Shown one piece after another: positions 1 to 64,000 of a stretch of 64,000 nucleotides of DNA. The translations under genes were made by a program, and so were the position numbers. Position 1 is the first letter of the stretch; every line of letters starts with the position of its first letter. A model generated the notes under the pieces. It did not search any database. It was not told the DNA's origin and saw only the letters and a program-made list of their open reading frames with translations. The stretch lies in contig CP011265.1 in NCBI GenBank assembly GCA_000972765.1, positions 1,612,001 through 1,676,000 on the forward strand, in the 5' to 3' direction. The DNA is from Verrucomicrobia bacterium IMCC26134. GTDB taxonomy: Bacteria > Verrucomicrobiota > Verrucomicrobiia > Opitutales > Opitutaceae.

Positions 1-905
1 TACACGGATTACTGCTCGGGTTGTTGATCGGATTAACCATCACCTTGCGGGATAAGCTGGAGGATGCACCGCAGGTATTCGAGTTGGTGGCGGGCGTCGG
101 TAATGACTACAATGCCACCGAGGCCGCGGGGGGCGGCACCCTGGCTGAAACGGTCAGCGCGGAGCTATTCCAGGCACCCACCGTTCCCGTGGCTAAACTA
201 CCGCCCGCCGCCGATCCGGTTGAAGAGTCTTATGTGCCTCCGGTCCCGGTTGTGCCCGTCCCACCTGCGCCGGTGGAGCCTGCGCCGCCTGTGAAATCGA
301 CTGCGCCCGTGGTCCCGAAAACACCCAATCTGGCCAGAGACTTCCAGCGAACTGTCGATCGCGCGAAAAAGAAAGCCGAGGCGGCCTCGCAGAAACGCAT
401 CGAAGCTGCCGAGCGTGCCGCCAAGGCAGCCGCGCTGGAGAGCAAGCGTATGAGTCTTGAGGATTTTCGCCGACAAAACTCGGCTAAATCCGGCTCCAGC
501 ACGTCCACCGCGACAGCCAATCCAGGTAAGCGCATCAACCTAAACAGTCTCTCCACAAAGGGGCCGGGCGGTCCGGGCACCAGCCAAGCGGCCGGAGCCG
601 GAGGCCCGGCGATGCAACGGGCGATCCAAGACGCACAGGACAGTTATTTCGCCATGCTCATTCAGCAGCTGAAGAGTAATCACGTGAAACCTGAGGGATT
701 GAGCGACCTCTTGAGTGCGGATGTGTCCTTTCATATCGCGTCCAACGGCATGATTTCACGGGTTACGATCACCCGTTCCTCTGGTAATTCCGAGTTTGAC
801 CAATCCGTTTTGGCGGCCTTTTCCCGCACTGGCTCGATCGGCCCTCGACCGGATAAGAAGAGCGATTCCTCCACGCTTACGTTCCGTATGAAGGATATGG
901 GCTGA
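1..905 (+). CDS. TonB-like energy transducer, 5' end cut off by the window
   Basis: The reading frame is open from base 1, and the first bases already encode a hydrophobic stretch (GLLLGLLIGLTITL) that looks like the N-terminal membrane anchor, so the true start lies just upstream. The TTG at 21 is only the first start codon inside the window. Next comes a Pro/Val-rich segment (about residues 50-100), a Lys/Ala-rich, probably helical stretch (110-150) and a Gly/Ser-rich linker. The last 95 residues resemble a TonB/TolA C-terminal domain (IASNGMISRVTITRSSGN, then the FDQSVLAAF helix). TonB-family proteins couple the ExbB-ExbD proton motor to outer-membrane transporters. TolA is the alternative, and the proline-rich spacer favours TonB. 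ExbB/ExbD genes, if adjacent, lie outside the window. Confidence 0.72.
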   Translation, partial: HGLLLGLLIGLTITLRDKLEDAPQVFELVAGVGNDYNATEAAGGGTLAETVSAELFQAPTVPVAKLPPAADPVEESYVPPVPVVPVPPAPVEPAPPVKSTAPVVPKTPNLARDFQRTVDRAKKKAEAASQKRIEAAERAAKAAALESKRMSLEDFRRQNSAKSGSSTSTATANPGKRINLNSLSTKGPGGPGTSQAAGAGGPAMQRAIQDAQDSYFAMLIQQLKSNHVKPEGLSDLLSADVSFHIASNGMISRVTITRSSGNSEFDQSVLAAFSRTGSIGPRPDKKSDSSTLTFRMKDMG

Positions 906-936
906 AGCTGGCGTCGGCTGATGGCCTCTGACTGCA

Positions 937-969
937 AAAAAACCACCGGCGTTTAAACCGGTGGTTTTT
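937..969. terminator. Bidirectional terminator hairpin
   Basis: AAAACCACCGG and CCGGTGGTTTT form an 11-bp stem around an 8-base loop, flanked by A and T runs. It lies between the stop of the TonB-like gene and the 3' end of the convergent tRNA-Ala gene and can serve both. Confidence 0.85.
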
Positions 970-973
970 AAAG

Positions 974-1049
974 TGGTGGACCCTAGCAGTCTCGAACTGC
1001 TGACCTCCTCAATGCCATTGAGGCGCTCTACCAACTGAGCTAAGAGCCC
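974..1049 (-). tRNA. tRNA-Ala (anticodon GGC)
   Basis: The reverse complement gives a complete 76-base cloverleaf with encoded CCA. The acceptor GGGCTCT pairs with AGGGTCC through two G-U pairs. The D arm is GCTC/GAGC, the anticodon stem is CCTCA/TGAGG around loop ATGGCAT, and the T arm is AGCAG/CTGCT around TTCGAGA. Anticodon GGC reads GCC/GCU alanine codons. Confidence 0.95.
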
Positions 1050-1140
1050 GTAACAAAACAGGACGGGCAGAAAGCTGGTTTAGACGCAGGAATGCAAGAG
1101 GTTTTTTTAGAAAACATGAATGCCGTGGATTTCCCGCCGA

Positions 1141-1890
1141 TCAGGCTTTCGGCCGCGGCCTCACGGTGCTCATACCGCCGTCCACCGCCCACACCTGTCC
1201 GGTGATCCAATCCGCTTCTGGCGAAAGCAGATGCGCGATGACTGCGGCCACTTGATCGGGAGTGCCCACCCGGCCGAGAGGATGAAGTTTTTCGGAAAAT
1301 GCGCGCGCCTGTGGACTGGCCAGAAGCGCGGCGGAAAGCGGCGTGTCGATCAAGCCTGGCGCGACGGCATTAATCCGGACGTTGCGGGTCGCGTAGCTGG
1401 CGGCAGCGGCACGGACCAGACTCTCGATGCCTCCCTTGGCGGCGGCTATGGCCTCGTGCGATGGCAACCCGGTGGCGGCAGCGACCGAGCTGATCAACAC
1501 GATCGATCCCTCCCCCTGACTTTGCATCGGTCCTGCGACTGTCTTGAGTCCATAAAAGGCGGAGTTGAGATTCAGGTCGATGGTGCGGCGCCAGTCCTCC
1601 AGCGAAGTGAGGTGGGCGGATTTCAGTAAAATCGAGCCCACGGCGTGGACGTAGCCGTCCAGTTTACCGCCAGCCTGGCTGGATAAATGATTGATGGCTG
1701 CTTCCACGGCAAGCGGGTCGGTTGCATCCGCCGGAATGGTGAAGATGCCGGGCAACTCGAGGGCGAGTGCGTCGAGTTTTTCCGGAGAACGGGCCAAGCC
1801 TCCTATGCGCCAGCCGGCTTTGTGGAGGCGTCGGGCGAGTGCCGAACCGATGCCGCCGGTGATACCTGCGATGATGACGAAGGAAGACAT
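1141..1890 (-). CDS. SDR family oxidoreductase lacking the catalytic Tyr
   Basis: This 249-residue protein has the length and Rossmann layout of a classical short-chain dehydrogenase. The cofactor motif TGGIGS is at about residues 11-16, the conserved DLNLNS element at about 105-110 and the active-site strand ISSVAA at about 133-138. The usual YxxxK motif reads IAAAK: Lys152 is kept but Ile148 sits where the Tyr should be. The C-terminal WITGQVWAVDGG stretch is typical. It is read after the exporter operon, 40 bases downstream of the AttH-like gene, and may be co-transcribed with it. The fold is clear. The substrate, and whether it is a reductase at all, is unknown. Confidence 0.88.
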   Translation of the reverse strand: MSSFVIIAGITGGIGSALARRLHKAGWRIGGLARSPEKLDALALELPGIFTIPADATDPLAVEAAINHLSSQAGGKLDGYVHAVGSILLKSAHLTSLEDWRRTIDLNLNSAFYGLKTVAGPMQSQGEGSIVLISSVAAATGLPSHEAIAAAKGGIESLVRAAAASYATRNVRINAVAPGLIDTPLSAALLASPQARAFSEKLHPLGRVGTPDQVAAVIAHLLSPEADWITGQVWAVDGGMSTVRPRPKA

Positions 1891-1930
1891 GAATTCACCT
1901 TACATGAAAATTATGAAACGCAAAAAGAGA

Positions 1931-3067
1931 CTATCGCAGGGCATCGACGGGCTGGTCGTAACCAGTGAGCTCAAGATAGGCTGAGCCGAGTTCGTTCGAC
2001 TGTTCATCGACCACTCGGCAGGCCCCTTCGTAATATGTTACTCCGCCGAGTGCACCGCCCAGCTCCTGATCTTTTGCCAGCGGCTCGATTTGCAGCACGG
2101 TCGTTCTGCCGCTGGCGGGATCGGTGGTATGAAGCTTGAGTCGATGAGGGTAAACCGCGCCGGTGTGCGGACTCTTCCATGTATCGAGCACTTCAAGGCG
2201 AAAAGGCGTGTGCATGGTGCGGCCCGCGTTGTCCACCCAGGTCAAAGTCGATGCGGGATCACTGCTGCCGTCGCGCAAGCGAAGCCGGTAGAGCATCAAT
2301 TCACGTCCGTCGCGAAAGTGAATGCTGAGCCAGTCCCAGCCGACTTGGTTTGTATCGAGCTGACTGCTGCTGATCTCGTGGTCCATCCACGCGAAGCCTT
2401 GAACTGGCAGCGAGACGGCATCGAGTTGCAGGGTGCCGTTTACACCCAGCCTGCTGAATGTGAGGTAATAACTGGCAGCGGTGGCGGCGGAGCCTTTTCG
2501 GGAATAGCCACCTTCGCCGAAACGGACCAGCGACTTCTCTGGACTGAAGGCGAAATCAAATCGCGCCTCGGCGCGAATACCGCCGCGCAGCGCGAGTGTT
2601 TCCCGGACCGGATCGGTAAGGCGGAGTTGCCAGTCGCCGTTCATGACGTCGAGCGTATCGGTCGCGGCGGAGGCATTCCAGCCGGCGCGGTTCAGCCGTT
2701 CCTGGTGAATAAAGCGTCCGGTCGCGACATCGAGCAGGGCCATGTGTGCCAGGTAGATTTGATCGTGCGCAAAGTAGGCGGATGCGGCCGGAGGCGTTAG
2801 CGTGAGCGGCGCGGCTTGCCGGAAGAAGGTCGCCTGAAAACCGAACCTTCGTGGCGGGGTCTCAAGGGTGAAGAGGTGTCCGGTGATATACCACCATTCG
2901 ATTCTAAAATCAGGGTGTGCGCCGTGATCGCGCGGGAAGGTGAAGCGCGGATTTTTTTGCGGAACCGCATAGCCCTCGAGCTTGGTTGGGGATGAGTCCT
3001 TGGCTTGAGAGAAACAAGGCAAGGTGACGAAAAAAAGCAGAACGAAGAGGGGTGGGAGCGTTTTCAT
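1931..3067 (-). CDS. AttH/CrtC-like lipocalin-fold secreted protein
   Basis: The first 22 residues form a signal peptide (hydrophobic core LFVLLFFVTL, cleavage near SQA/KD). The mature part starts with RDHGAHPDFRIEWWYITGHL, the hallmark of the AttH / hydroxyneurosporene-synthase-like (CrtC) family, and later has AWMDHEISSSQL and GWDWLSIHF. Members are double-lipocalin proteins. In Agrobacterium, attH travels with an ABC transporter. Here it follows an ATPase and an FtsX-type permease on the same strand, 31 bases after the permease stop, which fits an exported accessory or lipid-binding protein. No carotenoid genes are nearby, so a hydratase activity is not supported. Confidence 0.82.
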   Translation of the reverse strand: MKTLPPLFVLLFFVTLPCFSQAKDSSPTKLEGYAVPQKNPRFTFPRDHGAHPDFRIEWWYITGHLFTLETPPRRFGFQATFFRQAAPLTLTPPAASAYFAHDQIYLAHMALLDVATGRFIHQERLNRAGWNASAATDTLDVMNGDWQLRLTDPVRETLALRGGIRAEARFDFAFSPEKSLVRFGEGGYSRKGSAATAASYYLTFSRLGVNGTLQLDAVSLPVQGFAWMDHEISSSQLDTNQVGWDWLSIHFRDGRELMLYRLRLRDGSSDPASTLTWVDNAGRTMHTPFRLEVLDTWKSPHTGAVYPHRLKLHTTDPASGRTTVLQIEPLAKDQELGGALGGVTYYEGACRVVDEQSNELGSAYLELTGYDQPVDALR

Positions 3068-3098
3068 TAACAGGTTCTATTTTTCAGGCGTTGAGGGT

Positions 3099-5774
3099 TT
3101 ATTCTTCGCGGTCGGAGGGGAGGTCGGCCCCCCAGAGTCCCACGAAGTAGCTCACGGTGAAACCGGTTCCGACGACGAGAGCGCCCAGCGCGGCGAGCTG
3201 AAAAGCGGGCACAGCGAAGGCGAGCGTCCAGCCGAAGGACTGCTTGTTGATGACGTGTATGAGCACCCAGCCGAGTGCGAAACTGAGCGCGAGGCCGGAT
3301 GCGGTGGCGCACAGCGCGAGCACGCCGCCTTCGATGGCCGTGGCACGGGCTATCTCAGCGCGACGAAAACCAAGGGCGCGCAAGGTGGTGAGTTCGTCGC
3401 GGCGATCGAGGAGCACACTTACGAGGGTGAGGGCGAGTCCCGCCACGGCCACGACCACGCCTATGCCTTCCAGCGCGTAGGTGATGGAAAAGGTTTGGTG
3501 AAAGATACGTAGAACTTCGCCCCGTAGCGCGACATTGGTGTAGATCGAGAGTCCGGGATGGGCGGCGAGCATGTCGGCACGAACGGTCTCCGGGGTGGTT
3601 CCAGCCCGCAGGTCGAGTGAAAGACTGGTGACATGCTCGTCGCCGCCGAACCATTCCACGGCGTGGCTGCGCTCGACGAGAAGGGTTCCCCGTTCGTTGC
3701 CGTAGTCTGCGAACACGCCCGCCACGTTTAACTTACGTGGTCCGGTTGGTGTAGGCACGACAATCGATTGCCCTCTTCGCACCTCGAAGCGGTCGGAAAA
3801 ACTTTCGCTCACCAGCGCGGCGGTGGTGTTTTGCGAGGGAGTGAAAACAGATTGATCGAGCGGCGGCTGAAGCCACATGAATCCCCCCCGGTTGTTTTGT
3901 GCGGCTAGATCGGTGCCGCCGAGCGTCGTGGGCAGACCATCGATTTGAATTGGATAGGCGTTGAACAGCGCGGCGCGTTCCACGGCGGCATGCGTGGCGA
4001 TGGCGCGCCAAGTAGCGGAGGAGATGCGGTTGTTGCTGGATGCGCTTTGCGCGCCCTGACTGGAAAGATACAAATCGGCCTGGAGGGCGGTGTTGATCCA
4101 GGTGCGAACGGAGCGCTCGAAGCTGGCGACAAGAATAGCCATGCCAGCGGCCATACCGATGGCGCAGACCAGGGCGGCGGCGGCGAGCCGGTGACGGCCG
4201 GTGGGGCGGCGGACATGGCCAAGGGCGACCCGCCATGTCGCGCCGCGGTTTGAGAATGGCGCTAACACACGGCCTAATACCGGAATCGAGAGCGCGGCGA
4301 GGACACCTCCTCCAATGATGCCGCAGAGGGCGGCGGCGTGGCCTGCCAAGGGGAAGCGATTTCCACCTGCCAATTCTAGCGGCGGGACTTGTGTGAGCAA
4401 CGCTGCGGTGCCGAGTGCAGCCAACGCCAGCGGCCAACTGCGGAGCCAGGGTCCGCCGATCGTGCCGGGCGCCCCCCTCACGAGCACCTGTGCCGGTGGG
4501 GTCAGCGCGGCGGCGCGTGCGGGCGCCCAACCTGCTGCAATACTGGCAACCACGCCGGCAGCCAATCCTACGCCCGCCTCCGACCAACCAAGTTGGGCTG
4601 CTGATACGCTGGTGGCGTAGTAAAGGGCGTTGACCGTCTGACCCACGGCGCGCACGGCGAATTGCGCGCCAAGCCAGCCCAGCAGCAGCCCCATCGCGCC
4701 GCCTGCCAGTCCAAGTAGCGCGGCTTCGATCAGCCAGGCGCGTCGAATCACGCCGGCATCGACCCCGAGTGAACGCAGAATGGCTATTTCGGCTCGCCTT
4801 CGCACGACCGCGCCGTCCAGGGCTTGGAAGACCAGGTAAAGCCCGACCAGCAATGCAATGAGCGAAAGCACGGTGAGGTTAAGCCGGAAGGCCTGGGTCA
4901 TCGTCGCAGCTGTCTCGCGTCGTGCCCCGGGAGTCGTAGCCAGCCAGCGCTCTCCCTCGGCGTTGCGACCGAGCGCGGCGAGACGTTCTCCAAGGATGAT
5001 ACGGCGGTTCGCGAGCGCTAGCCCGGCCTCGAGGACAAATTCAATCCGGTCCAGCCGGCCCTCGCGACCGACGAGGCGTTGCAACTGAGGCAAGTCTAGG
5101 ACCACGAGATTGGCGGGGGCGGCCGGCCCGTCCGGCACTTGCGGAATGAAACCGGCGACGGGCAACGAGAGTGCGCGGTCGTTGATCACCAGATCGAGTG
5201 TCGCTGGTGCGCTTGCACCGGAGTTGAGCGCCGGACTGACCCAGAGGCGCGGGTTGTCCTGGAACAAAGTCCAGAAGTCTCCCGTTGAGGACGTGGCGGT
5301 TCCTTGCGCAGGTTTGGTCCGGCCAAAGAAGGATTCGGAGGCGGCTTGTTGCCCTGCCAGATTACTGACGCCGACTAGATCAACACCGAGCAACGTATAG
5401 GTCCGGCGGGAGAATCCCGTGGCCGGCGCTTTGTCCTCACGTGTGGTTTCGGTGGCCGTGCTCTCCACGACCGGGTGAATCTGCACCGCCAGATCGAGGA
5501 GGGCTTCGCGTAATTCGGGCAGGATGTTTTCGGGCAAGGTTCCGGCAGGGGCCTGGATTATCCAGTCGCTGCGGCCGGTGAGCGTCTCGGTAAAGTGGGT
5601 GAAGCTGGATACTGCCGCCCGATTCGCCAGACGCACGGCAGTAAAAACGCCCACGCCGAGCGCCAGGATAAGCACGAGTAAAAGATTTTGCCCGAATGCA
5701 TGCCGCCAATGGCGTTGCGTGAAGAGCCGCAATAGGAGCGGAGTGAGGGAAGGTGATTTGGTGCGGCCGGACAT
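3099..5774 (-). CDS. FtsX-like ABC permease, two-domain fusion (AttF-AttG type)
   Basis: The 891-residue membrane protein has one anchor near residues 25-48, a periplasmic MacB-type domain, then three helices and a signature ExxLLRSLG-like cytoplasmic loop (RRRAEIAILRSLGVD). Around residue 450 the pattern starts again, with further helices and a second copy (RRDELTTLRALGFRRAEI) near the C-terminus. About ten helices are visible in total. This is the layout of large FtsX-family permeases of the LolE/YbbP/AttF-G type, where one chain carries two permease halves. The ATPase gene ends 26 bases upstream and the AttH-like gene follows. The exporter probably moves a lipid, lipoprotein or toxic compound to or from the outer membrane, but the substrate cannot be read from sequence. 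Confidence 0.85.
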   Translation of the reverse strand: MSGRTKSPSLTPLLLRLFTQRHWRHAFGQNLLLVLILALGVGVFTAVRLANRAAVSSFTHFTETLTGRSDWIIQAPAGTLPENILPELREALLDLAVQIHPVVESTATETTREDKAPATGFSRRTYTLLGVDLVGVSNLAGQQAASESFFGRTKPAQGTATSSTGDFWTLFQDNPRLWVSPALNSGASAPATLDLVINDRALSLPVAGFIPQVPDGPAAPANLVVLDLPQLQRLVGREGRLDRIEFVLEAGLALANRRIILGERLAALGRNAEGERWLATTPGARRETAATMTQAFRLNLTVLSLIALLVGLYLVFQALDGAVVRRRAEIAILRSLGVDAGVIRRAWLIEAALLGLAGGAMGLLLGWLGAQFAVRAVGQTVNALYYATSVSAAQLGWSEAGVGLAAGVVASIAAGWAPARAAALTPPAQVLVRGAPGTIGGPWLRSWPLALAALGTAALLTQVPPLELAGGNRFPLAGHAAALCGIIGGGVLAALSIPVLGRVLAPFSNRGATWRVALGHVRRPTGRHRLAAAALVCAIGMAAGMAILVASFERSVRTWINTALQADLYLSSQGAQSASSNNRISSATWRAIATHAAVERAALFNAYPIQIDGLPTTLGGTDLAAQNNRGGFMWLQPPLDQSVFTPSQNTTAALVSESFSDRFEVRRGQSIVVPTPTGPRKLNVAGVFADYGNERGTLLVERSHAVEWFGGDEHVTSLSLDLRAGTTPETVRADMLAAHPGLSIYTNVALRGEVLRIFHQTFSITYALEGIGVVVAVAGLALTLVSVLLDRRDELTTLRALGFRRAEIARATAIEGGVLALCATASGLALSFALGWVLIHVINKQSFGWTLAFAVPAFQLAALGALVVGTGFTVSYFVGLWGADLPSDREE

Positions 5775-5800
5775 GGAGTTAACTTCGCTGCAGGATTGAA

Positions 5801-6490
5801 TCAGGCGGGGACAATACGGCCGTCTCGAAGATGGATGCCACGGTGGCAGATGCCGGCGGCGTCTTCACTGTGGGTGACGAGCACGAGCGCGGTGCCGGTC
5901 TCGTCGGTCAGCTCGCGCAGGAGGCGGAGAATGTTTTCACCATTGGCCGAGTCGAGGTTGCCGGTCGGCTCGTCGGCGAGTAGCAGGGCCGGGCGGTGGA
6001 CGAGGGCGCGGGCGATGGCGACGCGCTGTTGTTCTCCGCCCGAAAGCTGGGCGGGCAGGGCATGTGCGCGAGAGGCCAGGCCTACACGCTCTAAAATGGC
6101 GGCTACACGCTCACGCCGCTCGACTGTGGGCGTGGAGATCAACTGGAGGGGGAGTTCGATGTTTTCGGCGGCGGTAAGGGTGGGGAGAAGATGGAAAAAC
6201 TGGAAAACCGTGCCCACGCGCTCTCTGCGCAGCAGGTTGAGCCCGTCGGCAGAGAGCCGTTCGATACGCGCACCGAGCAGGGAGATCTCGCCGGTGTCGG
6301 GTCGATCCACGCCGCCCAGGCAGTTCAGCAGGGTGGTTTTCCCGCTGCCGGAAGGACCGGTCAGCGCCACGCGTTCCCCGGGCGCGACCGAAAACGACAC
6401 ATCGTCGAGCACACGCCGGGCGCCGTAGCTTTTGATGATGTTTGCAACTAAAAGGGTAGGGGAGTTGGGGACTGGTGGCACGGCGAGCAT
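5801..6490 (-). CDS. ABC transporter ATP-binding protein (LolD/MacB/AttE type)
   Basis: This 229-residue ATPase carries Walker A GPSGSGKT, the Q-loop in GTVFQFFHLLPTLTAAENIELP, the signature LSGGEQQRVAIARAL, Walker B LLLADEPTGNLD and the H-loop VTHSEDAA. The NLDSANG and ENIELPL stretches are typical of the subfamily that works with FtsX-type permeases. It is the first gene of a minus-strand set: ATPase, fused permease, AttH-like protein and possibly the SDR. Confidence 0.93.
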   Translation of the reverse strand: MLAVPPVPNSPTLLVANIIKSYGARRVLDDVSFSVAPGERVALTGPSGSGKTTLLNCLGGVDRPDTGEISLLGARIERLSADGLNLLRRERVGTVFQFFHLLPTLTAAENIELPLQLISTPTVERRERVAAILERVGLASRAHALPAQLSGGEQQRVAIARALVHRPALLLADEPTGNLDSANGENILRLLRELTDETGTALVLVTHSEDAAGICHRGIHLRDGRIVPA

Positions 6491-6618
6491 GGCGGTGGAC
6501 GCTACTCAAACCTGCCGCGAAAGCCAGAAGCGGCGATGATTTGGCTGGCTGAGCTTTAAGGACTCAGATCTTTCGCCTGCGATTGACCGCAACGCTGGAA
6601 AGTTGCACGGTGCGCGCG

Positions 6619-8127
6619 ATGTCTGAAGCCAAGCCCGCCACCATACTCGTAATCGATGACGACACCGAGGTCCGCTATTCGCTGGGCCGGGTGCTTTCAT
6701 CCCGCAACTATCAGGTTCTTGAGGCCGCCAGCGGTGAGCAAGGCGTGGCCTTGGTTAAAAAAGGCCCCGCGCCGGACTTGATTTTCCTCGATGTTCGCAT
6801 GGGCGGCATGAGCGGACTGGAAGCACTGCAGCACATTCGTTCCGCCAACCCGAAGCAGTTGGTCATTCTCATGACCGCCTTCGGCACTGCACAGACTGCG
6901 ATCGAGGCGATGAAATTCGGCGCCTTTGATTACATCATGAAGCCCTTCGATCCGGCGAAGGTGCTGGCCTTGGCGGAGAATGCATTGAAAGCCCACGCCG
7001 ACATGCGTTCGGCGGGGGATTATAAGTCCACCATCAACGCCGATGACTACCGTGAAGGCATCGTGGGCGTGTCACCGGTGATGCAGGAGGTTTTTAAAAT
7101 CATCGGCCAGGTCACCGCCAGTGACGTGACCGTGATGATCACGGGGGAAAGCGGCACCGGCAAAGAACTCGTCGCCCGCTCGATTTGGAAGCACTCGCAC
7201 CGCGCCAAAGGCAACTTCATCGCGGTCAACTGCGCGGCCATTCCGGATAATCTGATCGAGAGTGAACTATTCGGTCACGAAAAAGGCTCCTACACCGGCG
7301 CGACCAACCAGCGTATCGGCAAGTTTGAACTCTGCGACCGCGGAACCATTTTTCTCGATGAAATTGGCGACATGGCGCTTGCCACCCAGACCAAGATCCT
7401 TCGCGTGCTCCAGCAGGGCGAAATCCAACGCGTAGGTGGCACCGAGACCCTGAAGGTGGACGTGCGCATCATCGCCGCGACTAACAAAGACCTCGAAGCG
7501 ATGGTCAAGGCCAAGACCTTCCGCGAGGATCTCTATTACCGGTTGAACGTCGTGCGGATTAAAATGCCGCCCCTGCGCGACCGTCGCGACGACATCCCGC
7601 AGCTGGTTGATTTTTGTCTTCACAACCTGGTCAAACAAAAGAAAGCCCGCGTGGCCAAGGTCTCTCCCGAGGCGATGTCGGTGCTGGCCCGCTACGACTG
7701 GCCGGGTAACGTGCGTGAGCTTGAGAATCTGATCTACCGCAGCGCGGTGATCGCGCAAGGCGACACGATTTTGCTTAAAGACCTTCCGCAGGAAGTTCGG
7801 GATGTGGCCGGAGTGATCGCCGCTCACGTAAGCACAAATCCGCCGGTTGTCTCGTCACCAGCCAACAAAGAGGAGTCCGTTTCTGGTGAAGCACTTGCCT
7901 CCCTCACTTCCGCGCTGGCGCCGCTGACCATCGCTCACGCACTCGATTTTTTGCATACAGAACTCAGTCTCGTAGCCGAGCCTATCATGGAGCGATTGGA
8001 GCGTGAGATGATCGTCCGGGCGTTCAAAGCGCACGAAGGAAACCTCGCCCGAACTGCAGATCGATTGGGCATGACTCGGGCGACTTTGCGTAAGCGGGTC
8101 GAAGAGTTGGGGCTTCAACAGGGTTGA
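6619..8127 (+). CDS. Sigma-54-dependent response regulator, NtrC family
   Basis: The protein has 502 residues from the ATG at 6619. An in-frame TTG at 6583 would add 12 residues that do not belong to the receiver fold. Domain order is receiver (about 8-120, acidic patch IDDD, phospho-acceptor Asp58 in IFLDVRMGG), AAA+ sigma-54 interaction domain (Walker A GESGTGKE, Walker B IFLDEIGD, arginine finger region [10 protein letters not shown]) and a C-terminal Fis-type helix-turn-helix ([20 protein letters not shown]). The sigma-54 contact loop reads GSYTGA rather than the standard GAFTGA. It would activate sigma-54 promoters after phosphorylation. No cognate kinase is adjacent, so its signal is unknown. 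Confidence 0.93.
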
Positions 8128-8200
8128 CGTGGTGGGGTGGGGCAGTGTTTTTTCCATCGCCTCGCGGGAAAAGTCTCGTTGAGTTTTGTTTTTCTGGTCC

Positions 8201-8288
8201 GGAAGGGTGGCAGAGTGGTCGATTGCTCCAGCCTTGAAATCTGGCGAACCGAAAGGTTCCGGGGGTTCGAATCCCTCCCCTTCCGCCA
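8201..8288 (+). tRNA. tRNA-Ser (anticodon TGA)
   Basis: This is a complete 88-base class II tRNA with encoded CCA. The acceptor GGAAGGG pairs with CCCTTCC, the anticodon loop is CTTGAAA, the long variable arm is GAACCGAAAGGTTC and the T arm is GGGGG/TCCCT-type around TTCGAAT. Anticodon TGA reads UCA and related serine codons. The 3' end (from 8270) is repeated twice more in the downstream tandem repeat. Confidence 0.96.
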
Positions 8289-8652
8289 TCCTCCGCCCTA
8301 AAGAGCTTCGGATGGCGCGGCCCCGGCGAATGCAAACAGGTGCGTGAGGGATTTGAACCCCGGGTTCGACGGAGCGAAGCGGAGATGGGCCGAGCGAAAC
8401 GAGCCGCGCAGCGGTGGCCGAAGGCCAGCCAATCCCTCCCCTTCCGCCATCCTCCGCCCTAAAGAGCTTCGGATGGCGCGGCCCCGGCGAATGCAAACAG
8501 GTGCGTGAGGGATTTGAACCCCGGGTTCGACGGAGCGAAGCGGAGATGGGCCGAGCGAAACGAGCCGCGCAGCGGTGGCCGAAGGCCAGCCAATCCCTCC
8601 CCTTCCGCCATCCTTCGCCCTGCGGGCTTCGGATGGCGCTGCCCCGGCGAAT
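8270..8652. repeat. 161-bp tandem repeat carrying the tRNA-Ser 3' end
   Basis: Unit A (8270-8430) and unit B (8431-8591) are identical over 161 bases by eye. A third, partial and diverged copy runs from 8592 to about 8652. Each copy starts with the last 19 bases of tRNA-Ser (AATCCCTCCCCTTCCGCCA). Inside each full unit is also an inverted near-copy of the tRNA T arm (GAGGGATTTGAACCCC at 8346). The stretch from 8289 to 8726 contains no gene that I can support. The layout fits either a tandem duplication or stacked attachment-like sites at a tRNA gene. Confidence 0.85.
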
Positions 8653-8695
8653 GTCGCGTTCGTAGGGGCAACGCTGGGACGGTTGGGCGAAGGAT

Positions 8696-8723
8696 GCCCT
8701 GCGAAGCTTTAGCGAAGCAGGGC
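8696..8723. terminator. Hairpin just after hsdR
   Basis: GCCCTGC and GCAGGGC form a 7-bp stem with a 14-base loop, four bases beyond the hsdR stop. There is no U tract, so terminator function is only a guess. The loop sequence GAAGCTTTAGCGAA is itself partly palindromic. Confidence 0.4.
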
Positions 8724-8726
8724 TGC

Positions 8727-11700
8727 TCACGCCGCGCCGATCTCGTAAATGTGCTCGAAGAGGGTGGAGCATTTCTTCTCGTAGATTTCCGGGGTGTAGG
8801 CGCGGGGGAGGCCTTCGTCCAAGGTGTCTTTGATGGCCGTGAGCACCGAGGCGCGGGCGCTCGCTTTTTGACGCCAGTCGAGCGTCAGCACGTCTTTCAG
8901 GCGGTCGTGGAGCAATCGGGCCACTTTTTTGACCTCGGCTCGCTCTTCGTCGGTGAGCGCTGGGTCGGGACGGGCGAGTAGATCGAAAATGGTGAGTTCG
9001 TCCTCGGACAGGTTTTCGCGGACGTGACGCTTCTGCTCTTCGCTGAGCGACCGGCTCAGTTTTAACAGCTCCTCGAAAAGCTCTTCGATGCTGCGGCTGC
9101 CGTTGTTGTAGGCCTCGATCAGTTCCTCGAACTTGTCGAGGTAGTCGGCCCGCGTGCGGTTGATGCGGATGAGCTTGTCGAGCTGGGCTCGGATGGCGGC
9201 TTTCAGGACTTCCAGGTCCGTGTTCTTGGTCTTCGATTTTTTGAAGCGCTGGGACAAGGCCTCGAAGTCGATGCGCGACAGGTCGAGCGGCGGCGGGCCT
9301 TCGGCGGCGATTTCTGCGCCGGTGATGGATATGTCCAACAACTCGGCAATCTGACCCATGACGTGGGTGATGTCGGCCGGGTTGGGGTTGAGCTTGGCAC
9401 GGATGGCCTCGGCTATCGCCGCGAGGCAGGACGCACGACCGGTGAACTCCACCGCCGCCGGGTCGGGCTTCACCGCGTTGTAGAGGGTGGTCACGTAGCG
9501 CTCGTGGGCAAAGAACTCGCGCCTCAGCGTATCGGGGGCGATCAGGGCGTTGACTGCATCATCTACTAACTGGAGCCGGTCAAAGCCTCCGGCGGGCAAC
9601 TGCTCGATGGCGGCCAGCGCGACGCCGTGGCCCGCGCAGAAGACGGTGGCGGCTTCGACCGCCCGGCGAAGCTCGGCCACCAGCTCCTGCTTGTCCTTCA
9701 CCGGATTGGTCCCGCCCTTGCCCGCGCCGTAGATGGCGAGCGCTTTTTCCAGCGAGGCGAAGACGTTGGCGTAGTCCACGATGACGCCACTGTGCTTGCC
9801 GGGGAACACCCGGTTGGCCCGCGCGATGGTCTGCATCAGCGTGTGATTCCGCATCGGCTTGTCCAAATACACCGTGGAGCAGCTCGGCGCGTCGAAGCCG
9901 GTCAGCCACATGGCGCAGACGAAGACCAGGCGCAGCGGGTCTTGGGTGTCTTTGAACTTTTCCGCCAGCGGCGGCTGCGAGTCGTTCATCCGCACGCGGT
10001 GGGGCGTGATGTCGAGGCCGAGCTTTTTCATGTGCTCGATCTCGTTTTGGCCGGGCGAGACGATCAGGGCCATGTCCGTGGTCGTGAGCACGTCGAGCCG
10101 CGCCTTGAATTCGGCGAGCTGGGCGAGTTGCTCGTCGCTGCGGTTGCCTTTGATCGAGTCGAGCTTGGCGATGGCTTTCTGGACTCGTGCCTGTTCCTTG
10201 GCCCAATGGGCACGCACCTTGTCGTGCATCTTGAGCGCGGTGGCTTTGTCTATGGAGACGACCATCGCCTTGCCGACAAAACCGCGCCCGAGGAAGTGCC
10301 GCACGATGTCCTGTGCCACCGTCTCTAGCCGGTCGTCGCGGGTGAGGATGTGGTATTGCTTGCTCAGCTCCTTCTCCAGCTTCGCTTCCTGCTCGGGGTC
10401 GAGCGCGGCCTGTTCGATGAGGTCGTAGATGTCGTCGTTGAGGCTGGGGTTTACGAGTTGCAGCTCGGGCGTGCGGTTTTCGTAGAAAAGCGGCACGGTC
10501 GCGCCGTCCTCCACCGATTGCTGGAAATCGTAGATCGAGACGTAGTCGCCAAAAACGTCGCGGGTGCGTTCCTCACCGGCGATGAGGGGCGTGCCGGTGA
10601 AGGCGAGGAAGAGCGCCTTGGGCAGGGCCGCGCGCATGTTGAGCGCAAGGGTGTCGTATTGGCTGCGGTGGGCCTCATCGGTCAGGACAATCACGTCGGA
10701 CCGGTCGCAGAGCAGCTCCGGGGTCTGGAACTTGTGGACAAGGGTGAAGACGTAGCGGTGGTTGCCGCGCAGGAGTTCGCGCAGGTTTGCGCCGCTGGTG
10801 GCGTGGCAGAGGTCTCCCTCGGCGTCGCCGACCGCGCCCACGGTTTTGAAGGTCTTGGCGATTTGGTCGTCCAGCTCCACGCGGTCGGTGACGACGACAA
10901 AGGTCCAGTTGCCCGGCACCTTGCGCAGCATCTTCTGCGCGTAGAAGACCATCGAGAAGCTCTTGCCGCTGCCTTGGGTCTGCCAGAAGACGCCGCCGCG
11001 ACCGTGGCCCTGACGCCGCGCTTCCAGCGAAGCGGTGATGGCGTTGTTTACGCCGATGAACTGATGGTTCTGCCCGAGGATTTTGACGAGACCGGCCTTG
11101 TGTTCCGAAAACAGGGTGAAGTTTTCCACCAGGTCGAGCAGGCGACTTTTGTCGCAGGTGCCGCGCAGCATGACCTCCAAGGAGACGCGGCGGGGTTCGT
11201 CTTCGCGCTCGATGCGCTTCCACTCGAAGAAACGCTCCCAATCGGCGGTGAGTGAACCCACGCGGCTGTCGGTGCCGTTGGAGGCGATGAGGAGAGCGTT
11301 GGTCCAAAATAGCGCGGGTATCTGCTGCTTGTAGTGGGTGAGGTTGTCGTCGAAGGCGGTGCGAGCGGGGACGCCGGGCTTTTTGAGTTCGATGACGACC
11401 AAGGGTAGGCCGTTGACGAAGCCGACGAGGTCGGGGCGGCAGGTGTAGAGCTGGCCGGTGACGCTGAACTGGCTGACGAGAAGGAAATCGTTGTTCGCCG
11501 GGGTTTCCCAATCCACCACGCGCAGGCGCTCGGTCTTTTGGCCGCCGTTATCGCGATCCGGCACCGAGACCTTGATGCCGTCTTTGAGCAGGCTATACAC
11601 CTCGCGGTTGGCCTGCTCCAGCAGCATTGTCGAACGGTCGCGAGTGAGTTCATCCACCGCCGCCGCGATGGCCTCGGGCGGCAGCGCGGGGTTGAGCCGA

Positions 11701-11882
11701 ACCAACGCCGCGCGCAGCCGCACCACCAGCACGACCTCGCCCTTGGTCTCGCGCCCAAGTGTGCCCGCCGCGCCAAAGATTTCCTCCGATGCCGACACCG
11801 TGGCCCAGCCAAGCTCTGCGAACAACCCGATGGCGGGTTGCTCGACGAGTTGGTCTTCGGTGTAGGCGTGGGCGGCGCTCAT
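8727..11882 (-). CDS. hsdR: Type I restriction enzyme R subunit
   Basis: At 1051 residues it has the usual HsdR length. The N-terminal nuclease domain shows the PDDEXK-type core (RPDLVGFVNGLPLVVIELKK). The motor domain has Walker A TQGSGKS, the DEAH-type box LTDEAHRSQYD, motif III FTGTPL and motif VI QTIARANRVFPGK. The C-terminal part is helical and charged, as expected for the region that docks on the methyltransferase. It starts only three bases after the stop of the DUF1016 gene and is last in the operon hsdM-hsdS-DUF1016-hsdR. With HsdM and HsdS it would translocate and cut unmethylated foreign DNA. Confidence 0.97.
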   Translation of the reverse strand: MSAAHAYTEDQLVEQPAIGLFAELGWATVSASEEIFGAAGTLGRETKGEVVLVVRLRAALVRLNPALPPEAIAAAVDELTRDRSTMLLEQANREVYSLLKDGIKVSVPDRDNGGQKTERLRVVDWETPANNDFLLVSQFSVTGQLYTCRPDLVGFVNGLPLVVIELKKPGVPARTAFDDNLTHYKQQIPALFWTNALLIASNGTDSRVGSLTADWERFFEWKRIEREDEPRRVSLEVMLRGTCDKSRLLDLVENFTLFSEHKAGLVKILGQNHQFIGVNNAITASLEARRQGHGRGGVFWQTQGSGKSFSMVFYAQKMLRKVPGNWTFVVVTDRVELDDQIAKTFKTVGAVGDAEGDLCHATSGANLRELLRGNHRYVFTLVHKFQTPELLCDRSDVIVLTDEAHRSQYDTLALNMRAALPKALFLAFTGTPLIAGEERTRDVFGDYVSIYDFQQSVEDGATVPLFYENRTPELQLVNPSLNDDIYDLIEQAALDPEQEAKLEKELSKQYHILTRDDRLETVAQDIVRHFLGRGFVGKAMVVSIDKATALKMHDKVRAHWAKEQARVQKAIAKLDSIKGNRSDEQLAQLAEFKARLDVLTTTDMALIVSPGQNEIEHMKKLGLDITPHRVRMNDSQPPLAEKFKDTQDPLRLVFVCAMWLTGFDAPSCSTVYLDKPMRNHTLMQTIARANRVFPGKHSGVIVDYANVFASLEKALAIYGAGKGGTNPVKDKQELVAELRRAVEAATVFCAGHGVALAAIEQLPAGGFDRLQLVDDAVNALIAPDTLRREFFAHERYVTTLYNAVKPDPAAVEFTGRASCLAAIAEAIRAKLNPNPADITHVMGQIAELLDISITGAEIAAEGPPPLDLSRIDFEALSQRFKKSKTKNTDLEVLKAAIRAQLDKLIRINRTRADYLDKFEELIEAYNNGSRSIEELFEELLKLSRSLSEEQKRHVRENLSEDELTIFDLLARPDPALTDEERAEVKKVARLLHDRLKDVLTLDWRQKASARASVLTAIKDTLDEGLPRAYTPEIYEKKCSTLFEHIYEIGAA

Positions 11883-11885
11883 GAG

Positions 11886-13118
11886 CTATTTCTTTGTAAA
11901 CTCCTTTTCCAGATCCTCCACGCTGGGCACGGCACCCTTCAGCTCCTTGGGCAAGGAATCCACCAACCGGGTTACGTAGCCCGACACGCCGATGGGCTTG
12001 GTCAAATCGCGCAACGCATACTCGGCGATCACCCGATTCTTGCTGCGACACAGAATCAGCCCGATGGACGGCTGGTCGCCCGCCTGCCGGAAACGTTCGT
12101 CCACCGCCGACAGATAAAAATTCATCTTGCCCGCCGCCTCCGGCGTGAAATCGCGCGCCTTGAGGTCGATCACCACGAAGCAGCGCAACTTCAGGTGATA
12201 AAAGAGCAGATCGAGATAAAAATCCTGGTCGCCGACCTCCAGGTGCACCTGCCGCCCCACCAGCGCGAAGCCTGCGCCCAGCTCCAGGAGGAATTTTTCC
12301 ACATGGGTGATCAACGCGTCCTCCACGGCGCGCTCGTTGGCGTCGTCGCGCAGGGTGAGGAAATCGAACAAGTAGGGATCCTTGGTGAGCTGCTGGGCCA
12401 GATCCGACTGGGCCGGGGGCAAGGTCGCCTTGAAATTCGTGACCGCCTTGCCCTGCCGCGTGTGCAGACCGGCTTCGATTTGCAGGGCCAGCACGTTGCG
12501 CGACCAGCCATGCTCGACTGTTTTGGCCGCATACCAGAGCCGGTCGGCGGGTGCAGTGAGCTTATCGAGGAGGGCGAGGTGGTGATACCAGGACAATTGT
12601 GCAAGCGGTGCTTGCACAATTGGCGACATCGCGGCGGAGATTCGTGCAAGGGGCGCTTGCACGATTGCCGGTTTGGATTTTTTAACCTTCCCCAATTGTC
12701 TAACAGGCTGTTGGACAATCTCAGCAGACGTGGTCAGGGAATCTGTCACGGCTTGTGACAGATTTGTATCGGCCAATTGTGCACCAGCCTGCTGCACAAT
12801 TACCGTCTCCGGCCACGCCCCGGCGAATGTGCGCATGTATTTCAGGTTGCGCGGCGAAAAACCCTGCTGACCGGGAAACTCGGTTTGGAGGTCGGCGGAA
12901 AGCCGGTCGATCACCTTGGCGCCCCAACCCTCCCGCTTCTGCCGGTCGAGAATCAACCGCCCGATGTCCCAATACAGCGCGAGCAATTCCCGGTTGGCGG
13001 CCAACCCAGCCTTGATCCGCGCCGACTGCACCCGTGCCTTGATGTCCGCCAGCAACGGCGCGTAGTCCGACGGCACCGCGGCGGTGGACTTGGCTGGTTT
13101 TGCAGGGCGTTTCTTCAT
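11886..13118 (-). CDS. DUF1016 / PDDEXK nuclease (YhcG-type) with palindrome-coded repeats
   Basis: This 410-residue protein has the two-part DUF1016 layout. The N-terminal domain (about 18-105) contains LYWDIGRLI, GWGAKVIDRLSADLQ and FSPRNLKYMRTFA. The C-terminal PDDEXK domain contains HVEKFLLELGAGFALVGRQ, then DFYLDLLFYHLKLRCFVVIDLKA and IGLILCRSKNRVIAEYAL. Between them (about 107-175) is a linker with five nine-residue repeats of the form IVQxxxxQL, and at DNA level each repeat is a hairpin palindrome. The native junction is probably the last copy, which runs into WYHHLALLDKL. It sits between hsdS and hsdR with 3-base gaps, so it is very likely co-expressed with the type I system. Its target is unknown. 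Confidence 0.9.
   Translation of the reverse strand: MKKRPAKPAKSTAAVPSDYAPLLADIKARVQSARIKAGLAANRELLALYWDIGRLILDRQKREGWGAKVIDRLSADLQTEFPGQQGFSPRNLKYMRTFAGAWPETVIVQQAGAQLADTNLSQAVTDSLTTSAEIVQQPVRQLGKVKKSKPAIVQAPLARISAAMSPIVQAPLAQLSWYHHLALLDKLTAPADRLWYAAKTVEHGWSRNVLALQIEAGLHTRQGKAVTNFKATLPPAQSDLAQQLTKDPYLFDFLTLRDDANERAVEDALITHVEKFLLELGAGFALVGRQVHLEVGDQDFYLDLLFYHLKLRCFVVIDLKARDFTPEAAGKMNFYLSAVDERFRQAGDQPSIGLILCRSKNRVIAEYALRDLTKPIGVSGYVTRLVDSLPKELKGAVPSVEDLEKEFTKK
12594..12801. repeat. Five consecutive palindromes inside the DUF1016 coding region
   Basis: The hairpins are: 12594-12622 (13-bp perfect stem CAATTGTGCAAGC, loop GGT), 12642-12664 (9-bp stem TCGTGCAAG), 12695-12719 (12-bp stem with one T/G mismatch around AACAGGCTGTT), 12740-12764 (10-bp perfect stem AATCTGTCAC) and 12775-12801 (9-bp perfect stem AATTGTGCA). 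On the minus strand all are read in the same phase, and each encodes one IVQxxxxQL-like nonapeptide (107-115, 120-128, 134-142, 152-160, 167-175). Confidence 0.9.
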
Positions 13119-13121
13119 GGC

Positions 13122-14348
13122 TCAATTCGTTTTGAGTTCCACCTGCCCCGACAGCAGGCGCGGCAGCAGCAGGTCGCGGGTTTGGCGGAGGTTTTGGATT
13201 TTCTGAATGTGCACCATCGCCGTTGATCGCATCGGACGGACCAATTCACCGAAACGCCTCTGGATGTCAGCTGGTGGCTCCACCAACTCCACGTTGGCGA
13301 TGGCGGTTCGACTTAATTCCGTCTGTCCAGTGGCCCCAACGCCGAGGCGCTCGAAAGTCTCTTGATGGCCGAGCAATGAGCAGCCGAAAAAGTCCAGATC
13401 AGCCTCTTTGTTGGGGCGCGCAATTGTGACGTGTGTATCCACCGTGCAGCGTTCCAATGTTTGATACACCTGCGCTACGCGGCCCAACGTGCCTACGCCG
13501 GTTGAATTGATGAGCACATCACCGAATCGAACCTGTTTATCCGGGGGTATGGCCTTTGTTTGTCGGCGTGCAGGCTCAGAGTTGAGGCGCTGGTCACGTA
13601 TGCACTTCTGGTTAAGCACCATTGAATCGCCGTTTTCGTCGTAGCTCGGGGAAAGCCCACGATTCAGATAAGCGGTCAATTCGCCGAGCTTCTTCACCTC
13701 CCAGCCTTGGGGGATGGGGCCGAGGGGGGAATCGACGCGGGGGACGGATTCGTGGCCGGGGTAGCGGAAGTGGACGAACCAATCGCGGTAGAGGGCGCGG
13801 GCCATCGACTCCAAGATGCGGATGCGCCGCTGACTGTTCTCCATCAGCTCGTCGTAGGCCGACAGAATGCCCGCGATCCGGCGTTGTTCTGGCAAAGCAG
13901 GTATCGCGATGCGAAATTGCCGAATTAACTCCTGATTAAGGTTTTGCTGTGCTGCTCCCTGTGCTTGGACCGTCAGATCACCTCGCGTTTGCAGGAGACT
14001 ATAAAAGACAAACCGCCAATCTGCTTTATGCTCATCAACACACAGACCGCAGATGGCTTGGTTTACAGTTGCTGGTTTTCGTAGCCACCCTAGCTGCCCG
14101 ACATTTGCCCCATACATCGCTACAAGAACAGTATTTGACGGGAAATATTTTGCAGCTGATCCAGCGAGACCCGTGTCAGTGATCTTTTCCTCTGTATCCT
14201 TAATTGATCCGTCGAGAAGTTCCTTGGACTTGACCCATAAGTGCCCATCGCTGCCGCTTGAAAAGTAATCTGCTCGATTACGTGAAGGCGTCCCCCCGCT
14301 AGAAATTCGGCTACAGATAGATTCGAGAGTCACAGAATCCATCGTCAC
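13122..14348 (-). CDS. hsdS: Type I restriction-modification specificity subunit
   Basis: The 408-residue protein has two target-recognition domains, each followed by a conserved helix. The first half ends with [40 protein letters not shown], and the second with the equivalent [25 protein letters not shown]. These helices set the spacer of the bipartite DNA target. The start overlaps the hsdM stop by four bases (ATGA), so the two are translationally coupled. The recognition sequence cannot be predicted by eye. Confidence 0.95.
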
Positions 14349-16027
14349 GCCTCCAGAATAGCCGCCACGTTGCCAGCGATGGTTTGTTCGAGGGCGCGGG
14401 CCTGTTTGTTCAGGGTTTCGAGTTCCTCGTTCAGGGTTTCGAGCTGGGTCTTAAAATCCTCGTCGCTCACCGCTTCGCCGGGGGCCACGCCGACGTAGCG
14501 GCCGGGGTTGAGCGACCAGCCTTGCGCGGCGATTTCGGCGAGGGTGGCGGCGCGACACAGGCCGGGCACGTCGGCAAACTTGGGTTTCTTGCCGAAGACT
14601 TCTTCGAGCTTCGCACCGGCTTCGTCGCCGCCGAGGGTGGTGTCGGGAGCTTCGCCGCGATAGAGGCGGACGAGGTTGGCGATGAAGCCGATCTGCGCGG
14701 GCGTCCATTCGCGGTGGGCGCGGTCCACCTGCCGATAGATATGGCGGGCGTCTATAAACAGAACCGTGTTGGCACGGTCCTGTTTACCCTCATCCCCGTC
14801 CCTTCTCCCAGTGGGAGAAGGGTGGCCGGCAGGCCGGGTTGAGGGTGGCGGAAGCGACGCTTTCGCCTTGTCGAAGAACCAGAGGGTGCAGGGGAGGGTG
14901 ACGGTATAAAACAGGTTTGGGCCGACGGCCACCATCACGTCCACGACGCGGCTCTCGATGAGTTTTTGCCGGATGTCCTGCTCGGAGGCGCGGGCGTCGG
15001 ATGCGGAGTTGGCCATCACGAACCCGGCGCGACCGGTGGCATTGAGCGCGGAGGCGAAGAGCTGAATCCAGAGGTAGTTGGCGTTGTCGGTGCGGGGCAG
15101 GCCGTGGGGGAAGCGGCGACCGGGGCCGACGGCGTCGGCGAGGCGTTCTTTGTCCACCGCGTTTACGTTGAAGGGCGGGTTGGCGAGGACGAAGTCGAAG
15201 CGGCCGGTGGCGGCGTGCGGGTCGTCGTAGTAGCTGATGGCCTGCTTGATGTCGCCCTCCAGCCCGTGGACCGCGAGATTCATGCGGCAGAGGTCGCCGG
15301 TGGCGCGTTCCTTTTCCTGTCCGTAGATGGCGAGTTCCTTGGCCGGGTTTTTCTGGTGCTCGGAGACGAAGCGGGCCGACTGCACAAACATGCCGCCGGA
15401 GCCGCAGGCGGGATCGAGGATGCGCCCGTGGTAGGGCTCGATGACTTCGGTGAGCAGGCGGACGATGCTGAACGGGGTGTAGAACTCGCCGCCGCCCTGG
15501 CCCTCGGTCATCGCGAATTCGGCAAGGAAGTATTCATAGACGCGCCCAAAGGTGTCGTAGTCGGCCGAGATGGGGATCTCGGACATCTTTTTGAGGAGCT
15601 GCTTGAGGAGGGTGCCGCCGAAGATGGTGTAAGTCTTGGGGAGGACACCGGCGAGCTGGGGGTTCTGCTGCTCGATGGCGCGCATGGCGTCGTTGACCTT
15701 GGCACCGACGTTGGCGGCCTCGGGCAGGTGGAGCAGGTGGTCGAAGCGGGCCTCGGCGGGCAGGTAGAGCATGCCCTCGGCGTGATAGGCGGCGGGATCG
15801 TCCACGCGGGAGCCGCGACGGGAGGAGGTGGAGGCGGCTTCGAGCTTGGCGCGCTGGAGGGCAAAGCGGGCCTCGGCGAAGCGGAGGAAAATGAGGCCGA
15901 GGACGGGCGCGGAGTATTCGGCGGCCTTCAGTCCGGAGTTGGCGCGGAGCTGGTCGGCAGCCGCCCAAAGTTGCTTTTCAAGGGTGGCGGAGGCGGTGTC
16001 TTTCTCCGAGGGGGCGATCCATTGCAT
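14345..16027 (-). CDS. hsdM: Type I restriction-modification methyltransferase subunit, with in-frame repeat insertion
   Basis: The 560-residue protein contains the N-terminal helical HsdM domain and the N6-adenine methyltransferase motifs: I in [10 protein letters not shown] and IV NPPF in [16 protein letters not shown]. It is the first gene of the operon. Around residues 394-414 the conserved path from LWFFDKAK to [17 protein letters not shown] is broken by a Pro/Gly/Arg-rich insert ([15 protein letters not shown] and onward). The DNA of the insert is a nested inverted repeat at 14786-14846. The reading frame is intact, so the subunit is probably active with an extra surface loop. Confidence 0.95.
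14786..14846. repeat. Nested inverted repeat inserted in frame in hsdM
   Basis: The inner stem CCCTTCTCCC / GGGAGAAGGG (14800-14809 with 14813-14822, loop AGT) is enclosed by an outer stem ACCCTCA / TGAGGGT (14786-14792 with 14840-14846). The sequence resembles the dispersed CCCTCA..CCCTTCTCCC palindromes that are common between genes in several bacterial phyla. Here it lies inside a gene and keeps the frame. Confidence 0.85.
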
Positions 16028-16065
16028 GCGCTGGTGAAAGTTTCGTAAGGCATCGACCGGTGCAA

Positions 16066-16120
16066 GGATGCAGTGAGGGTGAGGGGCGTTTTACCTCATA
16101 ATGAGGGCGTCACTGCATCC
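16066..16120. promoter_or_regulatory. Inverted repeat in the promoter region of the R-M operon
   Basis: GGATGCAGTGA (16066-16076) and TCACTGCATCC (16110-16120) are perfect 11-base inverted copies that enclose a second palindrome CCTCATAATGAGG (16094-16106). The site lies 39-93 bases upstream of the hsdM start and also upstream of the divergent YacP-like gene. It could be an operator for the R-M operon or the edge of a small inserted element. No controller gene is visible next to it. Confidence 0.5.
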
Positions 16121-16178
16121 GGCGTTGCAGACGGTATGGCGGGTGTGCGAACTATCGTAGAGATTCTATTCCTCACGC

Positions 16179-16661
16179 ATGTCTGCGATCACTCATTTAA
16201 TCGTCGACGGTTCCAACGTCCTGCAGGCATGGCCTGATACCCGCGCCATGGCCAGGACCGACCGCGAGGCGGCGCGCACGCTTCTCATACGGCGCTTGGC
16301 TGGACTGCACGATGGCGCCGGTTGGCGGATCACGGTGGTATTCGACGGACGCGGTGATGCGTTGCAGTTCGAACCGGTTGGAGGGGCCTCGGACTTCGCG
16401 TGCATCTATACTCCTTCCGGCACCACGGCGGATGATATCATCGAACAATTGGTGGCCAAGTCGGCTGACCCGGCGGCTTGCCTGGTGGCAACTGCGGATA
16501 TGGCGGAACGCGCTACGGTGGAGGCGGCTGGCGCGGACGGGTGCTCCCCGGGGGAACTTCTCCGACGTATCGAGGCACAGCAGAGCCGTGACGGACGCGC
16601 AATGGCGCGGCGCGGCAGCGTAACCGAGCGGGTTTGGAGGGAGAAGGGAGGCCTGTCGTGA
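16179..16661 (+). CDS. NYN-domain protein, YacP/Rae1-like putative ribonuclease
   Basis: The 160-residue protein opens with HLIVDGSNVLQAW, the aspartate-containing first strand of the NYN (PIN-like) fold, and continues with ITVVFDGRGDA and CIYTPSGTTADDIIEQLV, typical of the YacP family. The later VATADMAERATVEAAGA matches the strand with the third acidic residue. YacP (Rae1) of Bacillus is a ribosome-associated endoribonuclease, and here the same activity is inferred. The gene overlaps the next one by four bases (GTGA). Confidence 0.82.
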   Translation: MSAITHLIVDGSNVLQAWPDTRAMARTDREAARTLLIRRLAGLHDGAGWRITVVFDGRGDALQFEPVGGASDFACIYTPSGTTADDIIEQLVAKSADPAACLVATADMAERATVEAAGADGCSPGELLRRIEAQQSRDGRAMARRGSVTERVWREKGGLS

Positions 16662-17917
16662 AGCAGTCAAAATCACGAACAGCTGACGGCGTGGACGTGA
16701 CGGATGCGGTCGCCGAGCTCACCGGACTGCATGGGGCGTTTGCCTTCCCTGAGCGGCTGCTTCAGCAAATCTGGCTTCGCGGCGAGTTTGATACCACGGC
16801 TTTGCGCCTGCGGGATGGACGCAGGTTGCGTTTGATAAAACGGGGGCGTTGGAACCGTCTCGCCGGACCGGATTTCATGGACGCTGAATTTGTGATCGAG
16901 CCCAAGGGAGGAGCGGCGGCCGAGACGGTCCGTGGCGATGTTGAGGTGCATCTCCGGGCGCAGGATTGGGACATGCACGGTCACGCTCGTGATCCGGCTT
17001 ACGCTAAGGTGCGTTTGCATGTGGTGTTGTTTCCTGCTCCGAGAAAGTTCACGGACGGAGTGGCCGGGGCACAGATTCCGATTTTGGAGCTGTTGCCCTT
17101 GTTGGAAAAAGACATCGAGGCCTATGCCGAGGAGGCGGCGGTGGAGGGGATCGCGGGCCGACCCTTCAGCCAGCTTCGCTCGGCGCTGGCGGAGGTGTCA
17201 GTGGATAAACTCGCGGAAGCAGTGGCATACCATGCGGAACTTCGCTGGCGGGCGAAAGTGCGTCTAGCACAGCGTCGCATCGAGTTATCGGGCTGGGAAG
17301 CTGCCTGTCATCAGGCGGCGCTCGAGGTGCTGGGTTACAGACCCAATCGTGATCCTATGCTGGCGGTGGCGGAGGCTTTTCCTATCGGGCTTTGGCGCAA
17401 GGCGGGCTTAAGTCTGGTCGATGAGGCGTGGAGCACGCAGGCGGAGAACTGGCGTCATGCCGGGGTGCGCCCAGCAAATTTACCCCGGCTTCGACTGGCC
17501 CAATACGGGCGGTGGGTGGCGGCGCGACCTGATTGGCCTGAGCGTTTGCTTGGTCTTGGCGCGGCGCTCAAGGAGCGCATGTCGGTTACGGTGCGCCGCA
17601 CGGCAGTGCGGGAATGGATTGTAAGTGAAGTGTGCGACGGTGAGCTGGCGGGAACCCGTTTCGACACCTGGTGGTGTGATGCGGCGCTGCCATTATTAGC
17701 GGCAACGCTTGTTTCCAATGGCGACGGTCAGGCGGATGAGCGCACGGGTTTGCAGTCCTGCTGGCAGGGCTGGATCATCGGTGACGCGCCGGCCGAGTTG
17801 GTGCGTCTGGCGAGGGAGTTTGGCGTCGGAACGGGATCGAGGACCGTTGGCGGAACACTTCGTCAAGGCGACCTTCAGGGCCTCTTGGGCTGGCTGGCGA
17901 CACTTGCCAAAAGTTAA
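16658..17917 (+). CDS. DUF2851 family protein
   Basis: I chose the GTG at 16658. It overlaps the YacP-like stop, and GGGAG/GGAGG purine-rich stretches lie upstream at a good distance. A TTG at 16634 would add eight residues. The 419-residue protein has the family core LLQQIWLRGEF, then GRWNRLAGPDFMDAEFVI and GDVEVHLRAQDWDMHGH near residue 100, and ends with the CDGELAGTRFDTWWCDAALPLLAATL stretch. The family is widespread in Bacteroidota and Verrucomicrobiota and has no known function. A nuclease-like role has been guessed from its conserved D/E-E-H residues but I cannot support it. Coupling to a putative RNase is the only contextual clue. Confidence 0.8.
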   Translation: MKQSKSRTADGVDVTDAVAELTGLHGAFAFPERLLQQIWLRGEFDTTALRLRDGRRLRLIKRGRWNRLAGPDFMDAEFVIEPKGGAAAETVRGDVEVHLRAQDWDMHGHARDPAYAKVRLHVVLFPAPRKFTDGVAGAQIPILELLPLLEKDIEAYAEEAAVEGIAGRPFSQLRSALAEVSVDKLAEAVAYHAELRWRAKVRLAQRRIELSGWEAACHQAALEVLGYRPNRDPMLAVAEAFPIGLWRKAGLSLVDEAWSTQAENWRHAGVRPANLPRLRLAQYGRWVAARPDWPERLLGLGAALKERMSVTVRRTAVREWIVSEVCDGELAGTRFDTWWCDAALPLLAATLVSNGDGQADERTGLQSCWQGWIIGDAPAELVRLAREFGVGTGSRTVGGTLRQGDLQGLLGWLATLAKS

Positions 17918-17998
17918 GAAAAGGCTGGGTGCGGGTTTGGCTCGTCACTGCGCCTCACGCTCGCCAAAGGCCATCCTGTCGTTTTGCCTTCATATTCC

Positions 17999-18943
17999 GT
18001 GCCTGCTTCCACGCCCATATCCGCTCCTGACTTTGTTCTCACGCCGTTCTTAATCGGACTCGTGTTCGTCGAGGCGCTGCTTGTCCTGAGCGGCTTATTT
18101 TTGCTGCTGCGCAATCCACGAGCATTGGTCAGGCGTATGCTTGGTCTCGCTCCGGCAAAACTCACCGCATCGCCGCACCGACTTTCCGAGATTTTTCTCG
18201 CGGGTGCCTTTGCCTTCGGTGCAGCGATCATACTTCAGGTTTTTTTCGTCATGGTGGGCAAACGTTACTGTCCGCCGCCCGTTGATGGCAGCATGGGTTT
18301 TTTTCATGTGCTGGTCGCCGCCGGCTTTCAACTGGGTCTTGTCGCGGGTCTTGCGCATGCGTGGTTCTGGCATCTTCGACCGGGCCTATCTGTGCCAGTG
18401 GCCAGTCCGACAGCCGAAAGCCCCGTTTCTGGTTTTTCCGTGGTGCGAGAGGGTTTTCTGACCTTTCTTGTCGTGCTGCCGGCGGTCTGGCTGGCGAGCC
18501 TGTTGTGGCAGAGCTTTCTGGAGCTATTAGGTATAGTGGCGCCACCGCAGGACATCGTGGCACTGTTCGCAAAGCGTGGTGACTGGGTGTCGCTCTCCGC
18601 GATGATCGGATTCGCCCTCGTTTGTGCGCCGATAGCCGAGGAGCTGCTTTTCCGCGTAGGCCTCTTTCGCTGGTTGCGTGGGCGCATCGCGCGCTCGCTT
18701 GCATTTATTCTGCCCGCACTGGCTTTTGCGATGCTGCATGGCTCTGTTTCCGTGCTCGTGCCTCTGATGGTGCTGAGTATCATTTTTTCACTTTCTTACG
18801 AGCGTAGCGGTCATCCCGCTGTCACCATGATCGCCCACTCGCTGTTCAATCTGAATACCCTCGTGCTGGTGCTCGCGGGTTTTCCTACGTCGGATGCCGA
18901 TTTGCGCTCCGCATTCCAGCAGCTGGTTTCTTTTCTGAACTAA
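17999..18943 (+). CDS. CPBP family intramembrane metalloprotease
   Basis: The 314-residue protein (GTG start at 17999; a TTG at 17984 is also open) has about eight membrane helices. The CPBP/Abi motifs are in order: CAPIAEELLFRVGLFRWLRGR with the paired glutamates and Arg, FAMLHGS with the first His, and HSLFNLNTL with the second. The family includes CAAX prenyl proteases and bacteriocin self-immunity proteins. No bacteriocin gene is nearby. It starts 82 bases after the DUF2851 gene, and thiL follows at once, so it may be co-transcribed with both. Confidence 0.87.
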   Translation: MPASTPISAPDFVLTPFLIGLVFVEALLVLSGLFLLLRNPRALVRRMLGLAPAKLTASPHRLSEIFLAGAFAFGAAIILQVFFVMVGKRYCPPPVDGSMGFFHVLVAAGFQLGLVAGLAHAWFWHLRPGLSVPVASPTAESPVSGFSVVREGFLTFLVVLPAVWLASLLWQSFLELLGIVAPPQDIVALFAKRGDWVSLSAMIGFALVCAPIAEELLFRVGLFRWLRGRIARSLAFILPALAFAMLHGSVSVLVPLMVLSIIFSLSYERSGHPAVTMIAHSLFNLNTLVLVLAGFPTSDADLRSAFQQLVSFLN

Positions 18944-18945
18944 AA

Positions 18946-19887
18946 GTGAATCCCTTTTCCGATTTTAGAGCCGAAACGGTGGCCGCCCTCGGCGAGCAGA
19001 AGTTGATCGCCTGCATGCGACGCTGGCTTGGTCGCGTGTCGCCAGCCGCCCCTGCGGGCATGGGCGATGATTGTGCCGTGCTGCCAGTCCCTACCGCGCG
19101 TCGTGCTCCACTCGTGACCGTCGATCCGGTGATCTACGGCGAGCATTTTGACGACGCCGTGCCGCCCCGCGAGGCTGGAGCCAAGCTCCTCAAACGCAAC
19201 CTGAGCGACATTGCCGCGATGGGAGGTCGTCCAAGCGCCGCCGTCATCGCCCTGGCTCTCGATCCGCGCACCCGCCTCGACTGGCTGGAGGAATTTTATC
19301 GCGGCCTCGCCGCCGTCGCCCGAAAGCACGACCTGCCAATCGTCGGCGGAGATGTTGCCACGCATCGAGGCGGTATTGTTGCGACTCTGACCCTGATCGG
19401 CGAGACGACGGCGGCCCGTGCACTCACCCGCACCGGGGCGAAAACGGGAGATTTCATCGCAGTTACAGGTGTGCTTGGGGGCAGCCTCCCGAGCCGGCAT
19501 CATTGCCGCTTCACGCCTCGTCTGGCCGAAGGCGCATGGCTGGTCCGTCGTCCTGAAGTTACCGCCATGCTGGATCTGAGCGACGGTCTGGCGAAAGACA
19601 TCCATGCGCTGACGCCGGCGGGAAGCAGTCCTCTGTTATTTGGCGAAGTGATCCCCCGTCGTGCCGGTGCCGATCTGCGGGCCGCGCTTACGGACGGCGA
19701 GGACTACGAATTGCTTTTCACCGTGCGCGGAGGTGCTCCCGCTGCAGCGCGGTTGTTGGTGGAATGGCGGCGGGCATTTCCCCGCGTGCCTTTGACGGTG
19801 ATCGGACAACTCGCCAAACGGGGCACGCCGCTCGCGGGTGCGATCGATCTGTCGACCTACGCGGGTTTTGAACACCTCAAGTCCTGA
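18946..19887 (+). CDS. thiL: Thiamine-monophosphate kinase
   Basis: ThiL phosphorylates thiamine monophosphate to thiamine diphosphate, the active cofactor. The 313-residue protein begins at GTG 18946, two bases after the preceding stop. It shows AGMGDDCAVL with the metal-binding aspartates, the TVDPVIYGEHFD strand, NLSDIAAMGGRPSAAVIALALD, GGDVATHRGGIVATLTLIGE and the C-terminal DGEDYELLFTV. These are the normal family signatures at normal length. tsaE follows after 13 bases. Confidence 0.94.
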   Translation: MNPFSDFRAETVAALGEQKLIACMRRWLGRVSPAAPAGMGDDCAVLPVPTARRAPLVTVDPVIYGEHFDDAVPPREAGAKLLKRNLSDIAAMGGRPSAAVIALALDPRTRLDWLEEFYRGLAAVARKHDLPIVGGDVATHRGGIVATLTLIGETTAARALTRTGAKTGDFIAVTGVLGGSLPSRHHCRFTPRLAEGAWLVRRPEVTAMLDLSDGLAKDIHALTPAGSSPLLFGEVIPRRAGADLRAALTDGEDYELLFTVRGGAPAAARLLVEWRRAFPRVPLTVIGQLAKRGTPLAGAIDLSTYAGFEHLKS

Positions 19888-19900
19888 ACGCCCACGTCCG

Positions 19901-20338
19901 ATGCCCTCAGTCCTCTCCGAGCTTCGAAACGGCGTATGCACCGCCTCCGCTGCGGAAACGCAGGACCTGGCGCGGCGCCTCGCCTTGGAGCTGCCTCCGG
20001 GCACGGTGCTGGCCTTGCATGGCGACCTCGGTGCGGGAAAGACCACCTTTACCCAGGGGCTCGCTCGCGGTCTGGGGATTCACGAGTCGGTCACCAGTCC
20101 GACTTTTAACATTTTCACGCTTCATCGAACCGAGGGCAAGACACTCGTTCATCTCGATGCCTACCGGTTGGACGGCGCCGACGCCCTGGAGGAGCTGATG
20201 ATTGATGACTTTCTGTTGCCCCCCTGGTGGTTGGTGGTCGAGTGGCCGGAAAAAGTGGCCGCGTGGATACCCGCCGGCGCTTTGCACTTTGAACTCGGTA
20301 TTACCGCTGACGAGCGACACACGCTGCGCCTGCGTTGA
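19901..20338 (+). CDS. tsaE: tRNA threonylcarbamoyladenosine biosynthesis ATPase TsaE
   Basis: TsaE is the ATPase that works with TsaB and TsaD to make t6A at position 37 of ANN-reading tRNAs. The 145-residue protein starts at the ATG at 19901. An upstream in-frame start at 19838 lies inside thiL and adds non-conserved residues. It has Walker A GDLGAGKTTF, the switch-like VTSPTFNIFTLH, HLDAYRLDGADALEELMIDDF and the tryptophan-rich VVEWPEKVAAW. No tsaB or tsaD is in the window. Confidence 0.93.
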   Translation: MPSVLSELRNGVCTASAAETQDLARRLALELPPGTVLALHGDLGAGKTTFTQGLARGLGIHESVTSPTFNIFTLHRTEGKTLVHLDAYRLDGADALEELMIDDFLLPPWWLVVEWPEKVAAWIPAGALHFELGITADERHTLRLR

Positions 20339-20607
20339 CCTCGGCGGCATGGCCCTCTGGGCCACCTCCACCTCGGTTGTCTTGGCCGAGCATGGTTTAC
20401 CTCTCGCGAAGCATCGGTTTATTTTGAAGACAGCGCCCGGAGTTTTTCTCAAAAACTATAGCTGAAATTCAACCAACGGATTATTTGCCGCGAAAGAACA
20501 CAAGGAGCACAAAGAAAAGCTTTTCCGGCGGCATATACTTTGCGTTCTCTGCGTTCTTTTGCGGCTAAACTTCCGGTTAAGGTGCTCTCGGAGGAACTAG
20601 CGCGCAT
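20339..20607. other. Intergenic stretch between tsaE and the R/G-rich protein, no gene seen
   Basis: Both flanking genes end here. No convincing reading frame or RNA gene is visible. It holds an imperfect inverted repeat: CCGCGAAAGAACACAAGG and onward at 20488-20514 against its complement at 20538-20564, with about 6 mismatches in 27. Sequences of this CGCAAAGAACGCAAAGA type recur between genes in many verrucomicrobial genomes, as far as I recall. Confidence 0.5.
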
Positions 20608-20641
20608 AAAAAAGCCCCGCGGCACGGAGGCGGAGGGGCTT
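20608..20641 (-). terminator. Terminator of the R/G-rich protein gene
   Basis: AAGCCCC (20612-20618) pairs with GGGGCTT (20635-20641). The A run at 20608-20613 gives a U tract on the minus strand. It lies 23 bases beyond the stop of the minus-strand gene at 20664. Confidence 0.75.
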
Positions 20642-20663
20642 GGTTTTAAAGGCAGCGATGCGC

Positions 20664-22565
20664 TCAGGCCGCTGGAGGCGTTTCCGGTGGGGACTCGGCG
20701 GGAGCGGAGTCAGCGGCGGTATCGGTCGAAGTCACTTCAGGGGAAACGGGAGCCGATTCCACCTTGGCTTCCGTGACCACGACCGGTTTGGTGGCGGGCG
20801 CCTCCGGGAAGTTGTCGGGATCGACGTCGGTCGCCTCGATCTCGCGCTTCTTCGACTCGACCATGGGGGCCGGGGTGAAGAGACTGCCGTCGACGAACTC
20901 GGTGACGTAGCCCTCTTTGACCAGATATCGCAGGTCGCCCTTGAGCTTGAGTAGCTTGGCTTGTTCCTCGGCGGAGTAGGTCGCCGCATCTGCACCCTCG
21001 ACGGGCGCGGTGCGCGGGGCGATGCCGAGCAGTTTCTCGGGCAACTCGCTCTCCTTCACCATCGGTTGTTTCTCGATCAGGTTGATCAAGGCGCTGAGTG
21101 AGTCGGAGAATGACTGTCCAGGAACGCGGAAGCGGCGCTTCACGGCACAGACGTAGCTGATGCCTTTGGAGCCCTTCTTGAAGATCGTGAAACTCTCGCG
21201 ACGAAGGCGGCCGCGCAAGGCGTTCGCGGTGTCGAGCGGGAAGCGGCGCTGGCGCTCGAGGGCGCCCTCGACCGCACGGCGCAGTTCGCTGCTGGCCGGA
21301 ATGGTGTCCAAGATGCGGCCTGGGAAACGGAGTTGTTCGACAGAGCGCACGATTTTCTCTCGGGCGGCATTGAGCAAATACTGACGGGCGTCTTCCAGTG
21401 AATCAAAATAGAGGGCTACTGGCGCGTCAGCGGCGGGTGCGGCAGGCGAGTCGGTAGCTGGGGCAGACTCAGCGGCGGGTGCGGCATCGGATGCGGGCTC
21501 GGCCGAAGCTGTGGCCTCGGCTGCGGCGGGCGTGGCGACGGGGGCTTTGGACTTCAGCGTGTAGCGGGTGGCTTTTTTCATCTTCTCCAGCCACTGAGCG
21601 ATCAGCTCGGGTTCGCGCACCGATTCCACCCGTGCCTTGTAGGCATCAAAGGGTATGCGAACGTTGGCCGCATGGTGTTGCTGAAGAATTTGAAGGTAAC
21701 GATGATAGTTGGGCGGGGCGAGCAGTGTGCCGGTGATGGGGCAGCGGTTGATCACCTGGAAGTTACCCTTGGGCGCATCGATCTCGACGTCGGACACGTC
21801 GAAGAAAGAGCCAAGGTGCTTTTCCATGACGTGATTGATCGCGGCGTCCTCGGTTTCGAAGGGAACTCCGTCCGGCACCGAGATGAAGAACGGCGCGGCC
21901 TTTGCTGCGGGTTGGGCAGATGCTGCTTCACCGGGACGAGCGGACGGGTCGAGGCGCTGCACCACGGCTACAAAACGGTCGTTCTTATCGACGACGGATT
22001 TCGCAATGTAGAACAGTTCGAAGGTGCGGCAAGACTTGCGGATAGCCTGCGCGAGCGCGCTGAAGCTCTGGTCCTCTGGATAAAAGGTGACGCCGAAATA
22101 CGGGCTGATGTAGGGACCGACCGGTTCGCGCGGGAGGCCGCGGAAATCAGGACGACCGCCGCCGGGGCCGCCGGGACCACCGGGTCCTTCACGACGAGGA
22201 CCGCGGGGATCGCCGCGACCTTCAAAGCGAGGACGATCGCCATGGGGGGCGCCACCGGAGGGAGCGGCAGGCCGATCGCCGCGAGGGGCATAGGACTGTG
22301 GTTGTGCGCCGCCACCTTCGGGAGACTGGCCGGGGCCATTGCCGGGGCCGCCGGCGGGGCGCTTGAAATCACGCCGATCGCGACGTGGGGGGGCGTCACC
22401 TTCACGTCTGGGGCGATCGTCGCGCCTTTCACGTTCGGGGCGAGGCGCGCCACCGGGAGCTTGTTTTTCCTGGGCCCAGGAGGTCCCGAAACTAAAGCTT
22501 TGAAGCTGCGATAAATCGAGCTTGTTGAGCCCGTTGTCAGGCGTTTGCGGAGGGGTCTCGTCCAT
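20664..22565 (-). CDS. Conserved-type hypothetical protein with R/G-rich disordered N-terminus
   Basis: This 633-residue protein is not recognised by name. Residues 1-33 are polar, and 34-150 are extremely rich in Arg, Gly, Pro and Asp with RGD/RGG-like repeats, so they are probably disordered. The next segment (about 152-370) looks folded, with PYISPYFGVTFYPEDQSFSAL, SCRTFELFYIAKSVVDKNDRFVAVV and INRCPITGTLLAPPNYHRYLQILQQHH. A second low-complexity Ala/Pro/Glu linker follows, then a helical domain with RFPGRILDTIPASSELRRAVEGAL. It ends with DLRYLVKEGYVTEFVDGSLFTPAP, which resembles a winged-helix. RNA or nucleic-acid binding is a guess from the RGG-like region and possible winged helix. Confidence 0.8.
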   Translation of the reverse strand: MDETPPQTPDNGLNKLDLSQLQSFSFGTSWAQEKQAPGGAPRPERERRDDRPRREGDAPPRRDRRDFKRPAGGPGNGPGQSPEGGGAQPQSYAPRGDRPAAPSGGAPHGDRPRFEGRGDPRGPRREGPGGPGGPGGGRPDFRGLPREPVGPYISPYFGVTFYPEDQSFSALAQAIRKSCRTFELFYIAKSVVDKNDRFVAVVQRLDPSARPGEAASAQPAAKAAPFFISVPDGVPFETEDAAINHVMEKHLGSFFDVSDVEIDAPKGNFQVINRCPITGTLLAPPNYHRYLQILQQHHAANVRIPFDAYKARVESVREPELIAQWLEKMKKATRYTLKSKAPVATPAAAEATASAEPASDAAPAAESAPATDSPAAPAADAPVALYFDSLEDARQYLLNAAREKIVRSVEQLRFPGRILDTIPASSELRRAVEGALERQRRFPLDTANALRGRLRRESFTIFKKGSKGISYVCAVKRRFRVPGQSFSDSLSALINLIEKQPMVKESELPEKLLGIAPRTAPVEGADAATYSAEEQAKLLKLKGDLRYLVKEGYVTEFVDGSLFTPAPMVESKKREIEATDVDPDNFPEAPATKPVVVTEAKVESAPVSPEVTSTDTAADSAPAESPPETPPAA

Positions 22566-22758
22566 GCGGGAGAGCTAGCTAAATCAAGCTGGCGGTCAGT
22601 GTTAAGCGAAGATAAAAATTCCCATGCAAAATACATGGGCTCATGGACAGTCACGGTGCGTTGGGGTGCAGGCAAGCCGTTTCGTGTAAAGCTGTTTAAT
22701 TCCTGTTGGGCTTATATCAGAACTGAGCAGGCCATATTCGGCTTTTTTATGAATTAAC

Positions 22759-22774
22759 CCGGTCTTTTGACCGG
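22759..22774. terminator. Hairpin downstream of tRNA-Leu
   Basis: CCGGTC-TTTT-GACCGG forms a 6-bp stem with a 4-base loop, eight bases beyond the 3' end of the tRNA. It lacks a clear U tract on the minus strand, so it may be a processing or weak termination signal. Confidence 0.4.
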
Positions 22775-22782
22775 TTTAGGAA

Positions 22783-22867
22783 TGGTGCTCGGGAAGGGAC
22801 TCGAACCCTTACGCCTTTCGGCACACGCCCCTCAAACGTGTGTGTCTACCAATTCCACCACCCGAGC
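22783..22867 (-). tRNA. tRNA-Leu (anticodon GAG)
   Basis: The reverse complement is a complete 85-base class II tRNA ending in CCA. The acceptor GCTCGGG pairs with CCCGAGC, the anticodon stem is CACGT/GCGTG around TTGAGGG, the long variable arm is TGCCGAAAGGCGT and the T loop is TTCGAGT. Anticodon GAG reads CUC/CUU leucine codons. Confidence 0.95.
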
Positions 22868-22991
22868 ATTTCTAACCGAAGGGAAGGCGGACGAAGACAA
22901 ACGAGCGCGGCACTGTAAAGCCTCAAAAATGATTTCCTCAAAAATCAGTTTTGACCCGCATCCCTGTCCCCCGGAAGGTGGCAAGCCCGCC

Positions 22992-23930
22992 ATGAATCTC
23001 GACGCCACCCTGCAAGCCCTTCTCCATTCCTACGAAAACGAGGGCGGCATCAATCATTTCGACGGCATCAACCTGCCCTCCGAGGTTTCGGTCAACCAGC
23101 TTGCCGCCGAGTGCATGCACCTGCTTTTCCCTGGCTTTTTCGAATCAACGCCGCTCGCGCGCGATGATGTTCCCGCACTCACGCGCAGTCGCTTGGTGAG
23201 TTTTCATGAGGCATTGCGGATCGATTTGGAGAAGTGCCTTCAATTCGCGGGTGATTCTGCGCCTGCAGCGAGGGCACGCGAGGTGGCGGGACTTGCCCTG
23301 CAAAAATTACCGGAGCTTCGTCGTGTCGTGCAGACCGATGTTCAGGCGGCCTATTCCGGAGACCCTGCCGCACGCAGCACCGAGGAAATCATTTTGGCCT
23401 ATCCGTGCGTGTTGGTGATTTCACTCCAGCGTTTCGCGCATGAGCTCTACAAATTGAAGGTGCCGCTTTTACCGCGCATGCTCACCGAATACGCGCACGA
23501 GCGCACCGGGACTGATCTGCATCCGGGAGCTGTAATAGGGGAGTATTTCTTTATCGATCACTGCACCGGTGTCGTGGTGGGAGAGACCGCGCGCATCGGT
23601 GCCCATGTTAAAATCTATCAAGGCGTGACCCTCGGCGCGAAATCGTTCGAGGTGGATAATAACGGCCATCCCATCAAGGGGGTGAAGCGTCATCCTGATA
23701 TCGATGACAATGTCACTATCTACGCACACGCGACTATACTGGGTGGCGACACCAGGATTGGCGCGCACTCTATCATCGGTGCCAATGTGTGGCTGCTTGA
23801 ATCCATTCCCGAGAACAGCATCGCCTACTACAAGAACGAGAATCTCGTCGTTCGCTCGCGCCACAAGAAAGAGGCTGCCGTTGAAAGCCGCACGCAGAAC
23901 GAGCTCGAGGCCTTCAATTGGTCCATTTGA
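22992..23930 (+). CDS. cysE: Serine O-acetyltransferase (EpsC/CysE type)
   Basis: The enzyme makes O-acetylserine from serine and acetyl-CoA, the first step of cysteine synthesis. I start it at the ATG at 22992 (312 residues). The open frame reaches back into the tRNA gene but has no conserved residues there; an ATG at 22929 is an alternative. The N-terminal helical part contains YPCVLVISLQRFAHELYKLKVPLLPRMLTEYAHERTGTDLHPGA. The C-terminal left-handed beta helix has IDHCTGVVVGETARIG, KIYQGVTLGAKSF and HATILGGDTRIG. The KGVKRHPDI stretch is characteristic of the long EpsC-type form. It ends convergently with pyrD. Confidence 0.9.
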   Translation: MNLDATLQALLHSYENEGGINHFDGINLPSEVSVNQLAAECMHLLFPGFFESTPLARDDVPALTRSRLVSFHEALRIDLEKCLQFAGDSAPAARAREVAGLALQKLPELRRVVQTDVQAAYSGDPAARSTEEIILAYPCVLVISLQRFAHELYKLKVPLLPRMLTEYAHERTGTDLHPGAVIGEYFFIDHCTGVVVGETARIGAHVKIYQGVTLGAKSFEVDNNGHPIKGVKRHPDIDDNVTIYAHATILGGDTRIGAHSIIGANVWLLESIPENSIAYYKNENLVVRSRHKKEAAVESRTQNELEAFNWSI

Positions 23931-23933
23931 ATG

Positions 23934-23973
23934 GGCCGGCGAAAGGGGCTTTTTATGGCGCCCCGTTCCGGCC
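23934..23973. terminator. Stem-loop between convergent cysE and pyrD
   Basis: An outer stem GGCCGG/CCGGCC (23934-23939 with 23968-23973) encloses an inner stem GGGGC/GCCCC (23945-23949 with 23960-23964). Its place between two convergent stops suggests a shared terminator, although no long U tract follows. Confidence 0.5.
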
Positions 23974-23995
23974 CCCGCAGGGGCTCGGGCTCTTA

Positions 23996-25084
23996 TCACC
24001 CGGTAACGGGGATGTCCACGCGCTGCCTTTCGGCCATCGCTTTTGCCAGTTCCGCAGCGAGGAAGGGGCCTTCGTAGATCATGGCGGTGTAGACCTGCAC
24101 CAGAGTAGCCCCTGCGTCCAGTTTTTCGCCGGCGCTTTCGGCGTCGTGCACGCCGCCGGCCGCGATGATGGGAAGGCGGCCGCCGGTTGACCTGGAGATG
24201 TAGTTTACGATTTCAGTCGAACGACGGCGCAGTGGCCGGCCACTCAATCCTCCAGCCTGACCGACGTTGGCAAAGGTCCCCGGTCTCGCCAGTGTCGTAT
24301 TCGTAGCTATGATACCGTCGAGCCCGAACTCATGGATTACCCCGAGGGCGGCGTCGATCTGGGGCCAGTTCAGATCCGGGGCTATTTTGAGCAGAAGCGG
24401 TTTGCGGCCCTTGCCGTTTGCCTGCATCGCGCCGCGCGCACGGTTGGATGCGCTCAGCGCCCCGAGTAGCTCGCGCAGGGGCCTCTCGTCCTGCAGGGCG
24501 CGCAAGCCGGGCGTATTAGGGCTGGAGACATTCACCACCACGTAGTCGGCGTAGTCCGCGAGCCGACCAAAGCTTGTCAGGTAGTCTTGGGTGGCCTGTT
24601 CGTTGGGGGTAATCTTCGATTTTCCTAGATTGATGCCCAAGGGGATCTGACGGTGACCTACGCCGGTCTGCTTGGCCAGCCGTGCCGCGACTGCTTCGCT
24701 GCCCTCGTTGTTAAAACCCATGCGGTTGATGACTGCTTCCTCCGCCGGGTAACGAAACAAGCGCGGTTGTGGATTCCCCGGCTGTGCGAGGGCGGTGACA
24801 GTTCCTATCTCTACGTGACCAAAACCCAGTGCCGCGGCCGCAGGCCAGGCGCGGGCGTTTTTGTCGAATCCTGCAGCCATGCCTATCGCGTTGGGGAACT
24901 TCAGTCCGAATGCTTCCACCGGCCTATGCCATGAGGGGGCGAGGCGGTGCCACGCTTCCAGCGCCCGGCATAACGGCGTAAGTCTGCCCAGGAGGGCGAG
25001 GGCGTTGACCCCGGCTTCGTGGGCGTGCTCCGCATCCATGCGGAACAAGGCGCGGCGGGTGACGTGCTTATAAAGTAGGCTCAT
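23996..25084 (-). CDS. pyrD: Dihydroorotate dehydrogenase (quinone)
   Basis: PyrD oxidises dihydroorotate to orotate in pyrimidine synthesis, passing electrons to quinone. The 362-residue form from the ATG at 25084 begins MSLLYKHVTRRALFRMDAEHAHE, the N-terminal membrane-associated helix of class 2 enzymes. An upstream start at 25156 adds 24 unrelated residues. Visible motifs are NAIGMAAGFDKNA, the FGHVEIGTVTALAQPGNPQPRLFR stretch, RMGFNNEG, NVSSPNTPGLRALQ with the catalytic Ser of class 2 enzymes, KIAPDL and the FMN-binding IIAAGGV. Confidence 0.96.
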   Translation of the reverse strand: MSLLYKHVTRRALFRMDAEHAHEAGVNALALLGRLTPLCRALEAWHRLAPSWHRPVEAFGLKFPNAIGMAAGFDKNARAWPAAAALGFGHVEIGTVTALAQPGNPQPRLFRYPAEEAVINRMGFNNEGSEAVAARLAKQTGVGHRQIPLGINLGKSKITPNEQATQDYLTSFGRLADYADYVVVNVSSPNTPGLRALQDERPLRELLGALSASNRARGAMQANGKGRKPLLLKIAPDLNWPQIDAALGVIHEFGLDGIIATNTTLARPGTFANVGQAGGLSGRPLRRRSTEIVNYISRSTGGRLPIIAAGGVHDAESAGEKLDAGATLVQVYTAMIYEGPFLAAELAKAMAERQRVDIPVTG

Positions 25085-25255
25085 GCGTCGGACAGGTATG
25101 TTTGCCGACCTAAAAACGCAAGTATCGCCGGCTGGAGCTTTCCGCATCAGAGTCACTCCGTGTCGATTTCACGTTTAGGCTTGGCAACAAATCAGGGAAC
25201 CTAACGCTGCGCGCCCTTCCCATTACCGAGACCGGGCTGAAACTCATTTCGACAC

Positions 25256-25273
25256 ATTAACAAAAAAGTTAAT
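25256..25273. promoter_or_regulatory. A/T-rich inverted repeat upstream of the acidic protein gene
   Basis: ATTAAC and GTTAAT flank six A residues, about 75 bases upstream of the next start. The sequence stands out in a GC-rich region and lies in the promoter area between divergent pyrD and the gene at 25347. Operator function is only a possibility. Confidence 0.3.
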
Positions 25274-25346
25274 TTTCGCGGTTTGACTCGTCCATCACCC
25301 TCGGCATGGCTCCGAAGAATTCCCCCTATCTCATACTTAAGTAATC

Positions 25347-26288
25347 ATGGCCAACTCCTCTGCTATACTCGACTGGTGTATCGTTCGTCTCGGTGAAGAC
25401 CACAACTGGTGGGTCGATGAAGTTTCCGATCCCGTGCGGTGGGACACTGATGGGCTCAGCATCATTGATCCACGTCAGGCATCCCACTTGATCGATCTTG
25501 TGGAGCCTCTGCGTGATTATGGTTTCGATCAGGATCTTTTCGAAGCGGCCTTCATCCCCTTCCGTATCGAGAAAGAGGTCGGCGCGGCCCGCATCAGACT
25601 CAGGCGGGTGAAAGATTCCCTCTTTGATTCCGAAGAGAAGCTGTTCGCTTTGGCCGACATAGTCGACGACGAGAACGGCCCCTACGCCGATCTGCTCGAC
25701 CACCTGACCAAGTGCCGCGTCAAACTCCTGAACGACGTATTCAAGTTCGAGGCCAAACTCACCGTTGACGAAGTCGAGGACGAGTTGCGCGAAGACCAGA
25801 ACGCCAGCTTCATCGAGGGCAAGGCCGTCCATAGCTTTGACGAACTCTGCGCCATCCTTGATTATACTCCAGCTGGCTTCGACGAAGACGCCGAGGAGGG
25901 CGAGGCTCCCGCTGCTGGTGAGGAAGAGGAAATCGATGATGCCGACCTGCCGGACTTGGATGAAGAGGGTGAAGAGGCGCTCAAGGGCGACCAATCGCTT
26001 AAGTGGGACGAAGACGACGGCGACGAAGATGACGACGAGTCTAAGAAAGCAAAAGGCGACGATGACGACGAGGATGAGGATGACTCACCCAAGAAGTCGT
26101 CCGACGACGATGATGATGATGACGCGGATGAAAAGCCCCGCACCAAATCAAAATCCAAATCCGCATCCGCACCAAAGAAAGCAACCAAGCCTGCAGCGAA
26201 AGCTCCGGCTAAAGCACATGCAAAAGCATCTGCAAAAGCTCCCGCAAAAGCACCTCATAAACCCGCTGCCAAAGGCAAGAAGCGCTGA
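25347..26288 (+). CDS. Acidic protein with histone-H1-like basic tail, function unknown
   Basis: This 313-residue protein has three parts. Residues 1-175 look folded and moderately acidic (DWCIVRLGEDHNWWVDEVSDPVRW, then a helical region up to FDELCAILDYTPAG). Residues 176-262 are nearly all Asp/Glu, with runs such as DDDDEDEDD. Residues 263-313 are a Lys/Ala/Pro tail with repeated KAPAKA-type units, very like histone H1 or bacterial Hc1-type tails. The opposite charges suggest autoinhibition or a chaperone-like role on DNA or RNA-binding proteins, but this is inference. The folded part is unknown to me. A strong terminator follows directly, so it is probably a single-gene unit. Confidence 0.85.
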   Translation: MANSSAILDWCIVRLGEDHNWWVDEVSDPVRWDTDGLSIIDPRQASHLIDLVEPLRDYGFDQDLFEAAFIPFRIEKEVGAARIRLRRVKDSLFDSEEKLFALADIVDDENGPYADLLDHLTKCRVKLLNDVFKFEAKLTVDEVEDELREDQNASFIEGKAVHSFDELCAILDYTPAGFDEDAEEGEAPAAGEEEEIDDADLPDLDEEGEEALKGDQSLKWDEDDGDEDDDESKKAKGDDDDEDEDDSPKKSSDDDDDDDADEKPRTKSKSKSASAPKKATKPAAKAPAKAHAKASAKAPAKAPHKPAAKGKKR

Positions 26289-26313
26289 GTTATTCAACGC
26301 ACCTGCTTAAAAC

Positions 26314-26344
26314 AAAGCCCGGCCTCATCAGCCGGGCTTTTTTT
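26314..26344. terminator. Strong intrinsic terminator
   Basis: AAAGCCCGGC pairs with GCCGGGCTTT around a 7-base loop, followed by TTTT. It ends the acidic-protein gene and, with its A-rich other side, may also serve the convergent hemB. Confidence 0.92.
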
Positions 26345-26420
26345 GCGTCCGCTGAGGTGGGCCCGGTTCCGGATCTGACTTATACCCGAAACCACCGCGG
26401 CAGCCTCGGCGATCACGTGC

Positions 26421-27440
26421 TCAATGCGCCAGCGCCTTTGCCTCGTCCTTGGCGAAATAGGTAAGAATCAGATCCGCTCCCGCGCGTTTTATTGCGATAA
26501 GCGACTCGTGCCTGGTGCGCGCCAAATCCAGCCAGCCCAGTCGCGCCGCTGCGTGAATTTGCGAATATTCACCCGACACCTGATACGCCGCCAGCGGTTT
26601 ATCGGATCGTTCACGCACGTCACGGATGATGTCTAGATACGCGCCCGCTGGCTTGACCATCAGCACGTCAGCACCCTCCGCCGCATCCAATACCGCCTCG
26701 GCCAGCGCCTCGCGCCGGTTGGCGGGGTTGAGTTGATAGGTCGCCTTGCTGAGCGATTTTGTGCCCGCCGCCTGCGCGCTCCCCACCGCATCGCGGAAGG
26801 GGCCGTAGTAGGCGGAGTTAAATTTCACTGAATAGGCGATGATGCCCGTTTCCGTAAATCCCGCCGCGTCCAGTGCTGAACGGATCGCGCCCACGCGACC
26901 GTCCATCATGTCGCTCGGCGCCACGAAATCCACGCCCGCCCGCGCCTGACGCACCGCCATGGCGGCCAGTCGCGCAACCGTGCGGTCGTTTTCCACATCG
27001 GTGCCCGCTGCGTTTAGCACGCCGTCGTGGCCGTGCGTGGTGTAGGGGTCGAGCGCCACATCGGTGATCACCACCAGCTCGGGCAGCGCCTTTTTTACCG
27101 CTTTCACCGCGCGCAATATAAGACCGTCGTCGTTCAACTCCTCGGTGCCCTCGGCATTTTTGAGCTTCGCATCGAGTTTAGGGAAGAGCGCCACCGCCTT
27201 CACCCCGAGTTTCCGCAGCGCCCGGCACTCTTTTACGAGATCGGCGATGCTGAGGCGAAACTGCCCCGGCATCGAGGCGATCTCTTCCGGCGCGGGCTTG
27301 CCCTCCACCACGAAGAGTGGTGCGATGAAGTCTTCCGGTCGCAGCACCGTCTCCTCGACAAGGGCCCGCACCGTGGCGGAACGGCGGAGACGACGCGGAC
27401 GACAGGGTAAATCGAGTTTGAAGGCGGCGGGCGTAGGCAT
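26421..27440 (-). CDS. hemB: Delta-aminolevulinic acid dehydratase (porphobilinogen synthase)
   Basis: HemB condenses two 5-aminolevulinate molecules to porphobilinogen for heme synthesis. I prefer the ATG at 27440 (339 residues, MPTPAAFKLDLPCRPRRLR); starts at 27452 and 27470 are possible. The two Schiff-base lysines lie in YSVKFNSAYYGPFRD and VLMVKPAGAYLDIIRDV. The metal site reads DVALDPYTTHGHDG, with Ala, Asp and Asp where zinc enzymes have three cysteines, so it belongs to the magnesium-type HemB group as in Pseudomonas. APSDMMDGRVGAIR is the usual family signature. Confidence 0.96.
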   Translation of the reverse strand: MPTPAAFKLDLPCRPRRLRRSATVRALVEETVLRPEDFIAPLFVVEGKPAPEEIASMPGQFRLSIADLVKECRALRKLGVKAVALFPKLDAKLKNAEGTEELNDDGLILRAVKAVKKALPELVVITDVALDPYTTHGHDGVLNAAGTDVENDRTVARLAAMAVRQARAGVDFVAPSDMMDGRVGAIRSALDAAGFTETGIIAYSVKFNSAYYGPFRDAVGSAQAAGTKSLSKATYQLNPANRREALAEAVLDAAEGADVLMVKPAGAYLDIIRDVRERSDKPLAAYQVSGEYSQIHAAARLGWLDLARTRHESLIAIKRAGADLILTYFAKDEAKALAH

Positions 27441-27699
27441 GTGATCCACCATCTTAAGCATGCTCCGCATTCACTCGCTACAAGATTTTATACCGCCTCC
27501 GTCAACACCCGCTGCGCCAAAGTCGACGCACCCTACAATGGGATTTTAGAACGTCACGAAATACGTCGCTATTTCTGTCGAACAGAAGCCCTGTGCTTAA
27601 TGCACAGCTGTGAACTCCCGCTTGCGGTGGCCCAACTTTCACCCCTTTCGCAGTCAGCCTTAATTCGGTTGGCCATCATTAATAACCGATTGGAACATT
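27441..27699. other. Region between divergent hemB and the hybrid kinase, no gene seen
   Basis: This 259-base stretch separates two divergent genes and must carry both promoters. I see no convincing open frame, RNA or strong repeat. Confidence 0.4.
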
Positions 27700-30309
27700 A
27701 TGTTTTCTAAGTCCAAACGAATGGTGGTGGTCGGACTGGCATTGGGCCTGGCTTCGATCGGTTATCTGGCTCGTCAAAATCATCTGAATTCCGTCGCCGC
27801 CGAAAAATTTGTGCAGTGGGCACAGATTGCCGAGAATACTCGCGACCATATTTCGTCACTCTTGGTGAATGTTACGATTGCGGAGGCCGCCGCCCGGAGT
27901 TATGTTTTGACTGGTCAGCAAGATTTTCTGGAGACATTCAACTCCGCACATGACGAAGGGAACGAACAGCTCAGACTGCTGAGCCAAGATGCACTTTCGT
28001 TTTCAGCACTGCAGGGCGATATTGTTGCACTGGAGCAGGTCGTCTCCCTCCGGATTGAGCACAGCGCACTAGTCATACAGCTACGTCGCGAGGTGGGGGT
28101 GGTTGCGGCCCAGGCTGAAGTGGAAACCGGCAAGGGAAGAGTGCTCATGCTTGAGGTGAAATCCAAAATGAATAGCACGGACTTGCATCTGGCGAAGCTG
28201 CTGCGGGACGGACGAGCGAACGTGGTGAACATGGAAACAGACTGGCGCAATCAAGCCACCGTTGGTTGTTTCTTAATCCTAGCTTTGTCCATCGGTATGG
28301 TTGCCGTGCTCCTGCGCGAGAGTCATTTGGGCGAATTTGAACTCGAAGCTAAGAAATTGAGTGAGCACAGGATGCGACTGGCCACGGCTGACGCCGGTAT
28401 AGGGGTATGGGATTGGGACGTAGGAACTGGCACCGTTATATGGGATGCACGGATGTTCCAGATTTACGGCCTTGCGGCGACTCCTGATATGATTGCTTCC
28501 TACCAAGACTGGCGGGCAAGTATCCTGCCGTCCGATCTGGCTGAAACGGAGGAGGCTCTCTTGAGGACAGTCGCCACCAATAGCCGCAGCCAGCGCGAAT
28601 TTCGGATTGTGCGGGCAAACGATAAAGCCATCCGCGTTATCCAGGCGTCCGAGATAACTATAACAAACACGGGGGGGAATACGTCGCGTGTGGTGGGCAC
28701 CAACCGTGACGTTACCGATGAAAGAGCGTCGCAGGATAAAATCCGGATACTCAACTTGGAGTTGGCGCAAGCCTCCAAGCACAAGGACGAATTTCTTACC
28801 AATATGAGCCATGAGCTGCGCACTCCGCTCAATGCCATTCTCGGCATGAGCGAGATGTTGCTAGAGCAGGTCTCCGGCCCTCTCAACACGCTCCAAATCA
28901 ATTCCATCACCACGATCTCGAAAAGCGGCGATCATTTGCTTGAACTTATCAACGACATCTTGGACCTGTCGAAGATCGAGTCGGGTAAACTCGCCTTTAA
29001 TCCAGAGTGGCTGATAATCAGCGAGCTCTGCGAGAGCTGCATGACTTTCGTGAATGCACAGGCAAAGCATAAGCAAATCGGCGTAGATCTCCGGATCGAC
29101 ACAGGTGCCGCTGAATTCTTCGCAGATCCACGCCTATTTAAGCAGATCCTCGTCAACTTGCTGATTAACGCGGTGAAGTTTACACAGGATGGCGGTCGCA
29201 TCGGGTTGAGCGTGGTCGCACCTCTGAGTGGAGAAAAGGTGTGCTTCATGGTTTCGGACTCGGGGATTGGCATCTCGCCGGACGATCAAAAGCGTCTGTT
29301 TCGTCCTTTCGCCCAAGTCGATTCCAGTGTCACCCGGAAACAGGAAGGCTCGGGTCTTGGCCTGGCCTTGGTGGCCAAGCTTTGCGAGTTGCACGGCGGT
29401 AGCGTGACCATCGAAAGCGAGCTCGGTCGAGGCAGTCGATTTATCGTATCCCTCCCGCGAGGTATCCGTCCATTTTCTGGTGTGCAGCCCCTCCCGCCGC
29501 CGCCCGAGGAGGCCTGTCGCACGAGCTTCCGACGTGCGTTGATTATCGAAGACGACGCAGCAGCGGGGCAGTCACTCGATAGATTACTCACCAATTTGGG
29601 CCTCAGCACCGTCCTGCATGCTTCTGCAGAGACGGCAGTCGAGGTGTTCCTAGGCGAAAGTCCGGATGTCATTTTCCTGGATATTCTCCTGCCCAACGAA
29701 AGCGGATGGTGCGTGCTCAACCCACTGTTGGAAAAGGCGGCTGCGCTCGGTATTCCCATCGTTTTGGTTTCCATCATCGATAATCCAAGACGGTCTCTGG
29801 CGATCGGGGCGGCTGCTTGTATAACGAAACCCGTTACGCGAGAAGCTCTGTCGCGCTTTCTCCAACGGGAAAAACTCTCTCCAACCAAGGCGCCTCAGGC
29901 ACCTGTCGCGCAGGCTTTCGCCGTCAAGCGAAGCTCGATTATCCTGCTCGCCGAGGATAATCCCGCCAATACCGAGATGCTCGGCGGCTATCTAAAGGAA
30001 AAGGGCTATGACCTGCGTTATGCCGTGAACGGTGTCGAAGCGGTCCAGGGGGCCAAGGAATGGAATCCGGCAGTCATCCTCATGGATGTGCATATGCCGG
30101 TCATGGACGGCTTAACGGCGATCCGTGAAATCCGGTCCGATCCGGCGTTGTGCTCGATTCCGATAGTCGCGCTCACGGCTCTGGCGATGGCCGGCGATCG
30201 GGAAGCCTGCCTCGCGGCTGGCGCGACGGACTACATGAGCAAGCCATTAAAACTAAGAGTATTGTCGGAATTGGTAGCGAAACTGACGCGATCGCCTGTC
30301 GGCCGTTAA
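27700..30309 (+). CDS. Hybrid sensor histidine kinase with two receiver domains
   Basis: The 869-residue protein begins with a membrane helix (about 8-25), a CHASE3-like extracytoplasmic helical domain (about 30-185, containing SYVLTGQQDFLETF) and a second helix (about 188-206). Next come a PAS domain (about 223-345, GIGVWDWDVGTGTVIWD) and a HisKA domain with the phospho-accepting His371 in NMSHELRTPLNAILGMSEM. The ATPase domain has LVNLLINAVKFT, VSDSGIGISP and GSGLGLALVAKL. Two receivers follow, with Asp661 (IFLDILLP) and Asp796 (ILMDVHMPVMDG). The first receiver lacks the usual Met-Pro-x-Met after its Asp. It has no DNA-binding output and no partner gene next to it, so it probably passes phosphate to a separate HPt protein. 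Confidence 0.93.
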   Translation: MFSKSKRMVVVGLALGLASIGYLARQNHLNSVAAEKFVQWAQIAENTRDHISSLLVNVTIAEAAARSYVLTGQQDFLETFNSAHDEGNEQLRLLSQDALSFSALQGDIVALEQVVSLRIEHSALVIQLRREVGVVAAQAEVETGKGRVLMLEVKSKMNSTDLHLAKLLRDGRANVVNMETDWRNQATVGCFLILALSIGMVAVLLRESHLGEFELEAKKLSEHRMRLATADAGIGVWDWDVGTGTVIWDARMFQIYGLAATPDMIASYQDWRASILPSDLAETEEALLRTVATNSRSQREFRIVRANDKAIRVIQASEITITNTGGNTSRVVGTNRDVTDERASQDKIRILNLELAQASKHKDEFLTNMSHELRTPLNAILGMSEMLLEQVSGPLNTLQINSITTISKSGDHLLELINDILDLSKIESGKLAFNPEWLIISELCESCMTFVNAQAKHKQIGVDLRIDTGAAEFFADPRLFKQILVNLLINAVKFTQDGGRIGLSVVAPLSGEKVCFMVSDSGIGISPDDQKRLFRPFAQVDSSVTRKQEGSGLGLALVAKLCELHGGSVTIESELGRGSRFIVSLPRGIRPFSGVQPLPPPPEEACRTSFRRALIIEDDAAAGQSLDRLLTNLGLSTVLHASAETAVEVFLGESPDVIFLDILLPNESGWCVLNPLLEKAAALGIPIVLVSIIDNPRRSLAIGAAACITKPVTREALSRFLQREKLSPTKAPQAPVAQAFAVKRSSIILLAEDNPANTEMLGGYLKEKGYDLRYAVNGVEAVQGAKEWNPAVILMDVHMPVMDGLTAIREIRSDPALCSIPIVALTALAMAGDREACLAAGATDYMSKPLKLRVLSELVAKLTRSPVGR

Positions 30310-30846
30310 TCGGCCCCAAGCCCTCTCTCGTCCGAAATGCTTTGCGTTCTATCAGGGCTGAGACCGTTCCGCTCATCCTTTATGACTACGATATCGCAGC
30401 CAACCGCGATACGCTTTTAACCCACTCTTTGCACCAGCCAGGTGCACCTCGCGACTTCACGAGCGCCATCCGACTCAATCTCGTGAAGGTGGGCCGCCGA
30501 CACTCCGCCGCCCAACTGCCTTTTCTAGTCAAAGAGGTTGTCATTGAAAACATCCACCGTCCCGATCGTCTGGCAAATCCGGTTTCCGCTCTTGAATCAG
30601 CCCGCTGAACTCGTTTCCCTTATCAATTTCACGAAAGTCATGTTTACGTGCACTACACGCCTTAGCACCGCTTGCGTTCGGGAGGTCGCCACCTGGCGAA
30701 CTACTACGGCGACGCGTCTCGCCGTGTAAAATCGCCGGCGATTTCAGGCTGCAAGCAGCTCGATCCCGGCGCGCTCGCACCGCAAAATCGATCCGCGGTC
30801 CGGTCTCATTGCTCTACACACGTCCTTTGGTCGCCCTGTTCTCTTC
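30310..30846. other. 537-base gap between the hybrid kinase and cysS, no gene seen
   Basis: Short open frames here have no recognisable features and poor starts. The one visible structure is a perfect 16-base palindrome AAATCGCCGGCGATTT at 30729-30744, about 100 bases before cysS. No T-box or other tRNA-synthetase leader is apparent. Confidence 0.5.
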
Positions 30847-32223
30847 ATGCCCATCACCCTCCACGATTCCCTTTCCCGCGCATCCCGCCCGCTTGCCCCA
30901 GGTCAGCCCGACGGCATTTACCGCTTCTATAACTGCGGCCCCACCGTTTATGCCGCCGCGCACATAGGCAACTTCCGCACTTTCGTGGTCAATGACCTCC
31001 TCCGCCGCCTGCTTGACTTGGAGTTCCCCGGCAAGGTGAAGCACGTTCGCAACCTCACCGACGTGGACGACAAAACCATCCGCCGCGCCCGGGAAGAAGG
31101 CCGCCCACTCGGCGTCGTGACCAAGGAGTGGACCGATAAATTCCACGCCGACTGCGCCGCACTCAACTGCCTGCCCCCTCACGTCGAGCCCACCGCCACC
31201 GGCCATATTCCCGAGCAGATCGACATGATCTCAGCCCTCGAAAAACGCGGCCACGCCTACCGCACCGACGACGGATCCGTTTACTTCAAGGTCTCCTCCT
31301 TTCCCGGCTATGGCGCGCTTTCCCGCGTCAAAGAGCGCGAGCTCCGTGCAGGCACCGCCCTTGCCGGCAAACCCCAGACTCACGACGCCGACGAAAAAGA
31401 AGACGGCTCCGACTTCGCCCTCTGGAAGGGCCACAAACCCGACGATGGCGATAACTTCTGGCCGTCGCCCTGGGGCCAAGGCCGCCCCGGCTGGCACATC
31501 GAGTGCAGCGCCATGAGTAAAAAGCACCTCGGCGACACCATCGACCTCCATACCGGCGGCGTGGACCTGCTCTTCCCCCACCACGAAAACGAGATCGCCC
31601 AGAGCCAATGCTGCAACGGCACCACCTTCGCCCACCACTGGTATCACAGCGAGCACCTGCTTGTGGACGGCAAGAAGATGAGCAAGTCGCTGGGCAACCT
31701 CTACACCCTCGACCAGCTCAAGGCCATGGGGCACAGCCCGACCGCCCTCCGCTACGCGCTCCTCGCCGGCCACCCGCGCAAGCAACTCAACTTTACGCTG
31801 GATTCGCTGCACGCCGCCGAAAAGGCCCTCGCTCAACTTCGCGCCTACCGCTCTGCGCTCAGTCCCTCCGGAACCGCAGACCCCTTCGCCGCCGCCCTTG
31901 AGACGCTTCGGGAAGACCTCAATACGCCTCACGCCCTCGGCCTTATTTTCACTACCCTCCACGCTGGTCCCGCAAACGTTTCGCCAGCCGCCTTTGAACG
32001 CATCCTCTTCGCCCTCGGCCTGGACCTCACCGAGCCTGTCGCGCCCAAGGCCGAAGTGTCCGCCGAAGTCACCGCCCTCGCTGAGCAGCGCTGGGCCGTC
32101 AAAGCCGCCAAAAATTGGGCCGAAGCCGACCGCCTTCGCGGCGCCATAGCCGCCCTCGGCTGGACCATGCTCGACCGCAAAGACGGCTACGAACTGAAAA
32201 AGGCTGACGGACCCATAAGCTAA
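30847..32223 (+). CDS. cysS: Cysteine--tRNA ligase
   Basis: CysRS charges tRNA-Cys. The 458-residue class I enzyme has the zinc-site cysteine in YNCGPTVY, the HIGH-type motif AHIGNFR, the zinc ligands in [10 protein letters not shown] and FPHHENE, and the KMSKS loop in [10 protein letters not shown]. The C-terminal anticodon-binding part ([19 protein letters not shown]) is of normal length. The Ala/Pro/Lys-rich codon use reflects the high GC content of this part. thrS follows after 123 bases. Confidence 0.97.
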
Positions 32224-32346
32224 GCGGATGAAAAGCTGAAAAGCTAAAATACCAAACCGCCCTCACTCAATTCGCTCCACCAGTCCGCGTCCATTTACAC
32301 TCCTTCCGTCTTTCCGTTTTTTTCAACCTTCACGCCTTTTCCCACC

Positions 32347-34293
32347 ATGACTCCCCTCGAAGAAATCCGCCACAGCGCCTCACACATCCTCGCTACCGCG
32401 ATCCTGCGCATTTTCCCCGATGCCAAACTCGACATCGGTCCGCCCACCGACACCGGCTTTTACTACGACATCGACCTTGAACACAAACTTACCCTCGACG
32501 ACCTCGCCAAGCTAGAGGTCGAGATGAAGAAGGTTATCGAGGAAAATCAACCGTTCCGTCGCAAGGAAGTCTCACGTGAAGAGGCCGAGGTTATCATCCG
32601 TTCGCGCGGCCAGGAGCGCTACAAGCTGGGCCGTCTCGCCGACATTCCTCAAGGCGAGGCCATTTCCTTCTACGAAAACGGAGAGTTCATGGACCTCTGC
32701 GCCGGCACCCACGTTCGCTACACCAAGGGCGTCAAGGCCTACAAACTCCTTTCGATCGCCGGTGCCTACCACCGCGGCGACGAGAAAAACAAGCAACTCC
32801 AGCGCATCTACGGCACCGCCTTCGCCTCCAAGGAAGAGCTTGCGCAATACCTCGAGCGCCAGGAGCAGGCCAAGCTCCGTGACCACCGCAAACTTGGCCG
32901 CGATCTCAAGCTCTTCCACATCGACGAGGACGTCGGCCAGGGCCTCATTCTCTGGACCCCCAACGGCTCCGTGCTCCGCCAGGCCTTGCAGGACTTCATC
33001 TCCGAAGAGCTGCGCAAGCAGGGCTACTCGCAGGTTTTTACCCCGCATATCGGCAAGCTCGCCCTCTACAAGACCTCTGGCCATTTCCCTTATTACAAGG
33101 ATGCGCAGTTCCCCGCCATCATCGAGCCCGACCAGCTCGCGCAAATCTCCGCCGCCGGTTGCGGCTGCGCCGAGATGACCGCCCGCCTCGAGGCCGTGTC
33201 CGCCAACTTCGCCGCCGGCATCAACGACCGCGCCGGCAAGACCGTCATCGCCCCCGAGCGCATCAAAGACCCGACCGAGCTCCTCGACGGCTTCCTCCTG
33301 AAGCCGATGAACTGCCCGCACCACATCAAGATTTTTGCCTCGCAGCCGCACTCCTACCGCGACCTGCCCGTGCGCCTCGCCGAGTTTGGCACCGTTTACC
33401 GCTGGGAACAATCCGGCGAGCTCAACGGACTCACCCGCGTGCGCGGCTTCACCCAGGACGACGCCCACCTCTTCGTCACCGAGGATCAGGTGGCAGACGA
33501 AATTCGAGGCTGTCTTAGCTTGGTTAAAACCGTGCTGACCACCCTCGGCATGGCCGACTACCGCGTGCGCGTCGGCCTGCGCGACCCCGATAGCTCCAAG
33601 TTCACCGGCGATCCCGCCAAGTGGGACAAGGCCGAGGCCGCCTGCCGCGAAGCCGCCGCCACCCTCGGCGTTCCCTTCACCGAAGAGCCCGGCGAGGCCG
33701 CCTTCTACGGCCCCAAGATCGACTTCGTCATCAAGGACGTCATCGGCCGCGAGTGGCAGCTGGGCACCGTGCAGGTGGACTACGTTCTTCCCGTGCGCTT
33801 CGACCTCACCTACATCGGCGCCGACAACGAGAAGCACCGCCCCGTCATGATCCACCGGGCGCCCTTTGGCTCGATGGAGCGTTTCTGCGGTGTGCTCATC
33901 GAGCACTTCAACGGCGACTTCCCCGTCTGGCTCGCCCCCGAGCAGGTCCGCATCGCCCCCATCTCGGAGAAGGTCAACGACTATGCCCGCGACCTGTTCA
34001 ACCAGCTCCGCAACGCCGGTATCCGTGTGACCCTGGACGACGATAGCGACAAGGTCGGTGCCAAACTCCGTCGCGCCGAGCTCGCGAAGGTTCCCTACAT
34101 GCTGGTCGTCGGTCAGAAGGAGGCGGAGGTTCATTCCGTCTCCGTCCGCAGCCGCGCCAAGGGCGACGAAGGCGTTTTGCCCTTCATGACCTACTTTGAG
34201 CGTCTCAAGCAGGAGATCGCCACCCGCGCCCTCCCGGTGAAGATCGAGAAAAAGCCCGAGGCCCCGAAGCCCGTCGCGCCGCAGGGCGCATAA
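32347..34293 (+). CDS. thrS: Threonine--tRNA ligase without TGS domain and with catalytic-domain insert
   Basis: ThrRS charges tRNA-Thr. The 648-residue protein starts directly at the editing domain (RHSASHILATAI) and so lacks the usual N-terminal TGS domain of about 60 residues. The editing site reads CAGTHV instead of the more common CRGPHV. The catalytic core has LKPMNCPHH (zinc Cys), RVRGFTQDDAH (zinc His) and MIHRAPFGSMERF (zinc His). An insert of about 50 residues (roughly 257-310, with GCGCAEMTARLEAV) interrupts the path from YYKDAQFP to FLLKPMNCP. The anticodon-binding domain (VRIAPISEKVNDYARDL) is normal, followed by a short Lys/Pro-rich tail. Confidence 0.95.
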   Translation: MTPLEEIRHSASHILATAILRIFPDAKLDIGPPTDTGFYYDIDLEHKLTLDDLAKLEVEMKKVIEENQPFRRKEVSREEAEVIIRSRGQERYKLGRLADIPQGEAISFYENGEFMDLCAGTHVRYTKGVKAYKLLSIAGAYHRGDEKNKQLQRIYGTAFASKEELAQYLERQEQAKLRDHRKLGRDLKLFHIDEDVGQGLILWTPNGSVLRQALQDFISEELRKQGYSQVFTPHIGKLALYKTSGHFPYYKDAQFPAIIEPDQLAQISAAGCGCAEMTARLEAVSANFAAGINDRAGKTVIAPERIKDPTELLDGFLLKPMNCPHHIKIFASQPHSYRDLPVRLAEFGTVYRWEQSGELNGLTRVRGFTQDDAHLFVTEDQVADEIRGCLSLVKTVLTTLGMADYRVRVGLRDPDSSKFTGDPAKWDKAEAACREAAATLGVPFTEEPGEAAFYGPKIDFVIKDVIGREWQLGTVQVDYVLPVRFDLTYIGADNEKHRPVMIHRAPFGSMERFCGVLIEHFNGDFPVWLAPEQVRIAPISEKVNDYARDLFNQLRNAGIRVTLDDDSDKVGAKLRRAELAKVPYMLVVGQKEAEVHSVSVRSRAKGDEGVLPFMTYFERLKQEIATRALPVKIEKKPEAPKPVAPQGA

Positions 34294-34310
34294 CGCGCAG
34301 GCATAGGTTA

Positions 34311-34352
34311 AAAAAATCCCGTTCGCGACCTCGGGTCGGGACGGGATTTTTT
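34311..34352. terminator. Bidirectional terminator between thrS and pyrC
   Basis: AAAAAATCCCGT (34311-34322) pairs with ACGGGATTTTTT (34341-34352), with an inner CGACC/GGTCG stem in the loop. A and T runs on both sides let it stop both convergent genes. Confidence 0.93.
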
Positions 34353-34369
34353 ATGGAGTGACGCGGCAC

Positions 34370-35668
34370 TCAGCGCGCGACGAAGGTGCCGGCGTGGTAG
34401 ATGAGTTTGCCGGAGACGTAGGTGCTGCGAACGCGGCCGCGAAGCTTTTGACCGTGCCAGGGGCTGTTGCGCGACTTGGAGAATCCGGCTTTGGCGTCGT
34501 AGGTCCATTCGGCGTCAGGGTCGAAGAGCACGAGATCGGCGGGGGCGCCCTCGGCAAGCGTGCCGGCGGGGAGTTTAAACAGGCTCGCAGGTTTGCGGGT
34601 CCAGAGGTCCACCAAGGTGGCGAGCTTGAGTTTGTTTTTGCGCACGAGGATATCGAGCGAGACGGCGAGGGCGGTCTCGAGGCCGAGGATGCCGTTGGGG
34701 GCGAGGTCGAACTCGCGATCCTTTTCGTCGGGGGTGTGCGGGGCGTGGTCGGTGGCGAGGATGTCGAGGGTGCCGTCTTTGATGCCGGCGATGATGGCAA
34801 GCCGGTCCGCCTCGGTGCGGAGGGGCGGGTTCATCTTGAAGTGGGTGTCGTAGGTGGCGACGCCCTGCTCGGTGAGGGCGATGTGGTGGGGCGTGGCCTC
34901 ACCAGTGACGCGCAATCCGCGCGCTTTGGCGCGGCGAAGAATCTCGACCGAGTTGCCCGAGGAGACGTGCTGCATGTGGATGTGCGCTCCGGTGTATTCG
35001 GAGAGGATGCAGTTGCGCGCTACGATAAGATCCTCGGCGGCGTTGGGCCAGCCCTTGAGGCCAAGCTTCAGCGAGAGGGCCCCCTCGTTCATGACGGCGC
35101 CGACGGTCATGGAGTGATCCTGACAGTGGTCCATGAGCGGCAGGTCGAACATCTGGGCGTATTCGCAGGCGCGGCGCATGAGTTCGTTGGACTGCACGCA
35201 ATCGCCGTCGTCGGTGATGGCGACGACGCCGGCGCGTTTGAGGGAGCCGATGGGAGCGAGTGCCTGGCCCTTCATGCCGACGGTGATGCAACCGGTGGGG
35301 TAAACGTGGATGCAGGATGAGCGGGCGGCGGAGTCCTTGATGAGCTGGATGGTGCCGGTGTTATCAGCGACCGGCGCGGTATTGGGCATGCAGATGACGC
35401 TGGTGAAACCACCGGCGGCTGCGGCGCGGGAACCGGTCTCGATGGTCTCCTTGTGGGTCTGGCCGGGCTCGCGAAAATGGACGTGGACATCGACAAGTCC
35501 AGGAGCGGCGACAAGGCCTCCGGCGTTGACGACCTTGGCTTTTTTAAGTGCAAGGGCAGAGGGGCGGGCGATGAAAACGCCGTCGCGTATAAAGAGTTCG
35601 CCGGCGGCCTCGTCGCGCTTGGAGGCGGGGTCGATGACGCGGGCGTTGGTGAGGTGGATCAAGGGCAT
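34370..35668 (-). CDS. pyrC: Dihydroorotase, class I
   Basis: PyrC closes carbamoyl-aspartate to dihydroorotate. The 432-residue protein has the metal site DVHVHFREPGQTHKET, the class I stretch EGALSLKLGLKGWPNAAEDLIVARN, HMQHVSSGNSVEILRRAKARG and ILATDHAPHTPDEK. It follows pyrB by 22 bases in the order pyrR-pyrB-pyrC. Class I dihydroorotases can depend on complex formation with the aspartate transcarbamoylase, as in Aquifex, which fits this linkage. Confidence 0.96.
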   Translation of the reverse strand: MPLIHLTNARVIDPASKRDEAAGELFIRDGVFIARPSALALKKAKVVNAGGLVAAPGLVDVHVHFREPGQTHKETIETGSRAAAAGGFTSVICMPNTAPVADNTGTIQLIKDSAARSSCIHVYPTGCITVGMKGQALAPIGSLKRAGVVAITDDGDCVQSNELMRRACEYAQMFDLPLMDHCQDHSMTVGAVMNEGALSLKLGLKGWPNAAEDLIVARNCILSEYTGAHIHMQHVSSGNSVEILRRAKARGLRVTGEATPHHIALTEQGVATYDTHFKMNPPLRTEADRLAIIAGIKDGTLDILATDHAPHTPDEKDREFDLAPNGILGLETALAVSLDILVRKNKLKLATLVDLWTRKPASLFKLPAGTLAEGAPADLVLFDPDAEWTYDAKAGFSKSRNSPWHGQKLRGRVRSTYVSGKLIYHAGTFVAR

Positions 35669-35690
35669 CGTAAAGGTGTGCTAGGTTTGT

Positions 35691-36635
35691 TTAGGCGGTG
35701 GGCGTAACGGCCTCGGGACTGCCGCCGGCGCAGAGGTAGAGACAGGCCATGCGCACGGCGATTCCATTGGTCACCTGTTCGAGGATCACGCTCCGGTCGC
35801 CATCGGCTAGATCGCTATCAATCTCGACCCCACGATTAATGGGGCCCGGGTGCATGATGATCGCCTTGGGGTGAAGCCAGCTGGCGCGGGTTTTGTTCAG
35901 CCCGAACATCGAGGTGTATTCGCCCAAGCTGGGGAACATGGTCGCGGTCTGGCGCTCGTGTTGTATTCGAAGCAACATGACGACCTCGGCGTCAGCCAGG
36001 GCGGAACGAAGATCGTGCGAGACTTTTACGCCCAGGGTTTCCAGCGGACGAGGCACCAGGGTGGCGGGTCCGCAGAGGGTGACATCGGCGCCGAATTTGA
36101 CCAGGGCGTGGATGTTGGACCGGGCGACGCGACTGAAAAGGATGTCGCCCAGGATGACGATGCGCCGGCCTTTCAGCGTGCCGAGGTGCTCCTTCATGGT
36201 GAAGGTGTCGAGGAGGCCCTGGGTGGGGTGCTCGTGCGAGCCGTCCCCGGCATTAATAACGGGTATGCCGAGTATTTTGGAAAGATAGAGCGGGGAGCCG
36301 GCGCAATTGTGGCGAATGACAATCATGTCTGCGCCCAGGGCGGCGATATTCTCGGCGGTGTCACGTAGGGTCTCTCCTTTGGTGGTGGAGGAGCTGGCGG
36401 CGTCGAACGAAATGACATCCGCGCTGAGCCGCTTTGCGGCCATGTCAAACGCCATGCGGGTGCGCGTGCTTGGTTCGAGGAAGAGATTTACGATGGTCTT
36501 GCCGCGCAAGGCGGGGACTTTTTTCACGCTGCGGCCGAGGATTTTCTTAAAGGCTGTGGCAGTGGTGTGAATCTGCTCGATCTCGGCGAGGGAGAGTTCT
36601 TCGAGCGTGAGGAGGTGGCGGCGTGTCCAAGACAT
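35691..36635 (-). CDS. pyrB: Aspartate carbamoyltransferase catalytic subunit
   Basis: PyrB joins carbamoyl phosphate and aspartate. The 314-residue protein has the phosphate-binding motif EPSTRTRMAFDMAAKRL, HNCAGSPLYLSKILGIPVINAGDGSHEHPTQGLLD, the strand VILGDILFSRVARSN and the loop LRIQHERQ. No regulatory subunit gene (pyrI) is present in this operon. PyrR upstream is the likely regulator. Confidence 0.97.
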   Translation of the reverse strand: MSWTRRHLLTLEELSLAEIEQIHTTATAFKKILGRSVKKVPALRGKTIVNLFLEPSTRTRMAFDMAAKRLSADVISFDAASSSTTKGETLRDTAENIAALGADMIVIRHNCAGSPLYLSKILGIPVINAGDGSHEHPTQGLLDTFTMKEHLGTLKGRRIVILGDILFSRVARSNIHALVKFGADVTLCGPATLVPRPLETLGVKVSHDLRSALADAEVVMLLRIQHERQTATMFPSLGEYTSMFGLNKTRASWLHPKAIIMHPGPINRGVEIDSDLADGDRSVILEQVTNGIAVRMACLYLCAGGSPEAVTPTA

Positions 36636-36701
36636 AGGAGGGAAATGACCAAAGCACTATGATCTCGCGGTGCGTGATCCAAAGGGCCTTAGCGTGGGTG
36701 G

Positions 36702-37331
36702 TTATTTGGCGGGACGTGAGATAGTGATGGAGTCGTTGCGCGCATCCGTGCCGTGGAGGACCACGGTGACTTTCTCGTTGGCGCCGGCTTTGACGATGAG
36801 ACCGGTGTAGTCAGCGGCTACAGGGAGGGTGCGACCTCCGCGATCGACGAGGATGGCGAGTTCGACCTTGGCGGGGCGTCCGTGGTCAAAAAGTTCATCC
36901 AGGGCGGCCTTTACGGTGCGCCCTGATTGAAGGACATCATCCACGAGGATGACGTTGGCATCCGTGACATCGATTGGAATGAGGGTGGGGGTAAACTCTT
37001 TCGGGATGGGCTGACGGCCGATATCGTCGCGGTGGAAGGAGATGTCGATGATTCCGGTGCGCGGACGTGAACCCTCCGGATAGTATTTACGCAGGAGCAG
37101 TTGCAGGCGGGTGACGACGTGGACTCCTCCGTTGGCTATGCCAAGAAGGATGAGGCGACGGGCAGAGTCGGAGGGGTGGTGTTCTGCGATGGCGGCTGAG
37201 ATGTTATCGAGCGCGCGGGAGAGTTCTGCGGCGGGGATACGAGTGGGATCGGGCACGGTGGGTGGTTTTTGACTAGGGTGAATCAGAGGGTAAAGCCCGA
37301 ATGATGAGCCTGACGGCGCCGATACGGCCAT
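36702..37331 (-). CDS. pyrR: Bifunctional pyr operon regulator / uracil phosphoribosyltransferase
   Basis: PyrR-type proteins bind pyr mRNA or act as a weak uracil phosphoribosyltransferase. The PRPP-binding loop VILVDDVLQSGRTVKAAL and the stretch GIIDISFHRDDIGRQP are clear. From the ATG at 37331 the product has 209 residues. The first 25 look unlike the family, and an in-frame GTG at 37256 gives about 184 residues, closer to the usual 180, so the later start may be correct. It is first in pyrR-pyrB-pyrC. I do not see a clear PyrR-binding attenuator in the 66 bases before pyrB. Confidence 0.9.
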   Translation of the reverse strand: MAVSAPSGSSFGLYPLIHPSQKPPTVPDPTRIPAAELSRALDNISAAIAEHHPSDSARRLILLGIANGGVHVVTRLQLLLRKYYPEGSRPRTGIIDISFHRDDIGRQPIPKEFTPTLIPIDVTDANVILVDDVLQSGRTVKAALDELFDHGRPAKVELAILVDRGGRTLPVAADYTGLIVKAGANEKVTVVLHGTDARNDSITISRPAK

Positions 37332-37471
37332 GGCGTGTATCTAATGCACGGTTTGTTTTTTCGTTTGCCAACTCCATGGTCATTGAAGCTTTTTCATCAT
37401 TCTTACCCCATGCTAAAGAACTTATTTATATTAGTCCCCGAGCTTGGGGTCTTGTAAAAAAACGCCTTAAT

Positions 37472-39370
37472 ATGTGCGGCATTGCAGGTTATTTTGGATC
37501 GGAGAGATTTGAGGTGGAGCGCATGAAGCGCTCCTTGTCGCATCGTGGGCCCGACGGCAACGGAAGCTGGAGTGCCGGCACAGGGTCGGGCATGGGAGTG
37601 CATCTGGTGCATACCCGTCTGTCCATTTTGGATCTCTCAAATGCGGCTGCGCAACCGATGAAAGACGCGGAGTCGGGCGCGGTGATCGCCTTCAATGGGG
37701 AAATTTTCAATTTTCGCGCTTTGCGCGCTGGATTAGGCGGGCAGGAATCCTTTAGCAGCACCGGAGACACGGAGGTGTTGCTACGTGGTCTGGTTGCGCG
37801 CGGGCCGTCGTTTTTCGCGGAACTGGACGGCATGTATGCGGTATTGTTATATGACCCCCAAGGACGACGACTTATCATCGCGCGAGATCCGATGGGTATA
37901 AAGCCGCTCTACTACGCCCGAACGAGGGCTGGCGGTTGGTTATTTGCGTCCGAGGTGAGGGCTATTTTGCAATCCGGGCTATGGGCCGGCGGGATGAACG
38001 CCGATGGGGTGATGGATTACCTGCGCTTTGGCTCTCTTCAGGAGCCTGACACGCTTTTCACCGGTATAAACGAATTTCCCGCAGGCCAATGTGGGATCAT
38101 AAGCGTGGATGCTCCAGAACGGATCAGAATGGAGTCTTTCTGGCCGATCGAAAGGCTCATGCACAAGGCTCCGCCAGCCAATGTGTCGGAGTGGCACCGG
38201 GAAGTCTGGCATGATACGATCAAGGAGCATCTCGAATCCGATGTGCAGACGGGAGTGTTCCTCTCCGCGGGCATGGATTCTACCGCGATTGTCGAGGCGA
38301 TACCTGTCGAGGATCGTGAACGCGTAACGGCATTTACTCTGGCAGGCGAACTGACCTCGACCGACGAAGGCGCGCTCGCGGCAGCAACGGCGAAGAATCT
38401 GGGTGTTCGCCATCAGATCGTTCGATTGAGCGAGCAGGAGGTGCTGGCTTGGGTCCGGGACGGCTTTGAGGCGATGGACCAGCCTTCGGGTGACGGCGTA
38501 AATATATACCTGGTGTCTCGGGCATCGAAGGCGGCCAACCTCACGGTCGCGTTGGCGGGCACCGGAGCGGATGAGTTACACGGCGCTTATGGCCACGCCG
38601 AGAGTCTTCCCAAGCTTGCTCGTATGATGACGATTGCAGGCCCGCTGGCTGGTTTGATGAAGTGGGGTGCGGAGCGGGCTTATGAAGTGGTGCGCGGCGG
38701 AGTCGCGGCCGAGCGACTTCAACTCATGCTCGATGAGGCGCCCAGCCTCTGGCGCATGGCATTCGAAAAACGACGTTTTTATACCCAGTCGCAGATAAAG
38801 ACGCTATGGCCCGAGGCGGCAGGACTGGTGCAGCGCTGGCGGGTGCCGAGTGATTGGCCGGGGGAATTTGCGCGGTTGGATCCCTTTAACGAGGTGTCGC
38901 TCGCCGAGATGAAGGGCTACATGCGTAATATGCTTTTGCGCGACGCTGACTGGGCAACGATGGCCAACCAGCAGGAGCTGAGAGTGCCTTTTCTCGGAAA
39001 GAAATACGTCGAGTGTGTGCTTCGTATTTCGCCGACGGATCGCCATCCTGGCGGAGGGGTTAAAAAACCTTTGATCGCATCTGGGATTTCGGCCGCCAAT
39101 CAAGAGATCATCCGGCGTCCCAAGACGGGTTTTAATCTCTCCTGCGGTCAGATGCTATTGGGCCCGTTCCGTGATCAAATGCACGCAGCCGCAGCCACTC
39201 TTAACAATCGGCTTGGCTTCGCCCTCGATGCGGAAACCGCTTTGAATCAGTTGGCGGCCAGTAGATCTCCGCGCGATGCATTTCGACTCTGGTCTTTAAT
39301 GAGTCTTGGACTTTATGTGGGTCGACATGCCGAAACCACCGGGGCTTTGTCGATCAGCCACGCCCGTTAA
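37472..39370 (+). CDS. asnB: Asparagine synthase (glutamine-hydrolysing), amidotransferase of the polysaccharide cluster
   Basis: The ATG at 37472 gives MCGIAGYFG, so Cys2 becomes the N-terminal nucleophile. The longer open frame upstream cannot be right for this family. The 632-residue protein has the glutaminase domain (RGPDGNGSW, VHTRLSILDLS, AFNGEIFNFRALR, GDTEVLLRGL) and the ATP-dependent synthetase domain (FLSAGMDSTAIVEAI, LAGTGADELHGAYGHAE). It is the first gene of a plus-strand run of surface-polysaccharide genes. In such clusters AsnB-like enzymes often amidate a sugar carboxylate or precursor rather than make asparagine, which is inferred here. Confidence 0.92.
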   Translation: MCGIAGYFGSERFEVERMKRSLSHRGPDGNGSWSAGTGSGMGVHLVHTRLSILDLSNAAAQPMKDAESGAVIAFNGEIFNFRALRAGLGGQESFSSTGDTEVLLRGLVARGPSFFAELDGMYAVLLYDPQGRRLIIARDPMGIKPLYYARTRAGGWLFASEVRAILQSGLWAGGMNADGVMDYLRFGSLQEPDTLFTGINEFPAGQCGIISVDAPERIRMESFWPIERLMHKAPPANVSEWHREVWHDTIKEHLESDVQTGVFLSAGMDSTAIVEAIPVEDRERVTAFTLAGELTSTDEGALAAATAKNLGVRHQIVRLSEQEVLAWVRDGFEAMDQPSGDGVNIYLVSRASKAANLTVALAGTGADELHGAYGHAESLPKLARMMTIAGPLAGLMKWGAERAYEVVRGGVAAERLQLMLDEAPSLWRMAFEKRRFYTQSQIKTLWPEAAGLVQRWRVPSDWPGEFARLDPFNEVSLAEMKGYMRNMLLRDADWATMANQQELRVPFLGKKYVECVLRISPTDRHPGGGVKKPLIASGISAANQEIIRRPKTGFNLSCGQMLLGPFRDQMHAAAATLNNRLGFALDAETALNQLAASRSPRDAFRLWSLMSLGLYVGRHAETTGALSISHAR

Positions 39371-39408
39371 TTTTTTCCCTATTAGCACGTCAAACAATCA
39401 ATAAACCA

Positions 39409-40119
39409 ATGTCATCATCAGGAGGCAAAATTCCCCGTGTATTGATTGTGCTCATCGGCCTGCTGGTGTGCTCCAATCTAGGCACCGCGCTGGTGGCTTT
39501 TTTGGTCATCGATCGACTCGATGAACGTTACTCGACCGAATTCAATAAAGCGGTGCCAGGTTTACATGAACTCATGTTGCTCGCGCAGGAGTCTACCAAC
39601 ACCCATCGGGCTGCGGGTAATCTCTTGCTGGCGAGAGATGTGTCCGAATCCAAACTGATGTGGACCAGACTCGAAGAGGTCCGGCAGAAGGAACTCGATC
39701 GATTAACCGAGGTTTTTTCGAAGGGTCCAGTATCTGCGGGCGATCCGATGGCGCCCCTCTGGTCGGCTTCTCATACTTACAATCAATCACTTGCTGAATA
39801 TCTTGAGCTTGTGCGCAATGGCAATCGAGACGTGGCTTTGGCATATCGACTTGATAAGCTTCGACCGTCTTTCGATCTCTATCAGCAACGCCAGCGCGAG
39901 GAGTCTATCCGGTTGAATTTTGAGGCGATGCAATCGAACAGGGAAATTTCCGCTCAGGCTAAAGAACGTCAGAGTTTGCTACTGGGTTTCGGCGGATGGC
40001 CGTTTCTCGTCTTGATCGCCATGCTGGCTATCTTCGCAGTGCTTGGTTTCGTCCTCTGGAAGCAGTTGCGGAGTATTGAAAATAGCGAAGGCACGCTTCG
40101 CACCGACCGTTCGTTTTAA
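39409..40119 (+). CDS. Membrane protein with four-helix-bundle sensor-like domain
   Basis: The 236-residue protein has a membrane helix at about 11-33 (VLIVLIGLLVCSNLGTALVAFLVI), an extracytoplasmic helical region of about 150 residues and a second helix near 195-220. This is the layout of the ligand-binding half of methyl-accepting chemotaxis proteins (4HB_MCP-like). It then stops about 15 residues after the second helix, without HAMP or signalling domain. I do not recognise the family. It sits 38 bases after asnB and 130 before the phosphosugar transferase, so it may belong to the cluster as a membrane partner. Confidence 0.75.
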   Translation: MSSSGGKIPRVLIVLIGLLVCSNLGTALVAFLVIDRLDERYSTEFNKAVPGLHELMLLAQESTNTHRAAGNLLLARDVSESKLMWTRLEEVRQKELDRLTEVFSKGPVSAGDPMAPLWSASHTYNQSLAEYLELVRNGNRDVALAYRLDKLRPSFDLYQQRQREESIRLNFEAMQSNREISAQAKERQSLLLGFGGWPFLVLIAMLAIFAVLGFVLWKQLRSIENSEGTLRTDRSF

Positions 40120-40249
40120 ATAGCTGGAATGCCTTTTTGCGGGTATTTAACCTTGGTTTTATTAAGTCAAAAATGGGTGACTTTATCTGCTTTGGGTTGG
40201 CAGGGGATAGTCCTACCGCAATCTTGGTCGTTCGTTTTGTCACCGACGC

Positions 40250-41296
40250 ATGTCTTTAATATCCTTATCGCCCCTCTATTTCAGTGCGTTGACGGCTTAT
40301 TTACTGGGGTGGCCTGGCTATGGGTTGCTGCTCCGTTTGGGGGTGATTGATAAGCCCAATGCGCGATCATCCCACGGTGTGCCCACGGTGCGTGGAGGCG
40401 GAGTATCAATAATCGCTACGATCCTTTGTGCGATTACTCTTTGGCTGTGCATTGAGACAGGTGCAGGTTCACAAAAGACGATTCTCGCAGCGGTGGGGGG
40501 CGCGGTGCTGGTGCTTGCCGGGGTGTCATTTATGGATGATCTACGCTCGGTGGGTGCACGTTTGCGTTTTGGGTGCCATGCGGCGGCCGCCCTCGCCGTT
40601 TTACTGACGGCGGGAATCCCTCGAACAGCCTTCGGTGGCAATCTCGGGTTGGTTGTAACCGCTGGATTGGCCTTGGTGGGTTTCCTCTGGGTTGCGGGCC
40701 ATACCAATGCCTTTAACTTCATGGACGGCATCAATGGACTGGCGGCGGGGCAGGCCGTGATAACCGGCCTAGCAACAGCAGGCCTTGCCTGGGCTGTGGG
40801 ACTGACCCCGGACCACCCCATCATTTGGCTTGCTCTGATCACAGCAGGAGCAGCGGCAGGTTTTTTTCCGCACAACTTTCCCCGCGCGAGGATGTTTATG
40901 GGGGACGTGAGCAGCGCGCCGCTGGGCTTTCTGCTGGCCGTGCTTGGTTGGTGGCTGGCCTGTGAAGCGGGTTGGTGGTTGCTGCTCCCTGTTGGGCTGA
41001 TCCACGCAAACTTCGTTCTCGATACTGGCTTCACGCTCGTGCGTCGAATTCTGCGCGGTGAGCGTTGGCATGAACCGCACCGTGAACATTTTTATCAAAG
41101 ATTGGTGCGAAGCGGACGCAGCCATGCCGACGTGACGCTCCGTGAGTTGGCCTTGCAAAGCATAAACGCGGGCGTGGTGATTTACGCTGTGAAGGCCGGT
41201 GGGGGGTGGGTGTTACTTGCGGCGGTGCTTGTGGCGGCGGTTTGGATTGGGTTTTTCCTGTATGCCGAACGAGGGTTTCGTGCGTCAAAAGCATGA
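40250..41296 (+). CDS. WecA/MraY-family undecaprenyl-phosphate sugar-1-phosphate transferase
   Basis: The 348-residue, roughly ten-helix protein shows VIDKPNARSSHGVPTVRGGG, LVLAGVSFMDDL, HTNAFNFMDGINGLAAGQAV with the catalytic aspartates, and FPRARMFMGDVSSAPLGFLLA. The C-terminal REHFYQRLVRSGRSHADVTL carries the His-containing HEPHREH loop typical of WecA-like enzymes. It would transfer a UDP-sugar phosphate to undecaprenyl phosphate to start a polysaccharide. A second, PglC-type initiating enzyme lies in the same cluster at 48564, so one of them may start a separate chain. Confidence 0.9.
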   Translation: MSLISLSPLYFSALTAYLLGWPGYGLLLRLGVIDKPNARSSHGVPTVRGGGVSIIATILCAITLWLCIETGAGSQKTILAAVGGAVLVLAGVSFMDDLRSVGARLRFGCHAAAALAVLLTAGIPRTAFGGNLGLVVTAGLALVGFLWVAGHTNAFNFMDGINGLAAGQAVITGLATAGLAWAVGLTPDHPIIWLALITAGAAAGFFPHNFPRARMFMGDVSSAPLGFLLAVLGWWLACEAGWWLLLPVGLIHANFVLDTGFTLVRRILRGERWHEPHREHFYQRLVRSGRSHADVTLRELALQSINAGVVIYAVKAGGGWVLLAAVLVAAVWIGFFLYAERGFRASKA

Positions 41297-41381
41297 GTCT
41301 GACTGAACGATCATCTAAGCGGCCGGTCGTTTTGTCGCTTGAACCGGTGCGTCGGGCGCAATGGGTTTGCGGGCATCTCGA

Positions 41382-41621
41382 ATGAAGTCCTCTCCCTCTC
41401 TACTTTCCGTCGTCAATCAGGTTCTCGCTAACAAACGCCGGCCTGCCGTGGCTGCGCTAGCACCTGACACGAGACTCCGCGAGGAGCTGGGCTTTGATTC
41501 GCTCGATCTCGCCGAGTTGACCGTGCGACTCGAGGAGGCCTTCGGCGTGGATATTTTTGCGGCAGGCGTGGTGGGCACGGCGGGGGAAATCGAGGCGAGG
41601 CTGCCTCCCGAAAGGAAATGA
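41382..41621 (+). CDS. Acyl carrier protein
   Basis: From the ATG at 41382 the product has 79 residues; a start at 41361 would add seven. The phosphopantetheine attachment site is the Ser in ELGFDSLDLAEL, about residue 40, followed by VRLEEAFGVDI. It is a stand-alone ACP, not the fatty-acid synthesis one by context. Its stop overlaps the next start by four bases (ATGA), so it is translated together with the acyl-AMP ligase. Confidence 0.88.
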   Translation: MKSSPSLLSVVNQVLANKRRPAVAALAPDTRLREELGFDSLDLAELTVRLEEAFGVDIFAAGVVGTAGEIEARLPPERK

Positions 41622-42919
41622 AAGCGCTCACGGAAGACGCCGATTGCCTTTGGCTGGATCCTGCGACCGGTGTGCGGGTGACTTACGGCGAGTTACGGGA
41701 ACAGGCAGGGCTTGACGAATTGGAGTGGCGTCCTTGGTTATGCCCAGAGACGCCCGGCGAGGCGGTGCTTGGTTTGCTTACGGCGCTGCTGATCGGGCAG
41801 GAGTTGACCTTGGTGGATGCGGATTTGAGCGCAGAGGAGGCGCGTGCGGTTGGTGCGACTCAGGAGCGATTGGCTGAGGTGCGCCGAGTGCCGGGGCGCC
41901 GCTTCGAATCGGCGGCGACCATGATTGATCGCATAAGAGAGGAGTGGAAAGCGGGTGTGGCGGCCGGCTTCCGGTTAACTCTTTTTACCTCTGGCTCAAC
42001 CGGCTTGCCAAAGCAGGTGACGCATAGGCTCGATGGACTTGCGCGCATGCTTCGTCTTGGCGAGCGACATCGGGAAGATGTCTGGGGATTGGCTTATAAT
42101 CCCACGCACATCGCCGGTGTGCAGGTGATCCTTCAGGCTTTTTTTAACGGTAATGTTCTCGTGCATCTTTTCGGACTGGAACCGGCAAAAGTGTGGTCCG
42201 AAGTCAGTTTGGCTGGAATCAGCCATCTCTCTGCGACGCCCAGTTTTTACCGGATGTTGCTTGCGGTGGCGGAGGCAAAATCGAATTCGAATGAAGCATC
42301 GATTGCGTGCGGCGTTCGCGCAATCACCCTGGGCGGCGAACGCAGTGACGAGGGCTTGCGTTTGCGGTTAGCGGCATGTTTTCCAGCGGCCAAGATTCGC
42401 AATGTATACGCTTCCACGGAGGCGGGCGCACTCTTTGCTTCAGAGGGGGATATTTTTACGCTCTCCACCGATTTGGTGGGTAAGGTGCGGATCGTGGACG
42501 GAGAGTTGCAGGTGGCCTCGGCACTGCTGGGGGAGTTCGCCGGCGGCGTTGCCGCTTCGACTGATGGTTGGTATCGCACAGGGGACACGGTTGAGCTCGT
42601 ATCGAACGAACCCCTGCGCTGGCGAATAATGAGCCGGCAACGCGATTGGGTGAACGTGGGTGGACATAAAGTAAACCCCGCCGAAGTTGAAGCCGTATTG
42701 CTGGCATATCCCGGCGTTCGAGAGGCTCGAGTGTATGGCCGGGACAATTCCGTGCTCGGGCAAATCCTTTGCGCGGAGGTTGTGGCGGCGTCTACGCCGG
42801 AAGAGGTGGATTTGCGGACTTATTTGGCGGAACGCTTGCAAGGGGCTAAAGTGCCGCGGCTGATACGCGTAGTGGATCGGATCGCGCGGGGTCGGACCGG
42901 CAAGCAAGCGGGTGCTTGA
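41618..42919 (+). CDS. AMP-dependent acyl ligase (acyl-ACP synthetase-like)
   Basis: The 433-residue protein belongs to the ANL superfamily of adenylating enzymes. It has the phosphate-binding loop TLFTSGSTGLPKQVTHR, LSATPSFYRML, the acceptor-helix region NVYASTEAGALFAS, the DGWYRTGD motif and the WVNVGGHKVNPAEVEAVLLAYPGVREARVYG stretch. The final lysine region is GRTGKQAG. It is short, compared with about 500 for most relatives, because the N-terminal part is small. It overlaps the ACP gene, so the likely job is to activate a short or hydroxylated acid and load it onto that ACP. The acid is unknown. Confidence 0.88.
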   Translation: MKALTEDADCLWLDPATGVRVTYGELREQAGLDELEWRPWLCPETPGEAVLGLLTALLIGQELTLVDADLSAEEARAVGATQERLAEVRRVPGRRFESAATMIDRIREEWKAGVAAGFRLTLFTSGSTGLPKQVTHRLDGLARMLRLGERHREDVWGLAYNPTHIAGVQVILQAFFNGNVLVHLFGLEPAKVWSEVSLAGISHLSATPSFYRMLLAVAEAKSNSNEASIACGVRAITLGGERSDEGLRLRLAACFPAAKIRNVYASTEAGALFASEGDIFTLSTDLVGKVRIVDGELQVASALLGEFAGGVAASTDGWYRTGDTVELVSNEPLRWRIMSRQRDWVNVGGHKVNPAEVEAVLLAYPGVREARVYGRDNSVLGQILCAEVVAASTPEEVDLRTYLAERLQGAKVPRLIRVVDRIARGRTGKQAGA

Positions 42920-43007
42920 GTCTCGGATAGACTTGGCGCGAAACGTTTCCGTTTGTTTACTAAGGAGGGCTTGCGGGGGTGGGGTGCGCGGCCTAGGTCT
43001 TCATTCC

Positions 43008-43739
43008 ATGTCCAAAAACATCCTGATTACCGGAGTCTCGCGTGGCTTGGGTCTGGCGGTTGCGAATGCCGTGATAGCGGTGGGTTGGACGGTGTATGGC
43101 GTCAGCCGAACGAGTTCTCCGGAGTTCGCCGCACTGGCCTCTCAAGCGCCGGAGCGGGTTAAGTTTCTCGCCTTCGATCTCGCTGATGCCGATGGCGTGG
43201 CGCAGGGGATTTTTGGTGCGGATTTCGCCGGTTTACAGGTTCCGTTGCACGGCTTCGTTAACAATGCTGCTAGTGCCTATGACGATCTGGTGAGCAATCT
43301 TGATCTTGAGCGTCTGCAAGCGATGTATGCCGTGAATGTTTTCGCGCCCATGGTGGCGACCAAGCATTTCATCCGCAATGCGCTGCTTCACGGACAGGGT
43401 GGATCAATCGTGCATGTTTCCTCCATCAGTGCCCACACCGGTTACAAGGGGCTGGCGATGTATGCCTCGGCCAAAGGTGCTTTGGAGGCCTTTTCGAAAA
43501 ACACGGCGCGCGAATGGGGTGAGCGCGGCATTCGCTCGAATTGCGTGGTGCCCGGTTTCATGGAAACGGCGATGAGCGGTTCGCTTTCCGACGAGCAACG
43601 TAAGCGCATTTATTCCCGCACTGCGCTCAAGGTTCCTGCGAGTTTGGAGTCGGTGGCTGCGACGGTGGTTTTCCTGCTCGGGGAGGGCGCCTCATCGATC
43701 ACGGGGCAAAACCTGTTTGTCGATTCCGGCACGATCTGA
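43008..43739 (+). CDS. SDR oxidoreductase, FabG-like
   Basis: I start at the ATG at 43008 (243 residues, MSKNILITGVSRGLG). The longer frame from 42912 overlaps the ligase and has no conserved residues. Motifs are TGVSRGLG for the cofactor, NNAASAYDD, the active-site strand VHVSSISAHTG and the catalytic Tyr-Lys in YASAK. The C-terminus SSITGQNLFVDSGTI is usual. Following the ACP and ligase, it may reduce a 3-oxoacyl group on the ACP. A sugar-nucleotide substrate is the alternative. Confidence 0.9.
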   Translation: MSKNILITGVSRGLGLAVANAVIAVGWTVYGVSRTSSPEFAALASQAPERVKFLAFDLADADGVAQGIFGADFAGLQVPLHGFVNNAASAYDDLVSNLDLERLQAMYAVNVFAPMVATKHFIRNALLHGQGGSIVHVSSISAHTGYKGLAMYASAKGALEAFSKNTAREWGERGIRSNCVVPGFMETAMSGSLSDEQRKRIYSRTALKVPASLESVAATVVFLLGEGASSITGQNLFVDSGTI

Positions 43740-43765
43740 TCTCTGAAACGGTTTTCTCTATTCCA

Positions 43766-44398
43766 ATGAAACAACTCATCATCATCGGGGCCGGCGGCTT
43801 TGCACGCGAGGTGTTTGCCTGGGCGCGCCAGTCGGAGGGCTTTGGGACGGAGTGGGGGGTAAAGGGCTTCATCGACGATAATCCCGACGCATTAAAGGGG
43901 TTCTCCACCCCTGGGAAATGGCTTGGACGAATTGAAGACCACACTCCGGCGGCGGACGAAGTGTTCGTCTGCGCGATCGGAAACCCCTCGATCAAGCGGC
44001 AGTGTTACGAGCGTATAGAGCAGCGCGGGGGCCTATTTATCACCCTTGTCCACCGCACTGCGTTGATCGGAGATGCAGTCAATCTTGGGGCGGGATCGAT
44101 ACTATGTCCCTATTCCGTTGTTTCCGGATATAATTTGATCGGCAAGGGCGTGGTGGTTAACCTGCATGCCACCGTCGATCATGATGCGAACATCGGCGAC
44201 TGGACGCAGGTCAACTGTCACTGTGACCTCACAGGCGGGGTGCAGGTGGGGTCGGAGGTCTGGTTCAGCAGCCATGTTGCCGTTTCACCCGGTGTGCGCA
44301 TCGGCGACCGTGCCTACCTCGGCATCGGCACCGTCGTCTTACGTGACGTAGACGCGGATACTAAAGTCTTTGGCGTGCCGGCTCGTCGCCTGGAATGA
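43766..44398 (+). CDS. Sugar O/N-acyltransferase, PglD/NeuD family
   Basis: The 210-residue protein begins with the Rossmann-like MKQLIIIGAGGFAREVFAWAR, typical of the PglD-type N-terminal UDP-sugar domain. It continues in a left-handed beta helix with NLGAGSILCPYSVVSGYNLIGKGVVVNLHATVDHDANIGDW, where the His after VD is the catalytic base. PglD acetylates the C4 amino group of the UDP-sugar made by PglF and PglE. Genes of both types occur downstream in this cluster. The nearby ACP and acyl ligase raise the chance that an acyl group other than acetyl is used. Confidence 0.9.
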   Translation: MKQLIIIGAGGFAREVFAWARQSEGFGTEWGVKGFIDDNPDALKGFSTPGKWLGRIEDHTPAADEVFVCAIGNPSIKRQCYERIEQRGGLFITLVHRTALIGDAVNLGAGSILCPYSVVSGYNLIGKGVVVNLHATVDHDANIGDWTQVNCHCDLTGGVQVGSEVWFSSHVAVSPGVRIGDRAYLGIGTVVLRDVDADTKVFGVPARRLE

Positions 44399-44513
44399 GC
44401 GTTTGCGAAAGCACCCTGGCCTTTCAGCTGGGCGATACACGGATGAATCGTGGTGGATTAAAAATTTGCGTGCCAATGAGAGCGGGTTTGATTGGCGGAC
44501 ACCTAAACGCCTG

Positions 44514-45266
44514 ATGAAAAAGAATCGCATCCTCTACACCTTTGTCGCCTGTATCTTTCTGGGTGGGGTGGTTTTGCAGTTTCTGCGCATGCGCAACATC
44601 AAGGACGGCGAGTCCGGGGGCGGTGTGGCAGCGGGCGAGTTAGTGAAGCATCTACCTTTTACAGCCGGAGATTGGCAGGCGAAAGTCGAGCCGCTCGGGC
44701 CGAGCGAGTTCGTTTCGGCTGCGGCAGAACGTATTTTGAATTTCGACGATTACGTCTACCTTACCTACCGCAACGGCAGCCGCACACTCGGGGTTTATGT
44801 GGCCTATTGGCGTGCAGGTCGCATGCCGACCCATAAAGTCGCCTCGCACACTCCTGATCGTTGCTGGACCGAAAACGGTTGGAAATGCGAGGAGATGCGC
44901 TTCGGTGTGCCTGCGACCTATGGCAAGGTTGCGCTTAAACCTGCTCAGTGGCGGCGTTTTACCCCTCCGAATGGCGTAGGCACACAATATGTGCTCTTCT
45001 GGCATCTCGTTGGCGATGAACTTTACGACTATGGTGATCGCTTCAACTCCACGCCGCATCCGTTGAAATGGTGGCGTGATTCAATGGCCTACGCGATCAA
45101 GGGCAGCCAGCCGCAGTATTTTATCCGTCTTACCTCCGACCGTCCGGTTGAAGAGCTTATTTCCGATGCCGATCTGGCTCCCGTGCTGGAAGCGTTGGCT
45201 GATATGGGGCTGCGACTACCTTCCGAGGGCGCCAGCTCTGCGGCTGCAAGTGCCGCGAATCCATGA
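44514..45266 (+). CDS. Exosortase-associated EpsI family protein (DUF3485)
   Basis: From the ATG at 44514 the product has 250 residues with one N-terminal membrane anchor (YTFVACIFLGGVVLQFL). The family signature is visible: LPFTAGDWQ, then YRNGSRTLGVYVAYWRAG and the key SHTPDRCWTENGWKC with the conserved Cys-containing loop. EpsI domains normally occur fused to, or next to, an exosortase (Xrt/EpsH) in PEP-CTERM and related exopolysaccharide systems. No exosortase gene is in this window. It overlaps the DUF4838 gene by four bases, so the two are probably made together. Confidence 0.85.
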   Translation: MKKNRILYTFVACIFLGGVVLQFLRMRNIKDGESGGGVAAGELVKHLPFTAGDWQAKVEPLGPSEFVSAAAERILNFDDYVYLTYRNGSRTLGVYVAYWRAGRMPTHKVASHTPDRCWTENGWKCEEMRFGVPATYGKVALKPAQWRRFTPPNGVGTQYVLFWHLVGDELYDYGDRFNSTPHPLKWWRDSMAYAIKGSQPQYFIRLTSDRPVEELISDADLAPVLEALADMGLRLPSEGASSAAASAANP

Positions 45267-47341
45267 GTTGTTTTCGCTCCCGCGGAGTTCGCCACCGAAG
45301 GCGCTCGTTGGCAGGTGCGACGTTTTTGCTGATTACTGCGTGCGTGCTTTGCGCCGGACCTGAACGTCGCGAGGTGCATGAACGCTTCCGCCGGCAGCAT
45401 GAGACGCCAGCTCTCATTGCGCGATGGTTCATTCCTGGCGACCTGGGTTTCGAGCCTGGCATGGAGCCACCTTTGCCGAGTTCTCGTGCCTACTTGACGC
45501 GAACATTTTACGGAGTCGATAACCTTGACGGTGGCGAGTGGGCGAGGCGCAACGGCCTGACTCGTGGCCTAAACTTTTCCCATAATCTTTCCGGCATCTT
45601 TCGCCCCGAGTTTTTCGAAAGTCACCCGGAGTTTTTTCCCTTGATCAACGCGCAGCGCTGGCGGCCACCGGAAGGTCGCGTCACTTGGAATCCCGATCTA
45701 GGCGCTCCCGGTGGGGCGGAATTCGCGGCACAGGCTGCCGATGCATTTTTCGAAACCAAGCCGGACGCCGGTTCATTTTCGGTGGGGATTAACGATGCCT
45801 TGCGTTACGGCGATTCAGATGAAACGCGGCGCTGGGTATGTCCGACTCGCTACTTCAGAAATATGCCGATCTTTAGCGATCTGGTGTTTAATTTTACCAA
45901 TTCCGTGGCCACGGAAGTTTCCAAGAAGCATCCTGATAAACTCATTGGTGCGCTGGCTTATTACTGGACCGAGCATCCGCCTTCTTTTCCGCTGCACCCT
46001 CAGGTCGTGCCCTTTTTGACGGCTGACCGAAGTTTGCTTTTCGACCGCTCCTTCAGGCAAGAGGAGAGGGCGCTTCAGCAGGAGTGGGCCCGGTTCGGAA
46101 CGAAACGCCTGGGTCTCTATGATTATATCTACGGCTACGGGTTTTTGGTGCCGCGTCTGTATATCAATACTCTGACGAGGCATCTTCGCGAAGCACGCCG
46201 GATCGGCTTCACCGACTACTTCGCGGAGTTGAACTCAAATTGGGGGCTGGATGGCCCCCAGCCCTGGCTGGCTGCACAACTGCTACAAGACCCCCGGCAA
46301 TCTCCGCAGGTTCTCCTAGGCGAGTATTATCGACGCTATTTTCGCCGCGCGGCGGGACCGATGCGTGCTTACTTTGAAGAGTGCGAAGCGCTTTGGGAAG
46401 GGCAGCAGGGGGCTTCGTATTGGTTAAAACACTACAGGAATGATTCCCAGGCCGCATTGTTTCCTCCAGAGGCGCGTCGACGACTGAGGGCGCATCTAGA
46501 CGCAGCGGCGGGCAAGGTCGCGGATGACCCGGTTGCGGCGGCCAGGGTGGCGTTGTCGAGCGATGCCTTCACGGTGAGTGAACGCTATGTCGAGTTTGCC
46601 GAGACGCGCGAGGCGTTGGGGCGTGCCGTGCTGACGATTGGGTGCAGGGACGACTCCGCACGGTCTGCGCTATCCGACCTGCGGGAGCGCGATCGTGCGG
46701 CCAGACGAGCCTTTCTGGAAACTTTGGCCGAGGTGCGGAAGAAACAACCGTATGCGTTTAACCCCGGTATACCGTCCGATTTCGCCCGCTGTGATTGGGG
46801 GCCTTCGGCCGATTGGTTGCTCTCGGGATTCGGCCCGGTGCAGGGACGGGAGTTACTCGAAGACGCCGGTTGGACGGGCAAACGTAAAGCCGATCTCTGG
46901 CTGGCAGGCCTACTTTATGAACCGGGTTTAACCGAAGCCTGGCAGGCTCGCACCGAGCCTTGGGAAGGACTGGTTGCGGAACTACGAGGTCAAGACTCCG
47001 CTCCCCGCACATTGCGTTTGGAAAACAACAAGACCTCAGCCTTTGAACAGGGTGTGGCTTGCCCTTCTACTGGATACGGGACGGCTACATGGGAGTTTAG
47101 TGGACGTATCAGTGTGACCAACCAAGTTTTATTCCGCGTGCTATGGTTTACCTCTGAAATGAAGCCATGCGGGGAGACGACCGTCCAAATACCGTCTGGT
47201 GATTGGACTAAGACGCGGCCGGTGATCCCTCTGGAACCGCCGGATAAAGCGGCATATCTGGGCTTTTCGCTGAATTTATTGCATCAGCAGAGAGGCGATT
47301 GGTTGGAAATCAGTAACATTTCCCTGTCATGGCGGGATTGA
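45263..47341 (+). CDS. DUF4838 domain protein, predicted secreted
   Basis: The 692-residue protein has a basic N-terminus followed by a hydrophobic stretch (SLAGATFLLITACVLCAG) that looks like a signal sequence or lipoprotein-type signal. The central part has the DUF4838 features: HPEFFPLINAQRW, FSVGINDALRYG, LVFNFTNSVATEVSKKHPDKLIGALAYYWTE, RLGLYDYIYGYGFLVPRLYINTL and FAELNSNWGLDGPQPWLAAQLLQDP. DUF4838 proteins are usually linked to polysaccharide turnover and have a glycoside-hydrolase-like barrel, though activity is not established. Its position in the cluster, coupled to EpsI, suggests processing or trimming of the exported polymer. Confidence 0.78.
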   Translation: MSCFRSRGVRHRRRSLAGATFLLITACVLCAGPERREVHERFRRQHETPALIARWFIPGDLGFEPGMEPPLPSSRAYLTRTFYGVDNLDGGEWARRNGLTRGLNFSHNLSGIFRPEFFESHPEFFPLINAQRWRPPEGRVTWNPDLGAPGGAEFAAQAADAFFETKPDAGSFSVGINDALRYGDSDETRRWVCPTRYFRNMPIFSDLVFNFTNSVATEVSKKHPDKLIGALAYYWTEHPPSFPLHPQVVPFLTADRSLLFDRSFRQEERALQQEWARFGTKRLGLYDYIYGYGFLVPRLYINTLTRHLREARRIGFTDYFAELNSNWGLDGPQPWLAAQLLQDPRQSPQVLLGEYYRRYFRRAAGPMRAYFEECEALWEGQQGASYWLKHYRNDSQAALFPPEARRRLRAHLDAAAGKVADDPVAAARVALSSDAFTVSERYVEFAETREALGRAVLTIGCRDDSARSALSDLRERDRAARRAFLETLAEVRKKQPYAFNPGIPSDFARCDWGPSADWLLSGFGPVQGRELLEDAGWTGKRKADLWLAGLLYEPGLTEAWQARTEPWEGLVAELRGQDSAPRTLRLENNKTSAFEQGVACPSTGYGTATWEFSGRISVTNQVLFRVLWFTSEMKPCGETTVQIPSGDWTKTRPVIPLEPPDKAAYLGFSLNLLHQQRGDWLEISNISLSWRD

Positions 47342-47381
47342 CCTGTGCTTCGGCCATACGTTGAGTCATTAACAAACTTTC

Positions 47382-48518
47382 ATGCCACCTATCCGAGTCC
47401 ATCTTTCACCTCCGCATATGGAGCCTGCCGACATGGCAATGGTGCAGGCGGCCTTTACAAGTAATTGGATCGCGCCAAGCGGTCCGGATTTGGATGCGTT
47501 CGAAAAAGAATTCGCGGCCAAGGTGGGTGCACGACACGCCACTGCGGTCAGCTCCGGAACGGCTGCGTTGCATCTCGCGCTCAAAGTGACGGGAATCCAG
47601 CCGGGCGATGAGGTGATTTGCTCAACCTTGACATTTGTGGCCAGTGCCAACCCCATCCGTTATCTAGGAGCCACGCCGATCTTTATCGATAGTGATCGTG
47701 AAACTTGGAACCTGAACCCCGCCCTGCTTGCCGAGTTTTTAGAAAAACGCGCACGCATCGGTCGTATTCCCCGTGCATTGGTGCTGGTGCATCTTTACGG
47801 CCAGTCTGCGGATATAAAACCGATCAAAGAGCTGTGTGATCGATATGGTGTCATTATCGTTGAAGACGCCGCCGAGGCATTGGGCGCGACTTATCATGGA
47901 AAGACACCCGGCACCTTCGGTCGCTGCGGGATTTTTTCATTTAATGGCAACAAAATCATTACCACCTCCGGTGGCGGAATGTTGGTTTCGGACGATCCTA
48001 TACTGGTGCAGCAGGCAAAGTTTTTGGCTACGCAGGCTCGTGATCACGAGGAGTATTACCAGCACTCTCAGATCGGTTATAATTACCGCTTAAGCAATAT
48101 TCTGGCCGCATTAGGCCGCAGCCAGTTGAGGGTTTTGGATGCACGCGTCGCGGCGCGCAGGGAGACCTTTGCTCGATATCAGGAGTTGCTGGACGGTATC
48201 GACGGTCTCGAATTCATGCCAGAGGCCTCGTTCGGCCGATCCTCGCGCTGGTTGGTTTGCGTGTTAATTGACCCAGTCCGCTTTGGCATGAACCATGAAA
48301 GCGTGCGTCTCGCCCTCGGTGCCGAGAACATAGAGGCACGCTCCGTTTGGAAACCCATGCACATGCAACCGCTGTATGAAGGCTGTGAGCGTATCGGCGG
48401 TGCGGTTGCCGAGCAGCTTTTCGATCAAGGACTGTGTCTGCCATCAGGCTCGAATCTGCCGATGTATGACTTGGAGCGCGTTGTGGCGGTGGTGCGGCGG
48501 TGCGCCGGTCGAGTTTAG
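47382..48518 (+). CDS. DegT/DnrJ/EryC1/StrS aminotransferase (PglE-like)
   Basis: This PLP-dependent enzyme adds an amino group to a UDP-4-keto-6-deoxy sugar. The 378-residue protein shows the family opening PPHMEPADMAMVQAAFTSNWIAPSGP, HATAVSSGTAALHLAL, FVASANPIRYLGATPIFIDSD, VEDAAEALGATYHGK and the PLP-lysine region GIFSFNGNKIITTSGGG. The C-terminal LPSGSNLPMYDLERVV is also typical. It stands between the DUF4838 gene and the PglC-like gene and is the likely partner of the 4,6-dehydratase at 49192. Confidence 0.93.
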   Translation: MPPIRVHLSPPHMEPADMAMVQAAFTSNWIAPSGPDLDAFEKEFAAKVGARHATAVSSGTAALHLALKVTGIQPGDEVICSTLTFVASANPIRYLGATPIFIDSDRETWNLNPALLAEFLEKRARIGRIPRALVLVHLYGQSADIKPIKELCDRYGVIIVEDAAEALGATYHGKTPGTFGRCGIFSFNGNKIITTSGGGMLVSDDPILVQQAKFLATQARDHEEYYQHSQIGYNYRLSNILAALGRSQLRVLDARVAARRETFARYQELLDGIDGLEFMPEASFGRSSRWLVCVLIDPVRFGMNHESVRLALGAENIEARSVWKPMHMQPLYEGCERIGGAVAEQLFDQGLCLPSGSNLPMYDLERVVAVVRRCAGRV

Positions 48519-48563
48519 TCATAGGTAAACGGAGTTTAAGCCTTCTAGCCCCGGTATTGCCGT

Positions 48564-49148
48564 ATGAAGCGTGCATTTGATCTGATTACGGTCCTGGTGA
48601 CTTTACCTCTTTGGGGTCTGTTGTTGTTGTTCGTGGCATTGGTTGTTCGATTTAAATTAGGGGCACCAGTTTTTTTTCGACAGGCGCGTCCAGGAAAGGA
48701 CGGTGTGGTCTTTCAGCTCATCAAGTTCAGGAGTATGAGTGATGCGCACGGTGAGAATGGGCGGGTGCTATCCGATGGCGATCGGCTTGGCGCCTTTGGT
48801 CGCACGTTACGCGCATCTTCTTTGGACGAGTTACCGGAGCTCTTTAACGTCCTCTGCGGCGATATGAGTTTGGTGGGCCCCCGCCCTTTGCTGGTCGCGT
48901 ATTTAAATCGATACTCGCCCGAGCAATCACGCCGACATGAAGTGAGGCCCGGTATAACCGGCCTGGCCCAAATCAAAGGCCGCAATGCCATGACATGGGA
49001 CGAGAAGTTCCGTTGGGATGTCTATTACGTGGACAATCATACCCTGTATATGGATATAAAAATCCTTTTTATCACCATTTGGAAGGTTGTGCGTCGCGAA
49101 GGTATTAATGCTGGCGGCGAAGCGACCACCCAAGAGTTTAATCCCTAG
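48564..49148 (+). CDS. Undecaprenyl-phosphate phosphosugar transferase (PglC-like, monotopic)
   Basis: The 194-residue protein is the size of the minimal monotopic phosphoglycosyl transferases. An N-terminal re-entrant helix (DLITVLVTLPLWGLLLLFVALVVRF) is followed by GAPVFFRQARPGKDGVVFQLIKFRSM, the LRASSLDELPELFNVLCGDMSLVGPRPLL motif with the catalytic Asp-Glu pair, and RHEVRPGITGLAQIKGRNA. It would move the bacillosamine-type phosphate sugar from UDP to undecaprenyl phosphate. It starts 45 bases after the aminotransferase. Confidence 0.93.
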   Translation: MKRAFDLITVLVTLPLWGLLLLFVALVVRFKLGAPVFFRQARPGKDGVVFQLIKFRSMSDAHGENGRVLSDGDRLGAFGRTLRASSLDELPELFNVLCGDMSLVGPRPLLVAYLNRYSPEQSRRHEVRPGITGLAQIKGRNAMTWDEKFRWDVYYVDNHTLYMDIKILFITIWKVVRREGINAGGEATTQEFNP

Positions 49149-49191
49149 CCTATCCTCGTTCAAACGACTTTGCTCCGTGTTTCCCCTAACG

Positions 49192-51078
49192 ATGTTCGCC
49201 TCCGTCTACAGCCCCAGTCGTAACAAGCGTTCGCTTCTAATTGCGCTTACCTACTCCGTGCTGCTTGGCATGGCTCTTTGGGCATCGTGGGAGGTTCGTT
49301 ATGATTTCACGGTTCCGGAGAATTATCTCCATGTCAGGCTGCTGACACTGCTGCCCTTCGTCGCACTCCAAGTCGCGATGCTGGTTGTTTTCCGCCAGTT
49401 CAGCTCGATGCTGACGTATTTCGGCATGCCCGACTTATTGCGGGTGTTGGGAGCCATGTTCACGTCGTCGCTGATCGGGTTTGTCTGGTGGGGACTCTGC
49501 CGAAATGAGCCTGAGATGATTCTAATGCTCCCTCGTGGGGTGTTGGTCTTGAATTTCATATTGTCTATGGGGGTGGTGGGCGGCTTTCGCTTAGCTCTTC
49601 GTATTTATCGAGAACGCATCACGCTTCATCGCAGTATGGGTCCGCACAAGGCCCCACGCCGTATCGCCATCGTCGGCGCGGGAGATATCGGCGCCAGTCT
49701 GGCGAGCGAATGTATCAGCCGTCCAGCCCGCGGACTGCTGCCGGTGGTGTTTCTGGATGATGATGAGGATAAGATCGGCGGGCTTGTGCATGGAATCCCC
49801 GTGGGGGGGCGGATTGATGAGGTCGATCGTTTGCGGGATCGCTTTGAGTTTGAGCACGTGATTCTCGCCATGCCCACCGCACCGGAGAAACGCCTCCGTC
49901 AAATTATAAAGATGATGACAGATAAAGGGCTCGTTGTGGAGATTGTGCCCTCAGTGGATGATCTGGTTTCCGGACGGGCGAAGGTAACGCGTATCCGGTC
50001 TGTGGAGGTGGAGGACTTATTGGGTCGGGAACAGGTAGCGCTCGATACCGAGGGAATCAGCCATATGGCCCGCGACAAGGTCGTGCTCGTGACTGGCGCC
50101 GGTGGTAGCATCGGTAGCGAGCTGTGCCGTCAGATAGCCGCCTGCAATCCGTCCCGCCTGCTTTTGGTGGAACAGTCCGAGGCGGCCCTGTTCGTAATCG
50201 AGCAAGAGCTAATCTCACTTGGCATGGGCGCGATAATCCAGCCGGTCATTGCCGATGTATTGGACCGTGCGCGAGTCGTTCAGATTCTATCGCGTTACAA
50301 ACCGTCGCTCATCTTTCATGCGGCTGCGCACAAACACGTTTATCTGATGGAGCGTCAGCCTGCGGAGGCTTTGAAAAATAACTCACTTGGCACCTTGTTG
50401 CTCGCGGAAGAAGCCGTCGCTCACGGCGTGGAGACCTTTCTCGCCATCTCTACCGACAAGGCGATTAATCCGACCAATATTATGGGCGCGTCAAAGCGTC
50501 TTGCCGAGCTGATGATGCAAGGTCTCCACACCTCGGGTCATGCGGGGAAAACTCGCTTGATGGCGGTGCGCTTTGGCAACGTGCTCGGTTCGTCGGGCAG
50601 CGTGGTTCCTATTTTTAAGCAGCAAATAGCCGCCGGCGGTCCTGTGACGGTCACGCATCCTGAGGTTACCCGCTATTTCATGACCATCCCTGAGGCGGTT
50701 GGACTGGTGCTCCAAACCGCCTTGCTGGGGAGTGGTGGCGAGGTCTTCGTTCTCGATATGGGCCAGCCGGTTAAAATCGCCGATCTCGCCCGCCAGATGA
50801 TACAGCTCTCCGGTTTCGTGCCGGATGCTGATATCGAGATTAAATATGTCGGCCTGAAGCCGGGTGAAAAACTTTACGAAGAGCTGCAACACAGCACAGA
50901 GACCCACCAGCCTACGTCACATCCGCGTATTTTACGTTTTGTGTCCTCGGGGGTCGATCCCCAGCTGGTTCGTCGGGAGATGTTAAGACTTCAGGGACAT
51001 TTGAACGAAATGGATATCAATGAGGTGAAGCTCGCGGTGCAGAAACTTCTACCGGAATATACTCCCTACATGGATTAA
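49192..51078 (+). CDS. Nucleoside-diphosphate-sugar 4,6-dehydratase, membrane type (PglF/CapD family)
   Basis: From the ATG at 49192 the product has 628 residues; a longer frame overlaps the previous gene. Four membrane helices lie in the first 130 residues. Next comes a small nucleotide-binding domain (IAIVGAGDIGASLASE) and the extended-SDR catalytic domain with VTGAGGSIGSELCRQI, FHAAAHKHVYLMERQPAEA, ISTDKAINPTNIMGASKRLAE and GEVFVLDMGQPVKIADLARQMIQLSG. PglF-type enzymes convert UDP-GlcNAc to the 4-keto-6-deoxy sugar. Its C-terminus overlaps the end of the convergent M16 peptidase gene by 30 bases. Confidence 0.93.
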   Translation: MFASVYSPSRNKRSLLIALTYSVLLGMALWASWEVRYDFTVPENYLHVRLLTLLPFVALQVAMLVVFRQFSSMLTYFGMPDLLRVLGAMFTSSLIGFVWWGLCRNEPEMILMLPRGVLVLNFILSMGVVGGFRLALRIYRERITLHRSMGPHKAPRRIAIVGAGDIGASLASECISRPARGLLPVVFLDDDEDKIGGLVHGIPVGGRIDEVDRLRDRFEFEHVILAMPTAPEKRLRQIIKMMTDKGLVVEIVPSVDDLVSGRAKVTRIRSVEVEDLLGREQVALDTEGISHMARDKVVLVTGAGGSIGSELCRQIAACNPSRLLLVEQSEAALFVIEQELISLGMGAIIQPVIADVLDRARVVQILSRYKPSLIFHAAAHKHVYLMERQPAEALKNNSLGTLLLAEEAVAHGVETFLAISTDKAINPTNIMGASKRLAELMMQGLHTSGHAGKTRLMAVRFGNVLGSSGSVVPIFKQQIAAGGPVTVTHPEVTRYFMTIPEAVGLVLQTALLGSGGEVFVLDMGQPVKIADLARQMIQLSGFVPDADIEIKYVGLKPGEKLYEELQHSTETHQPTSHPRILRFVSSGVDPQLVRREMLRLQGHLNEMDINEVKLAVQKLLPEYTPYMD

Positions 51079-53991
51079 GGGTTGTGGCGGTCCGTTTCTC
51101 GCTGCCGGTGTTGACTCATTGGCCGTGTTGTCAGGGAGAATGGTGAACTGAAAGGCACAGGCTGGATTCAGGTATTCTCGCGCCAGGGCGTCGAGCTGGG
51201 GTTTGGTGACCTCTGAATGGTCCGCAGTGCGGGTGCGTGCCCAGTCCAGGCGCTGGGGTTGTTCCTGTGAAGTTCCGAGCACGGCATTCAGCCAGTAGGC
51301 GTTGGTGCGTTCGCTCTCGCGAAGGGCGGTGAGCACCGGGAGTTTGGCGCGCTCGAGCTCGTCCTCTGTCACGCCATGCTCAAACAGATCGGCGGCGGCG
51401 GCGAGCACCGCCGGGCGAATGCGTTCGACGTCGCTGGCTTCAAGGGTGAGGCGAGCGAAAAGGAAACCGTAGTCGCGATAAGTGTCGCTTGGCATGCTGG
51501 CGGCGCCAGGGCTGTAGCTTCCTCCCAGCTCCTCTCGCACGGTTCTTCTCAGGCGATCGCCGAGTATATCCGCAAGGATGTTTAAGCGCCTGGTTCTTGT
51601 GATATCGCGCGCATCCGCAGTGGGCCAGTAGACTGCGAGCACGGCCTTGGGGATGGTGGTGGTGATATTGAGGGTGAGGGAAAAGGGTGACGGTATGGCG
51701 ACGTGGCGGAGTTTTTCCAAAGCTGGCTTGGTAGCGCGGCTGGGAATGGCTCCGATGGTGGCCGAGGCAGCTGCTATCGCGGTCTCGGTGTCCAGATCGC
51801 CAACCAAGCTTACCTCGAGGGCGCCGGAGGCGAGTTGAGGAGCCAGCCACGAGCGCAGCTCGACGAGGGTGCGGGAGAAGGCTTCTTCGCGTGCGGGTAA
51901 ACCGAAACGAGAGTCGCCGGAAGTCAGCAGGCGAGGAACTTTGAAATTGAGCGGTCCGGTGGGGTCGGTAGCGAGTCGTTTGTAGAATGGATCCAATTGA
52001 CGGAGCGCGGAAAGCTCGGCTTCGGGACGGTAGCCAGGGTCCACGATATTGGCGGCGAGCAACTGAAGTTGAAGCGTGAGGTCGGCGGGAGTGGTTTGAC
52101 CGCCGAACACCAGTGCGTCGTCGGCGACTTGCAGGGCGATGCCTACATTATGGCCGGCTAACAAACGGCGAAGTTCGTCCGCAGAGTGTTTTCCGAGGCC
52201 TCCGGCGGTGAAGGCGGCATTGGCGAAGAAGGCCAGGCCGGGTTGGTCTCGAGGCTCCTCAAGGCGGCCGGTGCCGACACGAGCCCGCAACGCGATGGTG
52301 CCCGCCTCGAAATCAGTGCGCTTGAGATTGAGGCGCACTCCGTTCTCGAAAATAATCTGGGTGATGCCTAGGTCTGCGACTTCTTTGCGTGAAGCGATGG
52401 TTCCAGCGGGGCCAAAGTTTGTGTAGGCCCACGGTTTCTCAATGCGCTCAGCAGGCGGGGCGACCTCGAATGCCGCGGCGGCGGCGTAGGCCTTGCGTAT
52501 AGCATCTTTCGGCGCGTTGCCACCAGTCGACAAGTCAGTGTTGCCGATAACGGCTACGTAAAGCCGTTCTTCGTTCCACGCGGCCTTGAGCGCCAGGTGA
52601 CACATTTCAGGTGTCATTTTATCTAGTGCAGGACCGAATAATTTGAGGTCGGCGGAAGGGGTCGTTGGCACGGAGCCTTCGATGAAAGAGCGAACCAGAT
52701 CATTCGCGAATTCCTCAGAAGGTCGGGTCGAGGCAGTGAGCACCGCTTGGTCGAGTGCGTTACGGTAATTGGCGACGGCTTCGCGTAGCTCGGTGGCGAG
52801 GAAGCCATAGCGCTGGGCACGGCGCAGTTCGTTTTCACCGGCCTTGAGTGTATCGACCCAACGTCCGGGACGGGAGGTTAGGGATAACTCGCTGCTATCG
52901 TATATATCAGGGTAACTGTCGCGAGCCGAGGCGGCCTTTACGAAAGGAGCCGTGTCTTTTTGGGCCAGTTCGGACAGGCGCTGGTTGATCATGGAGTAAG
53001 CGAGGTCAAGCGGCAGCTCCTTTAGGCGGCGGGTTGAGGAGTCTGGAGTGCGGTCGGCGGGTCGTATAACTTGAATCGCTACGGTTGTGGCGCTGGTTTC
53101 CGGGGCATAGTAGTATCCGATTTGCAGGCCGCCGGCTTCGACTGGGGTAGGGGTGCCGAAGTCGGGTGTCGGGCGGGCTGGGCCGCGGGCGGTCAGAGTG
53201 CCGAAGTTATCTTGCAACGGCTTCTCGAGGATGGCGGGGTCGAAGTCGCCAACCGCGATTACAGCGAGACGCTCGGGGCGATACCATGTGTCGTAGAAAT
53301 CGACGAAACGTTGATGATCGGACTCGCGGAGGACGGTTTCGACTCCGATAGGCATGCGCTTGGGGAGCAGCGTGCCGGCTAGGAAAAATTCGTAGCCAGC
53401 GATTGCGGCCCGGTAGTCGGCGGAATCTCGGGCGAGCTTTTCTGAAAGGATAACTCCGCGCTCGCGGTCGATTTCTTCGGGCAGGAGGAGCAGGTGCCCG
53501 GCGAAGTCCGCCAGCATCCTGCAACCTGCCGAGACCGTCTCGGGTTTCGTGTTGGGTAAATCGAGCATGTAGACCGTGCGGTCGAAGCTGGTGTAAGCAT
53601 TGGTGTCGCCGCCGAAGTTCATCCCCAGACGTTGAAAGAACTCTATCAATGTGCCGGGCGGGTAGTGGGTGCTGCCATTAAAGGCCATGTGCTCAAGGAA
53701 GTGGGCTAGACCGCGCTGGTTTTCGGTCTCGTGAAGTGCACCGGCTGCGACAACGAGACGGAGGGCGGCGCGGCCGCGGTGTTCGGTATTGTGGCGCAAT
53801 GCGTATCGTATTCCGTTGGGAAGCGTGCCGGTGACGATGGCGGGATCGGTGGCGAGGTCGGTCGAACCTGCTGCAGGTGGGAAACGTAAAACGGGTGCCG
53901 ATGCCAGCTCGGCTGAGAGCGCGATAGCGTTCACGCTGAAGATTGTGAGCGCGATCAGTGCTAATAGGCTGCGTAGAGCGGAGTGTAGCAT
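51049..53991 (-). CDS. M16 family zinc peptidase (insulinase-like)
   Basis: The 980-residue protein carries an N-terminal signal sequence (LLALIALTIFSVNAIALSAE) and so is likely periplasmic. The first M16 domain has the inverted zinc site HFLEH at about residues 97-101 and the distal Glu in EEIDRERGVILSE. The second half is a degenerate M16 domain without the zinc residues, as usual for full-length members of this group. It would degrade peptides or small proteins. It ends tail-to-tail with the PglF-like gene, without a clear terminator. Confidence 0.92.
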   Translation of the reverse strand: MLHSALRSLLALIALTIFSVNAIALSAELASAPVLRFPPAAGSTDLATDPAIVTGTLPNGIRYALRHNTEHRGRAALRLVVAAGALHETENQRGLAHFLEHMAFNGSTHYPPGTLIEFFQRLGMNFGGDTNAYTSFDRTVYMLDLPNTKPETVSAGCRMLADFAGHLLLLPEEIDRERGVILSEKLARDSADYRAAIAGYEFFLAGTLLPKRMPIGVETVLRESDHQRFVDFYDTWYRPERLAVIAVGDFDPAILEKPLQDNFGTLTARGPARPTPDFGTPTPVEAGGLQIGYYYAPETSATTVAIQVIRPADRTPDSSTRRLKELPLDLAYSMINQRLSELAQKDTAPFVKAASARDSYPDIYDSSELSLTSRPGRWVDTLKAGENELRRAQRYGFLATELREAVANYRNALDQAVLTASTRPSEEFANDLVRSFIEGSVPTTPSADLKLFGPALDKMTPEMCHLALKAAWNEERLYVAVIGNTDLSTGGNAPKDAIRKAYAAAAAFEVAPPAERIEKPWAYTNFGPAGTIASRKEVADLGITQIIFENGVRLNLKRTDFEAGTIALRARVGTGRLEEPRDQPGLAFFANAAFTAGGLGKHSADELRRLLAGHNVGIALQVADDALVFGGQTTPADLTLQLQLLAANIVDPGYRPEAELSALRQLDPFYKRLATDPTGPLNFKVPRLLTSGDSRFGLPAREEAFSRTLVELRSWLAPQLASGALEVSLVGDLDTETAIAAASATIGAIPSRATKPALEKLRHVAIPSPFSLTLNITTTIPKAVLAVYWPTADARDITRTRRLNILADILGDRLRRTVREELGGSYSPGAASMPSDTYRDYGFLFARLTLEASDVERIRPAVLAAAADLFEHGVTEDELERAKLPVLTALRESERTNAYWLNAVLGTSQEQPQRLDWARTRTADHSEVTKPQLDALAREYLNPACAFQFTILPDNTANESTPAARNGPPQPLIHVGSIFR

Positions 53992-54109
53992 ATATGTAGG
54001 AGTTATTACTTAAAGCGTAAGTGCGGGTTTAACGCGAGTCTGGGGAATTGTTTTGAGCGCGGAGCTGAGATGAGGTTCCTAAGTCCGTCTCTCTTTTTGT
54101 TTAAATCTC

Positions 54110-55408
54110 ATGCTCTGGCTCTATCGCCTGTTATTTCTCCCTGCCGTCCTGCTGGCGGCACCCTATTATCTGCTGCGTATGCGGCGGCGGGGGGGCTATG
54201 CTGAGCATTTTGGGCAGAGATTCGGGGCGACGCCCAGCTTGCCGCCAAAACGGGCAGGAGTTCGTCGAATCTGGCTACAGGCCGTCAGCGTGGGTGAAAT
54301 GCTGGCGATCGCGCCCTTGCTAGAAGCATGGGGACGGGATGAAGCGGTCGAAGTTTATCTCAGCACTACCACAAGCACCGCCTATGCTTTGGCTTCGCAA
54401 CGCTATGCTGGGCGGGGGACGGTGATTGGTTTGGCGTATTTTCCGCTCGATTGCTGGCTCTGCGCCAGGCGCACCTGGAGGGCGGTCGAGCCGGATTTGG
54501 TAATATTGACCGAGGGGGAACGCTGGCCGGAACACCTCGCACAGGCGGCAGTGCGTGGAGTGCCGGTGGTGGCGGTGAATGCGAGGCTTTCTGACCGCAG
54601 CTATCGGCGCATGGTCAAGCTCGGCCCATGGGCTCGCTTGCTCACTCGCGGTTTGACCCGAGTGCTGGCGGCGAGCGAGGGCGATGCGGAGCGGTTTGAA
54701 AAGTTTGGTGTGCCGAAGAAGCGGATCACGGTGACGGGCAATCTTAAGTTAGACGTGGAGCTCGCCGTCGTGCCCGCCGGGGAGCAGGCGAGGTTTCGAT
54801 CCGAGCTGGGAATGGGGGATTCGCGAATATTGATGGGCGCTTCGACCTGGCCCGGCGAAGAGGCTGCCTTGCTTGCGGCATGGCGAGGACTGCGTGCGAC
54901 TGCTGCGGGACGTGAGGCAAAGCTTTTGATTGTGCCACGACACGCTGAACGCCGCGATGAAATCGAGGGACTGATGATTGCGGAGGGGGTGCGTTATCAC
55001 CTTCGCTCCAAGGGGGCGGCAGCGGCACCGGACGGGGTGGATGTGGCGGTCGCGGACACTACCGGCGAGCTCCAATACCTTCTGGCTCTGGCCGAGGTGG
55101 TGTTCGTGGGCAAAAGCCTTCCGCCGCATACGGAAGGTCAAACACCGGTCGAGGCGGCCGCACGAGGACGCGCCGTGGTGTTTGGGCCCGGCACGGCAAA
55201 CTTTCGTGTCATAGCAAAAGAACTCACCGACCTGGGTGCGGCACGGCGCGTGTCGGATGCCGAAGAGTTGTCGCGAGTGGTGGTTGCACTTTGGGCAGAT
55301 AACGACTCGCGTGCTGCACTCGGCGCTGCGGGCCGATCCTGGCATGAAGGAAATCGTGGCGCTGCGGCGCGGACTCTCATGGCTATTACAGAGCTCATGA
55401 GCAGATAG
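54110..55408 (+). CDS. waaA: 3-deoxy-D-manno-octulosonic acid transferase
   Basis: WaaA (KdtA) adds Kdo to lipid A precursor at the inner membrane, so its presence shows an LPS-type outer membrane. The 432-residue protein has an N-terminal anchor (LWLYRLLFLPAVLLAAPYYLL), then GGYAEHFGQRFG, WLQAVSVGEMLAIAPLLEAW, LILTEGERWPEHL, VNARLSDRSY and FVGKSLPPHTEGQTPVEAAARGRAVVFGP. The donor-site glutamate and the usual KdtA length are present. Whether it adds one or two Kdo residues cannot be told. Confidence 0.95.
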   Translation: MLWLYRLLFLPAVLLAAPYYLLRMRRRGGYAEHFGQRFGATPSLPPKRAGVRRIWLQAVSVGEMLAIAPLLEAWGRDEAVEVYLSTTTSTAYALASQRYAGRGTVIGLAYFPLDCWLCARRTWRAVEPDLVILTEGERWPEHLAQAAVRGVPVVAVNARLSDRSYRRMVKLGPWARLLTRGLTRVLAASEGDAERFEKFGVPKKRITVTGNLKLDVELAVVPAGEQARFRSELGMGDSRILMGASTWPGEEAALLAAWRGLRATAAGREAKLLIVPRHAERRDEIEGLMIAEGVRYHLRSKGAAAAPDGVDVAVADTTGELQYLLALAEVVFVGKSLPPHTEGQTPVEAAARGRAVVFGPGTANFRVIAKELTDLGAARRVSDAEELSRVVVALWADNDSRAALGAAGRSWHEGNRGAAARTLMAITELMSR

Positions 55409-55456
55409 ATTTAGGTTGAACGCGATTTCGGGTGGTCTACTTTGATACTTTCGCGG

Positions 55457-58108
55457 ATGCAAAATCACGGCCCGAAACGAGTCTACACCCCACACTCATT
55501 GGAGTTTTGGTTCAGTCGTTTGGAGCACAATTGGGAGACGTATTTCACGGCCCAACAATTGGAGCAGGGCCACGCCATCTACCGAGACGGACAGGTTCGT
55601 GAGCTCGAGTTAACCACCGGAGACGCAATCGTTCACCGCCGTATAGAAAAACGCGACGAATACGCGGTCATCGAGTGGGCGGACAAGGGGTTTTCCGTCC
55701 GTTCTTCAACAACAGATACCGATGCGGCGCATGCGTTGGCGGTAGCTGGTCTGCATGAGATTGAAGAGCTGGTGGCGGACGAGGTGTCTCCGCTGCCTGA
55801 TCCCTTGCCCGAGGCAGCCCCAATCGTCACAGCTGCTCTGTCTAATGGCAAAATTGAACCGTCGACACAACTGATCGGCGAGCGACCCAAGCCTACGTCG
55901 GGAACCACCTATTCAGTGCCCGTCAAGCCGGTTGCAATCGCCGCTCGACCTCCGGTTGCGAGTGGAGCAGGGCCGGCACCCCAAGGCCCCCGTTCGTTGC
56001 TGCTGGCATTCATCACGATTGAAGAGGGCTTGAAATTTCAGGCCTATTGGCTGGCGGCCGACAAAACCCTGGTGCCCGCGCTCGGGCCGGCGGCACACGG
56101 GAATGGCGTCCCTGCCGTGAGCTCTGGCGAACGCGCCAAGCTGATCGGCCTCGCGTCTTATGCGCGCAAGGCCCACTTCGTTTACAAGCAAGAGTCGGGA
56201 CGTTATCTGATGTCTTCGGTGGCTGAGATTCCTAATTTCCTCAGAACCACCCTGCCAGCTTGGCGACGACTGTTCGGCGTCGAACTGGACGCTGCATCAG
56301 CGCTTTTGCTGCAGGGAACCCAAGAGATTACGATCGAGGCTGCTGCGAGCACCAACAAACGGGGCAGCCGCTCTGCAGGCTTGGAAGCCACGCTGGATTT
56401 GCGATGGATTTTCAAGGCAGGTGAACGCTTGTTAACAGACGCCGAGGTGGCTCTGCTGCTCTCTAAGAACACCACCCCGGTTATACTGCCTAGTATCGGT
56501 ATCGTTAGCTTGCCGGTGGACCGTTTGGCCGCAGTCAAAGCGTGGCAGCGTGGCACAGTCGAGACAAACGGCGGCGGTGCCCTCGCGCCGTATATGGTTT
56601 TTTCCCTCTTCAGCGACGCCCGCTTCAAGGTGACACTTTCACCCGAGTTGGCGGCGTGGCGTGAAACGGTCCTGGCTGGTCCGAAACACGCTCCGGAGTT
56701 GCCCGAGCGCTTGCGTCCTTATCAGCGACGCGGCGTCGAGTGGCTGCACCACTTGTGCGAAAACAGTTGTCATGGGTTGCTTGCCGACGAGATGGGCTTG
56801 GGCAAGACGCTTCAAGTGATCACTCTGCTCGCCACACGGTGTATCAACGACCTTCCGACTCTCATCGTATGTCCCGCCAGTGTAGTGCCGGTTTGGCAGG
56901 AGGAGATACAACGATTCCATCCGGAACTCATAGTCGATGTGCTCAAGACTGGACATGATTTCTCTTCGCGTCCCGCGCCCTGTATCTGGCTCTCCAGTTA
57001 CACCCAGTTACGTAAACACCGCGCGCATTTGGAAAAACACCGCTTTGGCTACGCAGTGCTTGATGAGGGACAGTTTATCAAGAATCCCGACGCGAAAGTA
57101 ACCCAGACCTGTTTCGATATACGGGCAGCGCATCGCATCGTGTTGAGTGGAACCCCCCTGGAGAATCGTCAGCTCGATTTGTGGTCTATTTTCCGCTACT
57201 TACTGCCGGGGTTGCTGGGGTCGCGTGTAGCATTTGAGGCGGCGATTATCGCGGACCGCGCAGGGACTCTCTCTCGATTACGGGCGCAGCTTTCTCCCTT
57301 CATGTTACGCCGCACCAAAAATGAGGTTGCGACTGAGTTGCCTCCCAAGATGGAGATGGAATTAATCTGTCCTTTGACTGATGTGCAGCGCTCCGAATAC
57401 GCCCGTATTTGTAACGAAGGCCTTTCCCGACTCGGCGATGATGTCAGCACGGCTATGCGAGAGAAGAGCTTCGGCTTCCTTGCTTTGCTCACCCGACTAC
57501 GCCAGGTTTGCTGCGATCCGGATATGTTACCCTGGAGAAAATCTTCGTTGGCGGATTCGGGCAAGATTACGCTATTGCTGGAGAAACTCACCGAGATCGT
57601 GGCAAGCGGGCACAAGGTCGTTATTTTCTCGCAGTTTGTCATGCTTCTGGACCGTGTTAAAGAGGCCCTCACGCAACAATTCCCCGAGCTACCCCGCTAC
57701 GAACTCACTGGGATGACGCTGGATCGCCTAAAGCCGGTGCAGTCATTTCAGGCTGCCGAGGGAGCGGCGGTTATGCTCGTATCGCTCAAAGCCGCCGGCA
57801 CGGGTATTACACTGCACGCGGCGGACTACGTTTTCCTGCTCGATCCCTGGTGGAATCCGGCGGTTGAGGCCCAGGCGGTGGACCGTGTGCATCGTCTAGG
57901 GCAAAAGAGCACCGTTTTTGTCTATCGCATGGTTACAGCCGGCACCATCGAGGAACGGATCGAGGCGCTCAAAGCATCCAAGAAAAACCTATTCAATCAG
58001 GTCATGGACGGACACGGCGGAGATTTCGACCTGAGTCAGCACTTCGTATCGCTGCGCGAGTTGGTGCAGCTAACCGGAGCACAGGAAGAGTCCGAGACAA
58101 CAGGTTGA
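55457..58108 (+). CDS. SNF2-family DEAD/DEAH-type helicase
   Basis: From the ATG at 55457 (a TTG at 55442 is also open) the product has 883 residues. An unusual N-terminal region of about 420 residues begins with a SWIM-like stretch (HNWETYFTAQQLEQGHAIYRDGQVRELEL) but without zinc cysteines. The SNF2 core follows: LADEMGLGKTLQVITLLA, VCPASVVPVWQEE, LSSYTQLR, VLDEGQFIKNPDAKVTQ in place of DEAH, LSGTPLENRQLDLWSIF and, in the second lobe, KVVIFSQFVMLLDRV and LDPWWNPAVEAQAVDRVHRLGQ. It is a DNA translocase, with probable roles in remodelling DNA-protein complexes during transcription or repair. Confidence 0.93.
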   Translation: MQNHGPKRVYTPHSLEFWFSRLEHNWETYFTAQQLEQGHAIYRDGQVRELELTTGDAIVHRRIEKRDEYAVIEWADKGFSVRSSTTDTDAAHALAVAGLHEIEELVADEVSPLPDPLPEAAPIVTAALSNGKIEPSTQLIGERPKPTSGTTYSVPVKPVAIAARPPVASGAGPAPQGPRSLLLAFITIEEGLKFQAYWLAADKTLVPALGPAAHGNGVPAVSSGERAKLIGLASYARKAHFVYKQESGRYLMSSVAEIPNFLRTTLPAWRRLFGVELDAASALLLQGTQEITIEAAASTNKRGSRSAGLEATLDLRWIFKAGERLLTDAEVALLLSKNTTPVILPSIGIVSLPVDRLAAVKAWQRGTVETNGGGALAPYMVFSLFSDARFKVTLSPELAAWRETVLAGPKHAPELPERLRPYQRRGVEWLHHLCENSCHGLLADEMGLGKTLQVITLLATRCINDLPTLIVCPASVVPVWQEEIQRFHPELIVDVLKTGHDFSSRPAPCIWLSSYTQLRKHRAHLEKHRFGYAVLDEGQFIKNPDAKVTQTCFDIRAAHRIVLSGTPLENRQLDLWSIFRYLLPGLLGSRVAFEAAIIADRAGTLSRLRAQLSPFMLRRTKNEVATELPPKMEMELICPLTDVQRSEYARICNEGLSRLGDDVSTAMREKSFGFLALLTRLRQVCCDPDMLPWRKSSLADSGKITLLLEKLTEIVASGHKVVIFSQFVMLLDRVKEALTQQFPELPRYELTGMTLDRLKPVQSFQAAEGAAVMLVSLKAAGTGITLHAADYVFLLDPWWNPAVEAQAVDRVHRLGQKSTVFVYRMVTAGTIEERIEALKASKKNLFNQVMDGHGGDFDLSQHFVSLRELVQLTGAQEESETTG

Positions 58109-58225
58109 ACATTTTCGGATTCAACAGAGGCTTGGACTCTGAATTGTTACAGGTCTGTATCGTGATTGATGCTTTTTTACGTAAAAACCTCTGGAGAAAG
58201 CCTCGAATGGCCTGGAATTCACCTA

Positions 58226-58257
58226 TTCGTAACATTTGTGTCATCCGTTCGTAACAT
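58226..58257 (+). promoter_or_regulatory. Pho-box-like direct repeat upstream of the porin gene
   Basis: TTCGTAACATT occurs at 58226 and again exactly at 58248, a 22-base period equal to two turns and to twice the 11-base repeat of a Pho box. The downstream genes are a porin and pst genes, which belong to the phosphate regulon in other bacteria. The unit differs from the E. coli consensus (CTGTCAT), so PhoB binding is only a hypothesis. Confidence 0.45.
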
Positions 58258-58330
58258 TAGCATGAGATGGTAGACACATGTGAAAGCGGTCATAAGATCG
58301 GTTTTACGTCACCAGCAACCAACCAAACCC

Positions 58331-59704
58331 ATGATTAAAAACTCCCTCAAAACGCTTGCGCTGCTCGGCAGCCTTGTAATCGGTGCCGGCACCATTGCCT
58401 GCGCCCAAGATAGTGGTCCGCTTATCGACGCCTTGGTCAAAAAAGGTATTCTCAATGATCAGGAGGCGGAGGATATTCGCACTGATCTTGCCCGTGATTT
58501 TGCAGTCAACAGCTCCGCCGGTAAGCTCGAGCTCTCGTCGAGCCTTACCAAGCTTAAGATAAGCGGCGATGCCCGTGTCCGTTACCAATACGATAACGAA
58601 ATTCCCAACAGCCCTGGCCTGGCCAATAATCGCGATCAAAACCGCTATCGTTATCGCATCCGTTTTGGTGCGGTCGCCGATCTAGGAGCCAATTGGTCCG
58701 CTGGTTTCCGTATGGAGACCGCCAGTGGCGCCACTTCCACCAATGCCGATCTCGGCGGCGGCACAGACAACTTCGACAAGACCGGGGACGTCATTTACTT
58801 CGGTCAGGCCTACGTCAACTATCGCGACAGCAACGTCCTAGGCGCTGACAACCTCGATTTGCGGTTTGGTAAACTCCCCCACAAGTTCTTTAATCCGGGC
58901 GTGAATGGTTTCTGGATCGATTCAGACATCAATTTCGAGGGTCTTGCCCAAGAACTCGTTTATAACGACATCGCGATCAAAGACTCTACCCTTTCGTTCC
59001 GCACCGGAGAGTTCGTCTTAAACAACAACGCAGCCAACAAGAGTAGCACCGCCGCTGCGGCAGTGAATAACACCGTCGCACCGTCCTTGCTTCTTATGGG
59101 GCAGGTCGAGTATGCCACCAAGACGTGGAAGGCTGCTCCTACCATCGTCGCCTTTACCGCTCCATCGGCACATGATCGCTCTGCTACGTCTGCCGCCGCG
59201 CAGGCCAGCGACACCGCGGTCTACACCGATCTCGCGACCGTGTTGTTGCCTGTTGAGTATACGATGATCCTTGGGTCCAAGCCTCTCGCCTTCTACGCCA
59301 CCTACGGCTACAATTTGCAGGGTGAGGAGCGTGCCTTTCGTCTCGCCTCCGCAAACACCCCGGCACTCAAAGCCAAGGTCGATGCGGACCAAGCAATTTA
59401 CAATTTTGGTGTTCGTTATGGCGAAAACAAGTTCGCCGGCGATTATCAGTTGGTCGGCGAGTTCCGTCACGTGGGCAACGGTTCATACTCATCCCTCTTG
59501 CTCGACTCTGATTTTAATGCCGGTCTCCTTAATGGTGAAGGCTTTATCCTATCTGGCCTTTACAGCATCAACCCTGCGGTCACAGCCACAGTCACTTACT
59601 TCAACTCGTTTAACATCGAGGAAAAGCGTTTGCCTGGTGCGTCCCGTGGTAACGGCTTTGGCGAGGCTCAGGTCATTCAAGTGGATTTATCCGCCAAATT
59701 CTAA
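58331..59704 (+). CDS. Putative outer-membrane porin
   Basis: I start at the ATG at 58331 (457 residues); earlier in-frame starts give no signal sequence. The signal peptide is LALLGSLVIGAGTIACAQ. Next, DALVKKGILNDQEAEDIRTDL is an SLH-like or coiled periplasmic segment, and the remainder is rich in alternating aromatic and polar residues (RVRYQYDNE, GFRMETASGAT) expected for beta-barrel strands. The last residues IQVDLSAKF end in Phe, as in many outer-membrane proteins. It lies ahead of pstS and is probably a phosphate-inducible porin, but selectivity is not shown by sequence. Confidence 0.85.
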   Translation: MIKNSLKTLALLGSLVIGAGTIACAQDSGPLIDALVKKGILNDQEAEDIRTDLARDFAVNSSAGKLELSSSLTKLKISGDARVRYQYDNEIPNSPGLANNRDQNRYRYRIRFGAVADLGANWSAGFRMETASGATSTNADLGGGTDNFDKTGDVIYFGQAYVNYRDSNVLGADNLDLRFGKLPHKFFNPGVNGFWIDSDINFEGLAQELVYNDIAIKDSTLSFRTGEFVLNNNAANKSSTAAAAVNNTVAPSLLLMGQVEYATKTWKAAPTIVAFTAPSAHDRSATSAAAQASDTAVYTDLATVLLPVEYTMILGSKPLAFYATYGYNLQGEERAFRLASANTPALKAKVDADQAIYNFGVRYGENKFAGDYQLVGEFRHVGNGSYSSLLLDSDFNAGLLNGEGFILSGLYSINPAVTATVTYFNSFNIEEKRLPGASRGNGFGEAQVIQVDLSAKF

Positions 59705-59723
59705 TCGTAACCAATTTGTCACG

Positions 59724-59752
59724 CAACCGACTGGCTTAATCACGGTCGGTTG
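59724..59752 (+). terminator. Hairpin between the porin and pstS
   Basis: CAACCGAC and GTCGGTTG form an 8-bp stem with a 13-base loop. There is no long T run, so it may only reduce read-through from the porin into pstS. Confidence 0.5.
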
Positions 59753-59785
59753 ATTACAACTTTATCCATAGTTTAAACTCATCCC

Positions 59786-60595
59786 ATGCGCTCCTTCCTT
59801 ACACTCGCCACTCTCGTGGTGGCAACTTCTCTCCCCGTCCAAGCCCAAAAGCTTGTCATCAAGGGTTCCGACACTCTCGGCGCCAAACTCGTGCCAACGT
59901 TGGCCGAGGAATACAGAGCCTCCAACCCCGCGGTTTCTTTTGAAATCGCCGCGGAAGGCTCCACCACAGGCATCACTGCGATCATTGATAGCACTGCCCA
60001 GATCGGAATGTCTTCGCGACGCGCCAAGACGACCGAGCTCTCCGCCGGTCAGGCCAAAGGTGTCATGCTTAAGCCTACAATCGTGTGCTACGATGGCATG
60101 GCTGTTATAGTCAATGAGAACAGCTCGATTAAGGACCTCACTGTCCGTCAGGTTGAGCAGATTTTCACCGGAGATGTGACCGATTGGTCCGCCGTCGGTG
60201 GCAGCCCTGGAACTATTTCCATCTATACCCGGAACACCTCTTCCGGCACTTACTCGGACTGGAAGGATCTCGCTATGAAGAAGCGCGACTACGCTGGTTC
60301 TTCGCAGAAGATGGCCGGTAACGAGCAGATCGCTGCTGAAGTTGCCAAAAACCCGAACGGTATTGGCTATGTTGGTCTAGCCTATATCCACGCCCCTGGC
60401 ATCAAGGTGATATCGATCGATGGGCAAACACCGGGTAAAGAGAATGTGCTGTCTAAGAAATATCCTTATGCCCGTCCTACTTTTTATTACACCAATGGAG
60501 CTCCTGCCGGAGAAGCGGCTAAGTTCATTGAATTCACCCTCAGTGATGCTGGCCAAAAGATCGTTGAGAAAGTTGGTTTCGTTCCAGTTAAGTAA
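59786..60595 (+). CDS. pstS: Phosphate-binding protein of the Pst transporter
   Basis: The 269-residue protein has a signal peptide (MRSFLTLATLVVATSLPVQAQ) and the PstS ligand motifs: IKGSDTLGAKLVPTL, AAEGSTTGITAIIDSTAQIGMSSR and TRNTSSGTYSDWKDLAM. It binds inorganic phosphate in the periplasm and delivers it to PstC and PstA. It has its own strong terminator, so it can be made in excess over the membrane parts, as is usual. Confidence 0.92.
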   Translation: MRSFLTLATLVVATSLPVQAQKLVIKGSDTLGAKLVPTLAEEYRASNPAVSFEIAAEGSTTGITAIIDSTAQIGMSSRRAKTTELSAGQAKGVMLKPTIVCYDGMAVIVNENSSIKDLTVRQVEQIFTGDVTDWSAVGGSPGTISIYTRNTSSGTYSDWKDLAMKKRDYAGSSQKMAGNEQIAAEVAKNPNGIGYVGLAYIHAPGIKVISIDGQTPGKENVLSKKYPYARPTFYYTNGAPAGEAAKFIEFTLSDAGQKIVEKVGFVPVK

Positions 60596-60627
60596 TTCTC
60601 AAGTTTAGTCGTCACTGTAACGTTTCC

Positions 60628-60668
60628 GAGGCCCGCTTGACGCTACGTTAAGCGGGCCTCTTGCTTTT
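60628..60668 (+). terminator. Strong terminator after pstS
   Basis: GAGGCCCGCTT pairs with AAGCGGGCCTC over 11 bp with an 11-base loop, followed by TTGCTTTT. It lies 33 bases after the pstS stop and 56 before pstC. Confidence 0.93.
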
Positions 60669-60723
60669 CCACAACCGCACTAATCCGACGTCCCTATAAC
60701 CTTTAGATCTTCCTCAGCTTCGC

Positions 60724-62475
60724 ATGCAGTCCGAAACCCAACCTAGCGCCATTGCCGGCCACCAGCCCAAAGCTTTTGCCGTTAAAAAGGCGCGCACGCG
60801 TTTTTTTGGTCTGACTTTAGATGAATGCATCCGGGTGTTTTTCGGTGGAAATGCGTTTGTGGCGGTGATCGTTCTAGCGCTCATCACGTTCTTTTTGTTT
60901 CGCGAGGGCGGTCCGTTTTTCAAAATGAACCGCGACAGCATTCGAGTCTACCGCGTCGCCGGGCTGGAGTATGTTGATATCATTCGACAGCAAGAGCAGG
61001 ACCATACCGCTCTGACCCGCTACCTCTTCGACATTCGGATGAAGGTGGTTAAACAGCTGAGGGATGAGCGTGGGGGGCTCATAGAAGCTGATCTCAAAGC
61101 GGCTCGTTTGACAGTGGAGAAACTTCTCTCGAACGGCGCCGCCGCTGGTGCCCCCGAATTGATCCAGGCGCAAATGCGCGTGGATGAGTTTCAGAAAGCC
61201 GACTCGGCACTTACGCTCGAGATAAACGCTTCACTCGCTGCGTTCGATAAGTTCGCCGAGCGTTACGGCGACACCGTTTTGCCTGTTCGAGGGCTTGTAT
61301 CCGATATTGGTGAAGTAGCAACGGGTATCAAGAGCCGATACACCGAAAACGAGGATTATAAAGTTGCCCGGGCTCAATATCTTGCCGCCGGTAAAAAGAC
61401 CGAGGCTGACGCGATAGTGCTCAAGGAGATTGACTTCAAAACCGAGGTGGCCGCGATCACCGCTATCTTTCCAACCTATCAGCAGATGAATCAAGAGTTC
61501 GCTGTAGGGTTGAAGCGGGTCGTAAATGACTTACCTATCCTGCCCGTCCCAGCGCTCCAGCCGCGCATGGTGCGCTTCAGTGAGCTCACCGACCTCTACC
61601 TCGCTGGGTTTCCGGAAACCGAGGTGCGTCTGAAAGCCTGGGATCAACTCGCTCCCGTGCCTTGGTATCACGCCCTTGCCGGATTCATCTTCGGCAAACA
61701 GTGGCTGACCGCGAGTTTTTGGCAGGATTGGTATGGGGTGGTGCCGCTGTTTGTTGGCTCTCTTATGGTCTCTATGATCGCTCTGGCCATCGCCGTGCCG
61801 CTCGGGGTCGGCGCGGCGGTCTACATCAACCAGATTGCCAGCTCGCGCGAGCAACGTTTGATCAAGCCCGCCATCGAATTTATTTCCGCCATACCGTCAG
61901 TCGTCCTTGGTTTTTTCGGTATCGCGGTCCTCGGCCAGTCGTTGCGTGCGCTTTCTCAGGTCGAGGCGCTTAGCTGGATACCTGGCTTCCCGTATTCAGA
62001 GCGCTTAAACGCCCTTACCGCCGGCGTGTTGCTTGCCCTGATCGCGGTTCCGACCATTTTTACACTCGCCGAGGATGCCATCAACAACGTGCCTCGGGCA
62101 TTCAAGGAGGCTTCGTTTGCCCTTGGTGCCTCCAAAATGCAGACGATCATTCGTATAATCGTGCCCGCCGCGCTTTCGGGCATCATATCGGCGGTCCTAC
62201 TCGGCTTGGGCCGTGTGATCGGCGAGACCATGGTGGTGCTTCTCTGTGCGGGTAATCGCATCGCCATCCCTGATTTTACTGCGGGACTCGCCGTTGCTGT
62301 GCAGCCAGTCCATACCATGACTGGTATCATCGCGCAGGAAATGGGAGAAGTTGTGCGTGGCAGTATCCATTATCGGGCACTTTTTGTCGTGGGATTAGTG
62401 CTCTTTTTTATCGCTATGTTGATCAACTTCCTCGCGCAAAAAATTGTTCGTAAATACCGTATCTCTGTCGGTTGA
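60724..62475 (+). CDS. pstC: Phosphate ABC transporter permease, with large extracytoplasmic insertion
   Basis: PstC forms the membrane channel with PstA. The 583-residue protein is about twice the usual 300. After the first helix (about 40-60, [17 protein letters not shown]) comes a segment of roughly 260 residues, highly charged and helical ([26 protein letters not shown] and onward), that should face the periplasm. The conserved permease part starts near 330: [43 protein letters not shown], the EAA loop [24 protein letters not shown] and [14 protein letters not shown]. It is followed by pstA. Confidence 0.9.
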
Positions 62476-62479
62476 TCCC

Positions 62480-63559
62480 ATGAGCACTCCCGCACATCCT
62501 TTTGTCAGTCGCCCCAGTGCGGCGCGAACGATCGAGAAATCCACTTTCTGGATTTTTCGAATCGCCACGTATATCATACTGTTCGCGGGACTCGCGGTCT
62601 TTGGTGATATCGTGGTCAAGGGTTCTTCCGCCGTATTTGGTTCATTCAAAGAGACTGATCGTTTCCCCTATTTCACCAATACCTTCCTCGCTGAGGCACC
62701 TGAGTCGCTTTATGTTTTCGAACACGAGGGCATGAAGCGGGAGATGGGAGATCGTGAATACCGAGCTTTCAGAGAGAAGGAGACTGCCGCCGCCGCGGCG
62801 GCCGGGCGCCCTGCACCTAAGTTCAAGGCAGAGAGCTACGTGTATTCCGCAGGTGGTATCTGGCCCTGTATTGTTGGCACCGTTTTACTGGTGGTCGGAT
62901 CGATGACGATCGCACTCACTCTTGGCGTATCCAGCGCAGTCTTCCTTAGCGAATATGCCAAGGACGGTCCATTTGTGCGTTTTGTGCGTCTCGCGATTCT
63001 CAATCTGGCTGGTGTGCCCTCAATTGTATTCGGTCTGTTCGGGTTCGGGATGTTTGTGATCTTTTTCGACTGGAACGTTTCCCTTCTGGCCGGCTGGTTT
63101 ACCCTGGCTTTTATGGTGCTCCCTGTGGTCATTACGGCCTCCGAAGAAGCACTTAAAGCAGTGCCCAAAGGCTTTCGCGAGGGCTCTCTGGCCCTCGGGG
63201 CCACAAAATGGCAGACGATCCGAAGCAATGTTCTGCCTTACGCCCTGCCTGGCATTCTCACTTCTTCAATCTTGGGCATCGCCCGTGTCGCCGGCGAGAC
63301 TGCCCCGATCATGTTCACCGCAGCTTACGTGGTGCGCGACAAGCTGCCATGGGATGTTGAAAAGTTTTCGGACTTCTTCTTCCAAGGCGTCATGGCTTTA
63401 CCCTATCATATCTACGTCGTCTCCTCCAAGATTCCGCAGAATGCGTATACCTCGCGTGTTCAATACGGCACGGCTTTCGTTTTTCTAGGCATCGTCGCGC
63501 TCATCGCGCTCTCCTCTATTTTACTCCGCAATAATCTTCGCGGTCGCTACAAATGGTAA
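62480..63559 (+). CDS. pstA: Phosphate ABC transporter permease, PstA type
   Basis: From the ATG at 62480 the product has 359 residues; a start at 62444 would overlap pstC. Between the first helix and [17 protein letters not shown] lies about 85 residues of charged sequence ([26 protein letters not shown] and so on) that is longer than in standard PstA. The permease core has [34 protein letters not shown], the EAA loop [25 protein letters not shown] and [15 protein letters not shown]. The start is four bases after the pstC stop, and pstB overlaps its end. Confidence 0.92.
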
Positions 63560-64000
63560 CCGCTAAAGCCTCCGCCATCTCGCACTCCACCTCTTCCACG
63601 TCCATGGAAACGCCTGCCTCTACGCCAACCTCCCGCCCTTTTAATTTGAGCTCGCCCGCTGCGGATAGCGATCAAACTGATACGCTCATTGAGATCAGTG
63701 ATTTCGATTTTTACTATGGGACAAAGCAGGCCCTTTTCGATATCAACCTGAAGCTTGATGACAAACGAGTCACTGCCTTTATCGGCCCTTCCGGCTGTGG
63801 CAAATCCACACTTTTGCGCTGCTTAAATCGCATGAACGATCTGATTGACGGCACGCAGATAAAGCGAGGTGGGGTAAAGATACGTGGCGTGGATATTTAT
63901 GGCCGGGAGGTAGATTCCATCGAGCTTCGTAAACGCGTCGGCATGGTTTTTCAGAAATCAAATCCATTTCCGAAGTCCATTTACGAAAACATTGTCTACG
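63553..64000 (+). CDS. pstB: Phosphate ABC transporter ATP-binding protein, 3' end cut off by the window
   Basis: The frame opens at ATG 63553, overlapping the last codons of pstA by seven bases, and runs off the end of the window. Internal ATG 63604 is an alternative start that removes a Ser/Thr-rich leader. Visible features are [21 protein letters not shown], Walker [10 protein letters not shown] (about 78-86), [12 protein letters not shown] and the Q-loop [18 protein letters not shown], all specific to PstB. A phoU gene may follow outside the window. Confidence 0.95.

Follow-up and report, generated by a model that had tools for sequence, protein, structure and literature searches.

A palindrome within DUF1016/YhcG nuclease genes as a probable DNA recognition site of the encoded protein

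Genes of the DUF1016/YhcG nuclease family carry, at one position of their reading frame, a DNA palindrome whose bases follow two residues encoded outside it: R90 goes with G at half-site position -7, and residue 178 with positions -3/-4 (F with GC, G with AC, Y with AG). The palindrome is conserved, this residue-base code acts at the level of the DNA and not of the peptide, and the source genome holds no further exact sites; the palindrome is neither an mRNA hairpin nor a dispersed element of the Rickettsia type. From these computed observations we infer binding, dimerisation and a use of the site. That the DUF1016 protein reads the site within its own gene is very probable, and the account that probably explains the whole best is that the palindrome is a double-stranded DNA recognition site of the encoded protein, serving most likely for autoregulation.

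The window, a stretch of 64,000 nucleotides from Verrucomicrobia bacterium IMCC26134, contains one member of this family (YhcG/COG4804/PF06250; PADLOC candidate PDC-S02), with the following features in and around it:

8727..11882, minus strand: hsdR; it begins 3 bp past the downstream end of the DUF1016 gene.
11886..13118, minus strand: DUF1016/YhcG gene (410 aa), assigned from the open reading frame, Pfam DUF1016_N and YhcG_C, PADLOC PDC-S02 and structure/fold searches; encodes a predicted ParB/Noc-like DNA-reading N-terminal region, then a PD-(D/E)XK nuclease domain.
12159..12212, minus strand: PD-(D/E)XK catalytic residues D303 and D318-x-K320, present in the window protein.
12561..12590, minus strand: second reading helix, residues 177-186 with W-Y-H, from predicted helix and covariation; Y178 (codon 12585-12587) covaries with bases -3/-4, residue 181 with -4.
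12594..12622: palindrome 1, CAATTGTGCAAGC-3-GCTTGCACAATTG, perfect 13-bp stem, loop 3; encodes IVQAPLAQL; nearest to the W-x-H helix; fits the code for R90 and Y178.
12642..12664: palindrome 2, perfect 9-bp stem, loop 5; encodes IVQAPLARI; fits R90 and Y178.
12695..12719: palindrome 3, 11/12 paired, loop 1; encodes IVQQPVRQL; with C at both -7 and -3 it fits neither reader residue.
12740..12764: palindrome 4, perfect 10-bp stem, loop 5; encodes NLSQAVTDS; fits R90 only.
12775..12801: palindrome 5, 12/13 paired, loop 1; encodes IVQQAGAQL; fits R90 only.
12816..12854, minus strand: first reading helix, residues 89-101, from predicted helix and covariation; R90 (codon 12849-12851) covaries with base -7, residues 93 and 94 with -9 and -5.
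13122-14348, minus strand: hsdS, upstream of the DUF1016 gene in an operon-like row.
14345-16027, minus strand: hsdM, upstream in the same row; hsdM and hsdS together span 13122..16027.

For the window protein, Pfam returned DUF1016_N and YhcG_C alone (137.7 and 214.6 bits against cut-offs of 32.8 and 32.5), with no ParB CTP-binding domain and no DUF285-type 25-aa repeat, and NCBIfam gave no match to it. A sequence search for solved relatives found nothing of weight, reaching at best E 0.015 with the whole protein (ribosomal uL24m) and E 0.12 with the reading domain. Structure comparison placed the nuclease domain beside 2vld (105 residues at rmsd 2.5, Z 12.5) and beside EndoMS 5gke (Z 12.2). 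All five inverted repeats that an earlier note on this DNA had described in 208 bases of coding region (12594-12801) were located, far beyond chance; they fill the linker between the two domains, as it had said, and include the perfect stems of 13 and 10 bases that it listed (palindromes 1 and 4). Its statement that every palindrome encodes an IVQ-type nonapeptide holds for four of the five, palindrome 4 being the exception. The centre of each repeat is the first base of a codon, and both reader residues are matched in only 2/5 palindromes. A type I gene was found in the flanks of 36/170 DUF1016 loci, a set that includes the window gene and near-duplicates, and none was detected in most of these short flanks.

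Across the family, the palindrome was found at the same protein position in 72/79 mapped homologues from 19 named phyla; as these were drawn from the 80 closest of 578 loci, they lean towards the commonest subfamily. E. coli yhcG has it at the equivalent position. Stem sequences vary between genes with pairing retained, and the peptide varies widely under it (IRQTVSAES, ILSPLVTEL, IGQQSADQF). For 107 anchored homologues, a mean of 9.80 of 13 pairs formed at one fixed centre, compared with a median of 3.4 over 121 tested offsets and with 5.70 (sd of the mean 0.125) once codons had been shuffled synonymously; 70 of the 107 genes reached p <= 0.01 individually in the shuffling test. The 37/144 genes not anchored by the regular expression were added later by profile alignment where mappable. 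The number of units differs between genes, as the earlier note had expected of an expanding element: 208/245 mapped genes, a set including several E. coli strains, have 1 to 5 units (37 have none), and the window gene has 5 where L089, its nearest relative in the alignments (78% identity), has 2. The same note had held that distant homologues with five units and non-palindromic DNA would mark an old protein repeat of accidental symmetry; the opposite was seen, mostly one unit, and palindromic.

Strong palindromes within about 400 bp upstream numbered 4 among the 208 unit-bearing genes and 1 among the 37 without a unit; the 300 bp downstream contained 12, of which E. coli strains accounted for 10. 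A flanking site of a gene's own type occurred in 10/208 genes, 9 of these 10 being E. coli strains. Promoter operators were therefore rejected, sites near promoters being rare, and an operator would need to act inside the gene.

The residue-base code carries the argument for reading. In the discovery set, which keeps a few near-duplicates (L140/L146, L010/L123) and leaves residue 90 unmapped in 10 rows, all 56 R90 genes had G at -7, and residue 178 predicted its bases as consistently (F with GC in 12/12, G with AC in 29/29, Y with G at -3 in 16/16, S with A at -3 in 7/7). A held-out set of verrucomicrobial genes, the window's phylum, comprised 54 palindromic genes of 104 anchored, none of the 54 reaching 95% identity with any discovery gene (median 64%). 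Here the code was found again for R with G (27/27), F with GC (5/5) and Y with AG (7/7), and for G with C at -3 (9/10) and S with A at -3 (8/11), with just 2/27 non-R genes having G. The correspondence extends to synonymous positions. Where codon 2 is Val, GTG was used in 67/68 R90 genes and avoided in 27/32 others (Fisher 2.7e-18), its share elsewhere being 0.34 and 0.37, respectively; where codon 3 is Gln, CAG was used in 18/18 F178 genes and CAA in 54/57 G/Y genes. Exact duplicates were removed before these codon tests and the tree tests. Tree-aware pairs for R90 and G at -7 came to 11.2 in the same and 0.2 in the opposite direction (median p 0.001), and the synonymous versions to 8.0/0 (p 0.008) and 6.4/0 (p 0.016). 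Among 310 non-linker columns, residue 90 ranked top for base -7 (z 11.0), residue 178 top for -3 (z 10.2) and residue 93 first for -9 (z 6.5). Among the guesses of the earlier note, the code supports the one that makes the palindromes a target of the encoded nuclease, in the sense of binding, as far as covariation can indicate it.

The code is not without exceptions. For residues seen before, held-out accuracy was 39/50 at -7 and 44/53 at -3; in the same set S90 was split 5/5 between C and T, and Q90 went with C in 3/3, though the two discovery cases had T. In 55 multi-unit genes it fitted 34/48 last and 60/76 upstream units at -7, and 46/54 last and 68/84 upstream units at -3. Three further tree comparisons, each with too few informative pairs for significance, gave 4.6 same and 0 opposite for 178F and G at -4 (p 0.06), 4.8/0 for 178Y alone and G at -3 (p 0.06) and 2.3/0 for 178G and C at -3 (p 0.5).

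The reading domain is predicted to fold like the DNA-binding domains of ParB and Noc, a similarity that is moderate. In a fold search, ranks 1-11 were ParB/Noc/Spo0J structures (best Z 8.8; rmsd 2.3 over 94 residues for 7bnk) and the first unrelated row had Z 6.9, in a tool that warns of mostly helical models reaching Z ~13 without kinship. Foldseek gave E about 1 for a ParB-type fold, which is not significant, and no sequence match backs the likeness, HTH_ParB having matched 1/75 family members (E 0.064). According to the available text of PMC7383237, ParB contacts DNA through its recognition helix alpha4 together with helices alpha6 and alpha8, and substitutions of residues 173 and 201 alter which base is favoured at positions 1 and 6. 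DUF1016 likewise has two covarying residues at the starts of successive reading helices, one for outer and one for inner bases, and by this analogy residues 90 and 178 would be the structural equivalents of ParB 173 and 201. The ParB-parS and Noc-NBS pairs, as well as KorB and SopB, would resemble the DUF1016 case in the fold predicted for the reading domain and in a palindromic site read with two-fold symmetry. Unlike ParB, DUF1016 has a PD-(D/E)XK nuclease domain and no CTP-binding domain that was found, and its site varies from gene to gene and lies, as a rule, inside the reader's own gene. The Bacillus subtilis ParB-family gene spo0J has its own site inside it, to our knowledge the only such case in the ParB family.

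The source genome bears on whether the palindrome spreads. In its 4.0 Mb, the stem CAATTGTGCAAGC had no exact occurrence besides the two arms of a single palindrome, and GTGCAAGN5CTTGCAC was exact at two places only, both inside the DUF1016 gene, with one further place at one mismatch. Loose matching gave 23+23 places for the pattern written backwards, as a control, and 11+11 for the real pattern. A dispersed repeat was therefore rejected for this genome, and the likeness to Rickettsia palindromic elements drawn in the earlier note did not hold for dispersal. On viral contigs, four AATT-flanked sites lie outside any DUF1016 open reading frame found there, and contig L291 has four clustered palindromes with differing stems outside any detected DUF1016 gene.

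In E. coli, 12 strains have 1 to 3 units in yhcG. Most differences between two alleles fall in nt 240-420, and there the reading helix and the first palindrome change together; the -7 rule is followed by the first unit alone, K alleles having G in units 2 and 3 and R alleles C in unit 2. A second site elsewhere in the genome was considered and dropped, since the median of 2 site places per E. coli genome agrees with a single palindromic site counted once per strand, as was seen in one set of matches. Two breakpoints were likewise discarded as domain swaps at the palindrome: that of L126 (nt 385) is explained by IS1, and a transposase gene follows that of L127 (nt 406).

Other explanations account for part of these data. 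It is unlikely that the palindrome is a cleavage target and that the nuclease cuts its own site, in a homing-type invasion or in excluding other copies. PD-(D/E)XK homing endonucleases such as I-Ssp6803I exist, and the catalytic residues are intact in 205/206 palindrome-bearing homologues mappable there, so catalysis is kept; in addition, UPEC129 and Nissle 1917, the two E. coli strains where a target in an empty allele was seen, lack yhcG at the locus and have exactly one perfect yhcG-type site in the gltD-nanQ gap. Insertion of a homing element normally destroys its own site, whereas the occupied allele, in E. coli as in the window, keeps a matching site within the gene, so that a cutting enzyme would cut itself, and 3310/5426 E. 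coli genomes retain 80% or more of the length of yhcG. Less probable still is a selfish or mutational element, in which frame-compatible insertions, or template switching in a tolerant linker, maintain the symmetry. Unit numbers of 1 to 5 and the four-palindrome cluster of L291 fit such an element, and template switching can restore palindrome symmetry; against it stand the lack of dispersed copies in the window genome and the one fixed position over 19 phyla, and template switching would produce the symmetry yet leave unexplained why the bases match two residues coded outside the palindrome. It may nevertheless be the source of unit duplication.

That the palindromes are mRNA hairpins acting in pausing, stability or translational control is very improbable. 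The folding check proposed in the earlier note did give a strong fold for the palindrome stretch (-89.1 kcal/mol, z = -6.4; 0/200 shuffles as good). Selection on RNA pairing should, however, favour G-U, and stem positions 3-11 of 259 distinct units had 23 G-T and 33 A-C mismatches (9 and 10 in a smaller count); without a G-U excess, RNA-level selection, which that note had considered, was rejected. Hairpins would also not predict bases that track residues 90 and 178 even at synonymous sites. Hardly credible, finally, is an old protein motif, VQQxxAQLPW, whose codons are palindromic by accident: the peptide is partly conserved and shuffled synonymous codons keep more pairs (5.7/13) than other offsets, but the observed pairing exceeds both and persists while the peptide varies, and synonymous positions track the reader residues. 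The synonymous-codon tests refute this reading.

In the favoured account, a DUF1016 dimer would bind the palindrome with two-fold symmetry. The helix beginning beside R90 would read outer bases -9 to -5, and that from W177-Y178 inner bases -4 to -2, like the two reading helices of ParB/Noc on parS/NBS. Because the site lies between the codons of both reading helices, reader and site move and change as one cassette. Autoregulation may be the main use of the palindrome, at a little less than an even chance: the bound protein would act as a roadblock or repressor within its own gene and keep a potentially dangerous nuclease scarce. At the window locus it could damp the downstream hsdR and spare the upstream hsdM and hsdS. 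In type II restriction systems, controller (C) proteins are regulators that time modification before restriction, and the order hsdM-hsdS-DUF1016-hsdR would suggest, by gene order, an analogy to them. More doubtful is a 'self-addressed' nuclease whose sole chromosomal address is its own gene, the bound site being a lock that keeps it inactive or scarce. The lock would last for as long as the gene stays present and intact, and would open on gene loss or when a phage takes over the chromosome; if so, the gene would be addictive or a defence trigger, and the lone site in yhcG-less E. coli an antidote without a toxin.

Among known systems, Rickettsia palindromic elements and PARCEL share in-frame palindromic DNA in coding sequence with DUF1016; as far as the accessible parts of PMC4316617 and PMC2996958 go, they are selfish with many insertion places, or belong to DUF285 repeat proteins, unlike the DUF1016 palindrome, which is confined to one gene family and one position. 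REP elements and RAYT, whose palindromes lie on either side of the gene of a DNA enzyme with which they coevolve (PMC2817692, available text), are alike in that coevolution. REPs are extragenic, high in copy number and paired with a tyrosine transposase, whereas the DUF1016 site is intragenic and single or in few copies, next to a PD-(D/E)XK nuclease with a predicted helix-turn-helix reading double-stranded DNA; a tyrosine transposase flanked by high-copy REPs was not what we found here. Kosinski 2005 predicted the nuclease domain of YhcG/COG4804/PF06250 and a mainly alpha-helical N-terminal domain without a confident fold match, and its available text describes neither palindromes nor a DNA target (PMC1189080). 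The literature searched, in the text accessible, yielded no description of the DNA target of DUF1016/YhcG and, in line with the earlier note, no account of in-gene palindromes; in PMC4316617 DUF1016 and palindromes both occur but are unrelated, and in PMC7967276 the palindromes are REP elements unrelated to YhcG.

YhcG/DUF1016 is widespread, with 19 named phyla and viral contigs represented, and is listed as candidate phage defence (PDC-S02). We know of no other family-wide case in which a recognition site codes for the loop between its own reading helices and is exchanged with them. The palindromes give a likely, predicted target of YhcG/DUF1016 gene by gene, and the residue-base code makes binding predictions for E. 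coli K-12. The family would also offer a naturally occurring set of matched protein-DNA specificities in which to follow how specificity evolves, and a family of unknown function gains a candidate DNA target.

The DUF1016/YhcG gene of the window is the third gene of a tightly packed row with the order hsdM, hsdS, DUF1016, hsdR, and carries palindromes where it encodes the inter-domain linker:

8727-16027: type I restriction row, with the DUF1016 gene between hsdS and hsdR
11886-13118, minus strand: DUF1016 gene, 410 aa, domains DUF1016_N and YhcG_C (PD-(D/E)XK)
12594-12801: five palindromes coding for the linker of the window protein

Each of the five has its centre at a codon's first base. 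The earlier note had described five palindromes coding for IVQ-like linker nonapeptides; the five linker palindromes are present, and the peptide is IVQ-like in four of them, the fourth in DNA order encoding NLSQAVTDS. Searching DNA with just the linker yielded a cyanobacterial, a betaproteobacterial and a Hymenobacter plasmid match, all three of which code for the corresponding linker position (in Hymenobacter, by a broken copy), and palindromes were found there in most fetched verrucomicrobial relatives, in loci from the genome_contigs set and in viral contigs; three are present in yhcG of E. coli K-12. Of 245 genes mapped by profile alignment, 208 have at least one such unit (a single unit in 153, two in 33, three in 16, four in 4 and five in 2), and 284 of 293 units are centred on a first codon base. 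Unit-bearing genes comprise 23/26 relatives, 84/104 further verrucomicrobial genes, 16/23 viral genes and 72 of the 79 mapped genome_contigs loci (from 80 loci, the closest of 578 found), which span 19 named phyla, one archaeal. Many of the 37 genes counted as lacking a unit carry a shorter palindrome in the equivalent position. The linker palindrome is thus a feature of the DUF1016/YhcG family. Three viral contigs (L161, L162 and L169) have a second palindrome, with a related stem, that precedes the linker palindrome within the N-terminal portion of the ORF (codons 88, 62 and 72, respectively).

We measured pairing in 107 anchored genes at a centre fixed six codons ahead of a conserved Trp, without choosing the palindrome. 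The mean was 9.80 of 13 pairs, compared to a median of 3.4 over 121 offsets, and at least 10 pairs were formed in 73% of genes, compared to at most 3.8% at every other offset. Synonymous-codon shuffling within each gene left 5.70 pairs (sd of the mean 0.125; maximum 6.04 in 500 shuffles). Among units with at least eight pairs (81 of 101 distinct units), stem positions 3-9 were paired in 91-98%, each with three or four Watson-Crick pair types, showing that symmetry is kept while the stem sequence varies. The suggestion of the earlier note that the repeats act as mRNA hairpins fits poorly with the mismatches: positions 3-11 of 259 distinct units comprise 2232 Watson-Crick pairs, 23 G-T, 33 A-C and 43 other mismatches, although G-U pairs would be expected to be tolerated in a hairpin selected at the RNA level. 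The strong RNA fold of the palindrome stretch in the window (z -6.4) is a consequence of the symmetry itself.

Scanning protein columns against stem bases picked out, among others, alignment residues 91 and 179, corresponding to R90 and Y178 in the window protein, whose alignment row contains one extra residue. In the discovery rows, R90 occurred with G at half-site position -7 in 56/56, and A, K, S, T or Q with C or T. F178 occurred with GC at -4/-3 (12/12), G178 with AC (29/29), Y178 with AG or GG (16/16), and S178 with A at -3 (7/7). Residues 90 and 178 are freely combined; A90 is found with F or G at 178, for instance, and S90 with F, G or Y. Among 104 later-fetched anchored genes, 54 were palindromic, none of them 95% identical to a discovery gene and two at least 80% identical. 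In these, R90 predicted G at -7 in 27/27 (G occurred with non-R in 2/27), and residue 178 behaved likewise (F with GC, 5/5; Y with AG, 7/7; G with -3C, 9/10; S with -3A, 8/11). The weaker classes performed less well: S90 was split evenly between C and T (five each), and Q90 had C (3/3), against T in discovery. Overall, residues seen before gave 39/50 hits at -7 and 44/53 at -3.

Shared ancestry was controlled with independent pairs on a tree of the C-terminal domain. Among pairs differing at R90, 11.2 showed a concordant change at -7 and 0.2 an opposite one (median p 0.001); the corresponding counts were 9.1 and 0 for residue 178 [YTW] with -3G (p 0.004) and 6.8 and 0 for S178 with -3A (p 0.016). 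Pairings of 178F with -4G (p 0.06), 178Y with -3G (p 0.06) and 178G with -3C (p 0.5) had the right direction but too few informative pairs, and none of the negative pairings was significant. In the left arm, -7 and -4 are third bases of a Val and a Gln codon. Where the codon is for Val, GTG is used in 67/68 R90 genes and avoided in 27/32 others, and Gln is CAG in 18/18 F178 genes and CAA in 54/57 G/Y genes; codon use elsewhere in the same genes showed no such difference between reader classes. On the tree, these synonymous versions of the code gave 8.0/0 (p 0.008) and 6.4/0 (p 0.016). When 310 non-linker columns were ranked for each stem base, residue 90 came first for -7 (z 11.0), 178 for -3 (z 10.2), 93 for -9 (z 6.5), 181 and then 178 for -4 (6.1, 4.6), and 94 for -5 (4.0).

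Variation within a species was examined in 12 E. coli strains. Where the first reading position is K, the first palindrome has C at -7 in the seven strain loci with both mapped, and L127 has the same combination by reading; in the R alleles (L129, L132, L133) this base is G, both arms being altered. Further units depart from the rule, with G in units 2 and 3 of K alleles and C in unit 2 of R alleles. Differences between one K and one R allele (L138 and L132) concentrate in nt 240-420 (22, 18 and 30 per 60 columns, compared to 0-6 elsewhere): reading helix and palindromes are swapped as one block. The unit number is three in six of the strains, two in three, and one in L131 (O157:H7), L135 and L136.

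In the predicted structure of the window protein, helices span residues 69-81, 90-102 and 178-187 in model numbering (window numbering plus one), with a low-confidence linker between, and R90 and Y178 start the latter two. For a single-unit homologue, a compact helical domain was predicted (pLDDT 89.6), whose 11 best structural matches are the DNA-binding domains of ParB, Noc and Spo0J (Z 8.8-7.2); KorB and SopB rank lower, and the first unrelated protein has Z 6.9. Direct Foldseek and sequence searches gave no significant match, and the likeness, moderate for a helical domain, is evidence of fold only. In ParB and Noc, two domains sit on one palindrome with two-fold symmetry. DNA is contacted there by helices alpha6 and alpha8 together with the recognition helix alpha4, and substituting residues 173 and 201 changes which base is preferred at positions 1 and 6 (PMC7383237). 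The DUF1016 covariation residues follow a similar order, outer base then inner. The predicted nuclease domain resembles EndoMS/NucS-type enzymes (Z 12.5), with catalytic residues intact in 205/206 mapped unit-bearing genes.

Outside the gene, a site of the gene's own type within 700 bp is rare (10/208 genes, nine from E. coli; control mean 1.3). The sole other case, L079, has a perfect copy ~170-190 bp upstream of its DUF1016 gene. In E. coli, a site lies downstream of the yhcG end in all six inspected loci having such an end (L045, L126, L128-L131). L126 (1712) and L130 (1588) have a yhcG-type palindrome just after gltD and another before nanQ, so that their IS1-damaged yhcG is flanked on both sides by its own site type. 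The yhcG-less strains UPEC129 (L285 2001-2028) and Nissle 1917 (L286 2001-2028) keep exactly one perfect yhcG-type site, ATAAATTCGCCAGACAGTGTCTGGCGAATTTAT, between gltD and nanQ. When viral contigs were searched for exact copies of three site types, 11 places were found, four inside DUF1016 ORFs and seven outside, four of the latter with AATT ends. One of these four belongs to a cluster of four palindromes with differing stems (L291 ~4846-4955, including CAATTGTGCAAGAGGTCCTTGCACAATTG) outside any detected DUF1016 gene. Since short frames at the outside places encode IVQ-like peptides, these sites may be remnants of DUF1016 genes. A Cetobacterium somerae plasmid (L301 1501-1527) has a 27-nt stretch matching the window's site at 92.6%, with cas13c on one side and a nucleotidyltransferase/HepT-like gene pair on the other. 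Wolbachia phage WO orf3 (AB036665.1 3687-3718), whose annotation notes similarity to a hypothetical protein of E. coli, matches the palindrome of the window weakly (81%, E 8).

The simplest reading is that the DUF1016 protein would combine a nuclease with a dimeric, ParB-like DNA reader that has its site within its own gene. The open-access DUF1016/YhcG literature consulted makes no connection to palindromes or a DNA target. Gene order offers a hint at mechanism: in the 36 of 170 loci with a detectable type I gene nearby, the window included, hsdM lies upstream of DUF1016 in 23 loci and downstream in 5; the corresponding numbers are 3 and 8 for hsdR and 7 and 13 for hsdS. These counts are small, come partly from near-duplicate loci and are restricted by the shortness of the flanks. 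Within the genome of the window, the exact site is confined to the window DUF1016 gene, and the action would therefore have to be local. As rival uses, the protein might cleave its own gene at this site, or the bound site might serve as a lock on the nuclease. For a ParB-like reader with its putative site in its own gene, our best guess is that the site is used for autoregulation.
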